A stretch of DNA of 64,000 bases. Origin: Desulfofarcimen acetoxidans DSM 771. Lineage in GTDB: Bacteria; Bacillota; Desulfotomaculia; Desulfotomaculales; Desulfofarciminaceae. Shown piece by piece: positions 1 through 64,000 of the stretch. The notes under the pieces were generated by a model. The model did no database searches. It was not told the origin of the DNA and was given only the letters and a program-made list of their open reading frames with translations. How positions within the stretch are numbered: the stretch's first letter is position 1; each line of letters begins with the position of its first letter. The stretch is taken from positions 744,001 to 808,000 of the forward strand of contig NC_013216.1 of assembly GCF_000024205.1 (NCBI RefSeq), given 5' to 3'. A program made the position numbers and the translations under genes.

Positions 1-308
1 CTGCCTACCCCAATAAAATTATAAATATTCACCCGGCGCTTTTACCTGCTTTTCCGGGTCTTCATGCCCAGCGCCAGGCCTGCGAGTACGGTGTCAAGTA
101 CAGCGGCTGTACAGTTCACATTGTGGATGAAGGCATGGATACAGGCCCGATTATTCTGCAGGCGGCGGTTCCGGTGTCGGACGGGGATGATGAGGACAGC
201 CTGTCGGCCAGAATTTTAGAACAGGAACACCGTCTCTACCCGGAGGCCCTGCGATTGTTTGCAGAGGGTAGGATTGTAGTGGCGGGAAGAAAAGTAAGTA
301 TAGTTTGA
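1..308 (+). CDS. purN: Phosphoribosylglycinamide formyltransferase, 3' part
   Basis: Only the C-terminal ~100 residues are in the window; the reading frame is open from base 3. PurN transfers a formyl group from 10-formyl-THF to GAR, the third step of purine synthesis. The fragment shows the family motif [12 protein letters not shown] and then [11 protein letters not shown], both part of the formyl-THF and substrate site. It is followed after 30 bases by purH in the same direction, as in the usual purN-purH-purD order. The 5' end lies outside the window. Confidence 0.95.
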
Positions 309-338
309 TCACTTAGTATAAAAGAAAGGTTGAGCCGA

Positions 339-1880
339 ATGAAAATAAAAAGAGCCTTAATCAGCGTTTCCAATAAAGAGGGAGTTGTAGAATTCGCTCG
401 CGGCTTGGTAAACCTGGGTGTAGAGATTATTTCCACCGGTGGTACGGCTAAAACCATCAGAGAAGCCGGCTTACCGGTTACTTATGTTTCAGACGTAACC
501 GGTTTTCCCGAAATACTGGATGGCCGGGTAAAAACCCTGCATCCTAAAGTGCACGGCGGCATACTGGCTTTACGCACGGAGGAGCACCTGGCCCAGTTGG
601 ATAAACAGCAAATTGAGACGATCGACCTGGTAGCGGTAAACTTATATCCCTTTCGGGAAACTATAGCTAAACCGGGAGTGACTTTTGAGGAGGCTATTGA
701 GAATATAGATATCGGGGGCCCGGCCATGGTGCGGGCAGCGGCTAAAAATCATAAATATGTTTTGACAGTGGTAAACCCTTATCGCTATGAGGAAGTTCTG
801 ACAGCTTTGCAAACCGGGCAGGTAAGCGAGGATCTACGCTGTCTGCTGGCCCTGGAAGCTTTTGCTCATACCTCATCCTATGATTCTGCCATCACCGCCT
901 ATTTGCAGAAGCTTTCCTGCGGTAATGAATTATTTCGCCAGAATATGACTGTTTCGGCTGAACTGGTACAGGTGCTTCGTTACGGTGAAAACCCGCACCA
1001 GAGGGCCGCTTTTTACCGTGATATGCTGAGCAGTGGGCCTTGTGTGGCTAATGCCATACAACTGCACGGCAAGTCCTTATCCTATAACAACATCTTGGAT
1101 ACCAATTCCGCGCTGGAATTGGTGCGTGAATTCAAGCAACCTGCCGCTGTGATTATTAAGCATAATAATCCCTGCGGTGCTGCTTGTGACGATGAATTGG
1201 CAGAAGCCTATAAGAAGGCTTTCGCCTGTGATCCTGTATCTGCTTTCGGCGGTATTGCCGCTTTTAACCGGACAGTTGATGCGGCTGCGGCTGCGGCTAT
1301 GAGCGAGGTATTCCTGGAAGTGGTTATCGCACCCGGCTTTTCCCGGGAGGCAATGGATATCCTGACTAAGAAGGAAGCGCTGCGTCTTTTGGAAGTGGGA
1401 CCCTTGGACACCCAGACCAATGACCTGAAAGAGGTGCGCCAGGTTAACGGAGGGTTCTTGATGCAGGATGCGGACAGGCAGGTGTTTAACCAGGAAGAGC
1501 TTAGGACTGTAACCAGCCGGCAGGTTTCTGACGAGCAAATGGCTGAATTGACTTTTGCCATGACTATAGTTAAGCATGTTAAATCCAATGCTATAGTTTT
1601 AACCAAAGACCGGCAGTTGGTCGGTATCGGTGCCGGGCAGATGAATAGGGTAGGTTCTGCCAGGATAGCCATAGAGCAGGCAGGTGAAAAAGCCAGCGGC
1701 GCTGTAATGGCTTCCGATGCTTTCTTCCCGTTTAGAGATACTCTGGATGAGGCGGCTAACGCCGGTGTGACAGCCATTATTCAGCCGGGCGGTTCAAACC
1801 GTGATGAGGAATCCATAGCAGCGGCCAATGAGCACGGCATGGCCATGGTTTTTACCGGCATGAGGCATTTTAAACACTAG
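339..1880 (+). CDS. purH: Bifunctional AICAR transformylase / IMP cyclohydrolase
   Basis: Catalyses the last two steps of IMP synthesis: formylation of AICAR and ring closure. The ~513-residue length is normal. The N-terminal MGS-like cyclohydrolase domain (to about residue 145) has [10 protein letters not shown]; the transformylase domain carries [19 protein letters not shown] and [11 protein letters not shown] chose ATG 339 because the AAAGAAAGG ribosome site at 321-329 is 9 bases away; an in-frame TTG at 330 would sit on that site. It lies 15 bases before purD. Confidence 0.97.
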
Positions 1881-1895
1881 TACGGAGGTTTTTTC

Positions 1896-3173
1896 ATGAA
1901 AGTTTTAGTTGTTGGCGGTGGAGGCCGTGAGCATGCCCTAGTCTGGAAACTTCGCCAGAGCCCTCGTATTAAGGAGATATTCTGTGCTCCGGGCAATGCC
2001 GGGATTGCCGGTGACGCTGTATGTGTGGATATTAAAGCCGAGGATATTCAGGGTCTTTTGGCTTTTGCCCGTAAAGAAAAGATCGATCTGACCGTGGTCG
2101 GCCCGGAAGCCCCTCTTACAGAGGGTATCGTGGATGTGTTCCGGGAAGCAGGCTTGAAGATTTTCGGGCCTTCCGCGCGTGCTGCGGCTATTGAAGGCAG
2201 CAAGGTACTGGCCAAAGAAATCATGTTTAAATACGGTATTCCAACCGCCAAATACGGTTCTTTTACCGATCCGGCTGCGGCTTATGCTTATCTTAAAGAA
2301 GTCGGTGTTCCCTGTGTCGTCAAGGCTGACGGTCTGGCTGCCGGAAAAGGCGTTATTGTAGCCTTTGAAATGGCAGAGGCTGAAGCTGCGGTCAGGCAGA
2401 TTTTGGAGGACAAAGCCTTCGGACAGGCCGGGGAGAATATTATAATTGAAGAGTTTTTGCAGGGTGAAGAAGTCAGTGTGTTGGCCTTTACTGATGGCCT
2501 AACAGTAGTTCCCATGCTGCCTGCCCAGGATCACAAGCAGATTTTTGACGGCGATGTCGGGCCGAATACCGGCGGTATGGGTGCTTATGCTCCAGCTCCC
2601 GTTTGCACTCCTGAAATTTGCCGCCAGGCTGTGGAAGAAGTACTTAAGCCGATGGTGCGGGCTATGTCTGAAGAAGGCCGTGATTACGAGGGTGTGCTGT
2701 ATGCAGGTTTAATGGTGACTGCCGGCGGGGTAAAAGTATTGGAATTTAACGCACGTTTCGGCGACCCGGAGGCCCAGCCGGTGCTGATGCTGCTGGAAAC
2801 GGATTTAGTGGAAATAATCGAAGCTATTCTTGAGCGCAGGCTGGACCAAACAGAGGTTAAGTGGAAGAACAATGCCGCGGTTTGCGTAGTACTGGCTTCC
2901 GGCGGTTATCCCGGCAGTTATGAGAAGGGCAGGAAAATCAGCGGCCTTACTGGGTTAACCGCTGCCGATGCTGTTGTGTTTCATGCCGGTACAGCCCTTA
3001 AGGATGGGCATATTGTTGCCTCTGGCGGCAGGGTGCTGGGAGTTGCGGCTCAGGCCCCGGATATAGCAGGTGCTATTGCCCGTGCCTACAATATGATTGA
3101 AAAAATAAGTTTTGAAGGAATGCAGTATCGCCGGGATATCGGGCGCAAGGCTTTAGTTAAATCAGGGAAATGA
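1896..3173 (+). CDS. purD: Phosphoribosylamine-glycine ligase
   Basis: GAR synthetase, which joins glycine to phosphoribosylamine with ATP (second step of purine synthesis). The 425-residue protein has the ATP-grasp layout: N-terminal GGGGREHAL, ATP-loop DGLAAGKGV near residue 150, GPNTGGMGAY near 230 and FNARFGDPE near 288. The ATG has a TACGGAGG site just upstream. It is the last gene of the purine run; a perfect hairpin follows 72 bases after the stop. Confidence 0.97.
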   Translation: MKVLVVGGGGREHALVWKLRQSPRIKEIFCAPGNAGIAGDAVCVDIKAEDIQGLLAFARKEKIDLTVVGPEAPLTEGIVDVFREAGLKIFGPSARAAAIEGSKVLAKEIMFKYGIPTAKYGSFTDPAAAYAYLKEVGVPCVVKADGLAAGKGVIVAFEMAEAEAAVRQILEDKAFGQAGENIIIEEFLQGEEVSVLAFTDGLTVVPMLPAQDHKQIFDGDVGPNTGGMGAYAPAPVCTPEICRQAVEEVLKPMVRAMSEEGRDYEGVLYAGLMVTAGGVKVLEFNARFGDPEAQPVLMLLETDLVEIIEAILERRLDQTEVKWKNNAAVCVVLASGGYPGSYEKGRKISGLTGLTAADAVVFHAGTALKDGHIVASGGRVLGVAAQAPDIAGAIARAYNMIEKISFEGMQYRRDIGRKALVKSGK

Positions 3174-3245
3174 ACGGGATTGATAACAGCACTCTCATAT
3201 ATATTCCTGCAGTTAAAAAAGAAGATAGCTATACAAGTTATTTGT

Positions 3246-3272
3246 GAAGGGCTGCGAATTTCGCAGCCCTTC
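3246..3272 (+). terminator. Hairpin after purD
   Basis: A perfect 12-bp stem (3246-3257 with 3261-3272) and a 3-base loop, followed by a short TCTATTC stretch rather than a full T-run. It probably ends the purine operon. The chromosomal backbone appears to end soon after it. Confidence 0.65.
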
Positions 3273-3520
3273 TATTCGGAGGTCAGCGGAGATTATCTTG
3301 CCGGTAATTTAGTTTTTTGCGTAACTGGTTCCTAGGAACCGGGGCAAAGATGACAGAAATTATCACCGAGCGATGGTTATTAATTTCTATTTTTTACCCT
3401 GTTTGTATAATGAAAAATTTTGGACCTACCCACCAAAATAAGCTTATAATTTCCTAATAATTTAACAGAGAGGAGATCGTGGGCCAAGTTCTCCCGATAA
3501 AAACAAGGGAGGTATTTTCA

Positions 3521-3598
3521 ATGAAACTAATGCCGAAAATTAAATGGATTGCTACTGTATCAGTGCCGGCAGTAGGTGTACCAATAATTTGCGTTTAA
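3521..3598 (+). CDS. Short hydrophobic peptide, 25 aa
   Basis: An ATG at 3521 sits 7 bases after a full AAGGGAGGT ribosome site (3505-3513). The product starts with a basic segment (MKLMPKIKW), continues hydrophobic and ends IICV. Nothing similar is recognised with certainty. A basic start, hydrophobic core and single near-terminal Cys are loosely like small pheromone or autoinducer precursors, but no processing gene is nearby. It may equally be the leftover start of a longer gene. No function is assigned. Confidence 0.35.
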   Translation: MKLMPKIKWIATVSVPAVGVPIICV

Positions 3599-3656
3599 GT
3601 AGTGTAAAACGATGCAAAGAAAAGTTTAACCGACTATTTTCTAACCCAGGTTTCGT

Positions 3657-3687
3657 AGTGTGTCATGAAAGGAATTGAAGTGTCAAT
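3657..3687 (+). repeat. Left copy of 31-bp direct repeat
   Basis: These 31 bases recur exactly at 14654-14684 in the same orientation, where they lie just outside the IS630-type transposase gene. The right copy is probably the terminal repeat of that IS; this left copy has no transposase beside it. Both copies are preceded by CG plus one differing base, and both have a GAGGGGAG string shortly downstream. Confidence 0.8.
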
Positions 3688-4015
3688 CAATTCCGTGCTT
3701 TGCAAAAGATGAGGGGAGGCCCCTCGAACTCGGTATTCAGGTGCAGAGTTCAAACAACCTTAAGCTGCTGTGTTCAAAAGGCATGGTGGTGAGCGTTAAG
3801 GAAAAGGCCGGAATTACCGGTCATGTGGGTATCATGGAGCTAAACGAAAGTGAAGGGCCGAAGAAGTATCGTAAGTGAGAACAGTGCTATTGAAACCAGG
3901 GATTTGCGAAGTAACTGGGATTAATCTGGAAGAACCCTTTCACGTCGGAATATACACCTAAGGCTCTTTTTAGAATGTCATTGGCGGCTTCCAGTTCTGT
4001 AAAGCTCATGGATGT
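3688..4015. other. Gap, possible degraded structured RNA or IS debris
   Basis: There is a weak open frame of 67 codons (3675-3878, +) without a convincing ribosome site, and a 40-codon frame on the minus strand (3887-4009). Neither product is recognised. Purine-rich runs with GUGAGCGU- and GAAAGUGAAGGG-like strings are reminiscent of group II intron RNA, but no reverse transcriptase gene is near. I make no firm call. Confidence 0.2.
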
Positions 4016-4816
4016 TTATTTATTCAATCGATTGATAATATCTTCAAATTTGCAATTAGTTATATGTTCAAATACGCGGATAAAATCATTTTCTTCTCCA
4101 ACATTATTAATAATTTGATAAATAGCGCTTGTTCCCCAGATGGAAATTATTTTGTGAATATAAAATTCACTTGATTGATATAACATTTCATATGAATATA
4201 GATTCCAATTTGCTGGATTAGTAATAATGCAGAAATTAAGACTGTTTTTGTATTCATAATTTAAATCTTGAATAGTATTATGAGAAATATATTCAGCTAA
4301 ACCCTCTTTAAACCAAATGGGTAATAATAAATCAACGTTAGAAGCATTAATTAATTGATGAGTATATTCATGAAAAAATGTCTTTAATGGATCGGGGTTC
4401 AAATATGTGATTTGATTTCCATTATGTAAATCAATTATATTTTTTTCAGTTAAAATTACTATTTTATTATCAATTGAGTAGCCAGAAGCCATTAATAATT
4501 TTTTGTCTCTTTTTGCTGTGTTCTTGTTCTTAAGGTATATAGTTATGTTTCTTTCATAACATGTTGGGGTAAAGTATTTTGAAGATGTTTTAATGAAATT
4601 TGGAATATTTTTTTCAATATTTTTTATTAATGATAGCTGTGTATCGCTGGAATAACATACCATAATATTATTAGATACTTTGTACTTCTTATATTGAGGT
4701 TTTTCCGTACCATAATACAGTAAGAAATTAAGACAGAGAAAAATAAATATACATATACCAGTAAAATATAGATTAATTGGTTTTTTCCCAAAGTTATATC
4801 TCAAAAAACTTACCAA
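4016..4816 (-). CDS. Membrane-anchored zincin metallopeptidase-like protein
   Basis: A 266-residue protein with one N-terminal membrane segment (about residues 15-35) and an outside-facing domain. Around residue 155 it has FFHEYTHQL, an HExxH zinc site, followed about 25 residues later by WFKEGLAEY, where the Glu is the likely third zinc ligand. This order is that of the gluzincin 'peptidase MA' families. The substrate is unknown. The gene is very AT-rich compared with the flanking pur and his genes, which points to horizontal origin. It stands alone. Confidence 0.7.
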   Translation of the reverse strand: MVSFLRYNFGKKPINLYFTGICIFIFLCLNFLLYYGTEKPQYKKYKVSNNIMVCYSSDTQLSLIKNIEKNIPNFIKTSSKYFTPTCYERNITIYLKNKNTAKRDKKLLMASGYSIDNKIVILTEKNIIDLHNGNQITYLNPDPLKTFFHEYTHQLINASNVDLLLPIWFKEGLAEYISHNTIQDLNYEYKNSLNFCIITNPANWNLYSYEMLYQSSEFYIHKIISIWGTSAIYQIINNVGEENDFIRVFEHITNCKFEDIINRLNK

Positions 4817-5125
4817 AATAAAAGTTGTAATAAACGTAAAAATATATCTAATGGTTATTTCATTTATACTAATCCCATCCCATCCTTATCCTTAATCAAC
4901 TCACTACAGATAGTTCTTATATAACCACTGTGGTTATTGAAATCGTACAAAATCGTATAGTCTCTCAAATTCCGTACCTTTAACTTACTGAGTTTAATAA
5001 TGAAATCTAGAATTCAATACTTATGGACAATAATAAATATCAATACAAATTTTTAATATATTTACATCAATATCAATACCTAAATTAACTTTTAGACTAT
5101 ATAAATTGAAAGAATATGTATATAG
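4817..5125. other. AT-rich gap, no gene seen
   Basis: No coding frame or clear hairpin is visible. It would hold the promoter of the minus-strand zincin gene and the region downstream of the broken transposase. Nothing else can be supported. Confidence 0.4.
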
Positions 5126-5566
5126 CTATAAATCTATCCCAAGTAGATTAAGAATAGTTTCTACGCTTAAAACATCATGATCACTATAACAGTTGCAGAC
5201 ATATCCTCCTTGTGTGCTCTCAGTTAATTTAAATGGAGTCAGTGAATCTAGGAGATAATTTATTGTTGGGTTTAATAATTTACTTTTGTTGAAGCCAATA
5301 CGTGGTAGTTCTTCTTTACTTTCTTGCACACTTTTTCTTAGCTTATATTGTATTAAAGACCGGATAAGCAAAGAAATATTCAACAGCATAGTAAGTGCGG
5401 CGTTTTTAAATATATCACTGATGCCAGTGCAGGCTCCTTTAACATAAGAAACTGTGCCTCAACAATGTGTTGTCCTTTATATTTTCGAAGAACATCACCG
5501 GCACTTAGCTCGTTTTCTAATACACTTGTAACCTGGACAAAACATTCCTCCGCTTGTCTAAGCAAT
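5126..5566 (-). pseudogene. Broken IS1634-like transposase, C-terminal end
   Basis: Two overlapping minus frames (5380-5565 and 5126-5389) read as one protein across a frameshift near 5385. The first has YKGQHIVEAQFLMLKEP and VIYLKTP; the second has a leucine-rich stretch ending LIQYKLRKS. This order is typical of the C-terminus of IS1634-type (IS4 superfamily) DDE transposases. The N-terminal two thirds and the catalytic aspartates are missing. Confidence 0.7.
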
Positions 5567-5655
5567 CCAATAATACAGCTTAGTATAAGTCATCAGAAGT
5601 ACGGAGGAGCAGAATATTTCTGCCTTTATGCTGGCCAGCTATAATAATTAAGTAT

Positions 5656-5692
5656 ATGAAAAGCCGGGGAGTTGTTTCCGTGGCTTTTTTCT
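5656..5692 (+). terminator. Hairpin with T-run
   Basis: AAAGCC and GGCTTT arms around an imperfect inner stem, followed by six T. Reads as a rho-independent terminator on the plus strand, although no intact gene lies before it; probably a leftover from a deleted gene. Confidence 0.45.
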
Positions 5693-6151
5693 ATGTTTAT
5701 GGGAGAAATTATTTTATAACAAAAAATAGATCTATATTACATTATATTTATCGACAATATACACCTATTGCATGATAAAACAAATTATAATAAATTTTTA
5801 CTTGGATGTAATATGTAACATTGAATAAATGTTAAATAATTAAACTAGCGGCTTGTAAAGGTAAGTAAATAGTGGGAGATTAATTTAGATGCTATGTTTG
5901 ATAATGCTGCTATGCTGTCGCAAATAGAAAGGTTTTAAGTATTAATGTTCACGAAAGTTTCGTAAAATCAATTCTTGTATAAGGGATGTTAAACTTAATT
6001 TTTAATAAAAATGTGTTTTTATAATCATTTTATCTGAGACACTTAACGTGATGTTTGTTACGACCAATTCTTTAACAGATATGTTGTTGGTTAAATAGAT
6101 GGTTAAATTGCCAAATTCATATGATTCATATTAAGTTAAGGAGGTGATAGT
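5693..6151. other. AT-rich gap, no gene seen
   Basis: Strongly AT-rich and without a coding frame of note. It ends with a perfect TAAGGAGGTGAT ribosome site (6137-6148) that serves the short gene at 6152. Confidence 0.4.
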
Positions 6152-6262
6152 ATAATTCAATTTCAAAAAATGCCACGTTATCCGCCTAAATGGGCAAAAA
6201 ATAATAGTGGCTCGGTAGGTGAACCGGGAACAACTTGCAACGGCGTACCCACAGTAACCTAG
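6152..6262 (+). CDS. Small peptide, 36 aa, apparent ATA start
   Basis: A textbook ribosome site (TAAGGAGGTGAT, 6137-6148) is followed not by ATG/GTG/TTG but by ATA at 6152, 7 bases after GGAGG. The frame stays open to TAG at 6260-6262. The first ATG (6170) is 25 bases beyond GGAGG, too far for that site. The product is Pro/Gly/Asn/Thr-rich with one Cys (KMPRYPPKWAKNN near its start). No family is recognised; a secreted peptide or bacteriocin-like role is speculative. Confidence 0.35.
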   Translation: MIQFQKMPRYPPKWAKNNSGSVGEPGTTCNGVPTVT

Positions 6263-6573
6263 CCTGAACCACTATTAATATTATTGTATTATATGTAATT
6301 TAAAATTACAATATACTATTCGGTTCAAGGGTGTGTCAATGAAATGACAAAAACCTGATTATGAATTACCGAGGGTAAGGAATGAGATAGAATTTTTATG
6401 CCTTGTTTGCTGATGCTTAATTTCAGTATAGCTGTGCCAAGTGTTACTTGCAGTTAAAAAGATATTAAGTATGCCTGTGATAATGGCGTTTCAGTTAATG
6501 GAACAGAAATTGGTGCTTGACATCCTAAGAAATTTTCTAAAAGTTAATCTTAAAAATTAAGGGGGTTTTGTAA
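6263..6573. other. Gap between the two ATA-start genes
   Basis: No convincing frame. A TTGACA hexamer at 6517-6522 could be a -35 box for the gene at 6604, but the -10 is not clear. An AAGGGGG ribosome site at 6559-6565 closes the gap. Confidence 0.3.
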
Positions 6574-6603
6574 ATACATTCCAGGATAAAATTAATTTCA
6601 TTA

Positions 6604-7137
6604 TTGACAGTAATGGCTTTCTGCTTGAATTTTATGTTTACCGTCTTATCTTTCGCTGCATCAGCAAATGAAGACGTAGCTAAGCAATCCACGGAAAAAT
6701 CTCAGTATGAGAAACTATCAAAAGATATAGAAAACTATCTCAAGCTTGAAGATGGAAAACTTAAAATAGATACCAATAAAATGGAAATAGACGGATATTC
6801 CGAAACGATTATCCAAAGTGTTGAAAAGCAATATCAAGAGTTCAATATTAGTATTAATAGTGATCAAGTAAGTTCTAAGTCAATAGGTTCAGCTGCAGTT
6901 AAAAAAGCTGCTCAATGGTTAAAAAGTAATTGGAGTAAGGTATATGCTAAAATCCCAACATCAGTAAAAGCGTACTTTAGTTTCGATGTAGTATCAAAAT
7001 ATATAGACGCATATGTAAAGTATTCTGATACGATAAACGAATATTTAGCAAATATTGTAAATGCTTGTTTGCCTTCGTCTCTAGAGTGGATGACTCCTGG
7101 TATTGTAGCTACAATAGAACTGTTATTGCCATTTTAA
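6604..7137 (+). CDS. Secreted protein of unknown function
   Basis: From the conventional TTG at 6604 the product is 177 residues and starts inside a signal-peptide core ending FAASA-NED. The ribosome site AAGGGGG (6559-6565) instead points to ATA at 6574, 8 bases on and in frame; from there ten extra residues (HSRIK...) supply the missing basic start of the signal peptide, so 6574 is the better biological start. The mature part is Lys-rich, helical, contains KKAAQWLKSNW and ends in a hydrophobic LLLPF. I do not recognise a characterised family. A 9-bp hairpin follows. Confidence 0.6.
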   Translation: MTVMAFCLNFMFTVLSFAASANEDVAKQSTEKSQYEKLSKDIENYLKLEDGKLKIDTNKMEIDGYSETIIQSVEKQYQEFNISINSDQVSSKSIGSAAVKKAAQWLKSNWSKVYAKIPTSVKAYFSFDVVSKYIDAYVKYSDTINEYLANIVNACLPSSLEWMTPGIVATIELLLPF

Positions 7138-7149
7138 AGTTAAGTAGGA

Positions 7150-7174
7150 TCCCTCCACTTCTAATGTGGAGGGA
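7150..7174 (+). terminator. Hairpin after the secreted protein gene
   Basis: Perfect 9-bp stem (7150-7158 with 7166-7174), 7-base loop, 12 bases after the stop codon. There is no T-run, so termination is likely but not certain. Confidence 0.5.
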
Positions 7175-7489
7175 TATACACTGATTTAGTAATTTATTAC
7201 TTCACTAATACAACGTTTTGCAAATATAATATTTCTATGTTTATTATTAAGAAATGAACATAATGTGGGAGGGATGAGAATGCTAGATAAAAATTTTCGC
7301 CAAGTAAATTAAAAGACGATTTCTATTTCCTGAGGCTCTATCAATATATAAATATTCCCTATTTGCATTATATATAGATAATTAAGAATAATCATGAAGT
7401 TACGTTTGAAGATATTATTAGGCCTGCGCTCTATGAAACAGGCAACCATTGAGTGTTTGAAGATTTTTAGAGAAAGTTGGTTATAAAAT
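7175..7489. other. Degenerate coding region
   Basis: A ribosome site (GGGAGGGATG) precedes a 12-codon frame at 7279. After its stop, another frame reads on with protein-like composition (KDDFYFLRLYQYI, later NNHEVTFEDIIRPAL) interrupted by several stops up to about 7500. This looks like a decayed gene, but the family is not recognised. Confidence 0.3.
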
Positions 7490-7693
7490 TTGATTGTTTG
7501 GAGAATATTTAAGAAAATTGGCATTATTACTTTGTTTATTTTGTATCTTGGGTATATTTTTTTTAAAGCACCAATATTTGAAAAATTTGGAATTGCCAAC
7601 CTGGTTGAATATATACTCGTATTATTTGGAGCGGGGTATGTTAATTATTCACTATTAAAGAAAGAAATATATCCTCTATTTAGGAAACAATAA
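7490..7693 (+). CDS. Small membrane protein, possible gene fragment
   Basis: A 67-residue frame with two hydrophobic stretches (around residues 8-25 and 37-55) and a basic C-terminus. The TTG start has no ribosome site, and the frame directly follows the decayed region upstream, so it may be the 3' end of the same broken gene. No family is recognised. Confidence 0.3.
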   Translation: MIVWRIFKKIGIITLFILYLGYIFFKAPIFEKFGIANLVEYILVLFGAGYVNYSLLKKEIYPLFRKQ

Positions 7694-8107
7694 ACTGAAT
7701 TGAATCAATCTTATTTTGTTATCTTTAGTACGGGGGATAACCATTATTATATTGCAGTTATCTATCTAAGAACTGGTTATAGCGAACGGATAACGACCAA
7801 TTTGTGGTCAAGAACAGCGCATTTCGATCTTGCTCGGAATAGTGGTCAGAAAGCAGGAATACTATTTATCAGTATCAACTTAGAAAAAACAACCATGCCA
7901 TCGGCGTATACCGTTCTATTTTTTCTGTGATATTTATTTTTATAACAATACTTGTAATTCTACACCCATTATATAAATGAGTGAAAAATCATAAGTAGTG
8001 CCTATTATATCAGACAAATAAAACAGGGCTGACTTAATGCTTGAGCTTGTAAAATATCTTTTTGTTTAATACGAGTTGGTAATAATATTAACGAACTATA
8101 ACACATG
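7694..8107. other. Gap with possible IS debris
   Basis: A 76-codon plus frame at 7700-7930 has no ribosome site. The DNA from about 7790 on is more GC-balanced than its surroundings and may be an IS end, but no transposase motif is seen on either strand. Nothing firmer can be said. Confidence 0.2.
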
Positions 8108-8136
8108 AAGCCGGGGGGGATTAACCTCGGCTTTTC
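8108..8136 (+). terminator. Hairpin with T-rich tail
   Basis: AAGCCG(GGG) pairs with (CCT)CGGCTT, followed by TTCTCT. It lies between gene fragments and may be a leftover. Confidence 0.4.
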
Positions 8137-8137
8137 T

Positions 8138-8260
8138 CTATTCCTCGCTATAACCTAACCGTTCAAAGTCCATTGCCTTGATTAAACCCTCGCGCAGCAC
8201 CTTCAAAAAACTAATGTTATTTTCCTCTGCCGCTTCCTTTACCATAATGGATTTCTTTGT
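8138..8260 (-). pseudogene. C-terminal fragment of an unknown protein
   Basis: On the minus strand about 40 codons read as an ordinary acidic/basic helical protein end (KEAAEENNISFLKVLREG ... MDFERLGYSEE, stop at 8138-8140). There is no start; the frame abuts the plus-strand fragment that begins near 8256, so a rearrangement joint lies here. The family is not known. Confidence 0.35.
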
Positions 8261-8591
8261 AAGAATGAGCGATGTAACTGGAAATGCTTATATTAGCTTT
8301 AGCGGCCTAAGATTGTATAAATACACCTCCAGCAGTTCAAAGACGCAGTTAGTCGCAACTTCAATGCCGGTATATGCCAATATGAAATATATGCTCAAGT
8401 TCCAGGTTAATGGATCAACCATACGTTTGCGATTATGGTCGTATGGCAATATAGAGCCAACGACCTGGAATATTAACACAACGGACAGCACCTATCCGGC
8501 AGGCTACGTTGGCTTACAAGTAATATACGGGGCTGTGTTGTTTGATGACTGGAAGGTGTATTCCTCAAACAACATAACCTGTAGGAGCTAA
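8256..8591 (+). pseudogene. Fragment of a concanavalin/LamG-like domain
   Basis: The C-terminal ~110 residues of the plus frame 8178-8591 look like a beta-sandwich carbohydrate- or surface-binding domain: YMLKFQVNGSTIRLRLW, then TYPAGYVGLQ and LFDDWKVYS, the usual ending of such modules. The first ~25 codons of the frame read through the antisense of another gene remnant, so the natural N-terminus is lost. It is probably a relic of a larger surface or phage tail protein. Confidence 0.5.
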
Positions 8592-8612
8592 CTAACTAGC
8601 TCCTATATTTTT
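8582..8612 (+). terminator. Rho-independent terminator
   Basis: Perfect 9-bp stem (8582-8590 with 8597-8605) followed by TATTTTTTA, overlapping the stop of the domain fragment. It suggests the fragment is the true 3' end of its parent gene. Confidence 0.7.
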
Positions 8613-8764
8613 TATTTTTAGGACAAAAAAGGCGGCTTTCGCCACCCTTCTCGTTATCTTGTTGTAATATGTTCTCCTTATTATGACTTATATTATAAGG
8701 CAGGCCCAAGTTCTCAGCAAATTCAAGGTGCTTTATACCTTCTTGGAAGTCCGCAATATAAAAC

Positions 8765-8793
8765 TTCACTTAATTAATATCTTTTGCTATAAT
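8765..8793 (+). promoter_or_regulatory. Sigma-A promoter of the Rpn-family gene
   Basis: TTCACT (-35, 4/6) and TATAAT (-10, 8788-8793) are 17 bases apart, with an extended-10 TGC before the -10 box. The start of the downstream gene is 24 bases away. Confidence 0.55.
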
Positions 8794-8816
8794 CTATATA
8801 AAAGGGGGATATGTGT

Positions 8817-9788
8817 ATGTTAGATGATGAACCAAACCAACCCAATATTCATCACCCCCATGATAAGGGTTATCGGCAAATCCTCACTAATAAAAAATCA
8901 TTTCTACAGCTTATAAAAAGCTTCATCAAAGAAAACTGGGTTAATGACATCAATGAAGACGACCTTATCCTAGTGAATAAATCTTATATCACCAAAGATT
9001 TTACAGAAAAAGAAGCGGACATAGTTTACAAACTTAAAACCCGTCAGGCAGAAATAATCTTTTATATCCTACTTGAACTGCAATCAACAGTAGATTTTCT
9101 AATGCCGTTTCGCCTACTGCAATACATGGTAGAAATCTGGCGGGAAGTATACAACAATACTCCGTCAGAAAAGAGGGAACGCAAAGATTTTCGACTGCCT
9201 CCTATAATCCCGGCTGTATTATATAACGGTAAAGATAATTGGACAGTTGGCTTAAACTTCAAAGAAATGTTGGGTGGTTATCAAAATTTTGAGCAGCACC
9301 TCTTAGATTTTCGTTACATTTTCTTTGATGTAAACAGATATAGCGAGAAAGAACTTTATCAGATGGCTAACCTTGTGGCAAGTGTTTTTCTTTTAGACCA
9401 AACAATAACTCATGAAGAGTTAATCAGACGGTTTAAAAAACTAGCTAGAGTGCTAAAAAGATTAACACCGGAGGAATTTAGACAATTTGCAACCTGGTTA
9501 ATAAATGTGTTAAAACCAAAATTTGCTTCATATATGCAGAAAGAGTTAGATAATGTTTTATGCAAAAATTCCCCGCTGGAGGTGGATATTATGATTATGA
9601 ATTTAGAAATAACTTTGGATGAAATGCAGAAGAAGGCTAGGGATGAGGGCCGAGATGAAGGTAAAAAGGAAGCACAAAAAAATATAGCTAGGGCTGCTCT
9701 TAAAAAAGGAGCATCAATTGACTTTATCAGTGAAATTACAGGATTAACTGAAGAAGAAATTCAAAAGTTGAAAGATCAGATGAACTAG
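8817..9788 (+). CDS. Rpn family PD-(D/E)XK nuclease / putative transposase
   Basis: About 323 residues, full length for the family. The N-terminus HDKGYRQILTNKKSF is the usual opening; EADIVYK followed by LLELQST gives the D...ExQ nuclease core near residues 60-85. The C-terminus has the family's repeated Glu/Lys/Arg helix (RDEGRDEGKKEA) and ends in a small helix-turn-helix-like segment (GLTEEEIQKL). The ATG at 8817 is 8 bases after AAAGGGGG; ATG 8811 would be too close. Rpn proteins are RecA-independent recombination-promoting nucleases; the true role here is unknown. The key residues look intact. Confidence 0.85.
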   Translation: MLDDEPNQPNIHHPHDKGYRQILTNKKSFLQLIKSFIKENWVNDINEDDLILVNKSYITKDFTEKEADIVYKLKTRQAEIIFYILLELQSTVDFLMPFRLLQYMVEIWREVYNNTPSEKRERKDFRLPPIIPAVLYNGKDNWTVGLNFKEMLGGYQNFEQHLLDFRYIFFDVNRYSEKELYQMANLVASVFLLDQTITHEELIRRFKKLARVLKRLTPEEFRQFATWLINVLKPKFASYMQKELDNVLCKNSPLEVDIMIMNLEITLDEMQKKARDEGRDEGKKEAQKNIARAALKKGASIDFISEITGLTEEEIQKLKDQMN

Positions 9789-9985
9789 CTTGAGCGGGTC
9801 GTAAATAACGAGGGATATTCTCAAATATTGGACAGTCAAAAGTTTTTGTCGAAAAAATGATAGAAGAATAACCCAATCGGGCGGTTTTATGATGTCCTAA
9901 TGGTTGCTACCACCAAAAAAGAGATTAAATCACCGAAAGGGTTACTCAATTTAGTATACCCGATTTCACAGCGATTGCCTATACT

Positions 9986-10486
9986 ATGTTAGAATTTATT
10001 AACACAATCTTGTCTGTATTCCGTGCCTGTTTTACCGGAACCGCTACCTTTGAATGGTTCGTTGTGATAATTGTTGGCTTAATGTTACGTACCGATCATC
10101 TCGGCATCACCTCATTCATTTTTGATCTTTCCCTGCATCCATGTGGGTACGAGACCGACCTGACGCTTGCAGCGGTGGACACCATTTGCTTGTACAGCTA
10201 TCGGTTCAAGATCGAATGCATGTTTCGAGAAATGAAACAAATGATCGGCGCATTCGGCTATTACTTCTGGAGCAAATCAATGCCGAAGCTGAAGCGGTAT
10301 CTACGAAAGGGAGAACCTCATCCCCTGGAACAAGTGACTGAAGAAACGGACAGACAGCGTATTTGATTGGCTATTCAGGTTACCGAAGGATTTATAATGT
10401 GTAGCTGTATCGCGACTGGACCGGTGCAACTGATCGCCTTGCGATTTTTGATTTTTATAGCTGGTTCACTGAATATGTACAAGTAA
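9986..10486 (+). pseudogene. Internally deleted DDE transposase
   Basis: The frame 9986-10366 joins a transposase N-terminal part (FRACFTGTATFEWFVV ... LGITSFIFDLSLHP) directly to a C-terminal part (LAAVDTICLYSYRFKIECMFREMKQ). The middle, which should carry the first catalytic residues, is missing, yet the joint is in frame. After 10366 the similarity goes on in another frame (CSCIATGPVQLIAL) to about 10486. It is a dead IS copy; the family within the DDE group is not certain. Confidence 0.65.
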
Positions 10487-10574
10487 AAATATATACTACC
10501 TATGAGAGCATTGTTGCATATAATATATGAAGTTAAAATTAATTTAGTTTAGTAATTGAAAGTAGGTAGTTTTG

Positions 10575-10748
10575 ATGGCAACAGCATCATTCATCAAAGA
10601 TATAACTATAAGAGAACCTGATGCAATAAAAAAGTTTGTAAATGTGATTTCTGAAAATAGGCCATCAAATTCTATCGACAAAGAAAAGGCATCTGACAAA
10701 GCTATGGCAAGAGCAGAAAAATTATTAAAACAGTACCTGTCTCGTTAA
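10575..10748 (+). CDS. Putative antitoxin, 57 aa
   Basis: A short ATG frame, 57 codons, ending 14 bases before the GNAT-type gene. The product starts MATASFIKDITIREPDAI and is charged, helical and Lys-rich at the end (AEKLLKQYLSR). Size, position and composition fit the antitoxin of a type II GNAT toxin pair. The ribosome site is weak (AGTAGGTAG). The assignment rests mainly on the downstream partner. Confidence 0.6.
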   Translation: MATASFIKDITIREPDAIKKFVNVISENRPSNSIDKEKASDKAMARAEKLLKQYLSR

Positions 10749-10762
10749 GGAAATTTTTAGAA

Positions 10763-11296
10763 ATGTCTTCTAAGAATAAAACTCAGGAAGTAATTTCTAC
10801 TTTTATTTGCAGCAGAGATAAAGACATAGAGCATTTTTTAAAAGAAAAAGCTATAGAATTTAAAAAGGTGTCAAAAAGCAGAACCTATTTTATAGTTGAC
10901 GAAGAAGCTCTTGAATTAGGTGACTTTAACATTCTAGCGTATTTTTCTTTGGCAATACAAGTGCTAAAAGTACCTATAGAGATATCTAATAGAAAAACTA
11001 AGCATTTAGATGGATTATTTTCAAAAAGAGATGGAGAAAAAATAACTGAATTTCCAGTGTTTCTAATTGGACAACTAGCTAAAAACGATACATATGCTAA
11101 ATTAATAACAGGTAAAGAAATTCTTGAATATGCCATATCAACAATTTATAAAGCTCATGAAAAAATTGGAGGTAGAATTGTATTAGTAGAATGTGCTGAT
11201 AAAAAATCTCTAGTAGATTTTTATCAGAGCAATGAATTTGAGGTTATTAGACAGGATGAAGATAAATTGATTCAGTTGATAAGAATGATTCATTAA
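10763..11296 (+). CDS. GNAT-type acetyltransferase, likely toxin
   Basis: A 177-residue protein with the layout of Firmicute GNAT toxins: EHFLKEKAIEF at the start, the central LAYFSLAIQVL strand, FLIGQLAKN (position of the acetyl-CoA strand), and IGGRIVLVEC followed by LVDFYQSNEF, the typical C-terminal GNAT ending. GNAT toxins of type II systems acetylate charged tRNA; here this is inferred. It follows a 57-aa putative antitoxin gene by 14 bases and is closed by a terminator, so the pair forms a self-contained unit. It is AT-rich like the rest of the island. Confidence 0.7.
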   Translation: MSSKNKTQEVISTFICSRDKDIEHFLKEKAIEFKKVSKSRTYFIVDEEALELGDFNILAYFSLAIQVLKVPIEISNRKTKHLDGLFSKRDGEKITEFPVFLIGQLAKNDTYAKLITGKEILEYAISTIYKAHEKIGGRIVLVECADKKSLVDFYQSNEFEVIRQDEDKLIQLIRMIH

Positions 11297-11330
11297 CACT
11301 TTCTTTAAATAGAGAAGGTGTTTTATTATT
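11295..11330 (+). terminator. Terminator of the GNAT toxin-antitoxin unit
   Basis: AACAC/GTGTT outer and CTTTCT/AGAGAAG inner pairing overlapping the stop codon, followed by TTTATTATTTT. Confidence 0.6.
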
Positions 11331-11517
11331 TTATAACCTGGATTCCCGGCAACACATAACGATATAACCTTAAAACCCTTGATTTAACTGCATCGTCGCC
11401 TCGTTAGGTATTTGCACACATAACGAGTCCTTCAACAACTTAATATTTGCTAAAAGCCTTGTAAATGAACCGGTTAAGCGATTCCTCGTTATGTATATGC
11501 GGGAATCCAGGTTATAA
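11331..11517. mobile_element. 187-bp MITE-like element
   Basis: Both ends carry the same inverted repeat: 18 bases are identical (11331-11348 with 11500-11517), then 5 unmatched, then 9 more matched bases (ACATAACGA). The inside has no gene. The outermost bases are TTATAA, compatible with a TA target duplication as for IS630/Tc1-type elements. It lies just before the terminase fragment, whose ribosome site begins at its right edge. Confidence 0.7.
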
Positions 11518-11533
11518 GGGGGTAACAGATTTA

Positions 11534-11842
11534 TTGAATGAACAAAATGATGTTCACCACAACCATCTATTCCACCAATACATGCAAAAATACTTCTCAC
11601 CAACTAAAATCAAGCAACTTATAGAAGCTTTCAGTTTTTCAGAACTCCGTAAACTAATTGGTGAGATGGACATAGAATACTTTGCTTTATGCTACTTCCC
11701 TAAATACTTTGACAGGATTTTCGGTAAATTTTACAAAGAATTATTTCAAGAATTAAAATATATGCTTGCAAATAAAGGATTGATTGAGGCTTTCGGATTG
11801 CCGAGGGAACATGGCAAAAACACAATTAATTCTTTTTTATAG
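11534..11842 (+). pseudogene. Phage terminase large subunit, N-terminal fragment
   Basis: From TTG 11534 (AAGGGGG site at 11515-11521) the protein reads about 102 residues: FALCYFPKYFDRIF, FYKELFQEL and then PREHGKNT, where the Walker A loop of TerL ATPases is expected. The frame stops right after this loop, exactly where the IS200/IS605 left end begins, so the gene was cut by that insertion. No TerL continuation is found beyond the IS right end at 13236. Confidence 0.55.
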
Positions 11843-11845
11843 AAA

Positions 11846-11894
11846 ACCGCTCCTTTCATCCCACGGGACGAGCCCGTGGGATGAAAGGAGCGGT
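11846..11894 (+). repeat. IS200/IS605 left-end hairpin
   Basis: Perfect inverted repeat of 22 bases (11846-11867 with 11873-11894), loop ACGAG. Such hairpins near the left end are recognised as single strands by TnpA in this IS family. Confidence 0.75.
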
Positions 11895-11951
11895 CGCCCG
11901 GTAGGGCGACAAGTATATACACAAACACTTCCTCTACTGTATAATTGAATC

Positions 11952-12098
11952 ATGGAAAGAATAACAAACCATTGCGTCTACAATATTAACTATCATATCG
12001 TGTTTTGCCCAAAGTATCGTCGCAAAGCAATTGCGGGTAAAGTAGAGGATGCTGTTAAACAAATAATTCAGGAAATATGCGATTGTAAGGATACTTAA
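11952..12098 (+). pseudogene. tnpA: IS200-type TnpA, N-terminal 48 residues
   Basis: The frame starts MERITNHCVYNINYHIVFCPKYRRK, the opening of IS200/IS605 TnpA. Family members are about 130 residues; here the HUH motif and the catalytic tyrosine are lost because the frame ends at 12096-12098, next to the truncated tnpB. It cannot act as a transposase. Confidence 0.8.
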
Positions 12099-12121
12099 GA
12101 GCATTACCGCCAAAAGAATAT

Positions 12122-13069
12122 TTGTCACTTTTCCCTGGCTTAAATGGAGCAGGGGTTACAGATTGGCGCTATCCCCATCGCAGGAAACGTTTTTTCACCG
12201 TAACCTGGAAGCCGCTTGGTATAACTTACGAAGGAAAGATGTTGACTCTCTCCAACGGACGCGGCAGGGAATCACTCATACTTAACTTACCCAAAAGGCT
12301 CTCCGGAGCCGTCATTAAGCTGGTTCAACTTGTATGGCACCGTAACCTTTACTGGCTGCATGTAACGGTAGAAAAACCGGCCTTGAAAAAAGTACAGGGC
12401 GGTGTTACAGCAGCCATTGACCCCGGTGAGGTACATGCTGTAGCTATCACAGACGGTAAGAAATCTTTGGTAGTGAGCGGCAGATTGCTGCGTTCTCTGC
12501 GCCGGCTCCGGAATAAGGTGCTGCGCAGGTTGCAAAAAGCTATTTCTAAAACTAAAAAAGGCTCAAAACAGCGCAATAAGCTTTTCGCTGCAAAGTACCG
12601 GTTTTTGAACAATATTGAGCGCCGAATTGAGCACGTCATACATACCATTTCAACTATTGTTTCAAAATGGTGCTTTGAGCATAACGTCAATACCGTCTAT
12701 ATTGGCAATCCAGAAGGCGTGCGCAAGAAGGACTGCGGTAAAAAGCACAACCAGCGGATGAGTCAATGGACTTTCGGTGAATTACGCAGGATGCTGGAGT
12801 ATAAGTTAAAGCGTCATGGCATTAAGCTGATACCAGTGGATGAACGCGGTACTTCGGGTACTTGTCCAGCTTGTGCAGAGTATACCAAGCAAACAGGTCG
12901 CACCTATAAATGCGGCAAGTGCGGTTTCGCCGGCCCGCACCGGGATATGGTCGGTGCTTCCGGAATTCTGGATAAATCGGTTAACGGTAAATTCACCAAA
13001 GGCCGTAAGTTACCTGAGAAGGTCGAATATGCACGGCTGAAGGTGTTGGCACTGAAAAAAACTGCTTAA
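12122..13069 (+). pseudogene. tnpB: TnpB (OrfB) RNA-guided nuclease, N-terminally truncated
   Basis: 315 residues remain of a protein usually near 370-400. The first RuvC segment is present (IDPGEVHAVAITD), as are the zinc finger (CPAC...CGKCG) and the last RuvC segment (HRDMVGASGIL). The middle RuvC position reads YIGNPEGV, where related proteins usually show an acidic residue; this may weaken catalysis. The N-terminal wedge/recognition part is missing and the frame runs in from the TnpA remnant. I therefore treat it as a likely inactive derivative, though the long open frame could still be translated from TTG 12122. Confidence 0.8.
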
Positions 13070-13079
13070 ACGTATCTAC

Positions 13080-13236
13080 GATGAGTAGTAGATGCCCATG
13101 GACCGGGCCAAGGCTGTGGTAACACAGTGCTGTAGCTCATGAGAGAGTGTAAGACCTTGCTTTGCCAGGGCAGTTCTCAATGAAATGAGAAACCTTACGG
13201 GTAGAAGCCTCCGGGCTCATCCCGGAGGAGGTTCAC
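13080..13236 (+). ncRNA. Candidate omega-RNA / right end of the IS element
   Basis: The segment after tnpB has several short inverted repeats and ends in the sequence GTAGAAGCCTCCGGG, a hairpin and GGTTCAC, a pattern common at the right ends of TnpB elements, where the guide RNA scaffold is encoded and the guide is the flanking DNA. Here the guide would start near 13237. The call is based on position and pattern only. Confidence 0.45.
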
Positions 13237-13309
13237 ATGCAACATGTCAATTATGATTAATACCTGCATTTAGGACAAAGCCACTGTTATTCAGAAAGGG
13301 AAATAAGCT

Positions 13310-13597
13310 GTGATACACCAAAAAAACAGAAACAATCAAATATCAAATAAAAAACATTCCGTTGAGCTTAGAAAATCAGGGATCGGTCTTGTTGTGTTAT
13401 CATTTATTTTGTATGGCTTAATTTTACTCATACCGTTTGTTTCCTTTTCCACAGGCATCAAAGTAACTATTTCCACTGTTCTTGTTGTTCTGGGGGAAAT
13501 ATCGTTTTGGGTAGGTGGAATAATCCTTGGTAAAGAAGTTATTTCACGGTATAAAAAGTTCCTAAACCCCATTAACTGGTTTAAAAGAGATAACTAG
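13310..13597 (+). CDS. Small membrane protein, transporter-suffix-domain type
   Basis: A 95-residue protein with a basic N-terminus and two membrane segments (around residues 24-45 and 52-74), then GKEVISRYKKFLNPINWF. The pattern RKSGIGLVVLS, LIPF, VLGEISFW, GGIILGKE matches the small 'transporter suffix' family, whose function is not known. It starts at GTG 13310 after AAAGGG. It stands between two IS elements and may be intact cargo. Confidence 0.6.
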   Translation: MIHQKNRNNQISNKKHSVELRKSGIGLVVLSFILYGLILLIPFVSFSTGIKVTISTVLVVLGEISFWVGGIILGKEVISRYKKFLNPINWFKRDN

Positions 13598-13674
13598 TGC
13601 ACGATGGCGTAAATACGCGCACACCAATAAATTCCAAGTAGGTATTGTGCGGCCAAAAGTTTATTGGCATATGT

Positions 13675-14646
13675 TCAGCGAAATGGCTTAGCCAAATATT
13701 GATTATAGTAGTCAATAAACTGTTGAATACGTAATTTCAAATCTTGAACCGATGAAAAACTAGATCGTCTATTGAGTAATCGTCTTTTTAAGATACTAAA
13801 CCATATTTCAATCTGATTCATCCATGATGAGTGTTTAGGTGTATAGACAATACGAATCTGATGTGTTGAATCTGACAAAAATGAAGCCCGTGTCTCCATT
13901 GATTTTAGTACTCCCTTTACACCTTTTATACCCAATTCCTCTGTCGGGATTCCTTCTTGTTCTGCTATCCACTTTACCAGTGTCTCTGACTTATGTGTAT
14001 TCAATTGATCCATGACAAAAATATATGGCCGTTTTGGAACAGTTGCCACTACTTCACGAATATGTTTTGTGAAATCGGTTTCCGTCCGGGTAGATTGAAT
14101 AAGCGGAGCAACAATTTCTCCGGTTACCACGTTTCGTGAAGCGATTAAAGTGGTTGTCCTGTGTCTCTTATACTCTTGCTCAATACACTCCACTTGGTTA
14201 GGACGCATAGGCAATGCCTCATGGATGTGTTCTAACGCTTGGATACCGGTAATTTCGTCCGTACATAATATGTGATAGCCAGAAGATTCCATCATTACAG
14301 AATTCCGATAAACTTGACAAACTATCGCCACCTGTTGCTGATGTTGTTCTGGATTATCAATCTTGGCGTTTAACCAACCTTTATATTGATGTGGTTTTAA
14401 ATCCGCTTCAGATAAGTATCGCCCAACTGTTCGTACTGAAATATTTTTTACTATTACTTGTCTTATTGCTGTATGAGCCAATGCTGCCGGTGTCCAATGA
14501 CTTGAGGGAACACCGTTTTCGATCGGTGATTGGCAAGCTAATGAAACAATATGAGCAATTTGTTCCGGTTTAAAAAATGCTGGTTTACCAATGCGGTACT
14601 TATCTTTTAGTACTGATTTAATAATAGATTTTAGCTTATGACTCAT
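13675..14646 (-). mobile_element. IS630-family transposase
   Basis: A 323-residue DDE transposase. The three acidic motifs are visible: CTDEITGIQ, VMDQLNTHKS and the final SSWMNQIEIWFS. The C-terminus (FIDYYNQYLAKPF) is complete. The usual N-terminal paired helix-turn-helix appears short, so the protein may be slightly truncated. The 31-bp sequence at 14654-14684 lies just upstream of its start and is probably the terminal repeat; a clear mate at the other end (near 13600-13660) is not seen. Confidence 0.85.
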
Positions 14647-14653
14647 ATTCCGC

Positions 14654-14684
14654 AGTGTGTCATGAAAGGAATTGAAGTGTCAAT
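14654..14684 (+). repeat. Right copy of 31-bp direct repeat
   Basis: Exact copy of 3657-3687, same orientation. It is placed where the outer end of the IS630-type element is expected (followed by GTA, compatible with a TA target). The two copies bracket the whole AT-rich island. Confidence 0.8.
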
Positions 14685-14760
14685 GTATAGGGTGAGGGGA
14701 GAGGAAAACCTATGAAAAGGAGTTCTTAAACATATAAAACTATAAATCCCTGTAGACATT

Positions 14761-14775
14761 ATGCCAAATCGGCAT
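14761..14775. promoter_or_regulatory. Candidate operator palindrome
   Basis: ATGCC-AAATC-GGCAT, a perfect 5-bp inverted repeat, with weaker outer pairing (GACAT...GTC). It touches the weak -35 region of the TrpR-like gene. Because that protein is a TrpR-family DNA binder at the head of the his genes, the site may be its own operator. Inference only. Confidence 0.35.
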
Positions 14776-14803
14776 GTCCATTTTTAGTAATATGGGTTAT
14801 AAT
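14775..14803 (+). promoter_or_regulatory. Promoter of the TrpR-like regulator and his genes
   Basis: A consensus TATAAT lies at 14798-14803, 29 bases before the start codon. The -35 (TGTCCA, 17 bases upstream) is poor, which fits a regulated promoter overlapping the palindrome at 14761. Confidence 0.45.
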
Positions 14804-14832
14804 TATGAGTAAAAACCAGGAGGAATAGGGAT

Positions 14833-15144
14833 TTGATTTATCAAAGCAGATTGAAAGACGGCCTTCTGGACCGGTTATTTGAAGCAATAATGCTCTTAAA
14901 GGATACAGAGGAATGTTATCGTTTTTTTGAGGACATCTGTACCGTGGCGGAACTCAAGGCTCTGGCGCAGCGGCTGGAAGTCGCTAAAATGTTGGAAGCC
15001 AATTATACTTACGGGGAAATTGCATCCAAAACAGGCGCCAGTACTGCTACTGTCAGCCGGGTGAAAAAGTGTTTGAACTTTGGCGCGGACGGTTATAAAT
15101 TAGTGCTGGATCGTTTGCCGGAGAATAAGAAGCAAGAAGTTTAA
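14833..15144 (+). CDS. YerC/YecD family TrpR-like regulator
   Basis: A 103-residue TrpR-superfamily protein. The middle reads ICTVAELKALAQRLEVAKML, followed by the helix-turn-helix YGEIASKTGASTATVSRVKKCL, as in YerC. In Firmicutes this family is often linked with his genes and has been proposed to repress histidine synthesis. It starts at TTG 14833, 9 bases after AGGAGG. It is the first gene of the his cluster, 47 bases before hisZ, supporting that role here. Confidence 0.85.
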   Translation: MIYQSRLKDGLLDRLFEAIMLLKDTEECYRFFEDICTVAELKALAQRLEVAKMLEANYTYGEIASKTGASTATVSRVKKCLNFGADGYKLVLDRLPENKKQEV

Positions 15145-15191
15145 GCAATAAAATTTGGAAGACTAAATATATGAAGAGCTGGTGATGGCTG

Positions 15192-16361
15192 TTGGCATTA
15201 AAGGATCGTTTCGGTCGTGTGCCGCCGGGGGTGCGTGATTTACTGCCGGCGGAAGCGGGAACTAAGCGGGAAATTGAAACAAAATTTGCACAACTGGTGC
15301 ATGCCTGGGGTTACCAGGAAGTTAGCACACCTATTTATGAATATTACGAGAACATCCTGGTAAAGGAAAGCAGCCAGGAGGATAAGCTATTTAAATTTTT
15401 AGACAGAAACGGCCATTTGCTGGTCCTGAGGCCCGATATGACGCTGCCCATAGCTCGACTGGCAGCTACCGGGTTAAAGACTGAGACTCTGCCGCTGCGC
15501 CTTTTCTATACTGGCCATGCTTTTCTTTACGAGTCACCCCAGGCCGGCAGGCAGAGAGAATTTTACCAGGCGGGTGTGGAGATACTCGGTGACAGCAGTG
15601 CCGATGCTGATGCAGAGACAGTCATATTGGCGGTCAAGTCGCTGCTTGCCGTCGGAATTCAAGAATTTCAAATCAGCCTGGGCCATGTTGGAATATTTCA
15701 CGGTTTAGCTGATGATTTGGGCTTACCGGTTGTAGAAAAAGAAGAATTGAAGACAGCCATAGGCAATAAAGATTTCGTGCTCCTGAGGGAATTATTGAGC
15801 AGGTTTATGATTGCTCCCGCGGATCAATCAAGACTCTTAAAAGTTTTAAATCTGAGAGGCAGCGCAAAAGTTTTGGTCGAGGCCCGGCAGTTGATTGGCG
15901 GCGGCAGGGCGCAAAGCGCCCTTGATAACCTGGAGGAAATATATGCGGTATTGCAAGCATATGGCGTAGAAAGCCAGGTAACCTTAGATTTTGGTCTTTT
16001 AAGAGAACTGGACTATTATACGGGTGCTGTCTTTGAGGGCTACACCGGGTCACTCGGCTTCCCTCTGTGTGGCGGCGGTAGGTATGACAACCTTACCGGG
16101 CAGTTTGGTTATGATTTGCCGGCAACCGGCTTTGCCTTGGGTGTGGATAAATTGATGCTGGTATTAGATCGGCAGGGCGCTTTAAACAGGGAAGTCTGTT
16201 GCGATTACCTGATCAGGTATACCAGAGAGCAAAGGTCTGAGGCTGTCCGGCAGGCAGGTGAATTGCGGCAGGCAGGCTATACTGTGACAACGCAAATAAT
16301 TAATTCAGCTGAGCAATCCGGAACCGGTGTAGCTGCGAAAAAAACTATGGTTCTGGGATAA
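15192..16361 (+). CDS. hisZ: ATP phosphoribosyltransferase regulatory subunit
   Basis: A histidyl-tRNA synthetase-like protein without synthetase function that binds and controls the short HisG. It begins FGRVPPGVRDLLPAEA, has LRPDMTLPIARLAAT near residue 85, and LDFGLLRELDYYTGAVFEGY and GGGRYDNL in the C-terminal half of the core. The start is TTG 15192 with a modest GGTGAT site. The C-terminal part after about residue 330 is short and ends TGVAAKKTMVLG. hisG follows after 219 bases. Confidence 0.93.
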   Translation: MALKDRFGRVPPGVRDLLPAEAGTKREIETKFAQLVHAWGYQEVSTPIYEYYENILVKESSQEDKLFKFLDRNGHLLVLRPDMTLPIARLAATGLKTETLPLRLFYTGHAFLYESPQAGRQREFYQAGVEILGDSSADADAETVILAVKSLLAVGIQEFQISLGHVGIFHGLADDLGLPVVEKEELKTAIGNKDFVLLRELLSRFMIAPADQSRLLKVLNLRGSAKVLVEARQLIGGGRAQSALDNLEEIYAVLQAYGVESQVTLDFGLLRELDYYTGAVFEGYTGSLGFPLCGGGRYDNLTGQFGYDLPATGFALGVDKLMLVLDRQGALNREVCCDYLIRYTREQRSEAVRQAGELRQAGYTVTTQIINSAEQSGTGVAAKKTMVLG

Positions 16362-16507
16362 AGAAGTATTATTTATGAATATTTGCCGGAAGTACTAAGG
16401 CTTTGGTGGTTCCCGGATAAAATGCACTTTGCCGCTTATTCTGTCGAAAGCGGCCGGTCAATTAAGATCTTATCCTGTCTGTTGAAGACGGTTCTCAAAA
16501 ATAAGCA

Positions 16508-16537
16508 TTGACAGCCCCGGAAGAGTTGATTTATTAT
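16508..16537 (+). promoter_or_regulatory. Internal promoter before hisG
   Basis: TTGACA (16508-16513) and TATTAT (16532-16537) with an 18-base spacer, 44 bases before the hisG start. It lies in the 219-base gap between hisZ and hisG, which contains no gene of its own. Confidence 0.5.
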
Positions 16538-16580
16538 TATAGCGTATTAATGCTTTAATATAGTAAAGAGGTGAAGTGAT

Positions 16581-17258
16581 TTGGATTCTTCCAGGGGGAC
16601 TTTGACCATAGCCATACCTAAAGGGACTTTATATAAACCGTCTTTAGACTTGCTGCAAAAGGCCGGTTTTAATACAGAAGAACTGGCCGGGGACTCCAGG
16701 CAGCTGTATTTTACCGTTCCGGCAGATAATGTACGCTATATTATTTGCCGTCCCACTGATATACCGACTTTTGTGGAATACGGTGCCGCTGATCTGGGCA
16801 TTGCCGGTAAAGATACTCTGGCCGAGCAGGGCAAGGATGTTTATGAACTTTTAGATTTGAAATACGGTTTTTGCCGTTTTGTAGTGGCAGCCCCGGCCGC
16901 TTCAGTGCAAGAATGCGGGGGGCTGGCTCTGAAAAACCGCGGCCATGCACGGGTAGCTACTAAATTTCCGCGTGTGGCAGAAGAGTTTTTTCGCAGTCAG
17001 GGCATGCAGGCAGAAATTATCAAGCTGCATGGCAATATAGAACTGGCTCCTCTGGTTGGGCTGGCCGATATGATAGTGGATATTGTTTCAACCGGGCGTA
17101 CACTGCGCGAGAATAACTTGGTGGAACTGGTTGATGTGATGAATTCTACCGCCCGGTTGATAGCCAACCGGGTAAACAGGCAGTTTAAGGCGGACAGGAT
17201 AAACCGTTTGCTGGAACAATTGGCTGCGCTTGTAGATGCGGCTAATAAGGAAGGTTAA
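16581..17258 (+). CDS. hisG: ATP phosphoribosyltransferase, short form
   Basis: First enzyme of histidine synthesis: PRPP + ATP to phosphoribosyl-ATP. 225 residues, the short form lacking the C-terminal regulatory domain, which agrees with the hisZ gene upstream. Motifs: IAIPKGTLY at the start, DLGIAGKDTL near residue 72, RVATKFPRVA near 135 and the PRPP loop VDIVSTGRTLREN near 165. Starts at TTG 16581 after AGAGGTGA. The his run is then interrupted by a recombinase gene. Confidence 0.95.
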   Translation: MDSSRGTLTIAIPKGTLYKPSLDLLQKAGFNTEELAGDSRQLYFTVPADNVRYIICRPTDIPTFVEYGAADLGIAGKDTLAEQGKDVYELLDLKYGFCRFVVAAPAASVQECGGLALKNRGHARVATKFPRVAEEFFRSQGMQAEIIKLHGNIELAPLVGLADMIVDIVSTGRTLRENNLVELVDVMNSTARLIANRVNRQFKADRINRLLEQLAALVDAANKEG

Positions 17259-17308
17259 TGGAGGATATAACTGTTACTAGAAAACTAAATTAATATTAAA
17301 AAACCTGC

Positions 17309-17314
17309 TATAAT
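17309..17314 (+). promoter_or_regulatory. -10 box of the IS607 recombinase gene
   Basis: TATAAT 28 bases before the ATG at 17342. No good -35 is visible, so the call is tentative. If used, it could also feed transcription into hisD. Confidence 0.35.
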
Positions 17315-17341
17315 ATGATATGATTTTGGCAGGTGATTAGG

Positions 17342-17971
17342 ATGGAAAACTATATAAGTATTGGCAAAGCAGCTAAATATTTAGGGGTTAGTATTAATAC
17401 TTTACGTGTTTGGGAAAAGAAAAAGATATTAGTTCCAGAAAGAACTCCTACTGGCCATCGCCGCTATAAAATGTCCCAAGTAGAATCCTTTGAGGGCAAA
17501 AAATATAGCCGAATTCAAAATACCGTATTTCTCTACGCCAGGGTATCTACGCAAAAACAGGCTGATGCCGGGAATCTTGATCGACAAATAGGAAGGCTTA
17601 CTGAATATGCATCAAATAACAAATATGCTATTCAGGCTGTTTTTCGTGATATTGCCAGTGGTTTAAATGAAAACCGTAAAGGTCTACAAAAGTTACTTAA
17701 GGCTGTAAAGGAGACTAATAATGCCTTAGTAATTATTGAGTATAAAGACCGTTTAGCACGGTTCGGTTATGCCTACTTAGAGAAATACATTAGCGATTTT
17801 GGCGGGCATATTGTAGTAATAGAAAAAAAAGACGTCGATGAACAGCAAGAGTTGGTAGAAGATTTAATTGCTGTTACAACGTCATTTTCTGCTCGTATAT
17901 ATGAAAAACGTGGCGGTAGAGTAGCAAAAAAGCTGTCAAAGGTCATTGAAAGCGAGGTGATGGAAGCATGA
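17342..17971 (+). CDS. IS607-family serine recombinase (TnpA)
   Basis: The protein is about 209 residues, a complete IS607 TnpA. The MerR-like DNA-binding domain comes first (SIGKAAKYLGVSINTLRVWE, then GHRRY), as usual in IS607 and unlike classic resolvases. The serine recombinase domain follows with YARVSTQKQ (catalytic Ser), DIASGLNENRKGL and YKDRLARFGY, and ends RIYEKRGGRVAKKL. Start ATG 17342 after AGGTGAT; GTG 17333 is an alternative. It sits between hisG and hisD and its TGA overlaps the hisD ATG. No tnpB is present. Its AT-rich base use differs from the his genes. Confidence 0.9.
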   Translation: MENYISIGKAAKYLGVSINTLRVWEKKKILVPERTPTGHRRYKMSQVESFEGKKYSRIQNTVFLYARVSTQKQADAGNLDRQIGRLTEYASNNKYAIQAVFRDIASGLNENRKGLQKLLKAVKETNNALVIIEYKDRLARFGYAYLEKYISDFGGHIVVIEKKDVDEQQELVEDLIAVTTSFSARIYEKRGGRVAKKLSKVIESEVMEA

Positions 17972-19266
17972 TTAGGATTATGCAGGCGGGAGACCCCGCC
18001 CTGGAAAATATTATGAATAGGCATATGGCCGGCAAAGAAGCAGCCGCGGCAATCGTGGCAGAAATAATAAAGACTGTGCGCGAGCAGGGTGACAGGGCTT
18101 TATGCGCTTACACGGCCGATTTTGATCAAGTCAAGTTGACCCCCGGTCAACTGAAAGTCATACCTGAAGAAATAGAAGAAGCCTATGGCCTGGTGGAAAA
18201 GACAACTCTGGAGTCAATATGCCTGGCCCGTGACAATATAGCTTCTTTCCACCGCAAGCAGTTGGAGAAATCCTGGTTTGCCCCGTCCGATAACGGTGTT
18301 ATCCTGGGACAGCTGGTGCGCCCGCTGGCCAGAGCAGGCATTTATGTCCCGGGCGGTACTGCTGTGCTCTTTTCTTCAGTGCTGATGAACGCCATACCGG
18401 CCATGGTGGCCGGGGTGAAAGAAATTGTTATGGTTACTCCTCCGGGCAAGGACGGAAAACTCAACCCTTATACACTGGTGGCAGCCGCTGAGGCAGGGGT
18501 AACCGAGATTTATAAGGCCGGTGGGGCTCAGGCAATAGCGGCACTGGCTTACGGAACTGAAACAATCAAGCCGGTAGATAAAATAACCGGTCCGGGCAAT
18601 ATCTATGTAACCCTGGCCAAACAGCAGGTCTACGGGCAGGTGGGTATTGATATGCTGGCCGGGCCCAGTGAAGTGCTGGTAGTGGCTGATGAAACGGCGG
18701 ATGCTTCCTATGTGGCTGCGGATCTGCTCTCTCAGGCCGAGCATGACGTGCTGGCTTCCGCTGTGCTGCTGACACCGGTGGAAAGCCTGGCTGAAAAAGT
18801 AAGAGAGGAAGTTGCCAGGCAGACTGAGTTGTTGCCGCGCAGGGATATCGTCACCCGTTCTTTAACTGACTACAGCGCTATAGTAATCACCAGGGATTTG
18901 GCCCAGGCGGTGCAGATGGCCAATAGGTTTGCACCTGAACACCTGGAACTGATGGTAAAAGAGCCTTTTAACCTGTTATGCCAGATTACCAATGCCGGGG
19001 CCGTCTTTTTAGGCTCTTACTCACCCGAGCCGGTGGGAGATTACTGGGCCGGGCCAAATCACGTGCTGCCTACAGGCGGAACAGCCAGGTTCTACTCGCC
19101 TTTGAGCGTAGATACCTTTATTAAAAAATCAAGCATAATTTCCTATACACGGGAGGCATTGGAGCAGGCCGGTGGTCATATTGCAGACATGGCTGTTAAA
19201 GAGGGACTGGATGCTCATGCCAACGCTATAAGAATCAGGCTGGAGGGGAAAGGAGAAAATCAATAA
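17968..19266 (+). CDS. hisD: Histidinol dehydrogenase
   Basis: Oxidises histidinol to histidine in two NAD-linked steps. The 432-residue protein is full length. GRAGIYVPGG, KITGPGNIYV and AGPSEVLVVAD are family landmarks; zinc and catalytic residues are in LSQAEHD, FAPEHLEL and WAGPNHVLPTGG. The ATG overlaps the stop of the IS607 gene (ATGA), and GAGGTGATGG just inside that gene acts as ribosome site. The stop overlaps the hisC start by one base. Confidence 0.96.
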   Translation: MIRIMQAGDPALENIMNRHMAGKEAAAAIVAEIIKTVREQGDRALCAYTADFDQVKLTPGQLKVIPEEIEEAYGLVEKTTLESICLARDNIASFHRKQLEKSWFAPSDNGVILGQLVRPLARAGIYVPGGTAVLFSSVLMNAIPAMVAGVKEIVMVTPPGKDGKLNPYTLVAAAEAGVTEIYKAGGAQAIAALAYGTETIKPVDKITGPGNIYVTLAKQQVYGQVGIDMLAGPSEVLVVADETADASYVAADLLSQAEHDVLASAVLLTPVESLAEKVREEVARQTELLPRRDIVTRSLTDYSAIVITRDLAQAVQMANRFAPEHLELMVKEPFNLLCQITNAGAVFLGSYSPEPVGDYWAGPNHVLPTGGTARFYSPLSVDTFIKKSSIISYTREALEQAGGHIADMAVKEGLDAHANAIRIRLEGKGENQ

Positions 19267-20339
19267 TGAGCAGAAAGTTTGTCATCGAAGACCTGGTCAG
19301 ACCTGATCTGGCGCAGCTAACCCCGTATGAACCGGAGATACATGACGGTGTGATAAAAATGGATGCCAATGAAAACCCCTACGAATTTCCCGGCCAGGTG
19401 CTGGAGCAAATATATAAAAGACTTAGTTCGGAGACCTTTACCCGTTACCCCGATCCCCTGGCTGGTGAATTAAAGCAAAAACTGGCTGTTTATGCCGGTG
19501 TCGGGCCTGAGAAGATCCTGGCAGGCAGCGGTTCCGATGAGCTTATCTTGAATATAATTGAGACTTTAGGCCCTGACGCGCCGGTTGTTGTGACTAACCC
19601 CACTTTTTCTATGTACTGGGTGCATAGTCTGGTGGTAGGAGCAAAGCCGCTGGTCGTCAACAGGCAGCCGGATTTTTCCGTAGATATAGATGAATTATGC
19701 CGTGTAACCGAGCAAAACGGTTGTAAGGCTGTCTTTTTATGTTCTCCCAATAATCCTACCGGAAACATTACCCCTCTGTCCGACCTGGCTCGCTTAGCCG
19801 GCAGGGTTAACGCCCTGGTTGTTTTAGATGAGGCTTACGGGGAATTCGGTGGAGAGACAGCCGTACCTCTTCTCGATCAGTATCCCAATATAGTTATTCT
19901 AAAAACTTTTTCCAAGGCTTTTGGCTTGGCCGGCCTGCGGGTTGGTTACCTGTTGGCCGATCCTCTGGTTATCAAACAGTTTTTAAAAGTGCAGCAGCCT
20001 TTTAATGTGAACAATTTTTCTCAGATTGCCGCTGCCACGGTACTGGATTTCCTACCGCTTTTTCAGCAGCGTATCGACCAAATAATCAAAGACAGGGAGA
20101 TTATCTTCCAGGCTCTCCTTTCCATAACGGGCGTTAGTGAGGTAATACCCAGCAGAGCTAACTACATAATGTTTAAAACAGTCAAACCTGCAGATAAGGT
20201 CTTTCAAGCTTTGTTAGAGAGGAAAATTCTAATCCGCAATTTAAACTCACCCCAGCTGCCGGGTTATCTGCGTGTATCAGTGGGGACGCCCGAAGAGAAC
20301 AAACTGTTTTTGCAGGAACTTGAACAAGTATTGAGTTAA
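19266..20339 (+). CDS. hisC: Histidinol-phosphate aminotransferase
   Basis: A PLP enzyme, fold type I, converting imidazole-acetol phosphate to histidinol phosphate. 357 residues. Visible: MDANENPYEFP at the start, CSPNNPTGN, the Asp of VVLDEAYGEF, and the PLP lysine in KTFSKAFGLAGLRVGY. It overlaps hisD by one base (TAATG), so the two are translationally coupled. hisB starts 17 bases later. Confidence 0.95.
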   Translation: MSRKFVIEDLVRPDLAQLTPYEPEIHDGVIKMDANENPYEFPGQVLEQIYKRLSSETFTRYPDPLAGELKQKLAVYAGVGPEKILAGSGSDELILNIIETLGPDAPVVVTNPTFSMYWVHSLVVGAKPLVVNRQPDFSVDIDELCRVTEQNGCKAVFLCSPNNPTGNITPLSDLARLAGRVNALVVLDEAYGEFGGETAVPLLDQYPNIVILKTFSKAFGLAGLRVGYLLADPLVIKQFLKVQQPFNVNNFSQIAAATVLDFLPLFQQRIDQIIKDREIIFQALLSITGVSEVIPSRANYIMFKTVKPADKVFQALLERKILIRNLNSPQLPGYLRVSVGTPEENKLFLQELEQVLS

Positions 20340-20355
20340 ACAAAAGAGGTGCTGT

Positions 20356-20946
20356 ATGCAGACCAGAAAAGTCGAGTTAACCCGTAAAACTGCCGAAACT
20401 GATATTTACTTAAAACTGGATTTGGATGGCAGCGGTGTTTACGATATAAAAACAGGTATAGGTTTTTTTGATCATATGCTGAATTTGATGACCAGGCATG
20501 GTATGCTGAATCTGGAACTAAGAGCTGACGGTGATTTAGAGATTGACGGTCATCACACGGTGGAGGATATAGGCATCTGCCTGGGCCAGGCAATTAAAGA
20601 AGCTCTGGGCGATAAGTCAGGTATTAACCGCTACGGACACGCTATGGTGCCTATGGACGAGGCTCTGCTGCTGGCAGCCCTGGATTTGAGCGGCAGGGGC
20701 CACCTGGAATTAAGTGTAGAAATTCCTTCTCCTAAGGTGGGTGATTTTGAGACTGAACTGTTGGAGGAATTTTTACGGGCGCTGTCAGTTAATGGCGGTA
20801 TCACCCTGCATGTTACACAAATATCCGGTCGCAATAGCCATCACATAATAGAAGGTATTTTTAAGGCTCTGGGCAGAGCGCTGAGGCAGGCAGTGGAAAC
20901 GGACAGCAGGGCAAATGGCATACCTTCTACAAAAGGTGTTTTGTAA
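20356..20946 (+). CDS. hisB: Imidazoleglycerol-phosphate dehydratase
   Basis: Dehydrates IGP to imidazole-acetol phosphate with manganese. 196 residues, the monofunctional form without the phosphatase domain of enterobacteria. Metal-site motifs FFDHML and DGHHTVED appear in the first half, and GRNSHHIIEG near residue 160. Start ATG after AGAGGTG. It is followed by hisH after 28 bases. Confidence 0.96.
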   Translation: MQTRKVELTRKTAETDIYLKLDLDGSGVYDIKTGIGFFDHMLNLMTRHGMLNLELRADGDLEIDGHHTVEDIGICLGQAIKEALGDKSGINRYGHAMVPMDEALLLAALDLSGRGHLELSVEIPSPKVGDFETELLEEFLRALSVNGGITLHVTQISGRNSHHIIEGIFKALGRALRQAVETDSRANGIPSTKGVL

Positions 20947-20974
20947 GGATACTTATTATTTTATGGAGGAAAAA

Positions 20975-21589
20975 ATGATTGCTATAATTGATTATGGTAT
21001 GGGCAACCTGCGCAGCGTGCAAAAAGGTCTGGAAAATGTCGGGCATGATGCTTTTATCACCAGGGACCCGGATAAAGTTGTTCAGGCCGGGGGAGTTGTT
21101 TTGCCCGGCGTAGGTGCTTTTGCCGATGCCATGAAGAACCTGAAAGCCTCCGGTATGGACCAGGCAGTACTGAAAGCTGTAGCTGACGGTAAGCCTTTTC
21201 TGGGTATTTGTCTGGGCCAGCAGCTGCTTTTTGAAGTCAGTGAAGAATGGGGTTTGACTGAGGGCCTGGGAATTTTTGCAGGCCGGGTCAGGCGTTTCCC
21301 CGAGTGCGATTTAAAAGTGCCTCACATGGGTTGGAACAAGGTCGAAATACGAAAAGACAATCCACTTTTAGACGGTATACCTGATAAATCAGCCTTTTAC
21401 TTTGTCCACTCCTATCATGTAGAACCCATAGACCGGGAAGTTATTATTGGGACAACTGAATATGGAGTACGCTTTTCCTCTTTTGTCGGGCGGGATAAAA
21501 TATTTGGCATACAATTTCACCCGGAAAAAAGCAGTGCTTTAGGTCTGAAAATATTAGACAATTTCGGGAGGTTAGTAAAAAAATGTTAA
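20975..21589 (+). CDS. hisH: Imidazole glycerol phosphate synthase, glutaminase subunit
   Basis: Supplies ammonia from glutamine to HisF. About 204 residues from ATG 20975, which has GGAGGA 5-8 bases before it and begins MIAIIDYGMGNLRSV; a longer frame from 20915 lies inside hisB. The class I amidotransferase triad is seen: Cys in LGICLGQQLL, His and Glu in IQFHPEKSS. It overlaps hisA by 7 bases, suggesting coupling. Confidence 0.96.
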   Translation: MIAIIDYGMGNLRSVQKGLENVGHDAFITRDPDKVVQAGGVVLPGVGAFADAMKNLKASGMDQAVLKAVADGKPFLGICLGQQLLFEVSEEWGLTEGLGIFAGRVRRFPECDLKVPHMGWNKVEIRKDNPLLDGIPDKSAFYFVHSYHVEPIDREVIIGTTEYGVRFSSFVGRDKIFGIQFHPEKSSALGLKILDNFGRLVKKC

Positions 21590-22311
21590 TTATACCGGCT
21601 ATTGATTTACGGGAAGGAAGATGTGTCCGTTTGGTGGAAGGTCGTTTAGACCAGGAGACTATATACTCTGACGACCCGGTGGCTATGGCTCTCTCCTGGC
21701 AGCAGCAGGGAGCTGAATATCTGCATGTGGTCGACTTGGACGGTGCCTTTGCCGGTGCTCCAAAAAACTTAGCCATAATTAAAAATATCATAGCTGCTGT
21801 GGATATACCGGTGGAAGTCGGAGGCGGTATCAGGAATCTGGAGGCTATAGAAGAGCTGCTTGGCAGCGGAGCTTCCAGAGTCGTCCTGGGTACGGTGGCA
21901 ATTCGCAATCCTGAACTGGTACAGGAGGCCTGTCAGAAATTTGGTGAAGGTATTGTTGTTGGCATTGATGCAAAGAACGGTAAGGTTGCCATTCAGGGCT
22001 GGGGAATTACTGTAGAAAAGACAGCTCTTGAGCTGGCTCTGGAAATGAAGAAATTAGGTGTTCAGCGAGTATTGTTTACGGATATTAAGCGCGACGGCAC
22101 CCTGCAGGGTCCGAATCTGGAAGCAACCGGGGATCTGGCCCGTAAAAGCGGGTTGAAAGTTATAGCTTCAGGCGGTGTTTCTGTGCTGGAGGATTTAAAA
22201 GAGCTGAAAAAACTGGAAGCTGACGGCGTTGACTCCGTGATTATGGGCAAAGCACTCTATGCCGGTACGATAAAACTTAAGGATGCTCTGGCTTTGGCAG
22301 AGGCTAAATAA
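21583..22311 (+). CDS. hisA: ProFAR isomerase
   Basis: Opens the ribosyl ring of ProFAR (Amadori rearrangement). A 242-residue TIM barrel: [16 protein letters not shown] with the catalytic Asp at the start, the mid catalytic Asp in [10 protein letters not shown], phosphate sites in EVGGGIRN and ASGGVS. It overlaps hisH. Confidence 0.96.
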
Positions 22312-22336
22312 ACAAAATATTAGGGAGAAATCACCT

Positions 22337-23095
22337 ATGCTGATGAAAAGAATTATTCCCTGCCTGGATGTGACCGGCGGCAGGGTGGTTAAAGGAACTA
22401 ACTTTGTTAATTTAAGAGATGCCGGAGATCCTGTGGAACTGGCGGCAGTCTATGATAAAGAGGGCGCGGACGAACTGGTATTTTTAGATATCACAGCTTC
22501 CCACGAGGGGCGCAAAACCACACTGGATATGGTTTACCGCACTGCGGCCGAGGTTTTTATACCTTTTAGCGTGGGCGGCGGGATTGGTTCCGTAGAGGAT
22601 ATGCGCTCTATGCTGACAGCGGGAGCGGACAAGGTTTCCATAAATACTGCCGCTATCAGAAATCCCGAATTGGTAGCGGAAGGTGCCAATAAGTTTGGCA
22701 GCCAGTGCATAATTGTAGCTATAGATGCCCGTCAGGTAGCTCCCGGTCGCTGGGAAGTATATACCCACGGGGGGCGCAGGCCAACCGGTATTGATGCTGT
22801 GGAATGGGCGGCCAGGGTTGAGTCGCTGGGTGCGGGGGAAATACTGCTTACCAGCATGGACAGAGACGGCACCAAGGATGGGTATGATGTTGCCCTGACC
22901 AGGGCTGTTTCCCGGGCGGTTAAAATACCTGTTATAGCTTCCGGCGGTGTTGGAAATCTGGAACATATGGTGGAAGGCTTGACTGAGGGTGAAGCTGACG
23001 CGGCGCTGGCTGCTTCCATTTTTCACTTTCAGGAGTACTCCATCAGGCAGGTTAAAGAGTTTCTGAGGGATAACGGTGTTCCGGTAAGGATTTAG
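22337..23095 (+). CDS. hisF: Imidazole glycerol phosphate synthase, cyclase subunit
   Basis: Makes IGP and AICAR from PRFAR with ammonia from HisH. About 252 residues from ATG 22337 (AGGGAG site 9 bases upstream). [16 protein letters not shown] carries the first catalytic Asp, [14 protein letters not shown] the second; GGGIGS and ASGGVGN bind phosphate. AICAR released here feeds purH, encoded at the start of the window. Confidence 0.96.
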
Positions 23096-23185
23096 TTTAC
23101 ACGCAATAGTTAAAGATGGATGGTGCGGAAGATTTAAGTTGAAAGTTGAAGACTTTTCGTAAACTGAAAGGAACGGTGTTATTAT

Positions 23186-23899
23186 ATGCAGCAGTTGGAT
23201 ATTACTAAGCTAAAATATGACCGGTCAGGTCTGATACCTGCCATTGTGCAGGATTACGCGACCAGAGAGGTTTTAATGGTAGCCTATATGAACCAGGAGG
23301 CGGTGGAGAAAACCCTGACCACACTGGAAACCTGGTTCTGGAGCCGCAGCAGGCAGAAATTCTGGCATAAAGGCGAGTCCTCCGGCAATGTACAGAAGGT
23401 TCGGGAGATATACCATGATTGTGACAAGGATACCCTGCTGGTGCTGGTTGATCAGAAAGGTGCGGCCTGTCATGAAGGTTATTACAGCTGTTTTCATTAT
23501 CGCATCAATCGGGATTGTACTGTGGAAATAGTGGGAGAGCAGCAGTTTGACCCGGATGAGGTATACGGAAAAATTTCTGAGAATAAAGAGCAGGCTAAAG
23601 AGACTGTTCCGACTGCCGGAGCAGGGGTTCTGGACGAACTGTACGGGGTAATACTGGATCGTAAAGAGAAAATGCCGGAGGGTGCCTATACCAGCTATCT
23701 TTTTGACAAAGGTCTGGATAAGATACTTAAGAAAGTCGGCGAAGAGAGTGCAGAGGTAATACTGGCCGCTAAGAATAAGGATAAACACGAGCTGGTAAAA
23801 GAAAGCGCTGACCTGCTTTATCACCTGCTGGTTATGCTGGCGGAGCAGGGAGTTATGCCAGGAGAAGTTTTTGCGGAGTTAAAACAGCGGAGGAAATAG
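23186..23899 (+). CDS. hisIE: Phosphoribosyl-AMP cyclohydrolase / phosphoribosyl-ATP pyrophosphatase
   Basis: A 237-residue fusion of steps 2 and 3 of the pathway. The N-terminal HisI half has WFWSRSRQKFWHKGESSGN and metal ligands in HDCDKDT and CHEGYYSC. The HisE half (from about residue 145) has SYLFDKGLDKILKKVGEES and the helix ESADLLYHLL. Last gene of the his run, 90 bases after hisF. Confidence 0.96.
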   Translation: MQQLDITKLKYDRSGLIPAIVQDYATREVLMVAYMNQEAVEKTLTTLETWFWSRSRQKFWHKGESSGNVQKVREIYHDCDKDTLLVLVDQKGAACHEGYYSCFHYRINRDCTVEIVGEQQFDPDEVYGKISENKEQAKETVPTAGAGVLDELYGVILDRKEKMPEGAYTSYLFDKGLDKILKKVGEESAEVILAAKNKDKHELVKESADLLYHLLVMLAEQGVMPGEVFAELKQRRK

Positions 23900-23982
23900 T
23901 GTCAGCCGGTCTGAGATATGGTTAGAGTAATTAACCCTTTTAAAGAAGAAGAGTTCTGCATTTAATAGACGGGGGTGAAGTT

Positions 23983-24240
23983 TTGGCCAAAATTGAAGTG
24001 GGTAAGTTTGTGCAGGAGAACCAGGAGGAAATCAAGAAACTTGTGGATATAGCCTTGAACCGGGCCGGGGATAAAATCAGCTCTGAGATTGCAGCAGGCA
24101 AGATTAAACCAACCTATGAAGAAGCACTGCCGATCTTGCTTTATGAAGTTCTGACCACTCATACCATTTCTATTTTAAGACTAGTGTCCGAAATGCTTGG
24201 GGGCCAGGGGCAGTCAGAAGAAGAAAAATTTTGCAATTAA
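23983..24240 (+). CDS. Conserved-looking hypothetical protein, 85 aa
   Basis: Starts at TTG 23983 after GGGGGTGAAG. The product is acidic and probably all-helical (KFVQENQEEIKKLVDIAL ... EEALPILLYEVLTTH), without signal or membrane segments. It follows hisIE by 83 bases and precedes a terminator, so it may be the tail of the his transcript. I do not recognise the family. Confidence 0.6.
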   Translation: MAKIEVGKFVQENQEEIKKLVDIALNRAGDKISSEIAAGKIKPTYEEALPILLYEVLTTHTISILRLVSEMLGGQGQSEEEKFCN

Positions 24241-24258
24241 CCATGAAAAGGTTTAAAA

Positions 24259-24285
24259 GAGCCCGGCATAGGCCGGGTTCTATGT
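24259..24285 (+). terminator. Terminator closing the his region
   Basis: 9-bp stem (24259-24267 with 24272-24280, one G-U pair), 4-base loop, followed by a T-rich TATGTTATT. Confidence 0.6.
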
Positions 24286-24449
24286 TATTCCCCCCGGCAC
24301 TTTTGCATGCTTTAGATGCTAATTTTCAATAATATATTGAGATAATGGTTGGCTTGAAAATATGATATAATACAATTCGTAAACAAAGCTTAACTAAATT
24401 CAGCTGTACATTGTAAACTGTTTTTATATTTTCTCAGGGAGTGAGTTTT

Positions 24450-26663
24450 TTGCACGATGCAGAAACGGTTTGTGGTCTTGATGAAATTTTAGCCGGCCTA
24501 AATCCTGTACAAGCAGAGGCTGTGAGACATGTGGACGGCCCGCTTTTAATACTGGCCGGTGCCGGCAGCGGTAAAACCAGAGTGCTGACTCACCGTATTG
24601 CTCATTTGCTATTGTCGGAAAAGGTTTCTCCATTTAATATTCTGGCCATTACGTTTACGAACAAGGCGGCTCTGGAGATGAGAGAGAGAGTTGCAGCTAT
24701 TCTGCCCGGAGTGGCCCGTGATTTATGGGTGGCTACCTTTCACTCAACCTGCTTAAAGATTCTCCGGAGGGATGGGCAGCTGTTGGGTTACGGCCAGGAT
24801 TTTTCTGTTTATGATGAAGGTGACCGGCATACTCTGATCAAGGATTGTATAAAAGAGTTGAATATTGATGATAAGACCTTTTCACCACAGTATGTCTCAA
24901 GCATTATTTCTAAAGCCAAGAATAAGTTAATTGACGAGGATAAGTATGATAGAGAAGCAGACAATATACTCACCCAAAAAGCGGCCGGGATTTATAAACT
25001 CTATCAAAAAAAGTTAAAAACTTATAACGCGGTGGATTTTGACGACCTGCTCTTTCTGGTTGTCCGTCTTTTTAAAGAGCATCCGAATGTTTTGGAAAGA
25101 TACCAGCATAAATTCCGCTACATCCTGGTAGATGAATACCAGGATACTAACTATGTGCAGTACCTTTTGGTGAAAATGCTGGCTCAAAAAAGCCGTAACT
25201 TGTGTGTAGTTGGTGATCCGGATCAGGGAATTTACGGTTGGCGGGGTGCCGACATTCAGAATATATTAAGCTTTGAGCGCGATTACCCGGAAGCTTGTGT
25301 GGTCACACTGGAACAAAATTATCGTTCCACACAGAATATACTGGATGCGGCCAATCACATAATCAGCTATAACCAGGGCCGTAAGGAAAAACGTTTGTGG
25401 ACTGATGCCGGCAAGGGCAGTCCAATAATTGTATGCAAATCGCGTGATGAATTTGCAGAGGCCAGGCATGTGGTCGAACAAATCAAACATCTGCACCTGG
25501 TGGAGGGTGTTTCTTACAGTGAATGTGCTGTGCTGTACCGCACTCACGCACAGTCGCGTGTTCTGGAAGAGATTATGCTTCGCTACGGGTTGCCTTATAA
25601 TATTATCGGCGGCCTGCGCTTCTATGAGCGCAAGGAAATTAAAGATGTGATAGCTTATTTGCGGGTTATAGTAAACCCGGCGGATGAGGTTTCTCTCAGC
25701 CGTATTATTAATGTGCCGAGGCGTGGTATCGGTGATGTTTCCCTGACTAAAATTTTTGCTTTTGCCGCGGAAGCAGGCATACCTGCCGGTTTGGCTATGG
25801 AGATGGCGGAGCAGATACCTGGCTTGAACGGTAAGGCTAGAAAGCAGGCAGCTCTTTTAGGCAGCCTTTTGCAGGTATGGCGCCGGCAGCAGGAGTTTCT
25901 GCCTGTTACGGACTTAACTGTGGATATTCTGGAGCGTACCGGTTACCGTCAGGAACTGGAGTATGAAGGAACTGTAGAAGCTCGTACCAGGTTGGAGAAC
26001 CTGGAGGAATTTCTCTCTGTGACCAGGTTGTATGATCTGGAGACAGTGGAGGGCACGCTGGGTGAATTCCTTTCCGAACTGTCTTTGGTTACGGACGCGG
26101 ACAGAGATAACGGGGAAGCGGAGCGTGTAAATATGATGACTCTGCACACTGCCAAGGGACTGGAGTTTCCCTTTGTTTTTCTGGTAGCTATGGAAGAAGG
26201 AATTTTTCCTCATAACAGGGCTTTATCTGACGCCGGCGAGTTAGAGGAAGAGCGCCGCCTGGCTTATGTCGGAATGACCAGGGCCAGGCAAAAACTATAT
26301 CTGAGCTACAGTTTTCAGCGCACCATATACGGTAATACGAATTACTGCAGGCCTTCCCGCTTTCTGGAGGAGATACCGGTTGATTTAGTCAGCGGCGCTC
26401 ATCCTTATGAAGAGAGGCAGAAAATTAATACGCAGGTTAAAAAGCAGCAGGAGACATCAAAGAGAAACCAGACGACCGTTAAGAAACCGGCAGCCGGTCA
26501 AAACTTTGTTCTGGGTGATAAGGTTCATCATGCTAAATGGGGTACAGGTGTTATTGTGGGCGTAAGCGGTCTGGGAAGCAACGCTGTGCTGCAGGTAGCC
26601 TTTCCTGATATGGGAGTAAAAAGCCTGTCCGCAGGATATGCTCCTTTGGAGAAGATTAATTAA
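24450..26663 (+). CDS. pcrA: UvrD/PcrA-type DNA helicase
   Basis: ATP-driven 3'-5' helicase for repair and plasmid/phage replication. About 737 residues. All SF1A motifs are visible: NPVQAEAV (Q motif), GAGSGKT (Walker A), ITFTNKAA, DEYQDTN (Walker B), GDPDQGIYGWRGA, LEQNYRS, TLHTAKGLEF and VGMTRARQ. The C-terminus has the Tudor-like LGDKVHHAKWGTG. The TTG at 24450 is favoured, with AGGGAGTGAG just before it; GTG 24441 would lie inside that site. ligA follows two genes later, a common pairing in Firmicutes. Confidence 0.95.
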   Translation: MHDAETVCGLDEILAGLNPVQAEAVRHVDGPLLILAGAGSGKTRVLTHRIAHLLLSEKVSPFNILAITFTNKAALEMRERVAAILPGVARDLWVATFHSTCLKILRRDGQLLGYGQDFSVYDEGDRHTLIKDCIKELNIDDKTFSPQYVSSIISKAKNKLIDEDKYDREADNILTQKAAGIYKLYQKKLKTYNAVDFDDLLFLVVRLFKEHPNVLERYQHKFRYILVDEYQDTNYVQYLLVKMLAQKSRNLCVVGDPDQGIYGWRGADIQNILSFERDYPEACVVTLEQNYRSTQNILDAANHIISYNQGRKEKRLWTDAGKGSPIIVCKSRDEFAEARHVVEQIKHLHLVEGVSYSECAVLYRTHAQSRVLEEIMLRYGLPYNIIGGLRFYERKEIKDVIAYLRVIVNPADEVSLSRIINVPRRGIGDVSLTKIFAFAAEAGIPAGLAMEMAEQIPGLNGKARKQAALLGSLLQVWRRQQEFLPVTDLTVDILERTGYRQELEYEGTVEARTRLENLEEFLSVTRLYDLETVEGTLGEFLSELSLVTDADRDNGEAERVNMMTLHTAKGLEFPFVFLVAMEEGIFPHNRALSDAGELEEERRLAYVGMTRARQKLYLSYSFQRTIYGNTNYCRPSRFLEEIPVDLVSGAHPYEERQKINTQVKKQQETSKRNQTTVKKPAAGQNFVLGDKVHHAKWGTGVIVGVSGLGSNAVLQVAFPDMGVKSLSAGYAPLEKIN

Positions 26664-26691
26664 TACTTGGATAAATGTTTCGGAGGCACAC

Positions 26692-27564
26692 ATGACCCGA
26701 TTGTTAATTGTCGCATTGCTGGTAGCAGTGATTCATATGATCAATACCTTAATTTATGCGGTAAGGTTATCCGGGGTGCGCACGCAGAGACTGGCAACCG
26801 CACTTTCTCTTTTCCAATTGATTTTTCTTTTATCCAGCACTGCTAATCTGATTCAAGCCCCTCTGTTATCATCTATAGTGGAACAAGCCATTAACACCGG
26901 CCTGCAAAATGCCGTGCACACGGAAAGCATAGCCAGGGCCGTGCTGACACCATTTTACCAGGCACAGCTGGATGTACTAAGCAAATACATCCGCCTGGTT
27001 ATTGTGGCGGCAAGCGTTGGTACCTTAATCGGCTGGCTCTTGATTCCCTACTTTGTTAAAGTGTTTACTCGTGCCATCATGATTTTTGATCAGGTTGGTT
27101 CTGTACCCAGGGTCTTCTGGTTGATATTGTTTTCCCGGCGCAGGGTACAGGCGATTTTAGATAACCAAAAAATTGAACAGAGGCAGACGTTGGATCAGAC
27201 GGTTTACCAGTATACCAGCATACCCAGGGCTTTTCTGTTTTTCAATATTTTTATTACCGGCTTTTATACCGTGGGTATCCTTTCGTCCTTATATGCCGGC
27301 GCGCTTTACCCGCAGTTTCGCAGTACCGCTGCTTTTTTGGCCGGGGTGGTTAACGGGGTGGCGGCTATTTTGATGGCTACCGTAGTAGATCCCACAGCCG
27401 CCCGTATAACCGACCAGGCTTTGAGAGGGGCCAGACCGGAGAAAGATGTGCGGCAGATGACTTTCTACCTGGCTGCTACCAGGCTGGTAGGCACTGTTTT
27501 TGCCCAGATATTGTTAATCCCTGCTGCCTATGTAATAAAATACGTGGCGCAACTTATTACTTGA
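26692..27564 (+). CDS. amj: Amj-type lipid II flippase
   Basis: A 290-residue membrane protein with about six to seven membrane segments. The opening HMINTLIYAVRLSGVRTQRLA and the following LSSTANLIQAPLL are typical of Amj (DUF2837), the alternate lipid II flippase of Bacillus that can replace MurJ. Start ATG 26692 after CGGAGG. It lies 28 bases after pcrA in the same direction. Confidence 0.85.
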   Translation: MTRLLIVALLVAVIHMINTLIYAVRLSGVRTQRLATALSLFQLIFLLSSTANLIQAPLLSSIVEQAINTGLQNAVHTESIARAVLTPFYQAQLDVLSKYIRLVIVAASVGTLIGWLLIPYFVKVFTRAIMIFDQVGSVPRVFWLILFSRRRVQAILDNQKIEQRQTLDQTVYQYTSIPRAFLFFNIFITGFYTVGILSSLYAGALYPQFRSTAAFLAGVVNGVAAILMATVVDPTAARITDQALRGARPEKDVRQMTFYLAATRLVGTVFAQILLIPAAYVIKYVAQLIT

Positions 27565-27622
27565 TTAAAGGACATTGCCGCTTGCTTGAGTCGGATAATA
27601 ATAATCGGAGGAATGATTATAA

Positions 27623-28351
27623 TTGGAAAATAACAGCCGAGACAGGCAGATGAGTTATGTTGCTATTACTCAGGATGATATCAATATTATGGCGGGCTAT
27701 AAAGATTTGTTCAGCCGGGAAGCCGATCGCGTGGTCAATGTTTTTTACAACCATATTTTGAAATTTTCCGAGTTAAAGAAGCTTATCGATGAGAATAGTA
27801 CGGTTACCAGACTAAAAGAAGTGCAAAAGCAGTATTTTATTAGTTTAACATCTGACAAAATGGACAACAATTATATTAACCGGCGCCTGGCTATCGGTAT
27901 GAAGCACCGTCAATTGGGTTTGTTTCCTAGGTGGTATATCGGGGCCTATCAAATTTATATGACGGAGATTTATATGCTTTTGCAGGCCAAACACGGGACT
28001 GATGCGGTTTCTCTGCAGCGGTCCTATAATGCTTTTCAAAAACGGCTTAACTTTGATATGCAGCTGGCTATTGAGAATTACATAACTGATCAACTGCAGC
28101 AGCAGGTAGCTTTCAGCAGCAGTATCGGTGTGGTAGCCAATGTAATTAGCGATATTGCCGATCAGACTAATATGATTTCTCTAAATGCCTCCATTGAGGC
28201 CGCGCGTGCCGGTGAGCACGGGAGAACATTTGCTGTCGTAGCCGGGGAAGTGAGAAAGCTGGCGGAAAAGTCAGCCAGATCCGCCAAAGATATAGAGGAA
28301 ATGGTACAGAAGAACAGGCGGTCAATTGAAGATATGAGAAGTTTAGAGTAG
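27623..28351 (+). CDS. Compact globin-coupled sensor with chemoreceptor tip
   Basis: 242 residues. The first ~165 form a sensor globin: [19 protein letters not shown] holds the proximal heme His. The rest is only the hairpin tip of a methyl-accepting chemotaxis domain ([31 protein letters not shown]). HemAT proteins have a far longer signalling stalk with methylation helices, absent here, so this is a soluble, shortened oxygen or redox sensor that might contact CheA/CheW. Start TTG 27623 after GGAGGA. There are no chemotaxis genes in the window. Confidence 0.85.
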
Positions 28352-30415
<2,064 letters not shown>

Positions 30416-30416
30416 C

Positions 30417-30446
30417 TTGCATGCGCCAAAAAAAATCTGGTATAAT
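30417..30446 (+). promoter_or_regulatory. Sigma-A promoter of gatCAB
   Basis: TTGCAT (30417-30422) and TATAAT (30441-30446) with an 18-base spacer, directly after the ligA stop and 33 bases before gatC. Confidence 0.7.
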
Positions 30447-30478
30447 GTTGTAAGTTTTTAGATAGAGAGGTGAACTGC

Positions 30479-30760
30479 TTGATTACTAAGGCCGATGTGG
30501 AACACGTAGCCTTGTTGGGACGTTTGTATTTAAGTGAAGAGGAGAAAGAGAGATATACCGATCAACTTAATGCTATATTGGAATATGCACAAATGCTTCA
30601 GAAGCTGGATACGGAGAATGTGCCGCCGACAGCTCATGCTCTGCCAATGCAGAACGTTTTCCGAGAAGACTGTGCAGGTGATTGTTTAACTAACGAAGAG
30701 GTTCTGTCCAATGCTCCGGAGAGAGAAGAGGAGTATTTTAAGGTGCCTAAGATTATCTAG
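30479..30760 (+). CDS. gatC: Asp/Glu-tRNA amidotransferase subunit C
   Basis: Small subunit of the GatCAB amidotransferase that converts mischarged Glu-tRNA-Gln or Asp-tRNA-Asn to the amides. About 93 residues, with VEHVALLGRLYLSEEE, LDTENVPPTAHAL and NVFREDCAG typical. TTG 30479 is preferred, placed 5-6 bases after AGAGAGGTGA; GTG 30470 lies in that site. Confidence 0.94.
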   Translation: MITKADVEHVALLGRLYLSEEEKERYTDQLNAILEYAQMLQKLDTENVPPTAHALPMQNVFREDCAGDCLTNEEVLSNAPEREEEYFKVPKII

Positions 30761-30781
30761 GTTTTCCAGGAGGGATACATT

Positions 30782-32239
30782 TTGCAGCTTTATCAAATGA
30801 CTGCCCATGAATTGCACCGGCTTCTGGTTAAAAAAGAGGTTTCCGCCGTTGAGATAGCTAAATCAGTTTATGACAGAACAGATGACCTGGAAAGAAAAAT
30901 CAATGCCTATATAACCCTGACTAAAGAGAAGGCTATGCGGCAGGCGGAAGCGGTTGATGCTAAAATTGCCGCCGGAGAAGCCATTGCGCCATTGAGCGGG
31001 ATTCCGGTAGCAGTTAAGGATAATATTTGTACGAAGGATGTTCGGACCACTTGTGCTTCGAAAATATTGCATAATTTTGTGCCCCCCTACAATGCAACGG
31101 TCATGGAGAAGCTTGAGGCTAACCAGGCTGTATTGTTGGGCAAAACTAATATGGATGAGTTTGCCATGGGTTCTTCCACTGAGAACTCCGCATATTTTGT
31201 TACAAAGAATCCCTGGAATATTGAAAGGGTAACCGGTGGTTCCAGCGGTGGTTCCGCTGCCGTGATTGCTGCCGGGGAAGCTGTTTGTTCCCTTGGTTCC
31301 GATACTGGCGGTTCCATTCGGCAGCCGGCTGCTCTGTGCGGTGTAGTGGGGATGAAGCCTACCTATGGGGCGGTTTCCCGCTATGGTCTGGTGGCTTTCG
31401 CTTCTTCACTGGATCAAATAGGACCCTTCACCAGAGATGTCGCTGATTGCGCTATAATGCTAAACGCTATCTGCGGCTATGATCCCAAGGATTCTACTTC
31501 TGCCAAAGTAGGTGTGCCTGATTATACAAGTTTTTTAATTAATGATGTTAAAGGGCTTAAAATAGGTGTGCCTAAAGAGTATATGGCTGAAGGTATTGAG
31601 CCTGAAGTACGAAAAGCTATTGAAGCCGCCATAGAAAAATTTATCGAATTGGGAGCGGAAGTGGAAGAGACTGTGCTGCCGCACACTGATTATGCCCTGC
31701 CAACCTATTATATTATTGCCCCTGCTGAGGCCAGTTCCAATCTGGCCCGTTATGACGGAGTGCGTTATGGCCATCGCACTGAGGAGCCGGAAAATATAGT
31801 CGATATGTTTATGCGTACACGCAGTGAAGGCTTTGGCGAGGAGGTCAAGAGGAGGATCATGCTGGGTACTTATGCGCTTTCCGCCGGTTATTATGATGCT
31901 TATTACTTGAAAGCCTTAAAAGTACGCACCTTAATTATGCAGGACCTGGAAAGGGCTTTTGCTAAATACGATGTCTTGCTTTCTCCCACAACACCTTCAG
32001 TTGCTTTTAAAATGGGTGAAAAGATTGACAGCCCGATACAAATGTATCTGTCAGATATTTGCACCTTGTCCGCCAACCTGGCCGGTATTCCGGCAATGTC
32101 CCTGCCGGCGGGCTTTGTTGGCAATCTGCCTGTAGGGATGCAGCTAATGGGCAAACCGTTTGATGAGGGCATGCTTTTGCGTTTTGCCTACACTTTTGAG
32201 CAGAATACAGATTTTCATAAAAGGCTTCCCCTGCTTTAA
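30782..32239 (+). CDS. gatA: Asp/Glu-tRNA amidotransferase subunit A
   Basis: The amidase subunit that releases ammonia from glutamine. 485 residues. The amidase triad is present: Lys in PVAVKDNI, Ser-cis-Ser in GGSSGGSAA, and nucleophile Ser in [12 protein letters not shown]. Starts at TTG 30782 after AGGAGGG. Confidence 0.97.
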
Positions 32240-32317
32240 TTAATTGCAATGTTATTGGGGAGATAAATTGTATTATTGAATTTAACAAGGTACCTTTAAC
32301 TTAAGGGGTGAGATTAC

Positions 32318-33754
32318 TTGACCCGGTATGAAGCCGTAATTGGTATTGAAATACACGTTGAGCTGAAAACGAATACTAAAATATTTTGCCACTCCACTAC
32401 GGAATTCGGTGGGGATCCCAATACTCATGTCTGTCCGGTTTGCCTGGGTTTGCCCGGTGTACTGCCGGTGCTGAATAAACAAGTAGTTGAATATGCTATA
32501 AAAGCAGGTCTGGCTTTAAATTGTGAAATAGCCGAATACTCCAAGTTTGACCGGAAGAATTACTATTATCCTGATCTGCCTAAAAATTATCAGATATCTC
32601 AATATGATTTGCCAATTTGCAAAAACGGTTACCTGGAAGTTGAAACCGGCCAGGGGAAAAAGCGCATCGGTATTACCCGTATTCATATGGAAGAGGACGC
32701 AGGAAAACTGGTACATCAGGGAACTATTACTACCTCTCCCTACTCACTGGTCGATTACAACCGTACCGGAGTTCCTTTAATTGAGATAGTTTCTGAACCG
32801 GATATGCGGTCGGCGGAGGAAGCCAGGGCCTATGCTGAAAAGCTGAGATCTGTTATCCAGTATGCGGGAGTATCGGATTGTCGTATGGAAGAGGGATCAC
32901 TTCGCTGTGATGTCAATGTGTCTGTTCATCCGGTAGGTACGGGGGAATTTGGTACCAGAACGGAAATCAAAAATATGAATTCCTTCAGATCAATTCAAAA
33001 AGCTGCTGAGTATGAGATTGAACGTCAAATAGAGGTACTGGAAAACGGAGGACGTATTATTCAGGAAACCAGAACCTGGGATGAAAACAAAGGCATTACT
33101 GTTTCCATGCGGACAAAAGAAGAGGCGCAGGACTACCGCTATTTTCCTGATCCTGATCTGGTGCCGCTGGTTATTGAGCGGGAATGGGTTGAAGCTGTTA
33201 GAAACTCGCTGCCTGAAATGCCGGAGCAGAGAGTGGCTCGCTATATTGAGAGCGGTTTGTCGGAATATGAAGCAAATGTGCTGACTGCGAGTAAAGAGGT
33301 TTCTGATTATTTCGATCAATGTTTGAAGACATATAACAATCCTAAAATGGTAAGCAACTGGATTATGGGTGATTTGTCCAGATTATTAAACTCTGTTAAT
33401 ATGGAGATTTGCGACTGCCGGGTTAAGCCTGCGCAGCTTGCGGACATGCTTAAAATGATAGACAGCGGTACAATCAGCGGTAAGATTGCAAAAACTGTTT
33501 TTGAAGAAATGTTTAATACAGGGAAAGACCCTGAAACTGTAGTTAAAGAAAAAGGCCTGGTGCAGATAAGTGATGAAAGCGCCATTGCTGCTGTAGTGGA
33601 TGAGATTATTGCTGCTAATCCCAAGTCTGTAGAGGATTTCAGAAACGGCAAAGATAAAGCTATAGGATTTTTGGTGGGCCAAATAATGAAGGCTACCAAA
33701 GGTAAGGCTAACCCGCAGTTGGTTAACAAGCTGCTCAAAGATAAGTTGTCTTAA
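32318..33754 (+). CDS. gatB: Asp/Glu-tRNA amidotransferase subunit B
   Basis: Kinase and transamidase subunit that binds the tRNA. 478 residues. [24 protein letters not shown], the [18 protein letters not shown] region, HMEEDAGKL and RCDVNVSV are diagnostic; the C-terminal YqeY-like helical tail ends [13 protein letters not shown]. Start TTG 32318 after AAGGGGTGAG. A terminator follows. Confidence 0.97.
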
Positions 33755-33804
33755 GCAGTGAAGTACTGCTGCTATGTAAAATATAGTAAAACCAAGGATT
33801 CTGG

Positions 33805-33838
33805 CCGAATGTGGAATAAGCCGCGTTCGGTTTTTTAT
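33805..33838 (+). terminator. Terminator of gatCAB
   Basis: 7-bp stem CCGAATG/CGTTCGG (one G-U) followed at once by TTTTTTATTTT. Confidence 0.75.
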
Positions 33839-34001
33839 TTTCCGAAAAAGGGAGGGGGGCAATCGTTAGTCAGTTACCAAAATTAAGATTGACCGGCAGG
33901 GAAAAAGATTTGCATGAAGAATTATAATACGGTGATAATTAAGCAAAATTAGATTAATTATTGGGAAAGCAGTTAGTTTCTGAGCGTAGGAGGATTTATA
34001 T

Positions 34002-37000
34002 ATGAGTAAACAAGAGGAGATCAGTAATTTTAAGGACGAGAGAGAAAGGGAGTTATTTCGCCGGTATGCCAACTTGGTTAAGTATGCCAACGATATGATT
34101 TTTCTCCTGGACCACAATTTAAACATTATAGATTTCAATGATCGTACCTTGTCATCATATGGATATTCCTCTGAAGAACTTTTGAGCTTGAGCATGAAGA
34201 ATATAAGGTATATTGAACGGGAGACTACGGATGAGCAGTTTGAACTGGTAGAGGAAAAAGACGGTCTGGTCTTTGAGGATGTACATCAAAGAAAAGACAG
34301 TACTACTTTTGCGGTTGAAAGCAGTGTGAAGTTTATAGAATCCGATGGAAAAGGTTATTATTTGCTCTATAACCGGGATATAACACATCGCAAAGAAAGA
34401 GAATTGCGCTCCTTTATCAGAAATGAACTGCTCAAATTGTTTGTTCAAAAGACATCCCGAAAAAAATATCTTGATGCAGTGGTGCAATTATTCCGCGATT
34501 TCACTTCTTGCTGCTGTGTTGCTGTAAGAATTTTAGATCGGGACGGCACTATTCAGTATGAAGCAAATGTTGGTTTTAGCCAGGAGTTCTGGCGATCTGA
34601 AAACTTAGTATCAGTTAAAGATGATAACTGTGTTTGCACCAGAGTAATTCTGGGTCTCAAGGAAGAACATGAGTTATCCTGCTTAACAAAGTCGGGTTCT
34701 TTTGTTTGTAATAATACGGCGGATTTTCTGGCTAAACTTCCCGAGTCTAAACCGGATATTTATCGCGGAGTGTTTATGAGAAGTGATTTTAAATCTCTGG
34801 CCCTTATACCTATAAAATATAGGGATAAGGTGATTGGCCTAGTTCAGTTGATTGATTTAAGGGAAGGCAAGTTTACTGTTGAAACAGTAGATTTCATTGA
34901 GAAGATGTGTCCGGTTATTGGAGAGGCTATACATAGATTTAACCTGGAAGAAGAGCTCAAGCGTAATTATGATCTGCAAGCGGTGAGCAATTCTCTGCTC
35001 AGTTATTCCTTGCAGGAGAACAGCCTGGAAGAAGTTCTTCAGCAGGCGCTTAACCTGCTGCTGGATATTGACTGGCTAAACTTTGAGTCAAAAGGCAGTA
35101 TTTATTTGGTATCAGATAAAAATAATGACCTGGTTATGAAAGCCAGTACCGGGTTGGAGGAAAGTATTCTTCATAATGATGCTGTGGGCCTTCCGGCAAA
35201 AGAAGAACCTGAATGCGGGCATTACTGTATCCCTATTTTATCCTCCGGCAACCTTTTGGGAGTGATTAATCTTTATTTAAAAACAGGTTACCAGTGTAAT
35301 TGCGGATTGGAAAAGTTTCTTTCTTCTGTTGCCAATACACTGGCTCTTATTATAAAGCGTAAACAGGCGGAAAAGGGTCTTCGAGAGAGTGAAGAGTTAT
35401 TTCGCACACTGGTTAACTCAATGGATGATATTATCTTTACTTTAGATAATAACCAGAATTATGTAGGCGTTTATGGTAATGGAATAAGAAGGAGTGGAAT
35501 CGACCCCGATCAAATAATTGGCAAAACGCCAATGGATGTTTATGATTTAAAATCAGCGGAGATTCACATGTCGGCCAATCAGAGCGTATTGACAGGAAAG
35601 AGTCTGGCTTATGAATGGTCTGCAGATACACCCGGTGGGATAAAATACTACCAAACCTTTTTATCGCCGATGAAAAATGATGAAAAAATTACCGGACTGG
35701 TGGGAGTTACACGTGAAATCACCGAGGTGAAAAGAATTGTCAATGCTTTAAGAGAAAGTGAGGCCGGTTTAGCTAAAGCTCAGCGCATTGCCCGGGTGGG
35801 AAACTGGGAATGGGATATCGAAAATGATAAAATTTATTGGTCGGACGAAATATACCACATGCTTAATATGAAAACAGGTGAATTTGGCGGCAATTTTGAA
35901 TCGCTTATGGATTTTATACATCAGGATGATAGGGACGAGTTTAAAAAATCTATAGAAATAGCCTTAAATGAAAATAAACGAAGCTGCATTGATTATCGCA
36001 TAATTACTCCGGGTGGGGTTATTCGTGCGGTGTATGGTCAGGGGGAAGTCATTTTTAATGAGAGAGGCAAGCCGGTTCGTATGTTTGGCATAGTCCAGGA
36101 TATCACGGAGCGCAAGAAAAATGAAGAAAAACTTCACATGGCCCGTCAGCAGCTTTTAGATATTATAGAGTTCTTACCTTTTGCCACTTTTGTTGTTGAT
36201 GGCAGGAAAACAGTTATTGCCTGGAATAAGGCTATGGAGGAACTTACAGGTGTCAGTAATGCTGAAGTTTTCGGTAAGGATGATTATGCGGAGCATTTAT
36301 TTGGCTACTCAAGGCCCTTATTGACTGACCTGATTTTTTGTGAGGATAAGGAAACTGAAGCTCTCTATGAGTTTATAGAGAGAAAAGGAAATACTTTATA
36401 TGCAGAATCCCATGTCAATTTTATCAAAAAATCTACTGAGATTGTTATGTGGGCTTCCGCTTCACCGTTGTTTGACAACGCGGGTAATTTAGTGGGTGCC
36501 ATAGAGACTATACGGGATATCACTGAACGCAGAAATATGGAGAAGGAACTCAAATACTTAGCTTCACATGATTTCTTAACAGGTATCCACAACAGGTATT
36601 CCCTGGAAAAATGTCTTGAGCAAGCAGTAAAAAAAGTGGCGGAAGGAGTGAAGAGCGCACTCTTATTTATAGATCTGGACAATTTTAAGCTGGTTAATGA
36701 CACGCTGGGTCACGCGGCCGGTGACCAGTTGTTGAAAACATTGTCAGCTACTATCGGAAGTTTTTTGCAGGGAGGTCACCGCATTTTTCGCTTCGGTGGT
36801 GATGAATTTGCTGTTCTTCTGGAGAATGTAACTGTGGAGGAGGCTGGAATGACAGCCGAGAATTTGCGCCTCCTGATTGAGGAACACGAGTTTTGCCTGA
36901 CTATGTATAAAACCTGTTTTAACATGACTATAAGCATAGGTATAGTAATAATTGATGGTATCCTGGACTTTCATAAAATCCTTGCCTATGCCGATAATTC

Positions 37001-37838
37001 ACTGTATAAGGCCAAGGAAGGCGGCAGGAACAGGGTTGTCTTTGCTCAGGCAGGTGATGATGTGACTGCCCGCATGTCAGAAACAAATCATAAAATAGCT
37101 TTAATTAAAACTGCTTTAAAGGAAGACCGGTTCATACTTTATTTACAGCCGGTGGTGAGAATGAAGGACGGCAAAATTACCCATCACGAAACACTTATTC
37201 GTATGCTTGGAGATAACGGGGAAATAATTTCCCCGAATTATTTCCTTACCGTAGCGGAACGTTTCGGTTTGATAGCGCAAATTGACCGCTGGGTGGTGCA
37301 GGCGGCAATGAAATTACTCATGGAATATCCTGATTTAAAACTGTTTATTAACCTTTCCGGTGTCAGTATGGGCGATATGTCCTTACTTGATGCTATAGAA
37401 AAAGATATTATCGGCAGCAATCTTGATACGTCCAGGATAGGTTTTGAGATAACTGAAACCTCCGCCATGAGAGATATCAGACAGGCGGAAGAGTGGATTG
37501 GAAGAATTAAAAAATTGGGCTGTTCCTTTGCCCTGGATGATTTCGGCGTGGGTTTTTCATCCTTCTCTTATTTAAAAATCCTTCCGGTGGATTATCTGAA
37601 GATAGACGGTACTTTTGTGTGCGATATATATAAAGATTCAACTCATGCGGCGCTGGTGTCTTCCATGAATACTATAGCCAGGACTCTGGGCAAAAAAACT
37701 ATAGCTGAGTTTGTGGAAAATCAGCAAATAATAAACATGCTCATAGAAATTGGGGTGGAATACGGTCAAGGATTTTACCTGGCTGAACCGTCACCAGTAC
37801 CGGCGACCGGTTGGATCAAGAAAGATGTAGAAATATGA
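34002..37838 (+). CDS. Multi-sensor c-di-GMP protein: PAS/GAF-GGDEF-EAL
   Basis: 1278 residues, no membrane segments seen, so probably cytoplasmic. Order, roughly: PAS (20-135), GAF-like (150-310, rich in Cys: FTSCCCVAV), GAF (330-450), three PAS units (460-580, 590-715, 720-840), GGDEF (845-1010), EAL (1025-1275). The cyclase motif FRFGGDEFAV is intact. In the phosphodiesterase the first motif reads HHETLIR (ETL for EAL, Glu kept), and later GFEITETSAM, LDDFGVGFSSFSYLK look active. It may both make and degrade c-di-GMP depending on signals. It stands alone between terminators. Confidence 0.9.
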   Translation: MSKQEEISNFKDERERELFRRYANLVKYANDMIFLLDHNLNIIDFNDRTLSSYGYSSEELLSLSMKNIRYIERETTDEQFELVEEKDGLVFEDVHQRKDSTTFAVESSVKFIESDGKGYYLLYNRDITHRKERELRSFIRNELLKLFVQKTSRKKYLDAVVQLFRDFTSCCCVAVRILDRDGTIQYEANVGFSQEFWRSENLVSVKDDNCVCTRVILGLKEEHELSCLTKSGSFVCNNTADFLAKLPESKPDIYRGVFMRSDFKSLALIPIKYRDKVIGLVQLIDLREGKFTVETVDFIEKMCPVIGEAIHRFNLEEELKRNYDLQAVSNSLLSYSLQENSLEEVLQQALNLLLDIDWLNFESKGSIYLVSDKNNDLVMKASTGLEESILHNDAVGLPAKEEPECGHYCIPILSSGNLLGVINLYLKTGYQCNCGLEKFLSSVANTLALIIKRKQAEKGLRESEELFRTLVNSMDDIIFTLDNNQNYVGVYGNGIRRSGIDPDQIIGKTPMDVYDLKSAEIHMSANQSVLTGKSLAYEWSADTPGGIKYYQTFLSPMKNDEKITGLVGVTREITEVKRIVNALRESEAGLAKAQRIARVGNWEWDIENDKIYWSDEIYHMLNMKTGEFGGNFESLMDFIHQDDRDEFKKSIEIALNENKRSCIDYRIITPGGVIRAVYGQGEVIFNERGKPVRMFGIVQDITERKKNEEKLHMARQQLLDIIEFLPFATFVVDGRKTVIAWNKAMEELTGVSNAEVFGKDDYAEHLFGYSRPLLTDLIFCEDKETEALYEFIERKGNTLYAESHVNFIKKSTEIVMWASASPLFDNAGNLVGAIETIRDITERRNMEKELKYLASHDFLTGIHNRYSLEKCLEQAVKKVAEGVKSALLFIDLDNFKLVNDTLGHAAGDQLLKTLSATIGSFLQGGHRIFRFGGDEFAVLLENVTVEEAGMTAENLRLLIEEHEFCLTMYKTCFNMTISIGIVIIDGILDFHKILAYADNSLYKAKEGGRNRVVFAQAGDDVTARMSETNHKIALIKTALKEDRFILYLQPVVRMKDGKITHHETLIRMLGDNGEIISPNYFLTVAERFGLIAQIDRWVVQAAMKLLMEYPDLKLFINLSGVSMGDMSLLDAIEKDIIGSNLDTSRIGFEITETSAMRDIRQAEEWIGRIKKLGCSFALDDFGVGFSSFSYLKILPVDYLKIDGTFVCDIYKDSTHAALVSSMNTIARTLGKKTIAEFVENQQIINMLIEIGVEYGQGFYLAEPSPVPATGWIKKDVEI

Positions 37839-37840
37839 GA

Positions 37841-37869
37841 GTATGAAATTAAAATTTTGCTGCATAATA
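37841..37869 (+). promoter_or_regulatory. Sigma-G/F-type forespore promoter of tlp
   Basis: GTATG (37841-37845) and CATAATA (37863-37869), 17 bases apart, match the forespore consensus GHATR / CATWHTA. It lies 40 bases before the tlp start, as expected for a forespore-specific protein. Confidence 0.6.
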
Positions 37870-37908
37870 AACAGTGAATCCATAAAAACTTGAGGAGGGT
37901 GAAGCCAG

Positions 37909-38127
37909 TTGGCAAAACCTGATGATAGATCCGATAATATAAGAAAACTGCAGGGAATGACCCAGGATACTATTCAAAATATCCAGGCAGCAGAGGAAAG
38001 CCTGGAAAATCAGGATATGACAAATGAACAGCGCCGGGCTATCAAAGCTAAAAACGAGCGTCGTGAAGAAAGTATAAACAGTTTTAGAGAAGAAATAAGA
38101 GATGAGTATGATGACAGTCAGGAGTAG
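37909..38127 (+). CDS. tlp: Small acid-soluble spore protein Tlp
   Basis: 72 residues, highly charged, without Cys. MAKPDDRSDNIRKLQ at the start and IKAKNERREESINSFREEI at the end are family hallmarks. Tlp is made in the forespore and stored in the spore core. Start TTG 37909 after GGAGGGTGAAG. Confidence 0.93.
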   Translation: MAKPDDRSDNIRKLQGMTQDTIQNIQAAEESLENQDMTNEQRRAIKAKNERREESINSFREEIRDEYDDSQE

Positions 38128-38145
38128 CTGTTTTTGTTATGTATA

Positions 38146-38184
38146 ATAAGTAAAAAGCCGCCTTAAGGTGGCTTTTTACTTATT
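38146..38184. terminator. Bidirectional terminator between tlp and the DUF4446 gene
   Basis: A 17-18-bp nearly perfect stem around TTAA, with A-rich and T-rich arms, so it can stop transcription from both sides. Confidence 0.85.
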
Positions 38185-38687
38185 TAAATTTTTTTGAGAG
38201 TCTTTTCAACAACGGCTTTTTCTTCATCCGACAGGATGTAGTCGGATTTACCATCATAAACAGGTTTTGCATAAAGCCTGTTTTCCTCTCTTCCATACAG
38301 GCTGGTTATTACGACACCATCGCCCTGCTCATTCAACATGGACATAGAGAAACTTAAGTCGCTGCCCATATTATCAAATGCATTAAACCTGAGCAGTTGG
38401 GGGGTATTTAAACATTTGGCCAGCTTTACCTTCATCTCAAGCTGTTCCTTTTTTGCTTCTTTGGTCAATTGTTCTATTTCCTTAACGACTTGACTGTAAT
38501 TCATCAACAGCTGCTCTAAATCCGTACCGGTAGGACCTCTCAGCAATAGCTTATACCTGTGTTTTACCTGTTTAAAACGATAGTACAGCATGATCTGAGA
38601 GATTGAGAGAATTATTATGATTATGGCTGCAACTAAAAATGCTGTATTTGTGTTAATAACTATTCCATTTATTATATCAATAGACAT
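38184..38687 (-). CDS. DUF4446 family protein
   Basis: 167 residues: one N-terminal membrane segment (about 15-35), a coiled-coil middle (EIEQLTKEAKKEQLEMK) and a C-terminal domain with LLRFNAFDNMGSDLSFSMSML and VITSLYGREENRLYAKP, the conserved signature of DUF4446. Function unknown; related genes often lie near chromosome partition genes in Firmicutes, which is not the case here. Confidence 0.85.
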   Translation of the reverse strand: MSIDIINGIVINTNTAFLVAAIIIIILSISQIMLYYRFKQVKHRYKLLLRGPTGTDLEQLLMNYSQVVKEIEQLTKEAKKEQLEMKVKLAKCLNTPQLLRFNAFDNMGSDLSFSMSMLNEQGDGVVITSLYGREENRLYAKPVYDGKSDYILSDEEKAVVEKTLKKI

Positions 38688-38903
38688 AATGTTTTCTCCT
38701 TTGAATAAAGATAATCAGCGGCAAACTGCAGCAAGAAGCTCTATATTGTATTTTTCAACAGTTTGAGAGAAAATCCTTCTGAATTAGAAATTAAAAACAA
38801 GATTGTTATCCGAATATCAAAAAATTTAGTGTCTGGGCAAATTAAAGAATTTGCAGTAGAATAGGCTTAGTTGTTTTTATTGAACATGTCAGGGGGAATT
38901 TAT

Positions 38904-40229
38904 TTGAGCAGTATTAGATTGAAGTACGGTTTGAATGATATGCCGCCTCTGCTGGAGTTATTGCTGCTGGGTTTGCAGTGGCTGGCCATTACGCTGCCAT
39001 CTGTTATAATAGCCGCAAAACTGGTGGCCATACTTCATTTTAGTGAACAATCCCACCAGGTTATATATATTCAAAAAGTGTTTTTTGTCACGGCGATTTC
39101 AATTATAACCCAAATTTTTTGGGGTCACCGGCTGCCTTTGATTATCGGACCGGCAACCGTTCTTCTGATTGGAGTGGTTGCCAGTCAGGGAAGAAGTTTA
39201 AGTGCAATATATACTTCCATTATGGTGGGCGGTGCTATACTCTTAGTGCTTAGTGCCACCGGATTATTTGCCCGTATGAAAAGGCATTTTACGCCGGCTA
39301 TAGTTGCTGTTATTCTTTTATTGATAGCATTTACCCTTACACCCGTGATTATGAACTTAATCATAAATTCCGGGGAGCAGGTCCCTGTTTTGTATAACCT
39401 CTTTTTTGTTATAACAATGGTCTGGGCTATGTTTTTTTTCAACAGAATTCTTACAGGTATTTGGAAATCTACTATGATTGTTTGGGCTATGCTGGCTGGC
39501 AGTCTGGCCTATGTCTTTTTGTTTTCATCACAAATCGCGGGCACTGGTTATGATAAGCTGCCTTGGTTTAGTTTATTTTTCAGTGATTTAAATTTTAAAC
39601 TCTCTTTTGAACCGGGTGTTTTAATTTCTTTTTTAATTTGTTTTCTGGCTCTTTCCATAAATGATTTGGGTTCTATTCAGTCTACCGGTGAGTTTATAAA
39701 AGCCGATCAAATGCACCGCCGTGTCACCAAAGGTGTATCCTTGACCGGTTTGGCCAATATTTTATCAGGTTTTTTGGGAGTAATCGGTCTGACCAATTAT
39801 TCCTTAAGTCCGGGCATCATAGCTTCCACCGGTTGCGCCTCCAGGTTTGTCCTGATTCCTGCCGGAGCGGGTGTGCTGATTTTATCTTTTATGCCGGCTT
39901 CAATGGCCTTAATCGGCAGCATACCTCCTGTGGTAATAGCCGCTACTCTGATTTATATTATTAGTTCACAGTTTTCTTCCGGTTTGCTGGTTGCTATTAG
40001 CTCTGTCCGGGAGTTTACATTTAATCAGGGATTGATTATCGGGCTGCCTGTAATTCTTGGCACTATAATAGCCTTTTTGCCTGCCGGTACAGTTGCTGCC
40101 TTTCCTGTGTTTTTAAGGCCGATTATCGGTAACGGGTTTGTGGTCGGAGTATTTACTGTGCTGGTCATGGAGCATTTAATTTACAGGAAAAATTCCCTTG
40201 AAACATCAAAGAGAGGGCTAAAAACATAA
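38904..40229 (+). CDS. NCS2-type xanthine/uracil permease-like transporter
   Basis: About 441 residues with 12 or more membrane segments. GLQWLAITLPSVIIAAKL at the start and the later LSINDLGSIQSTGEF and GLTNYSLSPGIIASTGCASR match the NCS2 nucleobase transporter family. The substrate cannot be named from sequence. TTG 38904 is chosen because AGGGGG lies 9 bases before it. No riboswitch was seen in the 216-base gap upstream. Confidence 0.8.
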   Translation: MSSIRLKYGLNDMPPLLELLLLGLQWLAITLPSVIIAAKLVAILHFSEQSHQVIYIQKVFFVTAISIITQIFWGHRLPLIIGPATVLLIGVVASQGRSLSAIYTSIMVGGAILLVLSATGLFARMKRHFTPAIVAVILLLIAFTLTPVIMNLIINSGEQVPVLYNLFFVITMVWAMFFFNRILTGIWKSTMIVWAMLAGSLAYVFLFSSQIAGTGYDKLPWFSLFFSDLNFKLSFEPGVLISFLICFLALSINDLGSIQSTGEFIKADQMHRRVTKGVSLTGLANILSGFLGVIGLTNYSLSPGIIASTGCASRFVLIPAGAGVLILSFMPASMALIGSIPPVVIAATLIYIISSQFSSGLLVAISSVREFTFNQGLIIGLPVILGTIIAFLPAGTVAAFPVFLRPIIGNGFVVGVFTVLVMEHLIYRKNSLETSKRGLKT

Positions 40230-40287
40230 AATTTTTATTAAACTTATAGCGTTTTGCAACGTTAAACAAATTGTTTCCGGAGGCATT

Positions 40288-41187
40288 ATGGATAATCTAA
40301 CGCATGCCTTGCTTGGCTTAACCGTTCATAACAGTCTGCCTGAAAAAAGCCGGACCACTTTATGGGTTAGCCTGTTGGCTTCAGAATTGCCGGATATAGA
40401 TATTCTCTATACTTTTAGCGGGAGCAGTGCGGAGTATCTGCTCAATCATCGAGGTTTCAGCCATTCTATTGCAGCAGCATTGATTATGGCGGGGTTGATC
40501 AGTTTGGTTAGTAAAAAAATATCACCCGGAGAAAAAACCGGCCGTATTTTTCTGCTGGCTCTGGGCTGCTTGGGCCTGCATATTTTATTTGATATATTTA
40601 CCTCATGGGGTACACAATTTTTGCAGCCTTTCAGTCAAAGATGGTTTTATTTAGACTGGCTGCCGATAATAGATATTGTTATTATTGCGGTTGCCGTATT
40701 TTTTTTAGCCTTCGGGAAATTAGGTATTCTACATGCAAGAAAGGCGGCGGGTTTAGCAATTTTATTAATCGGTATTTATGTGTTTAGCCGGGCTGTCTGG
40801 CATCATAATTTGGTTAATAGCTTGCATGGTTTTTATCCCGGAGCCGACAAGGCAGCCGCCATTCCGCAACTTTACCCGTGGTGTTGGAAAGGAATTGTGG
40901 AAATGAAGGACTCCTTAATCAGCGGTAATATCAGCCGGTCGGGACATCTGGATGAAATTACTCAGATTAAGATTAATGCCGCGGATAATAGGCAATATCT
41001 TGATAAATACGGGGATAACCTGCAATTTAAGAAAACCGTGCAATTTTTTCGTTACCCGTTATATAAAATAGAAGGGGATAAGCTGGTAATCAATGATTTC
41101 TATTATAGTTTCAGAGAAGTTGTTTTTTCTCTGGACAGCGAGCGGCAGATTGCCGGCAGGGCCTCTGCTTCTGGCAGACACAGGTGA
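40288..41187 (+). CDS. YdjM/YfhP-type membrane-bound metal-dependent hydrolase
   Basis: 299 residues. MDNLTHALLGLTV, ASELPDIDIL and HRGFSHSIAAA give the conserved His/Asp metal-binding pattern of this family; four membrane segments follow up to about residue 175, then a soluble C-terminal domain. The substrate is not known. Starts after CGGAGG; deoC follows 43 bases later. Confidence 0.85.
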   Translation: MDNLTHALLGLTVHNSLPEKSRTTLWVSLLASELPDIDILYTFSGSSAEYLLNHRGFSHSIAAALIMAGLISLVSKKISPGEKTGRIFLLALGCLGLHILFDIFTSWGTQFLQPFSQRWFYLDWLPIIDIVIIAVAVFFLAFGKLGILHARKAAGLAILLIGIYVFSRAVWHHNLVNSLHGFYPGADKAAAIPQLYPWCWKGIVEMKDSLISGNISRSGHLDEITQIKINAADNRQYLDKYGDNLQFKKTVQFFRYPLYKIEGDKLVINDFYYSFREVVFSLDSERQIAGRASASGRHR

Positions 41188-41230
41188 AACTGAGATAAAT
41201 GTGACAAGAGTGTTTATGAAAGGAGAAGTA

Positions 41231-41905
41231 ATGAAAATAACAAAACAACAAATGGCCGGGATGATTGATCATACCCTATTAAAACCTTTTGCCGGTCTTT
41301 CTCAAATCAGGCAATTGTGTGAGGAAGCGGTAAAACAGGGCTTTGCTTCGGTTTGTATAAATCCCTGCCATATATCGGCAGCCAGAGAGTTGTTATCGGG
41401 GACAAGCGTCAAGGTGTGCACGGTTATAGGTTTTCCTCTGGGTGCTGCAATGACAGATGTAAAGGCTTTTGAGGCCCGGGAAGCTGTGCGGGCCGGTGCC
41501 GGAGAAATTGATATGGTAATCAATATAGGATTCTTAAAGGACAAGCGTTTTGAAGAGGCTTATGAAGACATACTGGCTGTAGTTAAAAGTATCGCTTCGG
41601 TTAGCGATACAGTCCTGCTAAAAGTAATCATAGAGACTTGTTACCTGACAGAGGAAGAAAAAGTGCGGGCCTGTTTATTGGCTGAAAGGGCAGGCGCGCA
41701 TTTTGTCAAGACTTCCACCGGTTTTGGTACCGGAGGCGCTTTGACCGGTGATATTGATTTAATGCGCCGTACTGTAAGTGCTGGTATGGGCATAAAAGCT
41801 TCCGGAGGAATTAAAACGGCAGCGCAAGCCATAGCTGTGCTTGAAGCAGGGGCAACACGTATTGGAACCAGTTCGGGGAAAATAATCATAGCAGAAATGG
41901 ATTGA
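41231..41905 (+). CDS. deoC: Deoxyribose-phosphate aldolase
   Basis: Cleaves deoxyribose-5-phosphate to glyceraldehyde-3-phosphate and acetaldehyde. 224 residues from ATG 41231 (AGGAG site); an upstream frame from 41093 lies in the preceding gene. IDHTLLKP at the start, the Schiff-base Lys in FVKTSTGF and the second Lys in IKASGGI are all present. Confidence 0.96.
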   Translation: MKITKQQMAGMIDHTLLKPFAGLSQIRQLCEEAVKQGFASVCINPCHISAARELLSGTSVKVCTVIGFPLGAAMTDVKAFEAREAVRAGAGEIDMVINIGFLKDKRFEEAYEDILAVVKSIASVSDTVLLKVIIETCYLTEEEKVRACLLAERAGAHFVKTSTGFGTGGALTGDIDLMRRTVSAGMGIKASGGIKTAAQAIAVLEAGATRIGTSSGKIIIAEMD

Positions 41906-42004
41906 TTTAAAGCAAAACAAATATTAAGACTGTTGCTAAAAGGAATTGATGATTTTACGTCGAAAATTAATTTTTGGAATAAAAATGTGCTGGGGGGAGC
42001 AGTT

Positions 42005-42259
42005 ATGCCGATATTTGAGTACAAGTGCGGCGAATGTGGCAGAATATTTGATGTTTTACTTATTGCCGGTAAGGATAATAGTGAGCTAAGTTGTCCTGAT
42101 TGTGGGAGTTTAAAACTGGATAAACTAATTTCAACGCCTTTTTTACCGAGTTCTGTGGGAAAACCCGCTAATGAAGAAAGAGCGGGCAGCTGCTGTGGCG
42201 GCCAACCGGGCGGTAATTGCACACCGGGCTCTTGTTGCGGCGGTACGGGAGTTCATTAA
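42005..42259 (+). CDS. FmdB-type zinc ribbon protein
   Basis: 84 residues from ATG 42005 (GGGGGGAG site). MPIFEYKCGECGRIFDVL and LSCPDCGS form the CxxC...CxxC ribbon of the FmdB family. The tail is Gly/Cys-rich with two CCGG groups, which could bind metal. Role in the cell unknown, possibly regulatory. Confidence 0.88.
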   Translation: MPIFEYKCGECGRIFDVLLIAGKDNSELSCPDCGSLKLDKLISTPFLPSSVGKPANEERAGSCCGGQPGGNCTPGSCCGGTGVH

Positions 42260-42282
42260 GGTTTATTAATTCAATATGAGAA

Positions 42283-42317
42283 GCAAAAAAGCCGGCAGGA
42301 TTTTTGCCGGCTTTTGC
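42283..42317 (+). terminator. Terminator after the FmdB-like gene
   Basis: GCAAAA..GCCGGCA pairs with TGCCGGC..TTTTGC; A- and T-rich arms make it usable in both directions, so it may also serve the minus-strand gene at 42369. Confidence 0.75.
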
Positions 42318-42368
42318 AAACGTGCGGCTTTTAATTTTTCAAAGCAACTGCTTTTATGCAGATTACCC

Positions 42369-42548
42369 TCATGTAAAGCGGGACTTCTTGTTTGAATTGC
42401 AATTACAGCTGTTATTGCTGCTCTCCGTGGCTTTGACAAGGTTTTTGCTGCCGCATTGGGGACAGATTTTTTGAGCGGTATTAAAAAAGAATTTTTTAAT
42501 ATCTATTTGGCTGCCGCAGTTTGAGCAGGCATACCTTGTGGAAAACAT
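42369..42548 (-). CDS. Small zinc ribbon protein, 59 aa
   Basis: ATG at 42546-42548 on the minus strand, preceded by a GGGGGG ribosome site. The product has YACSNCGSQ and KICPQCGSK, a complete two-CxxC zinc ribbon, then a Ser/Asn/Lys tail with two more Cys. Too short to have been listed by common length cut-offs. It faces the FmdB-like gene across a shared terminator. Confidence 0.75.
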   Translation of the reverse strand: MFSTRYACSNCGSQIDIKKFFFNTAQKICPQCGSKNLVKATESSNNSCNCNSNKKSRFT

Positions 42549-42718
42549 TGAAATCCCCCCAATCTGGTTTAATATGAATGCTAATACTCTTGCTGCTATT
42601 ATAATTTTGTATAATTATGCAAACACAAATTTTCTGCTAATTGAAGCAAACTATAACCGAAACTAAACTTACAGCTGTCAACAGATCTATCATAAGCATA
42701 ATTTCCCATAGTAAACCA

Positions 42719-42741
42719 AAAGGTGCCGGTAGGGCACCTTA
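42719..42741 (-). terminator. Terminator of the minus-strand gene at 42799
   Basis: 8-bp stem AAGGTGCC/GGCACCTT with a 5-base loop; read on the minus strand it is followed by TTTTGG. Confidence 0.6.
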
Positions 42742-42798
42742 AAAAGCACTGCTAAAAAACACACATAAACACAAGGATTAATCCGAATTATTAAATAG

Positions 42799-43086
42799 TC
42801 AAGAAGTTAAAGGCCAACTGCGAATAGGCTTTAAGGGGAGTTCGGTCTTTGTATTAAAGGATATAATTGTTTTTTTTGTATCAAGGATCTTCACATCAAT
42901 GAGTCCACACTCAAAAAGACGTTTAACGTACAGCCAGAACTGTTTTATACTTAGACCAAGTTTGCGCGGCAGGTGTCTGGAGCAATCCGTACCTGGTTCC
43001 ATGATGCCGTATAAGCTCCAGTAAAAGCTGGACAGTGATTTTCCGCCGTAATTAGTTATTTCAGCGTCAAGTTCATTAAACTGCAT
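42799..43086 (-). CDS. Putative small DNA-binding protein
   Basis: 95 residues from ATG 43084-43086 with AAGGGGTGG before it; the GTG nine bases further upstream lies in that site. The middle (SRHLPRKLGLSIKQFWLYVKRLFECGLI) looks like a winged helix-turn-helix followed by a beta hairpin. No known family is recognised. It is divergent from aroA and might act on that gap, which is inference. Confidence 0.55.
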   Translation of the reverse strand: MQFNELDAEITNYGGKSLSSFYWSLYGIMEPGTDCSRHLPRKLGLSIKQFWLYVKRLFECGLIDVKILDTKKTIISFNTKTELPLKPIRSWPLTS

Positions 43087-43284
43087 CTTAACCACCCCTT
43101 ATTATGGCTTTCTATAATTATAACATTAATTGGACAAAAAAATAACAAAAAATTTACACCAATATAATAAATATTTTGTCAGTTAAATTTTTAAAATTAG
43201 ATTATTCAAAAAAGCTTATCAGTTCATCTGGGTGTAGACAATAATTGCATGTAAGTGTAATAATACATATGGCAGGTGATATTT

Positions 43285-44574
43285 ATGGATTTAACAGTAT
43301 TGCCTAAAAAGGCAGTGCAAGGGATAATCAGTATACCGGGGGATAAATCCGTTTCGCATCGCAGTGTTATGCTTGGAGGGATCGCTCGCGGTGTTACTGA
43401 GATAGAGAATTTCTTACCGGGTCAGGATTGTCTGAGTACGGTTCGCTGTATGAGGCAGTTGGGAGTAAGCATTGAGCAAATCAGCCAAACCCGGCTAAAA
43501 GTTGAGGGTAAAGGATGTAGTGGTTTGTCAGAACCTGAAGATATTTTAGATGTCGGCAATTCAGGCACCACTATTCGTTTAATTTCCGGACTGTTGGCAG
43601 GTCAGAAATTTTTTTCGGTGTTAAACGGAGATGAATCTATACGCAGGCGTCCTATGGCCCGTGTAATTAAGCCGTTGCAGGAAATGGGTGCCCGGATTCA
43701 AGGTCGTGATGCTAACCGCCTTGCCCCGCTGGCTATTCAAGGAGCAGCTTTGAAGGGTATTCATTGTCATACTCCTGTAGCCAGCGCTCAGGTAAAATCA
43801 GCCGTACTGCTGGCTGGTTTATATGCCGATGGTGAGACAGCGGTTACTGAACCTTCGCAGTCCCGTGATCACACTGAAAAAATGCTAAAAAGTTTCGGTG
43901 CTCATATAGTTACAGAGGGCCTGACAACGAGAATCAGACCGGGAGAATTGACCGGCCGGAAAGTAATTGTACCGGGGGATATTTCTTCAGCAGCTTTTTT
44001 CCTGGTAGCCGGTGCTGTGATCCCGGATGCCAGAATAACTGTAAAAAATGTAGGCTTAAATCCAACCCGCACAGGTATTCTGGATGTGCTGGAGGAAATG
44101 GGTGCTGATATAGCCCTTTCCAATGTTTATGAAAATTCCGGTGAACTGATAGGGGATATAACAGTAACCGGCAGCAGTTTGAAAGGCATTGTCATCGGGG
44201 GCGCTTTGATTCCCCGCATGGTGGATGAAATTCCTGTGCTGGCTGTTGCTGCCGCAGTGGCATCCGGACAGACAATTATTAAGGATGCCGCCGAGCTTAA
44301 GGTAAAAGAGAGCAACCGTCTGCAGGCGGTAGCCGGCGAATTTGCCCGGTTTGGTGTTGATTTGCAGGAAACACGGGATGGCTTGATAATTAATGGGGGC
44401 AGAAAGTTCGGCGGGGCGGTAACGGAATCTTATCATGACCACCGTATTGCCATGGCCTGCGCTCTCATGGGATTGGTAGCTTCAGGCAAAACAGTTGTGC
44501 GGGGAGCGGAATGTATTGATATATCATTTCCTTCTTTTCAAACTGTCCTGGAGAGTTTGAGCGGCCAAAATTGA
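43285..44574 (+). CDS. aroA: EPSP synthase
   Basis: 3-phosphoshikimate 1-carboxyvinyltransferase, sixth step of the shikimate pathway. 429 residues from ATG 43285 (GGCAGGTGAT site). PGDKSVSHRSVML, LDVGNSGTTIRL, RPM at RRRPMARV, and the later KESNRLQAVA and DHRIAMA are the known substrate-binding motifs. First of aroA-aroC-aroB. Confidence 0.97.
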   Translation: MDLTVLPKKAVQGIISIPGDKSVSHRSVMLGGIARGVTEIENFLPGQDCLSTVRCMRQLGVSIEQISQTRLKVEGKGCSGLSEPEDILDVGNSGTTIRLISGLLAGQKFFSVLNGDESIRRRPMARVIKPLQEMGARIQGRDANRLAPLAIQGAALKGIHCHTPVASAQVKSAVLLAGLYADGETAVTEPSQSRDHTEKMLKSFGAHIVTEGLTTRIRPGELTGRKVIVPGDISSAAFFLVAGAVIPDARITVKNVGLNPTRTGILDVLEEMGADIALSNVYENSGELIGDITVTGSSLKGIVIGGALIPRMVDEIPVLAVAAAVASGQTIIKDAAELKVKESNRLQAVAGEFARFGVDLQETRDGLIINGGRKFGGAVTESYHDHRIAMACALMGLVASGKTVVRGAECIDISFPSFQTVLESLSGQN

Positions 44575-44666
44575 TTTTTGTCATTATTCATAATGTACAT
44601 TTAGGGACTCAGAGAACTTTCGTATAAATCAATAGTTGCAATTTGACACTTGAAAGGCGTGAGTTT

Positions 44667-45830
44667 ATGTTAAGGTATTTAACCGCCGGGGAGTCACACG
44701 GACCTGCGTTAACAGCGGTTATGGAGGGAATTCCGGCAGGTTTGCAAATAAGTGCTTCCTATATTGATGAGCAGCTTGCCCGCAGGCAGCAGGGGTACGG
44801 CCGAGGCGGCCGGATGAAAATAGAGAAAGACAGGGTGCAAATCTTGTCGGGTGTCAGAGGCGGTTACACGCTGGGCAGCCCGGTAACCTTGCAGGTGCAA
44901 AATAAAGACTGGGTTAACTGGGAGCCTTATATGGGCGTTGAATTGGCGGATTATGAGCCCAAAAGGGTTTCTGTTCCCAGACCCGGTCACGGGGATTTGG
45001 CCGGTGTATTAAAATACGGTCATGATGATATCAGAAATGTGCTGGAAAGAGCCAGTGCCAGAGAGACGGCGGCACGTGTGGCTGTTTGCAGTTTAGCCAG
45101 GCGGTTCCTGGAACATTACGGTATGGAAATAACCGGTCATGTGGTGCAGTTAGGCAGTATTAAAGCAAATTCCAAATCTCAGTCAATAAACTTAATCAAG
45201 GAGAGCATAAAGACTTCGGAATTGCTGTGTGCTGATCCGGAAGCGGAAGCTGCCATGAAAAAGGAAATAGACAGTGCCAGGGAAAGAGGAGATTCACTGG
45301 GGGGTATTTTTGAAATTATCGCGGCTAATGTTCCGGTTGGCCTGGGCAGCCACGTACAATGGGATCGCAAGCTGGACGCCCGCCTGGCCTTCTCCTTAAT
45401 GAGCATACAGGCCATTAAAGGTGTGGAAATCGGACTTGGCTTCACTGCTGCGGTTCTCCCCGGTTCTCAGGTACATGATGAGATTTTTTCTTCTCCCGGC
45501 GGTTATACCAGAGGCTCTAATAATGCCGGGGGGATCGAGGCAGGCATATCTAATGGACAAAAGATAGTATTGAGGGCCGCTATGAAACCTATAGCCACTC
45601 TTTACCGGCCGCTGCGCAGTGTAAATATGTCCACGGGAGCGGGAGCTGAGGCTGCCGTGGAACGCTCTGATATCTGTGCCGTGCCGGCAGCCGCGGTGGT
45701 GGGTGAGGCAGTTGTAGCGTATGAGCTGGCCGCGGCTTTTCTGGAGAAATTCGGTGGGGACAGTATTGCTGAGATAGACTTTCGTTTCAATAACTATTTA
45801 GAGCAGTTTGGTGTAAAGCAGGGAAACTAA
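44667..45830 (+). CDS. aroC: Chorismate synthase
   Basis: Makes chorismate from EPSP with reduced flavin. 387 residues from ATG 44667 (GAAAGG site); an in-frame TTG at 44643 is less likely. [44 protein letters not shown] and the [12 protein letters not shown] region are diagnostic. Confidence 0.97.
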
Positions 45831-45858
45831 ATATGGAGAAATACGGAGATGGTGTACT

Positions 45859-46950
45859 TTGAATAAACAGCCGCTGAGGAAAGTCAGGGTAAATTTGGAG
45901 GAGCATGGTTATGACATTTTAATAGGCGAGAAGTGGCTGGAGCAATTAGCCATATATTTGAACTTTATTTCCAACTCCTCCAAGCTAATGCTGATATCTG
46001 ACCGGAATGTTTACGCTTTGGCCGGAGAAAAAGTATTGCATATTTTAAGGGAAGCCGGTTTTCAAGTCCATTCCGCGGTCCTTCCGGGAGGAGAGGGCTG
46101 TAAAAATCTAACTGTAATGAGCTGGCTTTATGAACAAATGTTGGGTTTTGGTTTGGACAGGAAGTCCACTGTGCTGGCTTTAGGCGGCGGTATAGTGGGA
46201 GACGTGGCGGGCTTTGCCGCTGCAACCTATATGAGGGGAATAGGTTATATCCAAATTCCTACGACTTTGTTGGCGCTGGTAGACAGCAGCGTGGGAGGTA
46301 AAACCGGTGTCAATCTGCCCCAGGGTAAAAACCTGGTGGGAGCATTTTACCAGCCGGGTTTGGTTTTTGCCGATCTGAATTTTATCAACAGCCTGCCGGA
46401 GAAAGAATACCTGACCGGATTGGCTGAGGTGATTAAATACGGTATAATCTGGGACAAAGAGCTTTTTAATTACCTGGAGGAGAACAGAAATAAGGTTATC
46501 TCCCGGGACAGGAGTTGCCTGACCGGTATTGTGGCCAGGTGCTGCGAGATAAAAGCCGAAATAGTAGGCCAGGATGAGAAGGAGAGCGGGTTAAGGGCCT
46601 TATTAAATCTTGGGCATACATTTGGTCATGCCTTTGAGGCCCTAACCGGCTATAAGGGTTTTACACACGGTGAAGCGGTGGCTGTGGGTATGATATATGC
46701 AGCCAGACTGGCTGTTGTCAGAGGATTAATCAGCCGGAGCCAGTCTGACAGGATTGCCTCACTTATAGAGAACTATGGTTTGCCTGTTTCTTACGGCGAT
46801 TTGTCTGCCGGTGATATTATAGACAGCATGTACCGTGATAAAAAGACGGTAGCCGGAAAAATCAAGTTTATAGTCCCCACGGGGATTGGTGTCAGCGAGG
46901 TAGTTTCAGATGTTGCTGAAGAGCAGCTGCTTCAAATATTAAAGCTTTAA
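45859..46950 (+). CDS. aroB: 3-dehydroquinate synthase
   Basis: Second step of the shikimate pathway, NAD- and metal-dependent. 363 residues. PGGEGCKNL, GGGIVGDVAGFAAATYMRG, the IPTTLLALVDSSVGGKTGVN stretch, the metal His in NLGHTFGHAFE and THGEAVAVGM are all in place. It follows aroC by 28 bases with an upstream GGAGATGG site. Confidence 0.97.
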   Translation: MNKQPLRKVRVNLEEHGYDILIGEKWLEQLAIYLNFISNSSKLMLISDRNVYALAGEKVLHILREAGFQVHSAVLPGGEGCKNLTVMSWLYEQMLGFGLDRKSTVLALGGGIVGDVAGFAAATYMRGIGYIQIPTTLLALVDSSVGGKTGVNLPQGKNLVGAFYQPGLVFADLNFINSLPEKEYLTGLAEVIKYGIIWDKELFNYLEENRNKVISRDRSCLTGIVARCCEIKAEIVGQDEKESGLRALLNLGHTFGHAFEALTGYKGFTHGEAVAVGMIYAARLAVVRGLISRSQSDRIASLIENYGLPVSYGDLSAGDIIDSMYRDKKTVAGKIKFIVPTGIGVSEVVSDVAEEQLLQILKL

Positions 46951-46951
46951 C

Positions 46952-47067
46952 CAAACCCCGCGGTTCAACAAACCGGTCAAATAATCAGTTGAAGCCAGAC
47001 GTTCCGCCCGTTCCCGGATCCCTGCAAGTTCTGTCACATCCGCAAAGGATTCAATGGCTCCTGCAAT
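46952..47067 (-). pseudogene. Remnant of a PAS-GGDEF protein
   Basis: On the minus strand about 37 codons read GAIESFADVTEL, then RERAERLASTDYLTGLLNR: the end of a PAS unit, the linker and the start of a GGDEF domain. There is no start, a stop lies upstream, and no further similarity was seen. A leftover of a lost diguanylate cyclase gene. Confidence 0.65.
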
Positions 47068-47201
47068 TTATTGCAATCCGGCAAAATCAGAAGCTTTGAA
47101 AATAAATTGCCATACTTTTAGATCTGGCTTTTGACTTCAGAGAAATGACAATATAAAATATTAAGGCACAAATATAATATCAAGTCATGAAGGAGAATTA
47201 G

Positions 47202-48758
47202 ATGAGTGTTTTAGTTGTAGAAAATGTTTCGCATGGGTTTGGTGCCAGGGCTATTTTGGAGGATGCGTCTTTTCGCCTGTTAAAGGGGGAGCATGTGGGT
47301 TTAGTGGGAGCTAACGGGGAAGGTAAATCCAGTTTTTTAGATATTATTACCGGGCAGCTGACTCCGGATAAAGGTAAAGTAGAGTGGTCCAGGCGTGTTA
47401 CAGTAGGATATTTGGAGCAGCATGCTGTTTTAACTAAAGGAAAATCAATTCGCGAAGCGTTAAGGGAAGCCTTTAAAGGGATGTACGATTTGGAGATGGA
47501 AATGCTGCAAATCTATGAGAAGATGGGTGAAGCATCAGAGGATGAACTGAGTCGCATGATGGAAGATGTGGGAGATATACAGAACATCCTGGAACACAAC
47601 GGGTTTTATACCATTGAGGCTAAAATCGAAGAAGTTGCCAACGGCCTTGGTTTGGCGGATATTGGTTTGGATAAGGATGTAGCTGATTTAAGCGGGGGGC
47701 AAAGAACTAAAGTATTATTAACAAAGCTGCTGCTCCAAAATCCAAGTATCTTACTCTTAGATGAGCCGACCAATTACTTAGACTTTGAACATATTGAATG
47801 GTTGAAAAAATATCTTAATAATTATGAAAATGCTTTTATACTGATTTCTCACGATATTCCTTTTTTGAACGATGTGGTTAATGTTGTCTACCATGTGGAA
47901 AATGCTGTTTTAACCAGGTATACAGGTAATTATGAACAGTTTCTGCAAGTCTATGAATTAAAAAAACGCCAGGATTTAAAAGCCTTTGAGAAACAGCAGA
48001 AGGAGGTAGAGAGACTGGAGGATTTTATTGCCCGCAATAAAGCCAGGATTTCTACCACCGGCCGGGCTAAAAGCCGGCAAAAGCAGTTGGATAAAATGGA
48101 GATTTTAGAAAAACCCAGAGAGAAAATTAAACCCGTTTTTAAATTTAACCGGGCCAGAACACCCGGCAGAATCATTTTTGAAACAGTTAATTTAGTTCTC
48201 GGCTACGAGGAACCCTTAACCAAGCCTTTAAATATAGCTTTAGAAAGAAATCAAAAGATAGCTATCCGGGGTGTTAATGGATTGGGCAAATCCACTCTGT
48301 TAAAAACACTTTTGGGTATCATTAAGCCTTTTTACGGATCGGTTATAACAGGAGAGAATATTTATCCCGGTTATTTTGAGCAGGAAAGCTGCCGGGATAA
48401 TGATAACACAGCAATGGAAGAAATCTGGGCTGAATTTCCCGGTCTCAGTAATTATGAGGTACGCCAGGCACTGGCTAAATGCAGTTTGACCAATGAACAT
48501 ATTACCAGTAAAATGATGGTTTTGAGTGGCGGAGAAAACGCCAAAGTCAGGCTCTGTAAGCTGATGTTAAAGGAAGTCAATTGGCTGGTACTCGATGAAC
48601 CTACCAACCATCTTGATGTGGATGCAAAAGAAGAATTAAAAAAAGCACTGCAAGAATTTAAGGGTACTATTCTTTTAGTCTCTCATGAGCCGGAATTCTA
48701 TGAAGATTGGATCACAGGCATATGGAACGTGGAAGACTGGACTTTAAAGATTATCTAA
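47202..48758 (+). CDS. ABC-F family ATPase
   Basis: 518 residues with two ATPase cassettes and no membrane part. Walker A GANGEGKSS and GVNGLGKST; signatures LSGGQRTKV and LSGGENAKV; Walker B LLLDEPTNYLD and LVLDEPTNHLD. Between them is the charged linker (about residues 240-310) that reaches the ribosome in ABC-F factors. It is a translation factor or antibiotic-protection protein; which one cannot be told. Confidence 0.9.
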   Translation: MSVLVVENVSHGFGARAILEDASFRLLKGEHVGLVGANGEGKSSFLDIITGQLTPDKGKVEWSRRVTVGYLEQHAVLTKGKSIREALREAFKGMYDLEMEMLQIYEKMGEASEDELSRMMEDVGDIQNILEHNGFYTIEAKIEEVANGLGLADIGLDKDVADLSGGQRTKVLLTKLLLQNPSILLLDEPTNYLDFEHIEWLKKYLNNYENAFILISHDIPFLNDVVNVVYHVENAVLTRYTGNYEQFLQVYELKKRQDLKAFEKQQKEVERLEDFIARNKARISTTGRAKSRQKQLDKMEILEKPREKIKPVFKFNRARTPGRIIFETVNLVLGYEEPLTKPLNIALERNQKIAIRGVNGLGKSTLLKTLLGIIKPFYGSVITGENIYPGYFEQESCRDNDNTAMEEIWAEFPGLSNYEVRQALAKCSLTNEHITSKMMVLSGGENAKVRLCKLMLKEVNWLVLDEPTNHLDVDAKEELKKALQEFKGTILLVSHEPEFYEDWITGIWNVEDWTLKII

Positions 48759-48780
48759 AATGACTATAAGTGCCTGTGGC

Positions 48781-48817
48781 TGCAAGAAAGTTGCTTAAGG
48801 CGACTTTCTTGCTTTTG
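48781..48817. terminator. Bidirectional terminator
   Basis: 13-bp stem GCAAGAAAGTTGC/GCGACTTTCTTGC with a 5-base loop and TTTTG after it, between the ABC-F gene and the convergent gerAB gene. Confidence 0.75.
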
Positions 48818-49877
48818 TCACTCTGGCTATTATAAAAATTATTGTAGGGATTATGTACTCAAAAACATAGGCAAAGGGTGGAAATGTTTTGGACATGTAC
48901 TCCACTAACTGTACATTATTTTCCGCAACAGTAATGGAAAAGGCAGCCATCAATACTCCCAGAGGAAGAACTATAATTCTATAGCTTTTTAGATTAAACA
49001 GTTGTGCTGTGCCGAGAACAGTAACGTAGTAAAATAAGGCTATTTTGCCAAAAAGGCTGACCATCCAGATAATTATTATAAAAGCGTCTGCTCGCCCTAT
49101 AGAGTAATCTCTGATCAATGAATAGGTGGAAAAAGTAAGAGTAGCCGCTTGGTCAGAACCTAAAACGGCGATCATGGCTACTGTATCCACGCTGATCAAA
49201 ATGCCGACTAAAAGCTGGGCAACAATCCCACAGCGCATAGCATTATTGGGTTTTGCCAGAAAAGGCAAAAACATAGCTAGAAGTATTACCTCTCCTCGCC
49301 AGGCAAAATGCACTAGAGAGGCATTGAGAATGGGCATCGGGTTGTTATCCAGTAAAGGCAGCAGGTTATTTAAATCAGCAGCCTGTGCTGTCAGGGCTAC
49401 CAGTATGATAACTATTATGATGATAATAAAAATTGTTATTTCTATTACTCTGGACAGAACTTCCAGCCCGGAACCTATTGCGTAGGCACAGATCAAAACC
49501 ATTATTGAGATAAACACCACATTAGGTGTATGCGGCATGATTGTATTGGTAATTAGTTCGCTAAACTCTCTAATGATAAACGCGTTGGTATGTAAAAAGA
49601 AAAAAATGTAGCACAGGCCAAGAATTTTACCCGGCCAGGCAGACAAAACCGTTTGCAGATATTGTATAATTGTTTGTCCGGGATAAATTTTGCCCAGTGT
49701 ACAGAGAATTATTACCTGGTATATGCCGGGCAATGTGGCGATCAGCGAAGCCAGCCAGGCATCTCGCCCACAAATGGCGGTAGATACGCTGGGTATAAAC
49801 ATAGTTGCTGTAGCAGTAACCAGATTTATTAGCAGCAGAATTGTTTGAGAACAAGATATTTTACCCTTTTCCAACAT
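48795..49877 (-). CDS. GerAB-type spore germination permease
   Basis: 360 residues, ten or so membrane segments, with the endospore germination permease (GerAB/ArcD/ProY) pattern: QTILLLINLVTATATMFIP, a WLASLIATLPG region near residue 45, and LLPLLDNNPMPIL in the middle. It should form the B subunit of a germinant receptor in the spore inner membrane. No gerAA or gerAC gene lies next to it, so it is an orphan. A sigma-G-like promoter is upstream. Confidence 0.87.
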   Translation of the reverse strand: MLEKGKISCSQTILLLINLVTATATMFIPSVSTAICGRDAWLASLIATLPGIYQVIILCTLGKIYPGQTIIQYLQTVLSAWPGKILGLCYIFFFLHTNAFIIREFSELITNTIMPHTPNVVFISIMVLICAYAIGSGLEVLSRVIEITIFIIIIIVIILVALTAQAADLNNLLPLLDNNPMPILNASLVHFAWRGEVILLAMFLPFLAKPNNAMRCGIVAQLLVGILISVDTVAMIAVLGSDQAATLTFSTYSLIRDYSIGRADAFIIIIWMVSLFGKIALFYYVTVLGTAQLFNLKSYRIIVLPLGVLMAAFSITVAENNVQLVEYMSKTFPPFAYVFEYIIPTIIFIIARVTKARKSP

Positions 49878-49922
49878 AACCTTAATCCCTTTTTTAGTAT
49901 GAATAACTATTTATGTCATAAT

Positions 49923-49951
49923 TATTATGTGTAATGTTATAATATAAATAC
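49923..49951 (-). promoter_or_regulatory. Sigma-G-like promoter of gerAB
   Basis: On the minus strand GTATT (49951-49947) and CATAATA (49929-49923), again 17 bases apart, as at tlp. The -35 differs from GHATR at one base. It is 46 bases before the start codon. Known gerA operons are forespore genes. Confidence 0.55.
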
Positions 49952-49980
49952 TAAACTTTTAAAAAGTAAGGGGGAAAACA

Positions 49981-50328
49981 ATGAACCAGCAGCATTTTAT
50001 GAAAAATATTGAATTTTCCAGGGTACACACCTTAGAGGCTCTGGTGGAATACCAGGAAGGAAGAGTGGTCAGCAGGACACTGGCCCAGGGTAGGCCGGTA
50101 AGTGTTACTCTTTTTGCTTTTGCTCAAGGTGAAGAAATCAGCACGCATGCTGCAGCAGGGGACGCCATGGTTTTTATATTGGATGGGGAAGCGGAAATAA
50201 CTGTTGGGAATGAAATTTTTTCGGTTAAAAAGGGTGAGACCATTGTAATGCCAGCCAATATTCCGCACGGGCTGATGGCCAAAGAACAATTTAAAATGCT
50301 GCTAATAGTTGTATTTAGCCTGTCATAA
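49981..50328 (+). CDS. Small cupin-domain protein
   Basis: 115 residues forming one cupin barrel: VTLFAFAQGEEISTHAAAGDAMVFILDGEAEI is motif 1 (split: ISTHAAAGDA and ILDGEAEI) and GETIVMPANIPHGL motif 2. His residues for a metal site are present. Ligand unknown. ATG 49981 has a good AAGGGGG site. Confidence 0.85.
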   Translation: MNQQHFMKNIEFSRVHTLEALVEYQEGRVVSRTLAQGRPVSVTLFAFAQGEEISTHAAAGDAMVFILDGEAEITVGNEIFSVKKGETIVMPANIPHGLMAKEQFKMLLIVVFSLS

Positions 50329-50352
50329 GAATGGGTATGCGCTAAAAACTAA

Positions 50353-50379
50353 ACAGCGGGAGAAAAGCTCTCCCGCTTA
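50353..50379. terminator. Bidirectional terminator
   Basis: AGCGGGAG/CTCCCGCT stem between the convergent cupin and DUF378 genes. Confidence 0.7.
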
Positions 50380-50395
50380 ATTAAATGTAAATATT

Positions 50396-50629
50396 TTACT
50401 GTTTATTTTCACTTCTTTCCAGGCTGTTTTCTCTAAAGAAAAATGAAATAGAATAAAGGCCTGCCAGTCCTACCAGAGAATAAATTGCCCTGCTAAACCC
50501 GGAAGCTGTTCGAACGGTATCTCCACCGAATATCGCAGTTACCAGATCCCACTGAAAAACACCCACCAGCAACCAGTTTATTGCACCTATAATGACCAGT
50601 ACTAAAGCGGCGCGTGATAGCCAATCCAT
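50396..50629 (-). CDS. DUF378 small membrane protein
   Basis: 77 residues with two membrane segments. ALVLVIIGAINWLLVGVF, then DLVTAIFG and AIYSLVGLAGLY are the conserved DUF378 pattern. Function unknown; stand-alone gene. Confidence 0.88.
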   Translation of the reverse strand: MDWLSRAALVLVIIGAINWLLVGVFQWDLVTAIFGGDTVRTASGFSRAIYSLVGLAGLYSISFFFRENSLERSENKQ

Positions 50630-50816
50630 ATAATAACCTCCAAGTGCGTTTTCTTAATATTATGTTAAAAAGTTAATTATTTTATACTTATATCTATAAA
50701 TAATTAAATAAAAATTTATAATATAATGTTGATTAACTAATCCCCATGATTTAAGTTTTGAAACACATAAATGAAAATTGCATTGAAAAGTTATAGCCAA
50801 GTAGAGGAGTTGCAAG

Positions 50817-51215
50817 ATGATAAATATAGCTGATTGCGGAAAAAAGGGAAGAGGAGTCCTGGCAGGTAAAAAATTTAAACGAGGAGAAATTATTGAACAA
50901 GCTCCTGTAATTGTTATCCCGGGCAGTGAATTGTATAGTATTAAATCTACTGTTTTGAATGATTATTATTTTATTTGGGCTAAAGACGAAAATAACCTGA
51001 AAACCGGGGCAATTGCTCTGGGGTGCGGGTCATTATATAATCATTCCTATAAACCTAACGCCACCTTCAACAAAAAACATAAAGATTTAATTATTGAGTT
51101 TAAGGCTTTAAGTGATATAGAAGAAGGGGAAGAAATAACTATTAATTATAATGGAGATCCTGAAGATGATGCACCCTTGTACTTTGAAGTGGTAGGTGAT
51201 TCTCCTGTTTTATAG
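50817..51215 (+). CDS. SET-domain protein, putative methyltransferase
   Basis: 132 residues, essentially one SET domain. GRGVLAGKKFKRGEII at the start, GSLYNHSYKPNATF (SAM and pseudoknot motif) and EEGEEITINYNG near the end are the classical SET motifs. In eukaryotes SET proteins methylate lysine; the bacterial substrate here is unknown. The C-terminal cysteine-rich post-SET part is missing. Confidence 0.85.
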   Translation: MINIADCGKKGRGVLAGKKFKRGEIIEQAPVIVIPGSELYSIKSTVLNDYYFIWAKDENNLKTGAIALGCGSLYNHSYKPNATFNKKHKDLIIEFKALSDIEEGEEITINYNGDPEDDAPLYFEVVGDSPVL

Positions 51216-51553
51216 ATAATATTCACTGATGCTAATAATGGACAGGGATTTTAGCGCTATTTAGGAATGAAATACATATTATAGAAGATAAACGCTTGCT
51301 TTATAATAATTTTTTTTGAGACATAGTATTTTTGAAGTTATAGTTAAGCAATATTGCAATACAGGCAAAAGCATAACTTTATTGGATATAATCATGAATA
51401 AATGTATACAGTAGTCTAACTATAAAACATAGTTCCCAATTTGTAACTTTTGTGGTATGCTAAATATAACTATATGTTTTTTTAGTATATGCTTATTCAA
51501 TAACTAAACAATTGTTTATCAGGAATTGATGATTAACATAAGGAGGGTTAAGG
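51216..51553. other. AT-rich gap before homocitrate synthase
   Basis: No coding frame. It must hold the nifV promoter, but no sigma-54 -24/-12 pair or clear sigma-A pair was picked out. An AGGAGGG ribosome site closes it. Confidence 0.4.
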
Positions 51554-52696
51554 ATGTCCGAACGTAAAATTTTGATTGTGGATACTACTCTCAGAGACGG
51601 TGAGCAGACTGCCGGGGTAGTGTTTGCCAACAGGGAAAAGGTGCGTATCGCAAAGCTATTGGACGAGTTAGGAGTGCACCAAATTGAAGCTGGTATTGCC
51701 ATTATGGGCGGGGATGAGGCTGAGTCTATCAAAGCTATTTGCAAGTCAGGTTTAAAAGCCAGTGTTATGGGCTGGAACCGACCGGTAATTAAGGATATAG
51801 ATGCTTCGCTGGCCTGCGGAGTAGATGCTCTGGCTATTTCCATATCCACCTCGGATATTCATATTAAACACAAGCTCCATAAAACCCGTGAATGGGTTTT
51901 GGAACAGATGACCAGTGCGGTGCATTATGCCAAAAAAGAGGGTATGTATATATCGGTTAATGCTGAAGATGCATCCCGCAGCGATATGGATTTTCTCATT
52001 GAGTTTGCCAAGGCCGCCAAAGAAGCGGGAGCAAATCGACTTCGTTATTGTGATACTGTCGGTATCCTGGAGCCTTTTACAACATACCAGAACATTAAAA
52101 CTATTATTGAACGAGCCCAAATTGATGTGGAAATGCATACACATAATGATTTTGGCATGGCAACTGCCAATGCGCTGGCAGGTGTGAAAGCCGGTGCCAC
52201 TCACGTGGGTGTGACCGTTATAGGTTTGGGAGAGCGGGCAGGCAACGCGGCTTTAGAAGAAGTGGTTATGTCATTAAAGCATTTATATAATATGGATCTT
52301 GGTTTTAAAACGGAATTATTCACTGAGGTGGCTGAATATATTTCTCGCGCCTCCGGACGTGAATTGCCGGCCTGGAAAGCTATTGTCGGTTCTAATATGT
52401 TCAGGCACGAGTCAGGTATCCATGCTGACGGTGCCCTGAAAAACCCAAAAACCTATGAAGCTTTTTTACCGGAAGAGGTTGGTCTGGAGAGACAGATTGT
52501 TATTGGCAAGCATTCAGGCACTGCGTCAATTAAGGCTAAATTTGTTGAATTTGGCATTCATTTAAATGATCACCAGGCAGAAGAAATCCTGCCTAAAATC
52601 CGTTCTTACACTGTGTCAATGAAACGGCCTTTATTTGACAAAGAGCTTATGTATATTTATGATAGTTATTTTGGCGATATAAAGCATGTTAAATAA
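51554..52696 (+). CDS. nifV: Homocitrate synthase (NifV-like)
   Basis: Condenses acetyl-CoA and 2-oxoglutarate to homocitrate, the ligand of the nitrogenase cofactor. 380 residues. DTTLRDGEQTAGV holds metal and catalytic residues, MHTHNDFGMATANALAG the metal His pair, and MFRHESGIHADG the late His. The C-terminal regulatory domain of LeuA is absent, which favours NifV or a lysine-pathway homocitrate synthase over isopropylmalate synthase. No nif or lysine gene lies near. Confidence 0.85.
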   Translation: MSERKILIVDTTLRDGEQTAGVVFANREKVRIAKLLDELGVHQIEAGIAIMGGDEAESIKAICKSGLKASVMGWNRPVIKDIDASLACGVDALAISISTSDIHIKHKLHKTREWVLEQMTSAVHYAKKEGMYISVNAEDASRSDMDFLIEFAKAAKEAGANRLRYCDTVGILEPFTTYQNIKTIIERAQIDVEMHTHNDFGMATANALAGVKAGATHVGVTVIGLGERAGNAALEEVVMSLKHLYNMDLGFKTELFTEVAEYISRASGRELPAWKAIVGSNMFRHESGIHADGALKNPKTYEAFLPEEVGLERQIVIGKHSGTASIKAKFVEFGIHLNDHQAEEILPKIRSYTVSMKRPLFDKELMYIYDSYFGDIKHVK

Positions 52697-52777
52697 AATT
52701 CATTAAAAATTAGCACATAAAAGTTTCGGTTAATTCAAATACTACGCCTGTATCAAAAAAATTCGGAGGTGAAGCAA

Positions 52778-53146
52778 TTGATTCCGAAATCAAGATACGG
52801 CGAGGGTGTTGGTCGCTTAAAAGTCATGCATGACGCTGATTATCCGGGTGGGGTGAGTGTAGACCCTACACCCATTACCGCGGGTCAAAAAACTTATATT
52901 TTGTACAATGGGTTGCTGGCTAAAAGCGGAGCGCATGAAGTATACCTGCATATGGGCTATGGTGATGCCGGGAAATGGCATGGAGTCAAAGAAGTCCGTA
53001 TGGAGCATACAGGTTGGGGTTTTGCCAAAGAATTTGAAGCACCTTTCGACAATAACTTAAACTTTTGTTTCAGGGATAACGCAAATAACTGGGATAATAA
53101 CAACGGGTACAACTGGACTTTCCAAATTCATAACGGCAAAATGTAA
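52778..53146 (+). CDS. Stand-alone starch-binding module (CBM25/53-like)
   Basis: About 122 residues from TTG 52778 (CGGAGGTG site). KTYILYNGLLAKSGAHEVYLHMGYG, then WHGVKEVRM and the C-terminal NLNFCFRDNANNWDNNNGYNW match CBM25/53 modules that bind starch or glycogen. There is no signal peptide and no enzyme domain, so it is likely cytoplasmic and acts with the glycosyltransferase genes downstream. Confidence 0.8.
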   Translation: MIPKSRYGEGVGRLKVMHDADYPGGVSVDPTPITAGQKTYILYNGLLAKSGAHEVYLHMGYGDAGKWHGVKEVRMEHTGWGFAKEFEAPFDNNLNFCFRDNANNWDNNNGYNWTFQIHNGKM

Positions 53147-53151
53147 ATCAA

Positions 53152-53190
53152 AACCCCCCGCCATGAATAATGGCGGGGGGTTGTTTTGTG
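53152..53190 (+). terminator. Strong terminator after the starch-binding gene
   Basis: Perfect 13-bp stem (53152-53164 with 53170-53182), then GTTTTG. Confidence 0.85.
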
Positions 53191-53313
53191 TTCTGGGAAA
53201 TTATGCTTATGATGGCTCTGCGGATAAGTCATTGTTTAGGGATAAATAGAAAATATTTGTACATAATATTAGGATAGAGAATACTGGTATGGAAAGATGA
53301 GGTGGGCAGGGCA

Positions 53314-54567
53314 ATGCGAGTATTGATGTTATCCTGGGAATATCCGCCCAAGTCTGTTGGCGGGCTGGCTCAGCATGTTTACGATCTAACCTCCGCTCTG
53401 ATTAAAGAGGAAACGGAGGTCTTTTTACTGACTTGCGGTTCGCCGGGAGCACCGGAATATGAGCAGATAAATGGCGTGCACGTATACAGGATAAACCCTT
53501 ACCAGGTATCCAGTCCTGATTTTATAACCTGGGTAATGCAGTTAAACGTAGCCATGCTGGAGCGGGCGATTCCTTTAATCAATGATTTGCGCGATATACA
53601 AATTGTACATGCTCATGATTGGTTGGTGGCATATGCCGCCAGGGCGTTAAAGCATGCTCACCAGGTGCCTATGGTGGTTACTATTCATGCTACGGAATAC
53701 GGGCGAAATAACGGTCTGCACAATGATTTGCAAAGGCATATCAGTGATATTGAGTGGTGGTTGTGTTATGAGGCTTGGCGCGTAATTTGCTGCAGTTTTT
53801 ATATGAAAAATGAGTTGAGCTATGTGTTTCAAATCCCTCAGGATAAGCTCAAAGTAATTCCTAACGGTGTTAATCCGGAAAACTTTGTGCTTAAGGAAAG
53901 CAGGCTTTCCAGAGATGATTATGCCGCGCCGGATGAAAAAATCATTTTTTATGTGGGCAGGCTGGTACGGGAAAAGGGTGTTCAGGTTCTCCTGGAGGCA
54001 ATGCCGGATATTTTGAGCCGGCAAGAAAAAACTAAACTCATAATAGCCGGAAAAGGTCCTCATGAGGCTCAATTGCGTGAACAGGCGGTACGGATGGGCA
54101 TAGCGCACAGGGTTTATTTTACCGGCTACATAAATGACGAGGTTAGAAATGCTCTTTACCATTGGGCCGATGTGGCTGTTTTTCCCAGTCTTTACGAGCC
54201 TTTCGGGATAGTTGCTCTGGAAGCGATGGCTGCCAAAACCCCGGTAGTTGTAACGGATAACGGCGGACTAAGCGAGATAGTAATACACGGTGTGGATGGC
54301 TTGAAAGCCTACTGCGGCAACAGTCGTTCTCTGGCCGATAATATTTTGCCCATCCTCCAGCAGCGTAAACTGGCTGCGACACTTAGAGATAATGCCTATA
54401 GAAAAGTGGTAAAAGATTTTAATTGGTCTAAAATAGCTAAAAATACTATTCAAGTGTATAAGGAAGTTTTGAAAGAGCACCGAATGTCAAACTGGTCGGG
54501 ACAAGATAACATGCAGGGTGTAATTGACCGTTTCAGCCGTTTATTTGGTAATGCCAGGACAAGTTGA
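53314..54567 (+). CDS. GT4-family glycosyltransferase, glycogen synthase-like
   Basis: About 417 residues. N-terminal MLSWEYPPKSVGGLAQHV is the nucleotide-sugar synthase start, HAHDWLVAYAA the acceptor site, IFYVGRLVREKGVQ the donor loop, and FPSLYEPFGIVALEAMA the retaining-GT E-x7-E motif. ATG 53314 is chosen with GAGGTGGG 8 bases before; GTG 53302 overlaps that site. Neighbours (starch-binding module, sugar nucleotidyltransferase) support an alpha-glucan role. Confidence 0.85.
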   Translation: MRVLMLSWEYPPKSVGGLAQHVYDLTSALIKEETEVFLLTCGSPGAPEYEQINGVHVYRINPYQVSSPDFITWVMQLNVAMLERAIPLINDLRDIQIVHAHDWLVAYAARALKHAHQVPMVVTIHATEYGRNNGLHNDLQRHISDIEWWLCYEAWRVICCSFYMKNELSYVFQIPQDKLKVIPNGVNPENFVLKESRLSRDDYAAPDEKIIFYVGRLVREKGVQVLLEAMPDILSRQEKTKLIIAGKGPHEAQLREQAVRMGIAHRVYFTGYINDEVRNALYHWADVAVFPSLYEPFGIVALEAMAAKTPVVVTDNGGLSEIVIHGVDGLKAYCGNSRSLADNILPILQQRKLAATLRDNAYRKVVKDFNWSKIAKNTIQVYKEVLKEHRMSNWSGQDNMQGVIDRFSRLFGNARTS

Positions 54568-54604
54568 TATTAAATAAGAAAAAACAGCTGCTAAGGAGGC
54601 TTAG

Positions 54605-57097
54605 ATGAATATGAAAGCAATTATTATGGCCGGCGGGGAAGGTTCCCGGTTAAGACCTCTTACTTGCGGTCGCCCTAAACCGATGGTTCCGGTATTAAAT
54701 AAGCCGGTTATGTGTCATATTATAGATTTGCTCAAGCAGCACGGTATCACGGATATAGGTGTGACTCTACAGTATATGCCGGAAGCTATAAAAGATTATT
54801 TTGGCAGCGGTTCTCAGTTCGGTGTGAATATAAGCTATTTTGTGGAAGAATCTCCTTTGGGTACGGCAGGAAGTGTTAAAAACGCAGGCAACTTTTTGGA
54901 TGAAACCTTTTTGGTAATCAGTGGGGATGCACTGACTGATCTGAACCTGTCAAAAGCTATAGAGTTTCATCGCAATCAGTGCTCGGATGCCACCATTTTA
55001 TTGACCAGGGTTGATTGTCCTTTGGAGTATGGAGTGGTGATTACTGAAGAAAACGGCCGCATCAGGCGGTTTCTGGAGAAGCCCAGTTGGGGAGAAGTTT
55101 TCAGTGATACGGTTAATACCGGTATTTATATTTTGGAACCAGGTGTTTTGGATTATTTTAATCAGGGTCAGGTATTTGATTTCAGTAAAGACCTCTTTCC
55201 CAGGCTGTTAAAGGACAAGAAGCCTCTGTTTGGTCTTGTGCAGCAGGGTTATTGGTGTGATATCGGAAACCTGCGGCAGTACCTGCAGGCGCATTATGAT
55301 GCGCTGTCCGGCAAGGTTAAGATAAGTATACCGGGAAAAGAAATTGCGCAGGGCGTGTGGGTTGGGAAAGGCGCATTAATAAGTGACAGCGTTGAAATGG
55401 AAGGCCCTCTGCTTATAGGTGAGAATTGCCATATAGGCAAAGGGGTAAAACTGGGTTCCTGCAGTGTAATAGGTGAAGGGTGTGTATTAAAAGAGGGTAC
55501 TTCGGTGAAGCGAAGTGTTATCTGGAATCATGTTTTTACAGGTTCCGGGGCGGCGGTTCGCGGCGCTGTCCTGTGCAGCAGGGTGCAGGTGCAGGCTAAC
55601 GCGCAGATTTATGAAGGAGCGGTAATAGGAGATGACTCTGTCATCAGGGAACACGGCATGATTAAACCGGATGTTAAGCTGTGGCCAAACAAATTAGTGG
55701 ATATGGGATCGGTCGTTCAAAGCAGTTTAATCTGGGGCACCAGGCTGCCTAAGAAGATATTTGGGTTGGAGGGGATTACCGGACAGGTTAATGTAGATAT
55801 TACGCCGGAGTATGCCTGCCGGGCAGGCGCGGCCTTTGGTTCCTGTCGTGGGGCAGGTGCCATGGTTGTGGTTAGCTGCGATAATTATCCCTCATCCGGA
55901 ATGATTAAAGACGCTCTCGTGGCAGGTTTGCAGTCTGCCGGAGTAAAAGTTTTCGACCTGGGAATTGGGGTAACCCCCATGCACCGCATGGCAGTGCGTT
56001 TTATGGCGGCTAACGGCGGCATTCATGTCAAAAAATCTCCCTGGCATGAGGAAAAAACAAGTATGCTTTTTACTGACAGCCGGGGAGGCAACATTTCGCG
56101 TGGCGAAGAACGCAAACTGGAAAACATTTTTATGCGAGAAGATTTTCAACGGGCGGATATTAGCAGGTTGAACAAACCACAATCAGTGCATGGCATGCCG
56201 GAGGCTTATATACAGTCCATTGCCAGGCAGGCGCATATTGCTTTACTTGCTGATGCTGGGCTGCGGATAGTTATGATTTATGATAATACGAATTTGGAAA
56301 GATTTATTGCACCTTTATTCAAAGAACTTAATATCGATCTGCTGGATAACTGCCAGGAGGAGCTTGCTGAGGAAGGAAGCTGGTATAATTGCCAGTCTGT
56401 TTTGCCGCAATTATCAAAAAGTGTAGTGGAACAAAATGCTGATCTGGGAGTCATACTTGATCCCAATGCTGACAGCCTGTTGTTGCTGGATGGCTCAGGA
56501 AGGGTGATTAAGGATGAGTTGTTGACAGCTCTGATTGCCCTGGTAATCTTGAAAGAGCAAGGTGGCTCGGTAGTGGTGCCGATTACAGCTCCTCGTATTA
56601 TCGAAACTCTGGCCGGACAATATAGCGGGCAGGTGATAAGAACCAAAACAGCGGTGCAGGATTTTCTGGAGCAAATATTGCAGTTGGAGAATCAGGAGCC
56701 TGGCAGCAGGGTGAGGGGTATTTCACAATTCTTTATGCATTTTGATGCCTTATCCGCGCTGGTAAGAATAATGAGTTTTTGCGTTGAGAATGATATCAGC
56801 TTGGCTGAGCTGGTGGATGAGATCCCTGATTTCTTTCTGGACAAGAAAGAAGTGGCTGTACCCTGGGAGGCAAAAGGTACTGTTATCAGAAAACTTGTGG
56901 AAAATCCGCCTGAAGAACACTTGGAACTGTTGGATGGTGTTAAGGTTTATCATCCCGAGGGTTGGGCACTGGTATTGCCGGATCCTGATAAACCGATTTG
57001 CCGTGTCTTATCTGAGGGGACCTCTATGGAAATCGCTGAATCGCTAACCGACATGTATGTTAATAAGATAAGTGAGATTGTCGGTGCAGCTGTTTAA
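54605..57097 (+). CDS. Sugar nucleotidyltransferase / phosphomannomutase-like fusion
   Basis: 830 residues. N-terminal nucleotidyltransferase (1-235): [32 protein letters not shown] and VISGDAL are intact. Left-handed beta helix (about 250-375). The C-terminal half has the phosphohexomutase fold but the serine loop (TASHNP in active enzymes) is replaced by [13 protein letters not shown], and the metal loop DGDGD by DPNADS. The mutase part is probably not catalytic; a regulatory role is possible. It follows the GT4 gene by 37 bases. Confidence 0.88.
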
Positions 57098-57162
57098 AGT
57101 AATGGAAAAACCAGTGCCGATATAGTTATTGCCGGTAATATTGGCATATTAAAGTATATAAT

Positions 57163-57206
57163 AAAGAAACCCGTCCTGCTTTATAACGAGACGGGTTTCT
57201 TTTTAG
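57163..57206. terminator. Bidirectional terminator
   Basis: 13-bp stem AAAGAAACCCGTC/GACGGGTTTCTTT with further T after it, between convergent genes. Confidence 0.85.
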
Positions 57207-57232
57207 GATAAACAATTGCAAATTAATTTGAG

Positions 57233-58579
57233 CTATAAATTAATACCATATTTTTGCATCCGGTAAAGCAGCGTGGCCCGGGAAATGCCTAAATATTTAG
57301 CCGTTTTGGTTTGGTTGCGGTTGTGTTTCTCCAGAGCTTTAATAATTAAGTGTTTCTCTAATTCCGTAAGGGATATGCCGCTTTCCGGGAGGTTTAGCAC
57401 AGGTGTTTCATATTCCTCAATATTGTCCAGTATCTCTCTGGGTAAATGCGCAGGCTGAATTTCAGACCCCTGGCAAAAGATTAAAGCTCTTTCTATAACA
57501 TTTTGCAGTTCTCTTATATTTCCGGGCCAGTTATATCGGATAAGCAGCTTCATGGCCTCGGGTGAGATTTTTTTGCTGTGGGAAGTGTCAAATTTACCTA
57601 AAAAGTGATTGACCAGCAACGGAATATCATCTTTTCTGACCCTTAAAGGAGGCAGATTAATCCTCATTACGTTTAGCCGGTAGTAAAGATCTTCTCTAAA
57701 AGCTCCTCTGGCTATAGCCAGAGACAGGTCTGAATTAGTGGCGGCAATAATCCTCACATCCACGGATATGGTTTCAGTCCCACCCAATCTTTCAAAAGAT
57801 CTCTCCTGTAAAACCCTTAAAAATTTAACCTGCATGCTAATAGGCATTTCGCCGATTTCATCTAAGAAAATAGTACCCTTGTCCGCTATTTCAAAACGTC
57901 CTTTCTTCTTGTTTAACGCTCCGGTAAAGGCACCTTTTTCATGGCCGAACAACTCACTCTCCAGAAGATGTTCCGGTAAAGCAGCGCAGTTTACCGCGAT
58001 AAAAGGTTTGTCCGAGCGGTTGCTGGCATTATGAATCTCAACTGCCGCAACTTCTTTTCCGGTACCGCTTTCCCCGGTAATTAAAACAGTGGTATTTGTT
58101 TTCGCCACCTGCCGTATAAGGGAGGCTACCTCTTTGGTAGAGTCGCTCTGACCGATCATTCTGCCATATTTGCTGCTCAATTCCTGTCGTAAAAAATCGA
58201 CTTCTGTTTCTAACTGGTGAACATGTAAAGCCTGTTTCAACAGCACCTTTAGCTCATCCAGTTTAAACGGCTTGGTGATATAGTCATTGGCGCCTAGCTT
58301 CATAGCTTCGATAGCCGTCTCAATTGTACCGTGGGCTGTCAGCATGATTACGGGCATACCGGCATTAATTTCTTTGATTTTGCGCAGAGCTTCCATTCCA
58401 TCAATATCAGGCAGCCATAAGTCAAGAATAACGATGGAAGGTTCAATTTCTTGCGCCAGAGCAATTCCTTGCAGGCCTTCCGTGCTGGTTATTACCTGGT
58501 AGCCCTCGTGACTCAGGGCTCTGTCCAAAGCCCAGCACATTTTTTCTTCATCATCAATTACCAATATACGAGGTATCAA
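57233..58579 (-). CDS. NtrC-type sigma-54 response regulator
   Basis: 448 residues. Receiver domain (1-120) with the phospho-Asp in VILDLWLPDIDG and Lys in ITKPFKL; AAA+ domain with GESGTGKE (Walker A), ELFGHEKGAFTGA (the sigma-54 contact loop) and DEIGEMP; C-terminal Fis-type helix-turn-helix (NQTKTAKYLGISRATLLYRMQ). All activator residues look intact. It overlaps the kinase gene by 26 bases, and the pair is divergent from hyfB, where a sigma-54 promoter lies. Confidence 0.95.
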   Translation of the reverse strand: MIPRILVIDDEEKMCWALDRALSHEGYQVITSTEGLQGIALAQEIEPSIVILDLWLPDIDGMEALRKIKEINAGMPVIMLTAHGTIETAIEAMKLGANDYITKPFKLDELKVLLKQALHVHQLETEVDFLRQELSSKYGRMIGQSDSTKEVASLIRQVAKTNTTVLITGESGTGKEVAAVEIHNASNRSDKPFIAVNCAALPEHLLESELFGHEKGAFTGALNKKKGRFEIADKGTIFLDEIGEMPISMQVKFLRVLQERSFERLGGTETISVDVRIIAATNSDLSLAIARGAFREDLYYRLNVMRINLPPLRVRKDDIPLLVNHFLGKFDTSHSKKISPEAMKLLIRYNWPGNIRELQNVIERALIFCQGSEIQPAHLPREILDNIEEYETPVLNLPESGISLTELEKHLIIKALEKHNRNQTKTAKYLGISRATLLYRMQKYGINL

Positions 58580-60122
58580 CTTGACCGCCCCCTTTAAAAT
58601 GATTTTGCTCTACGGGAAGTATGATGGTGAAAATTGCGCCTTGTCCCCGGATGCTGTCAACTTTAATAGTTCCTCCATGCATATTCAGGTTTTGATAGCA
58701 AATAGGCAGGCCCAGCCCTGTTCCTGTTGCTTTAGTGGTATAAAAGGGATCAAAGATTAATGTCTTCAGCTCAGGGGAAATGCCTTCACCTGAATCCTTG
58801 AATTGAATGGATAGGAATTTATCCTTGCAAGTAGTCGTTATTTCCATCATTCCACCATCAGGCATGGCTTCGGCGGCATTAACAATGAGGTTAACGAAGA
58901 CTTGTTTTAATTTCTCTGTATCTACCCAAATTAGCGGTATTGACTCTTGAAAGGCCAGGTGAACTGTTATATTTTGTTTTCTCAACATGGCGCTGGAAAA
59001 GGATAGGACGCCGGTCAACAAGTCGTTAACCGAACATTTCTTAAATGCGCATTTGCTTGGCCGGCCAAAATCAAGCAATTCCTGTATGACAGTATTTTGG
59101 CGGTCAACCTGCTCCTCTATAGATCTGGTGAATTCCTCAATGCCCGTCACCAGTGAATATTCATTATGCATCAACTCTGCCAGGGTTTTTATAATACCGG
59201 CCGGATTTCTAAGTTCGTGCGCAACTCCTGTGGCTAAACGTCCCAAGGCTATCAGGTGTTCGGATTGTCTCAGTTGGTTTTCTAATCTTTCTTTTTCAGA
59301 TAGTGCCACAGCCATTTTATTTATTGCTGCTGCTACTTGTCCCAATTCTCCGCTCATTTCCGGCAGCAGCAGGTGAATATCCTTCTCCATATCCTGCAGG
59401 CCGCGTTTCAACCGGTTGACTCCTGTGGTGATATTGCGCACAATGAATAAGGTGCCGGCAATGCCCAGGGCCAGCACGAAAATTATAAAATAGCGTACCA
59501 GTTTTCTGAAGTAACTGTTCTGATAGAATATGGGATTTAGTCTTTCTCCTGCCCACATGACTGCAATCAGCTTGTTTTGAACTATTACGGGGCAAATATA
59601 TTCCACTACCTGGTCGTCCCAGGTACCGGTAATTCTAAAAAGAGGTTCTTTGCTCATTTGGGTTGCCACCAAACCTGATTTTGTTTTCTTAAAAATATCT
59701 TTTTCTCTTATGGTTTCTTCTTCAGGCGATAGATTGCGGTAATTATGCAGAAAGCCTAAGACTGTTATTTTATTGGAATCCGGGACATAGAGACCGAAGC
59801 GAATACCTGTATTGGCCGGCACATAGGGCTGTATGACATTAACAAATGTTTTATGCAGGACTGTTTGAGCCAGCGCCTGCGTGTCGCTTTCAGTATTGAC
59901 AAGATTCTTAATATATTCCTCTTTAGCGCTGTTGACCAGGGATTCCAATCTTTTCTCTTTATCCAAGAAAACTACTTTATCTGTGCGGGAGGCAAAGGAA
60001 ATATCATAGATTAAAGCCGCAAGCGGAATAAGCATAATGGCGGCAGTAATAATTATAATTTGATTCGTAAGGCTTTTTTCGTGAAAGAAGGAAAAATATT
60101 GTTGAAATTTCAGGTTAATCAT
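58554..60122 (-). CDS. Membrane sensor histidine kinase
   Basis: 522 residues. Membrane segment near 20-43, an outside sensor domain to about 205 (Cache-like), second membrane segment near 206-228, HAMP-like linker, then HisKA with the phospho-His in GVAHELRNPAG, and an ATPase domain with VNLIVNAAEAMP, DSGEGISPE and TGTGLGLPIC. It belongs to the NtrB/ZraS-type kinases that act with sigma-54 regulators. The signal is unknown; the neighbouring hydrogenase suggests a redox or fermentation cue. Confidence 0.93.
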   Translation of the reverse strand: MINLKFQQYFSFFHEKSLTNQIIIITAAIMLIPLAALIYDISFASRTDKVVFLDKEKRLESLVNSAKEEYIKNLVNTESDTQALAQTVLHKTFVNVIQPYVPANTGIRFGLYVPDSNKITVLGFLHNYRNLSPEEETIREKDIFKKTKSGLVATQMSKEPLFRITGTWDDQVVEYICPVIVQNKLIAVMWAGERLNPIFYQNSYFRKLVRYFIIFVLALGIAGTLFIVRNITTGVNRLKRGLQDMEKDIHLLLPEMSGELGQVAAAINKMAVALSEKERLENQLRQSEHLIALGRLATGVAHELRNPAGIIKTLAELMHNEYSLVTGIEEFTRSIEEQVDRQNTVIQELLDFGRPSKCAFKKCSVNDLLTGVLSFSSAMLRKQNITVHLAFQESIPLIWVDTEKLKQVFVNLIVNAAEAMPDGGMMEITTTCKDKFLSIQFKDSGEGISPELKTLIFDPFYTTKATGTGLGLPICYQNLNMHGGTIKVDSIRGQGAIFTIILPVEQNHFKGGGQVDTSYIGN

Positions 60123-60134
60123 CCTTTCCCGCCT

Positions 60135-60144
60135 GTATTAATAC
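60135..60144. promoter_or_regulatory. Palindrome P1, candidate regulator site
   Basis: GTATTAATAC, within a 14-base string (GCCTGTATTAATAC) repeated exactly at 60388-60401. It lies just upstream of the kinase start, so it may also influence the kinase gene. Confidence 0.4.
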
Positions 60145-60150
60145 CTCAAA

Positions 60151-60166
60151 TGCATTATATAATACA
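60151..60166. promoter_or_regulatory. Palindrome P2, candidate enhancer site
   Basis: TGCATTATATAATACA, a 16-base palindrome with one imperfect pair, differing at one base from the palindrome at 60248. About 250 bases upstream of the sigma-54 promoter, a typical distance for NtrC-type enhancers. Confidence 0.55.
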
Positions 60167-60247
60167 TATCCCTGTAGGAAAAGATTCATTTTTAAAAAGT
60201 CCCGCCAAATAATTTTTTCGAGTAGATACTGCTTAATTGCAACTAAT

Positions 60248-60263
60248 TGTATTATATAATACA
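60248..60263. promoter_or_regulatory. Palindrome P3, candidate enhancer site
   Basis: TGTATTATATAATACA, a perfect 16-base palindrome about 150 bases upstream of the sigma-54 promoter. Most likely a dimer site for the adjacent NtrC-type regulator. Confidence 0.6.
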
Positions 60264-60391
60264 GCGATGAATTAGATAGTGCATTGGTGCAGCAAATAAG
60301 ACAGCCATTTGGAGTGTTGAAATTGCAGTGTTTTTGTGAATAATCCGAAAAGTGTTGTAGCATATGATGCAGTTCGAGTTGCCGTTTGCCT

Positions 60392-60401
60392 GTATTAATA
60401 C
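60392..60401. promoter_or_regulatory. Palindrome P4, candidate regulator site
   Basis: GTATTAATAC, second copy of P1, 12 bases before the -24 element. It shares the GTATTA/TAATAC half-sites with P2 and P3. Confidence 0.4.
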
Positions 60402-60413
60402 GGCCTTTAATAA

Positions 60414-60430
60414 TGGTACATCTCTTGCAT
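60414..60430 (+). promoter_or_regulatory. Sigma-54 promoter of the hyf operon
   Basis: TGGTAC-ATCTC-TTGCAT: the GG and GC doublets are separated by exactly 10 bases and only one base of TGGCAC-N5-TTGCA is changed. It faces hyfB, with about 100 bases of leader. Confidence 0.75.
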
Positions 60431-60538
60431 AAAGTGTTTGCGGGTGCTATGTACAGAGTGACTGCGCGCGCTGCTCTTTTAGTACTTTTATATATATTAA
60501 TTGTTGATAATATTAATTTTTGATTTGGAGGCTGCATA

Positions 60539-62524
60539 ATGATTGGTGGTATGCAAGAGCAGTTAGGATTAATGGTTATTCTTCTGTACCTTTCAGGGGC
60601 TATTCTCCCATTGCTGCTCAAGACCAGCCGAAAACTGTCCCTGTGGCTGGGCTGCTTTTTAGGAGGGGCCGCCGGTTTACTGGGTTTGGGATTGGGTCTG
60701 GCATCGTTGTTGGCACCCGAACCCTGGACCGTTAATCTGGGAACGGTTTTGCCGGGAGTTGTTTTTCAGATTGTTATGGACGGGTTAAGCGGTTTTTTTG
60801 TGGCTACAATTTCGCTGGTTGTAGCTCTGGTAAGCTTTTATTCCTGGAATTATATGAGTATTTATAAAACTGAGAATATTGCCTGGTGGAGTTTTTGCTA
60901 TAATGTTTTTGTTTTGTCCATGCTTTTGGTGGTAACTGTCACCAATGCCATCATGTTTCTTATTTTCTGGGAACTAATGACTCTAGCTTCTTATTTTCTG
61001 GTTACTTTTGAATATCGCCACCAGCAGGTGCGCAAAGCCGGTTTTAGTTATATTGTCATGACGCACCTCGGCACAGTTTTTATTATGACAGCTTTCTTTT
61101 TGATGTTTAAAGGTACCGGGGGATGGGATTTTGCTGTTTTGTCCGCTAACAGCCATGGTTTGCCGGACGCAGTAAAGAGCCTGATTTTTGTTTGCGCATT
61201 AATCGGTTTTGGGACTAAAGCCGGTATTGTTCCGCTGCATATCTGGCTGCCGTTGGCGCACCCGGCTGCTCCCAGCAATGTATCCGCGGTGATGAGCGGT
61301 GTTATGTTGAAAACGGCTATATACGGTATGATTCGTCTGATTATTGATATTTTAGGTCCGGGCCCTGCCTGGTGGGGCGGTGTAGTACTGGCAGTCGGCG
61401 TAGTTTCAGCTGTCATGGGTGTTTTATATGCTTTGATGGAACATGACATGAAGCGGCTTCTGGCTTTTCACAGTGTGGAGAATATAGGCATTATTCTGAT
61501 GGGCTTAGGGACAGCGCTTATTTTTTATGCCTGGTCTATGCCTGTTGCCGCCGCTGTTGCCCTGGCGGCCGGGCTGTTTCATGTGCTGAATCACGCTATT
61601 TTTAAAAGCCTTTTGTTTTTGGGGACTGGCTCGGTCTATTATACAACTCACAGCAAGGATATTGAGGAATTGGGCGGGCTGATTAAAAAAATGCCGCAAA
61701 CAGCACTGCTTTTTCTGGTCGGAGCTATATCTATATCAGCTATACCTCCGTTTAACGGTTTTGCCAGTGAATATCAAATATATCAATCTTTATTGGGTAT
61801 GTCTTATCAAAAAGTATCTGCGTTCTGGAGTATTGCCGGTGTTTTATCCGGAGTTGCTCTGGCTTTGACAGGCGCTTTAGCTGCAGCCTGTTTTGTTAAG
61901 GCCTTTGGAATCAGCTTTCTGGCACTGCCCAGAACAAAAAAGGCGGCCGCGGCTGAGGAAGTACCCTTTTTGATGAGAATAAGTATGGCCCCTCTGGCTG
62001 TGTTATGTCTGCTTTTCGGTGTTGCCCCGGGATTGGTATTGAATAATATAACGCCTTTAATCGAACAACTGGTGCCTGGAACGCCACTGCCTGAAATTGC
62101 GACTTACAATATGAATTTAACTTTGCTGCTTGTATTGGTCGGTGTTTTTCTCTTTGTTGCCAGTAAGCTGACGGGGGCCAAGAAAGTCAGGCGGACCGAA
62201 ACCTGGGGCTGCGGCATAGAATTAACCGCCGAGATGGAATATACCGCTGCTTCCTTTTCTCAGCCTGTGCGCAGGACTTATCGTGCAATTCTACAGCCTA
62301 AAAGGAAGGTGAAAAACAATTACCGGTTGTTGCCTTATTTCGATTTCCATATTCACTTTGATGAACATGTTAGACCGGTTATTGAGGATTTCTTATATAA
62401 TCCCTTGAGAAAAACGATTATTAAAACCTCAAAAATATGGCAGCATATTCAGAGCGGGAGTATAAATTTATATCTCGGCTATATCTTTATAACGCTGGTA
62501 GTTTTGCTGGTTTGGGCCAGATAG
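60539..62524 (+). CDS. hyfB: Hydrogenase-4 component B-like proton-pumping subunit
   Basis: 661 residues, about 14-16 membrane segments, of the NuoL/MrpA antiporter type. IFWELMTLASYFLVTFEYRH carries the conserved Glu, FGTKAGIVPLHIWLPLAHPAAPS the conserved Lys, and HDMKRLLAFHSVENIG the next Lys/His group, so the proton path seems intact. Start ATG 60539 after TTGGAGG. First gene of an operon with hyfC and hyfE, 108 bases after the sigma-54 promoter. Confidence 0.88.
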   Translation: MIGGMQEQLGLMVILLYLSGAILPLLLKTSRKLSLWLGCFLGGAAGLLGLGLGLASLLAPEPWTVNLGTVLPGVVFQIVMDGLSGFFVATISLVVALVSFYSWNYMSIYKTENIAWWSFCYNVFVLSMLLVVTVTNAIMFLIFWELMTLASYFLVTFEYRHQQVRKAGFSYIVMTHLGTVFIMTAFFLMFKGTGGWDFAVLSANSHGLPDAVKSLIFVCALIGFGTKAGIVPLHIWLPLAHPAAPSNVSAVMSGVMLKTAIYGMIRLIIDILGPGPAWWGGVVLAVGVVSAVMGVLYALMEHDMKRLLAFHSVENIGIILMGLGTALIFYAWSMPVAAAVALAAGLFHVLNHAIFKSLLFLGTGSVYYTTHSKDIEELGGLIKKMPQTALLFLVGAISISAIPPFNGFASEYQIYQSLLGMSYQKVSAFWSIAGVLSGVALALTGALAAACFVKAFGISFLALPRTKKAAAAEEVPFLMRISMAPLAVLCLLFGVAPGLVLNNITPLIEQLVPGTPLPEIATYNMNLTLLLVLVGVFLFVASKLTGAKKVRRTETWGCGIELTAEMEYTAASFSQPVRRTYRAILQPKRKVKNNYRLLPYFDFHIHFDEHVRPVIEDFLYNPLRKTIIKTSKIWQHIQSGSINLYLGYIFITLVVLLVWAR

Positions 62525-62536
62525 GAGGTTTAAACT

Positions 62537-63436
62537 GTGTCTGATCAATTGGTTATTATGGGCGGGCAAATTATTTTGTTATTGCTCTTGGCGCCTCTGG
62601 TGAACGGTATTATTAAGAAAACCAAAGCATTGATGCAATGCAGGCGCGGCCCCGGTATTTTTCAGCCTTATTTTGATGTGATCAAGTTTTTAAAGCGGGA
62701 ACCGGTGGTATCGGACAATACATCATGGATTACCCTTTTAACCCCGTATGTTTGTTTGACTGCTTACCTGACTGCTGGCAGTTTGATCCCTATGTGGGTG
62801 AAGACCGGTTTTGGTTTTGGTGATTTGATTGCTTTAACCTATCTTTTTGCCTTGTCCAGATTCTTTCTTGCTTTAGCAGGCTTGGAACCGGCCAGTGCCT
62901 TCGGAGGCATGGGTTCGAGCAGGGAGATGATGATTGCAACTCTGGTTGAACCGGTAATGGTAACAGGTTTATTTGGACTGGCTTTACTGGCTGGAACTAC
63001 AGATCTGGCAGGCATCAGGGGTGCCGGGCACAATCCGGTGGGTCTGTTGGCTTTTATCGGCTTAATGTTTGTAACGGTAGCGGAAACGGGTCGTATTCCG
63101 GTGGATAATCCTGATACACACCTTGAATTGACTATGGTGCACGAAGCTATGCTGTTGGAATATGCCGGGAGACAGGTGGGCTTTTTGCACCTGGCGGCTA
63201 TGGTTAAACAAACGGTGCTGCTGGTTCTTTTGATACACTTATTTTGGCCTCTGGCTGCAGGTGCTTCTCCGGCTCTGGCACTGTTGATTATGATTGGAAA
63301 AGTGATTGTTTTAGGATTGGCTCTGGCTGTGATTGAAACAAGCATGGCCAAGATGAGGTTGTTTAAGCTGCCGGAACTGATGGCAGGGGGAGCTACCTTT
63401 TGCCTGCTGGCATTGTTAATTTATTGTTTGGTATAG
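62537..63436 (+). CDS. hyfC: Hydrogenase-4 component C-like membrane subunit
   Basis: 299 residues, NuoH/HycD family, eight membrane segments. TKALMQCRRGPGIFQPY and the loop ETGRIPVDNPDTHLELTMVHE are the conserved quinone-/ion-channel motifs of this family. It links the hydrogenase module to the pump. GTG 62537 after GGAGG. Confidence 0.9.
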   Translation: MSDQLVIMGGQIILLLLLAPLVNGIIKKTKALMQCRRGPGIFQPYFDVIKFLKREPVVSDNTSWITLLTPYVCLTAYLTAGSLIPMWVKTGFGFGDLIALTYLFALSRFFLALAGLEPASAFGGMGSSREMMIATLVEPVMVTGLFGLALLAGTTDLAGIRGAGHNPVGLLAFIGLMFVTVAETGRIPVDNPDTHLELTMVHEAMLLEYAGRQVGFLHLAAMVKQTVLLVLLIHLFWPLAAGASPALALLIMIGKVIVLGLALAVIETSMAKMRLFKLPELMAGGATFCLLALLIYCLV

Positions 63437-63447
63437 GGGGGGTTAGG

Positions 63448-64000
63448 GTGCTTGTAGTTGATTTTTTGGCAGTGGTTTTTCTGATGTCAGGCTTATTAAT
63501 GCTGGCCGGCAAGAGTATTCCGAATAATATAAATCTGCTGGCTGTTCAGTCCCTGGCTTTAAGCAGCATGGCTTTCTATATGGGTTATAACCAGGGTGCA
63601 AATGGTACACATATGTTTTTAGTGGGCGGGTTGACCCTGCTAATCAAGGTGGTTATTCTGCCCTGGGTGCTCTTTAAGCTGGTTTACAGCGTTAAGGTTG
63701 ACCGGGAAGCTTCCCTTTCCGTGGGTTTGATTCCTTCTATTTTAATAGGCATATTATTAATAGGTCTTTCTTATGACTATGCAGTACCTGTTCTGCTGGA
63801 GGAACTCCCCGGAGGTCACCTGCTTTCAGCCGCTCTATCCACAGTTTTGCTGGGCTGTTTTTTTATGATCAGCAGGCGAACCGCTATAAGCCAGTTAATT
63901 GGTATAGTAGTTATGGAAAACGGGTTGTTTTTGTGCGCTGTTGCTGTTACCGGAGGCATGCCTCTGATTATTGAACTGGGTATTTTCTTTGACGTTTTAG
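63448..64000 (+). CDS. hyfE: Hydrogenase-4 component E-like subunit, 5' part
   Basis: Starts at GTG 63448 after GGGGGGGTTAGG and stays open to the window end (184 codons). Six or more membrane segments; LLAVQSLALSSMAFYMGY, LIKVVILPWVLFKL and SQLIGIVVMENGLFL are the NuoK/HyfE-type motifs. The rest of the operon, with the catalytic hydrogenase subunits if present, lies beyond the window. Confidence 0.88.
   Translation, partial: MLVVDFLAVVFLMSGLLMLAGKSIPNNINLLAVQSLALSSMAFYMGYNQGANGTHMFLVGGLTLLIKVVILPWVLFKLVYSVKVDREASLSVGLIPSILIGILLIGLSYDYAVPVLLEELPGGHLLSAALSTVLLGCFFMISRRTAISQLIGIVVMENGLFLCAVAVTGGMPLIIELGIFFDVL

Follow-up and report, generated by a model that had tools for sequence, protein, structure and literature searches.

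At two neighbouring positions in a 64,000-nucleotide stretch of the Desulfofarcimen acetoxidans DSM 771 genome (the window), a strong Shine-Dalgarno (SD) sequence is followed by an ATA codon. The question raised by this locus is whether both ATA codons are translation starts, and whether the two frames belong together as an earlier note had proposed. Inspection of the sequence bears out both SD and ATA pairs at the spacing claimed for them. On the forward strand, the GGAGG of the first SD is followed after 7 nucleotides by ATA 6152, and the AAGGGGG of the second is followed after 8 nucleotides by ATA 6574. Read from ATA, the frames are 36 codons (6152-6262) and 187 codons (6574-7137) in length. 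An in-frame TAA at 6571 directly precedes the second ATA, and no SD at usable spacing was found for TTG 6604 or ATG 6613.

Taken alone, the SD and ATA pattern is not beyond chance. Among 674 SD-followed codons in frames of at least 30 amino acids lacking a standard start (464 kb of the same genome), 25 are ATA, compared with 30 TAT, 29 TTT, 29 AAA, and 25 ATT. In frames of at least 100 amino acids from the same count, ATA is the commonest codon (10 of 68). A genome-wide preference for ATA was suspected from these two counts and was dropped after a stricter filter over 864 kb (ATA 4 of 78 versus 8 for AAA) and two control genomes. The samples of these two other genomes of the order contain similar isolated cases of non-standard starts, so the present genome is not special in this respect. 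Because several other A/T-rich codons follow an SD at least as often as ATA does in such frames, homologous copies had to decide, and the proof at 6152 comes from those copies and not from the pattern.

A position-exact search of the genome located four other places with the first site, all of which have ATG where the window has ATA. The DNA comparison within the genome extended this to six other full copies of a leader, or seven including the window copy. The features of the window copy are as follows.

6007 to 6130, forward strand: block X, the upstream part of the repeated leader and presumed promoter region (blastn, own genome)
6138 to 6148, forward strand: SD sequence of the upstream open reading frame (uORF), AAGGAGGTGAT (sequence and six other copies)
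6152 to 6262, forward strand: leader uORF with start ATA and stop TAG (translation and alignment with the copies)
6176 to 6187, forward strand: uORF codons Arg-Tyr-Pro-Pro, an R-x-P-P motif (translation)
6199 to 6280, forward strand: leader hairpin core (folds, alignment, pair counts, and match to model R3)
6202 to 6210 with 6269 to 6277, and 6217 to 6220 with 6257 to 6260, forward strand: hairpin stems P1 and P2, respectively, with an apical stem P3 (folds)

Alignment places an ATG exactly at ATA 6152 in each of the other six full copies, whose SD is kept with small changes. ATA 6152 is thus a one-base change (G to A) at the true, ancestral start position. The residues upstream of ATG 6170, which the earlier note had assigned to the frame, are retained in all six. 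The window copy has six private differences in 230 columns, three of them in the core, and one of the six is the start codon. Its SD, Arg-Tyr-Pro-Pro codons, and hairpin are intact. A sequencing or assembly error, with G read as A at both sites, is a highly improbable account. Position 6152 does differ from its copies by G to A, and 6574 has no copy for comparison; however, the genome is a single contig, ATG is found in copies that share the GATTC context, and a leader copy in another genome also has ATA.

The uORF frame is alike over approximately the first 13 codons among the seven copies. In three of them (L036, L037, and L039) the frame shifts after about codon 13 and runs to a common early stop, so the C-terminal part of the uORF peptide is not conserved. 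The proposal of a 36-codon peptide gene that works together with its neighbour (gene B) is not supported; the frame is instead a uORF, and the leader RNA to which it belongs differs in frame from copy to copy in its 3’ part.

All seven full copies lie upstream of signal-peptide-type genes on the same strand. The nearest such gene starts at +387 to +1013 from the uORF start, with the exception of L036 (+2712), where an IS-type gene intervenes. Beyond the L035 and L036 leaders, the secreted genes are preceded at 54 and 63 nucleotides by two diverged extra copies. Block X has blastn matches in the genome at 2917768-2918226 (-), 2002421-2002865 (+), and 1951095-1951430 (+). At L036 (own genome ~1929632-1931417), block X and the uORF block are about 1.5 kb apart, which is what insertion of an IS directly before the uORF SD would produce. 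Upstream of the L034 and L039 leaders, and near them, lie a LytTR response regulator and what is probably a sigma-factor-like and anti-sigma-like pair.

The seven copies share a long stem, an inner stem, and an apical stem. A covariance model built from them (R1), which contains the uORF sequence, matched 14 of the 113 genomes of the order (E<=0.1). A second model (R2) had no base pairs and was unused. The third (R3) covers the hairpin core only and matched 26 of the 113 genomes, as well as 12 of 398 genomes sampled from the phylum; several of the phylum matches fall inside coding sequence. Non-coding copies outside the order are present in six phylum genomes (G150, G234, G269, G284, G123, and G293). 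The window copy, being itself part of R3, scores 90.9 bits with the P1/P2/P3 core present.

The hairpin was compared in 19 sequences. Folded individually, each is closed by the same P1 stem. In the named P1/P2/P3 structure 82.1% of cells pair, versus 27-50% for slid versions. The covariation score is 0.108 against 0.060 for shuffled alignments, and none of 500 shuffles was as high, although kinship can inflate this control. RNAalifold returned no consensus pairs on the diverse 19-sequence sets, probably because pairing in P2 is displaced by one or two bases between sequences. The folding energy of the whole leader, calculated for two leaders, is not unusual (z of -0.37 and -1.16).

No Rfam 15 family was found over the element in the eight own loci, in 10 loci at E<=1, or in 20 loci at E<=0.1; the window gave four weak matches to miRNA and sRNA models at E<=5, all far below cut-off. 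The leader pattern had no matches in genome contigs, and plasmid searches with two leaders gave none. No prior description of the leader was found in the open literature searched by title and abstract.

The surroundings were examined for 47 unique non-coding copies from the loci opened after the R3 searches. Left out of this set were seven copies in coding sequence (L167, L177, L170, and L174 in subtilase genes; L171, L173, and L175 as judged by frames), the duplicate L217, and 13 further places listed by R3 in the order search; reverse-strand matches on the same places were ignored. A uORF was defined as an SD of at least six pairs with an ATG or TTG frame leading to or into the hairpin. A downstream gene was defined as an SD-preceded frame of at least 40 amino acids with a strongly hydrophobic N-terminus, starting within 250 nucleotides. 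Such a uORF is present in 40 of the 47 copies (ATG in 35, TTG in 5), and a gene start of the secreted or membrane type in 30. The opposite strand gave 0 and 2 of 47, respectively, shifted positions 15 and 18 of 174, and 3000 random positions 6.5% and 2.7%. In a sample of the own genome, 105 of 610 SD-preceded frames of at least 100 amino acids have such an N-terminus; the p value for 30 of 47 against this background (~1.5e-12) is overstated because the copies are related. Loci found with R1 are biased, since that model contained uORF sequence, and the 28 loci found by R3 only are therefore the fairer set; by hand count, these include 22 uORFs and 21 downstream genes. The window copy itself is counted in neither class. 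Its SD is strong and its start is ATA, and the peptidase remnant described below lies between the hairpin and gene B, with no signal-type gene start within 250 nucleotides.

A hairpin in seven full copies within one genome may also be read as a mobile palindromic element lacking a regulatory role, and four R3 matches in other genomes are in-frame parts of subtilase genes. We regard this reading as unlikely. The association with a uORF and a secreted-protein gene is strand-specific and far above the controls, and the SD and uORF are conserved though they lie outside the hairpin core modelled in R3. In the four subtilase genes (L167 and L177 in G169, L170 in G123, and L174 in G293), the hairpin core is located just before the GTSMATP catalytic serine motif, and two solved subtilases lack approximately 24 residues at this position. 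Sequence comparison thus shows the leader family, with its uORF, its hairpin, and its placement before secreted-protein genes.

The uORFs sort into two types. Type A, with Arg-x-Pro-Pro/Leu, accounts for 18 of the 40 uORFs, 13 of which are outside the own genome. The motif is RYPP in the window and RDPP, RAPP, or REPP elsewhere in the family. Among the 13 type A loci of other genomes (seven of them R3-only: L207, L179, L168, L169, L172, L180, and L181), third-base differences occur in the Arg and Pro codons while their first and second bases are mostly kept, which points to selection on the peptide. The last motif codon ends 6-19 nucleotides (median 9) before P1, so a paused ribosome would sit at the foot of the hairpin. 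Type B uORFs are mostly three to nine codons long, do not contain R-x-P-P, and stop just before or in the hairpin.

Several further observations concern the other leaders. Type A hairpins from several genera (L192, L165, L179, L168, L183, L189, and others) share a stretch resembling TCTATTTAACCATTTTTTT...GTTTTCAACTGCCAAAG after P1, and the element may thus extend further 3’. The leader stretches of L203 (G076) and L217 (G104), which belong to one family and different genera, are identical, as would follow from recent transfer or contamination. In G085, a type B leader is preceded, about 45 nucleotides upstream, by a match resembling a c-di-GMP-I riboswitch (L151:1369-1456 (+); 31.9 bits against a gathering cut-off of 35).

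Downstream of the window leader are three further features.

6367 to 6472, forward strand: block Z, the decayed 5’ end of a gene for a secreted papain-like (C39_2/C70) peptidase, interrupted by stop codons (L034 and G053 comparison)
6559 to 6565, forward strand: SD sequence AAGGGGG of gene B (sequence)
6574 to 7137, forward strand: gene B, an orphan secreted protein with a probable ATA start, a signal peptide, and then about 150 amino acids (translation)

G053 has an intact peptidase gene (L053:1047-1592 (-)), and its 5’ end is matched by the block Z equivalent of L034. The own genome contains no homologue of the peptidase at E<=0.001. In G071, a leader precedes an open peptidase frame in the same orientation. 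Judging from these matches, the gene that the window leader originally preceded is the remnant of a secreted cysteine peptidase. Gene B is the next gene after the leader and starts 294 nucleotides beyond the hairpin. On the opposite strand of the window, at 4016-4816 (-), a secreted-looking protein has a HEYTH zinc-peptidase-like motif and weak family matches only.

The signal peptide of gene B is complete only when read from ATA 6574. The earlier note had held that the residues before TTG 6604 supply the missing part of this signal peptide, and translation agrees as far as the point is testable. Homologues of gene B were not found in genome contigs, viral contigs, plasmids, the 113 genomes, or the PDB, and no Pfam or NCBIfam family scored above cut-off. 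Weak repeated matches to the C-terminal part came from unrelated frames, and assignment as a bacteriocin of the aureocin A53 family was rejected (13.3 of 27 bits, below cut-off). The structure model, made from one sequence, is poor (mean pLDDT 64.3).

Elsewhere in the genome, ATN starts are found in conserved genes, namely a Mn catalase (ATA), an FprA-like flavoprotein (ATT), and infC (ATT). For the Mn catalase, the solved homologues 1jku and 1o9i align from residue 1. These precedents make initiation at ATA 6574 plausible. The conserved-looking genes of the genome with ATA, ATT, or ATC starts are at L089:5171 (-), L085:4887 (-), L101:7168 (+), L134:15892 (-), and L219; they comprise these three together with what are probably a DEAD-type helicase (ATA) and a SEC-C-type gene (ATC). 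Use of ATA 6574 as the start of gene B appears somewhat better than an even chance, most likely at a reduced rate. A silent gene B is rather improbable, and a start at the TTG or ATG further in is slightly less probable still.

Two accounts would treat both ATA codons alike. The first holds that they are real, selected weak starts that keep expression low, as in infC, ccpN, and citZ of Staphylococcus aureus. The strong SDs at good spacing, the ATN starts of Mn catalase, FprA-like flavoprotein, and infC, and the leader of L214 (G025), a second copy with ATA where its congener L205 has ATG, fit this account. However, ATA 6152 is not conserved among the copies, gene B has no homologues to show conservation at 6574, and isolated cases of a similar kind occur in the two other genomes sampled. 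We consider it improbable as a description of both sites. The second, a little less improbable and still doubtful, is that both are start-codon losses in a decaying island and that neither frame is now translated. The single ATG to ATA change at 6152, the peptidase remnant broken by stops, and the transposase-type and remnant frames nearby are in keeping with such decay; 187 open codons and a full signal peptide in gene B, and the intact hairpin and SD of the leader, are not. The reading preferred here, which we hold to be probable, treats the two sites separately. Positions 6137-6280 are one copy of a conserved and probably regulatory leader in which a single base change has put ATA in place of ATG at the uORF start; this would weaken or disable that copy, and gene B would most likely start at ATA 6574. 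Initiation at ATA is approximately 10-30% of that at AUG in S. aureus reporters (PMC13009471), and start strength in Listeria is described as ATG>ATA>ATT (PMC13068326). ATA functions at a reduced level in both, so the window uORF is better called weakened than certainly silent; with weak or absent uORF translation, the copy would be partly or wholly disabled.

How the leader might regulate can be proposed from its layout of a strong SD, a short uORF, and the P1/P2/P3 hairpin before secreted-protein genes. In type A, a ribosome on the uORF would be slowed at Arg-x-Pro-Pro and would hold the 5’ strand of P1. In type B, it would hold the same strand while terminating at the hairpin foot. Expression of the downstream gene would be gated by the held strand, and simple SD masking is a less likely route for this than mRNA stability or some other step that depends on the ribosome. 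A masking switch was not supported in predictions for 30 loci, as blocking the 5’ strand hardly changed accessibility of the downstream SD (mean unpaired 0.40 versus 0.36) and neither freed nor hid it usefully. General competition with a terminator was not supported either, as terminator-like hairpins that draw their 5’ arm from the element, and so compete with it, were seen in only 5 of 40 loci (L193, L216, L204, L208, and L178). These two results are the reason for leaning toward mRNA stabilisation or another ribosome-dependent gate, which may act in either direction. Further points against the preferred reading are the type B uORFs without R-x-P-P, the window copy without a signal-type gene within 250 nucleotides, the unremarkable folding energy of the two whole leaders, and the lack of an RNAalifold consensus.

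Tentatively, the copies may belong to one widespread and so far unnamed type of regulatory leader. Ribosomes that arrest or terminate at the foot of the hairpin, on a minimal cytosolic uORF (R-D/A/E/Y-P-P or a few codons), would gate the expression of many secreted proteins, and start strength (ATG, TTG, or ATA) would serve as a tuning knob. If so, these would be natural start-codon variants of one uORF. The leader is the larger finding, and the ATA starts are a modest oddity of a kind already known; an odd ATA pair has led to a testable class of exoprotein leaders for which no Rfam model was found.

Rickettsia palindromic elements are short palindromes found in frame in coding genes. The hairpin resembles them in its in-frame copies and differs in that most examined copies are leaders with an SD and uORF before secreted-protein genes. 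The erm and trp-type leaders are leader-peptide attenuators and stabilisers with a uORF and hairpin before the gene. The present leader shares that arrangement, whereas no SD-masking switch or general terminator competition was found here. The SD followed by ATA at a presumably reduced initiation rate resembles the AUA and AUU starts of S. aureus and Listeria (infC, ccpN, citZ, cvfC1, and rsbW; PMC13009471; PMC13068326). Those starts were measured, whereas here the change at 6152 is confined to one of the seven full copies and gene B at 6574 lacks relatives.

The closest likeness in the peptide is to the RAPP-type arrest peptides (ApdA, ApdP, and the RQH family), which also consist of a short frame upstream of an export-connected gene. 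Ribosome arrest at RAPP/RGPP is documented (PMC12992588; PMC10987492; PMC10951233), and RDPP is described as partly active in ApdA/ApdP mutants (PMC12992588). Many of the leader uORFs carry Arg-x-Pro-Pro, and by analogy they may arrest ribosomes as well. They differ in x, which here is mostly Asp, else Ala, Glu, or Tyr, and in the leader peptide, which has no obvious localisation signal; the products are short, and read by eye show no obvious hydrophobic segment, unlike the N-terminal signal or membrane feature of the RAPP type. RAPP/RGPP uORFs are reported as absent in many Gram-positives including Bacillota (PMC12992588), and arrest at the present uORFs, if true, would place such control in that phylum. 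The genes downstream of the leader encode secreted proteins and not sec/yidC; should the R-x-P-P uORFs indeed stall ribosomes, control by arrest peptides would reach beyond the secretion machinery to the cargo that is secreted.

Follow-up and report, generated by a model that had tools for sequence, protein, structure and literature searches.

A predicted sigma-54 promoter and conserved regulator sites lie between a kinase/regulator pair and a hydrogenase-4-type operon in Desulfofarcimen acetoxidans

The complete, single-contig genome of Desulfofarcimen (Desulfotomaculum) acetoxidans DSM 771 is 4,545,624 bp long. We analyzed bases 744001–808000, a stretch of 64,000 nucleotides that is called the window here. 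Positions 60123–60538 of the window are exactly the intergenic gap between a membrane histidine kinase gene (58554–60122, minus strand) and hyfB (60539–62524, plus strand). A domain search and a model of the sensor showed that the kinase has a single extracytoplasmic Cache/PAS-like sensor followed by HAMP, HisKA (His302), and HATPase domains. Leftward from the gap, the kinase gene is followed by a gene for an NtrC-family response regulator (57233–58579, minus strand), a predicted activator with the Pfam domains Response_reg, Sigma54_activat, and HTH_8. The receiver Asp53, the GESGTGKE and GAFTGA motifs, and a Fis-type helix-turn-helix (HTH) were all present in the regulator. The original prediction of a divergent operon encoding a membrane kinase and an NtrC-type regulator with intact GAFTGA was thus borne out by both motifs and Pfam domains.

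On the other side of the gap, the hyfB-like gene encodes a membrane subunit that matched the NCBIfam profile of hydrogenase 4 subunit B with 680.5 bits, above the cut-off. It is followed by genes for a hyfC/NuoH-like membrane subunit (62537–63436, plus strand; Pfam NADHdh) and a hyfE-like subunit (63430–64000, plus strand), whose start is approximate and which continues beyond the window. Outside the window (L036, 7089–10870), the operon goes on with hyfF, hyfG, in which the 30-kDa and large subunits are fused, and hyfI, the ferredoxin-type/small subunit. The D. acetoxidans genome paper listed a "[NiFe]-hydrogenase (Dtox_0791 to 0796)" of six genes (PMC3035247), which we infer to be the operon studied here, as the gene number fits. 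Glycogen-type genes were found on both sides of the kinase/regulator pair and the hyf operon (window 52769–57097 and L036 11368–15559), with CBM53, glycosyltransferase, and nucleotidyltransferase/PGM genes on the left flank and GH57 branching enzyme and DUF4912 genes on the right. Besides the pair and the hyf genes, the interval between them contains a PemK/MazF-like toxin gene and one of the YaaH family. The block of pair and hyf genes looks as if it had been inserted into a glycogen-type cluster.

A motif scan of the gap identified the -24/-12 (sigma-54) promoter element TGGTACATCTCTTGCA at 60414–60429 on the strand of hyfB, in which GG and GC are separated by 10 bases. It was the only zero-mismatch match to TGGYAC-N5-TTGCW in the 64 kb, which agrees with the earlier claim of an element with exact 10-base spacing directed at hyfB. 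Of 2000 dinucleotide-shuffled versions of the gap, only 10 contained a perfect plus-strand element. Among 86 control upstream regions, taken from this window and from seven hyf loci of relatives, one had a perfect element, namely the hyfB gap itself. The rpoN gene is present in the D. acetoxidans genome. From the position of the element, the hyfB transcript would be expected to start near 60440, giving a leader of about 100 nt with GGAGG ahead of the ATG.

We compared the gap with 25 other loci that carry the same kinase/regulator pair in Desulfotomaculales and Desulfosporosinus. Six further genomes of the order encode full-length kinase orthologues with 61–69% identity, and orthologues were also found in Desulfosporosinus, Desulforadius, and Desulforamulus records. 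The regulator orthologues, located directly after the kinase, were full length, shared 70–83% identity, and had an HTH that hardly differed. Twenty-three of the 25 relatives had a -24/-12 element on the upstream side of the kinase, directed away from it (22 strict matches and one with TGGAAC). The two relatives without it (L126 and L139) have a 213-aa gene upstream of the kinase in the same, not divergent, direction. In all 23 relatives with a -24/-12 element, sites of the TGTA-N8-TACA type precede the promoter. Close to the kinase start, the relatives have a tandem pair of sites, TGAATTATATAATACA and TGTAGCAAAAGATACA, 22 bp apart, and in many Desulfosporosinus loci the site TGTAGCATTTGCTACA is located 66–68 bp upstream of the -24 element, compared to 58 bp for its counterpart in D. 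acetoxidans. One locus (L068) has a long inverted repeat, AAGAGGTGTTGCAATTGCTACACCTCTT plus flanks, between the kinase-proximal sites and the -24/-12 element, near the position of the proximal site.

A site matrix built from the relatives' sites alone, leaving out this locus, recovered five sites with scores of at least 8 in the gap, at 60356, 60248, 60151, 60173, and 60288. Shuffled gaps had an average of 0.07 such sites, and five were reached in 0 of 2000 shuffles. The predicted kinase-proximal sites are K1 (TGCATTATATAATACA, 60151–60166, score 16.8) and, 22 bp from it, K2 (TGTAGGAAAAGATTCA, 60173–60188, score 15.7). The counterpart of K1 has the same position in relatives, about 30–40 nt upstream of the kinase start, and the pair with its 22-bp step is conserved. 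Predicted site M1 (TGTATTATATAATACA, 60248–60263, score 19.1) is 166 bp upstream of the -24 element, and the predicted promoter-proximal site P (TGTAGCATATGATGCA, 60356–60371) is 58 bp upstream of it. The score of site P (21.2) was the highest in the 64-kb window. Two further matches are tentative: a weaker site TGCAGCAAATAAGACA (60288–60303, score 12.6) and a weak match TGAATTAGATAGTGCA 20 bp from M1 (60268–60283, score 3.9).

These results only partly agree with the palindromes listed in the original prediction, which comprised two 16-mers and two 10-mers regarded as one related family. The two 16-mers, TGCATTATATAATACA (60151–60166) and TGTATTATATAATACA (60248–60263), do differ by a single base, and both match the relatives' matrix. 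The 10-mers, the palindrome GTATTAATAC inside an identical 14-mer, are present as described: GCCTGTATTAATAC occurs at 60131–60144 and 60388–60401, both on the plus strand, and the 4.55-Mb genome has no other exact copy of it. However, the 10-mers scored 3.1 and 0.5, compared to 16–21 for the regulator sites, and they were missing in relatives, so that they were rejected as sites of the adjacent regulator and the proposed family holds for the 16-mers alone. The earlier list had also overlooked the sites at 60173 and 60356, the latter being the best site, and the weaker ones at 60268 and 60288.

The presence of sites next to the kinase raises an alternative, in which all of them would serve autoregulation of the kinase/regulator operon only, the -24/-12 element would be a chance match or a relic, and hyf would be transcribed from a sigma-A promoter in the gap. 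Counted from the kinase start, K1 and K2 indeed lie 29–66 nt upstream, overlapping the position expected for the kinase promoter. Two sigma-70-like matches (60317 and 60386) are oriented to hyfB, but their number is as expected by chance, since a sigma-70 scan of the gap gave no more matches than the shuffles did. Against this alternative, the best site and M1 are on the hyf side, and the perfect -24/-12 element is both rare in shuffles and control regions and matched by a counterpart in nearly all relatives. We consider autoregulation as the only role of the sites to be very improbable, while some of the kinase-near sites could serve it alone.

At the genome scale, site P was the sole zero-mismatch match to the promoter-proximal consensus. 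Of 25 genome match regions checked, the hyf gap was the only one with a perfect -24/-12 element close downstream; two further regions each had a candidate with one mismatch, at 143 bp in one and 295 bp in the other. Judged from these matches, the circuit is likely dedicated to one operon. The D. acetoxidans genome contains two more TauE/kinase/NtrC-regulator clusters (L118, 6258–12286, and L119, 1819–9690; at about 1,030 and 989 kb of the genome), which also have CBS-domain-like proteins and -24/-12 elements. With at least two such systems in the genome, the hyf promoter could be driven by another enhancer-binding protein, for example the regulator of either TauE-linked cluster. However, these regulators are only 45% identical to the one next to hyf and have different HTH sequences, and the sites in the hyf gap match those beside orthologues of the adjacent regulator. 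We give hardly any credence to another activator. The original proposal, in which the neighbouring NtrC-type regulator would act through enhancer sites on a sigma-54 promoter, is supported by the conserved sites and promoter together with rpoN, and the link of both to hyf is, as far as comparative sequence data go, well supported.

In contrast to the pair, the sites, and the -24/-12 element, which were all conserved as the original prediction would require, the hyf neighbour was found in 0 of 25 relatives and occurs in the window only. The gene at the promoter encodes a TauE/SafE permease in 13 relatives; in one, a TauE-type permease is accompanied by a second membrane protein, nine have a 213-aa protein there, and two have ChrA-like transporters. 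These counts include some loci cut by contig ends or gaps. The 213-aa protein had no match in Pfam or NCBIfam; its family (L133, 9044–9688, and similar) is the promoter neighbour in many Desulfosporosinus loci. At the divergent promoter of D. acetoxidans, hyfB stands in the place of the TauE/SafE gene, which is absent there. Most members of the next kinase clade (about 45% identity) are likewise linked to TauE. In L169, a near relative, the facing gene encodes a diguanylate cyclase. In the kinase tree, the outgroup and many relatives were TauE-linked and hyf appeared once, with 8 neighbour changes over five output classes, where L082–L084 were scored as TauE although CBS-domain genes occupy that position.

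The hyf operon was also traced independently of the pair. Close hyfBCEFGI operons (66–70% identity) were found in seven genomes (G027, G028, G031, G050, G057, G058, and G188), with neither an adjoining pair nor a -24/-12 element upstream of hyfB. A survey of 113 genomes from the order, plus 398 sampled from the phylum, gave no divergent pair of this kind at the other hyf loci examined. D. ruminis (G057) has a TauE-linked pair as well as the hyf operon, at widely separated positions. In G028, the same hyf operon is on two contigs (L109 and L110), which may reflect duplication or an assembly artefact.

Since hyf neighbours the pair in one genome only and TauE is the commonest neighbour, two unrelated units might have come to lie back to back after a rearrangement, with the promoter and sites being leftovers of the TauE output that are irrelevant to hyf. 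The sites and the -24/-12 element are nevertheless intact, the number of sites exceeds that of most relatives, and the leader of about 100 nt with its GGAGG is the layout of a working promoter, which makes mere leftovers highly unlikely. The hyf link instead appears to be derived, with a transporter-type circuit re-aimed at a new output; this reading draws on gene neighbourhoods and the kinase tree. In its simplest form, the permease would be the older output, and hyf would have come under sites of this kind later, in this lineage. By parsimony, TauE would be the ancestral output, which falls short of proof because the placement of the window kinase at the base of the group is not settled in the tree. 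The hyf promoter may also have arisen de novo, because the sequence directly following its -12 element is unlike that of the relatives' promoters.

Taken together, the most probable interpretation is a circuit descended from a TauE-output one, in which the kinase signals to the regulator and the regulator acts at TGTA-N8-TACA sites on sigma-54 transcription of hyfBCEFGI. By analogy with the NtrC family, the kinase, through its outward-facing Cache-type sensor domain, would phosphorylate the adjoining NtrC-type regulator. The regulator would then bind the sites in the divergent gap, namely the K1/K2 tandem near the kinase, M1, and P by the promoter, and its GAFTGA ATPase would open the sigma-54 polymerase at the -24/-12 element, so that hyfBCEFGI would be transcribed from about 60440. 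K1 and K2 probably also tune the kinase/regulator operon by touching the kinase's own promoter. In the D. acetoxidans lineage, the hyf/Ehr-type operon would have replaced the TauE/SafE permease as the neighbouring output.

The input of the circuit was approached through structure models. The model of the extracytoplasmic sensor, which is of moderate confidence (pLDDT 74), has a Cache/PAS-like fold, and its matches include WalK/YycG (Z 12.2), CitA (about 10), DcuS (9.8), and a formate chemoreceptor (9.6); the comparison of the sensor alone gave a fold but named no ligand. The full-length kinase model had a mean pLDDT of 65, and its matches reflect the kinase core only. The sensor sequences of relatives with differing outputs are about 58–68% identical, and because this identity is kept despite the different outputs, a common signal across relatives is suggested.

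Whether the output is a true hydrogenase is less clear. Among solved structures, HyfG is closest to HycE from the E. coli formate hydrogenlyase (7z0s). The four NiFe-binding cysteines, in two CxxC pairs (RVCGVC and CYAC), are kept in 7 of 7 homologues and align with HycE. HyfG ends directly after CYACLDR and therefore has no C-terminal extension to be cleaved. HypD is required for the NiFe cofactor. A single search with hypD as the one marker gave no match in the complete genome of D. acetoxidans but was positive in 4 of 14 genomes as controls. The identity of the complex as a "hydrogenase" is uncertain because hypD was not found, and the original label of a hydrogenase-4-type operon has the four cysteines in its favor and the lack of a hypD match against it.

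The same six-subunit complex of D. ruminis (Desru_3260–3265, which we take to be our locus L111) was called an Ehr complex and possibly a true hydrogenase (PMC3569383). Its large subunit is 68% identical to that of D. acetoxidans and keeps the four NiFe cysteines, but the D. ruminis operon has neither a neighbouring regulator pair nor an adjacent -24/-12 element. A more speculative and rather unlikely extension is that an anion-transporter-type sensor circuit was re-aimed at a complex that, with NiFe ligands in a genome without Hyp machinery, would be a non-hydrogenase redox-driven ion pump responding to the same outside signal as the relatives' permease.

The circuit looks like one that kept its DNA address code and changed the controlled target. 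The protein pair and its DNA sites remained recognisable while the neighbour gene was switched several times, among TauE/SafE, ChrA-like, an unknown protein, and hyf/Ehr, and these natural variants make regulatory rewiring testable. The locus also provides a regulatory lead for a D. acetoxidans complex that is annotated as a [NiFe] hydrogenase although maturation genes are seemingly missing.

The E. coli hyc and hyf operons have sigma-54 promoters and TGT/ACA-type upstream sites and depend on FhlA/HyfR, which sense formate as one-component regulators. The D. acetoxidans locus shares with them the sigma-54 promoter, upstream TGT/ACA-type sites, and a hyf-type output, but its regulator has a receiver domain and a kinase, and no GAF domain was found in it. 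In this respect the original suggestion of a different input circuit holds, whereas control of sigma-54 hydrogenase promoters by a kinase pair is already known from HoxJ/HoxA (HupT/HupR), a histidine kinase and an NtrC-type regulator acting on uptake-hydrogenase promoters (PMC10073562). In that system, H2 is sensed by a regulatory hydrogenase, and HoxA activates when it is not phosphorylated (PMC10073562). The D. acetoxidans kinase carries an extracytoplasmic Cache-like domain of its own, and its circuit has a group-4-like membrane complex as the output. The closest curated families are AtoSC and ZraSR for the kinase and regulator, with all scores below the curated cut-offs. In the main text of a study of Clostridiales sigma-54 regulons, an XhpR group of enhancer-binding proteins in Desulfosporosinus and Desulfotomaculum is given the target "hyp-memP" and TGT-N10-12-ACA sites, with no hyf target (PMC6615313). 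Its taxa, target, and motif agree with those relatives of our regulator that have a small ORF and a TauE membrane protein, and judging from that account the two groups are probably the same. No description of TauE with sigma-54 pairs was found in the literature beyond that study. Compared to these systems, what is new here is the hyf/Ehr output, an overlooked enhancer, and a constant circuit with changing outputs.
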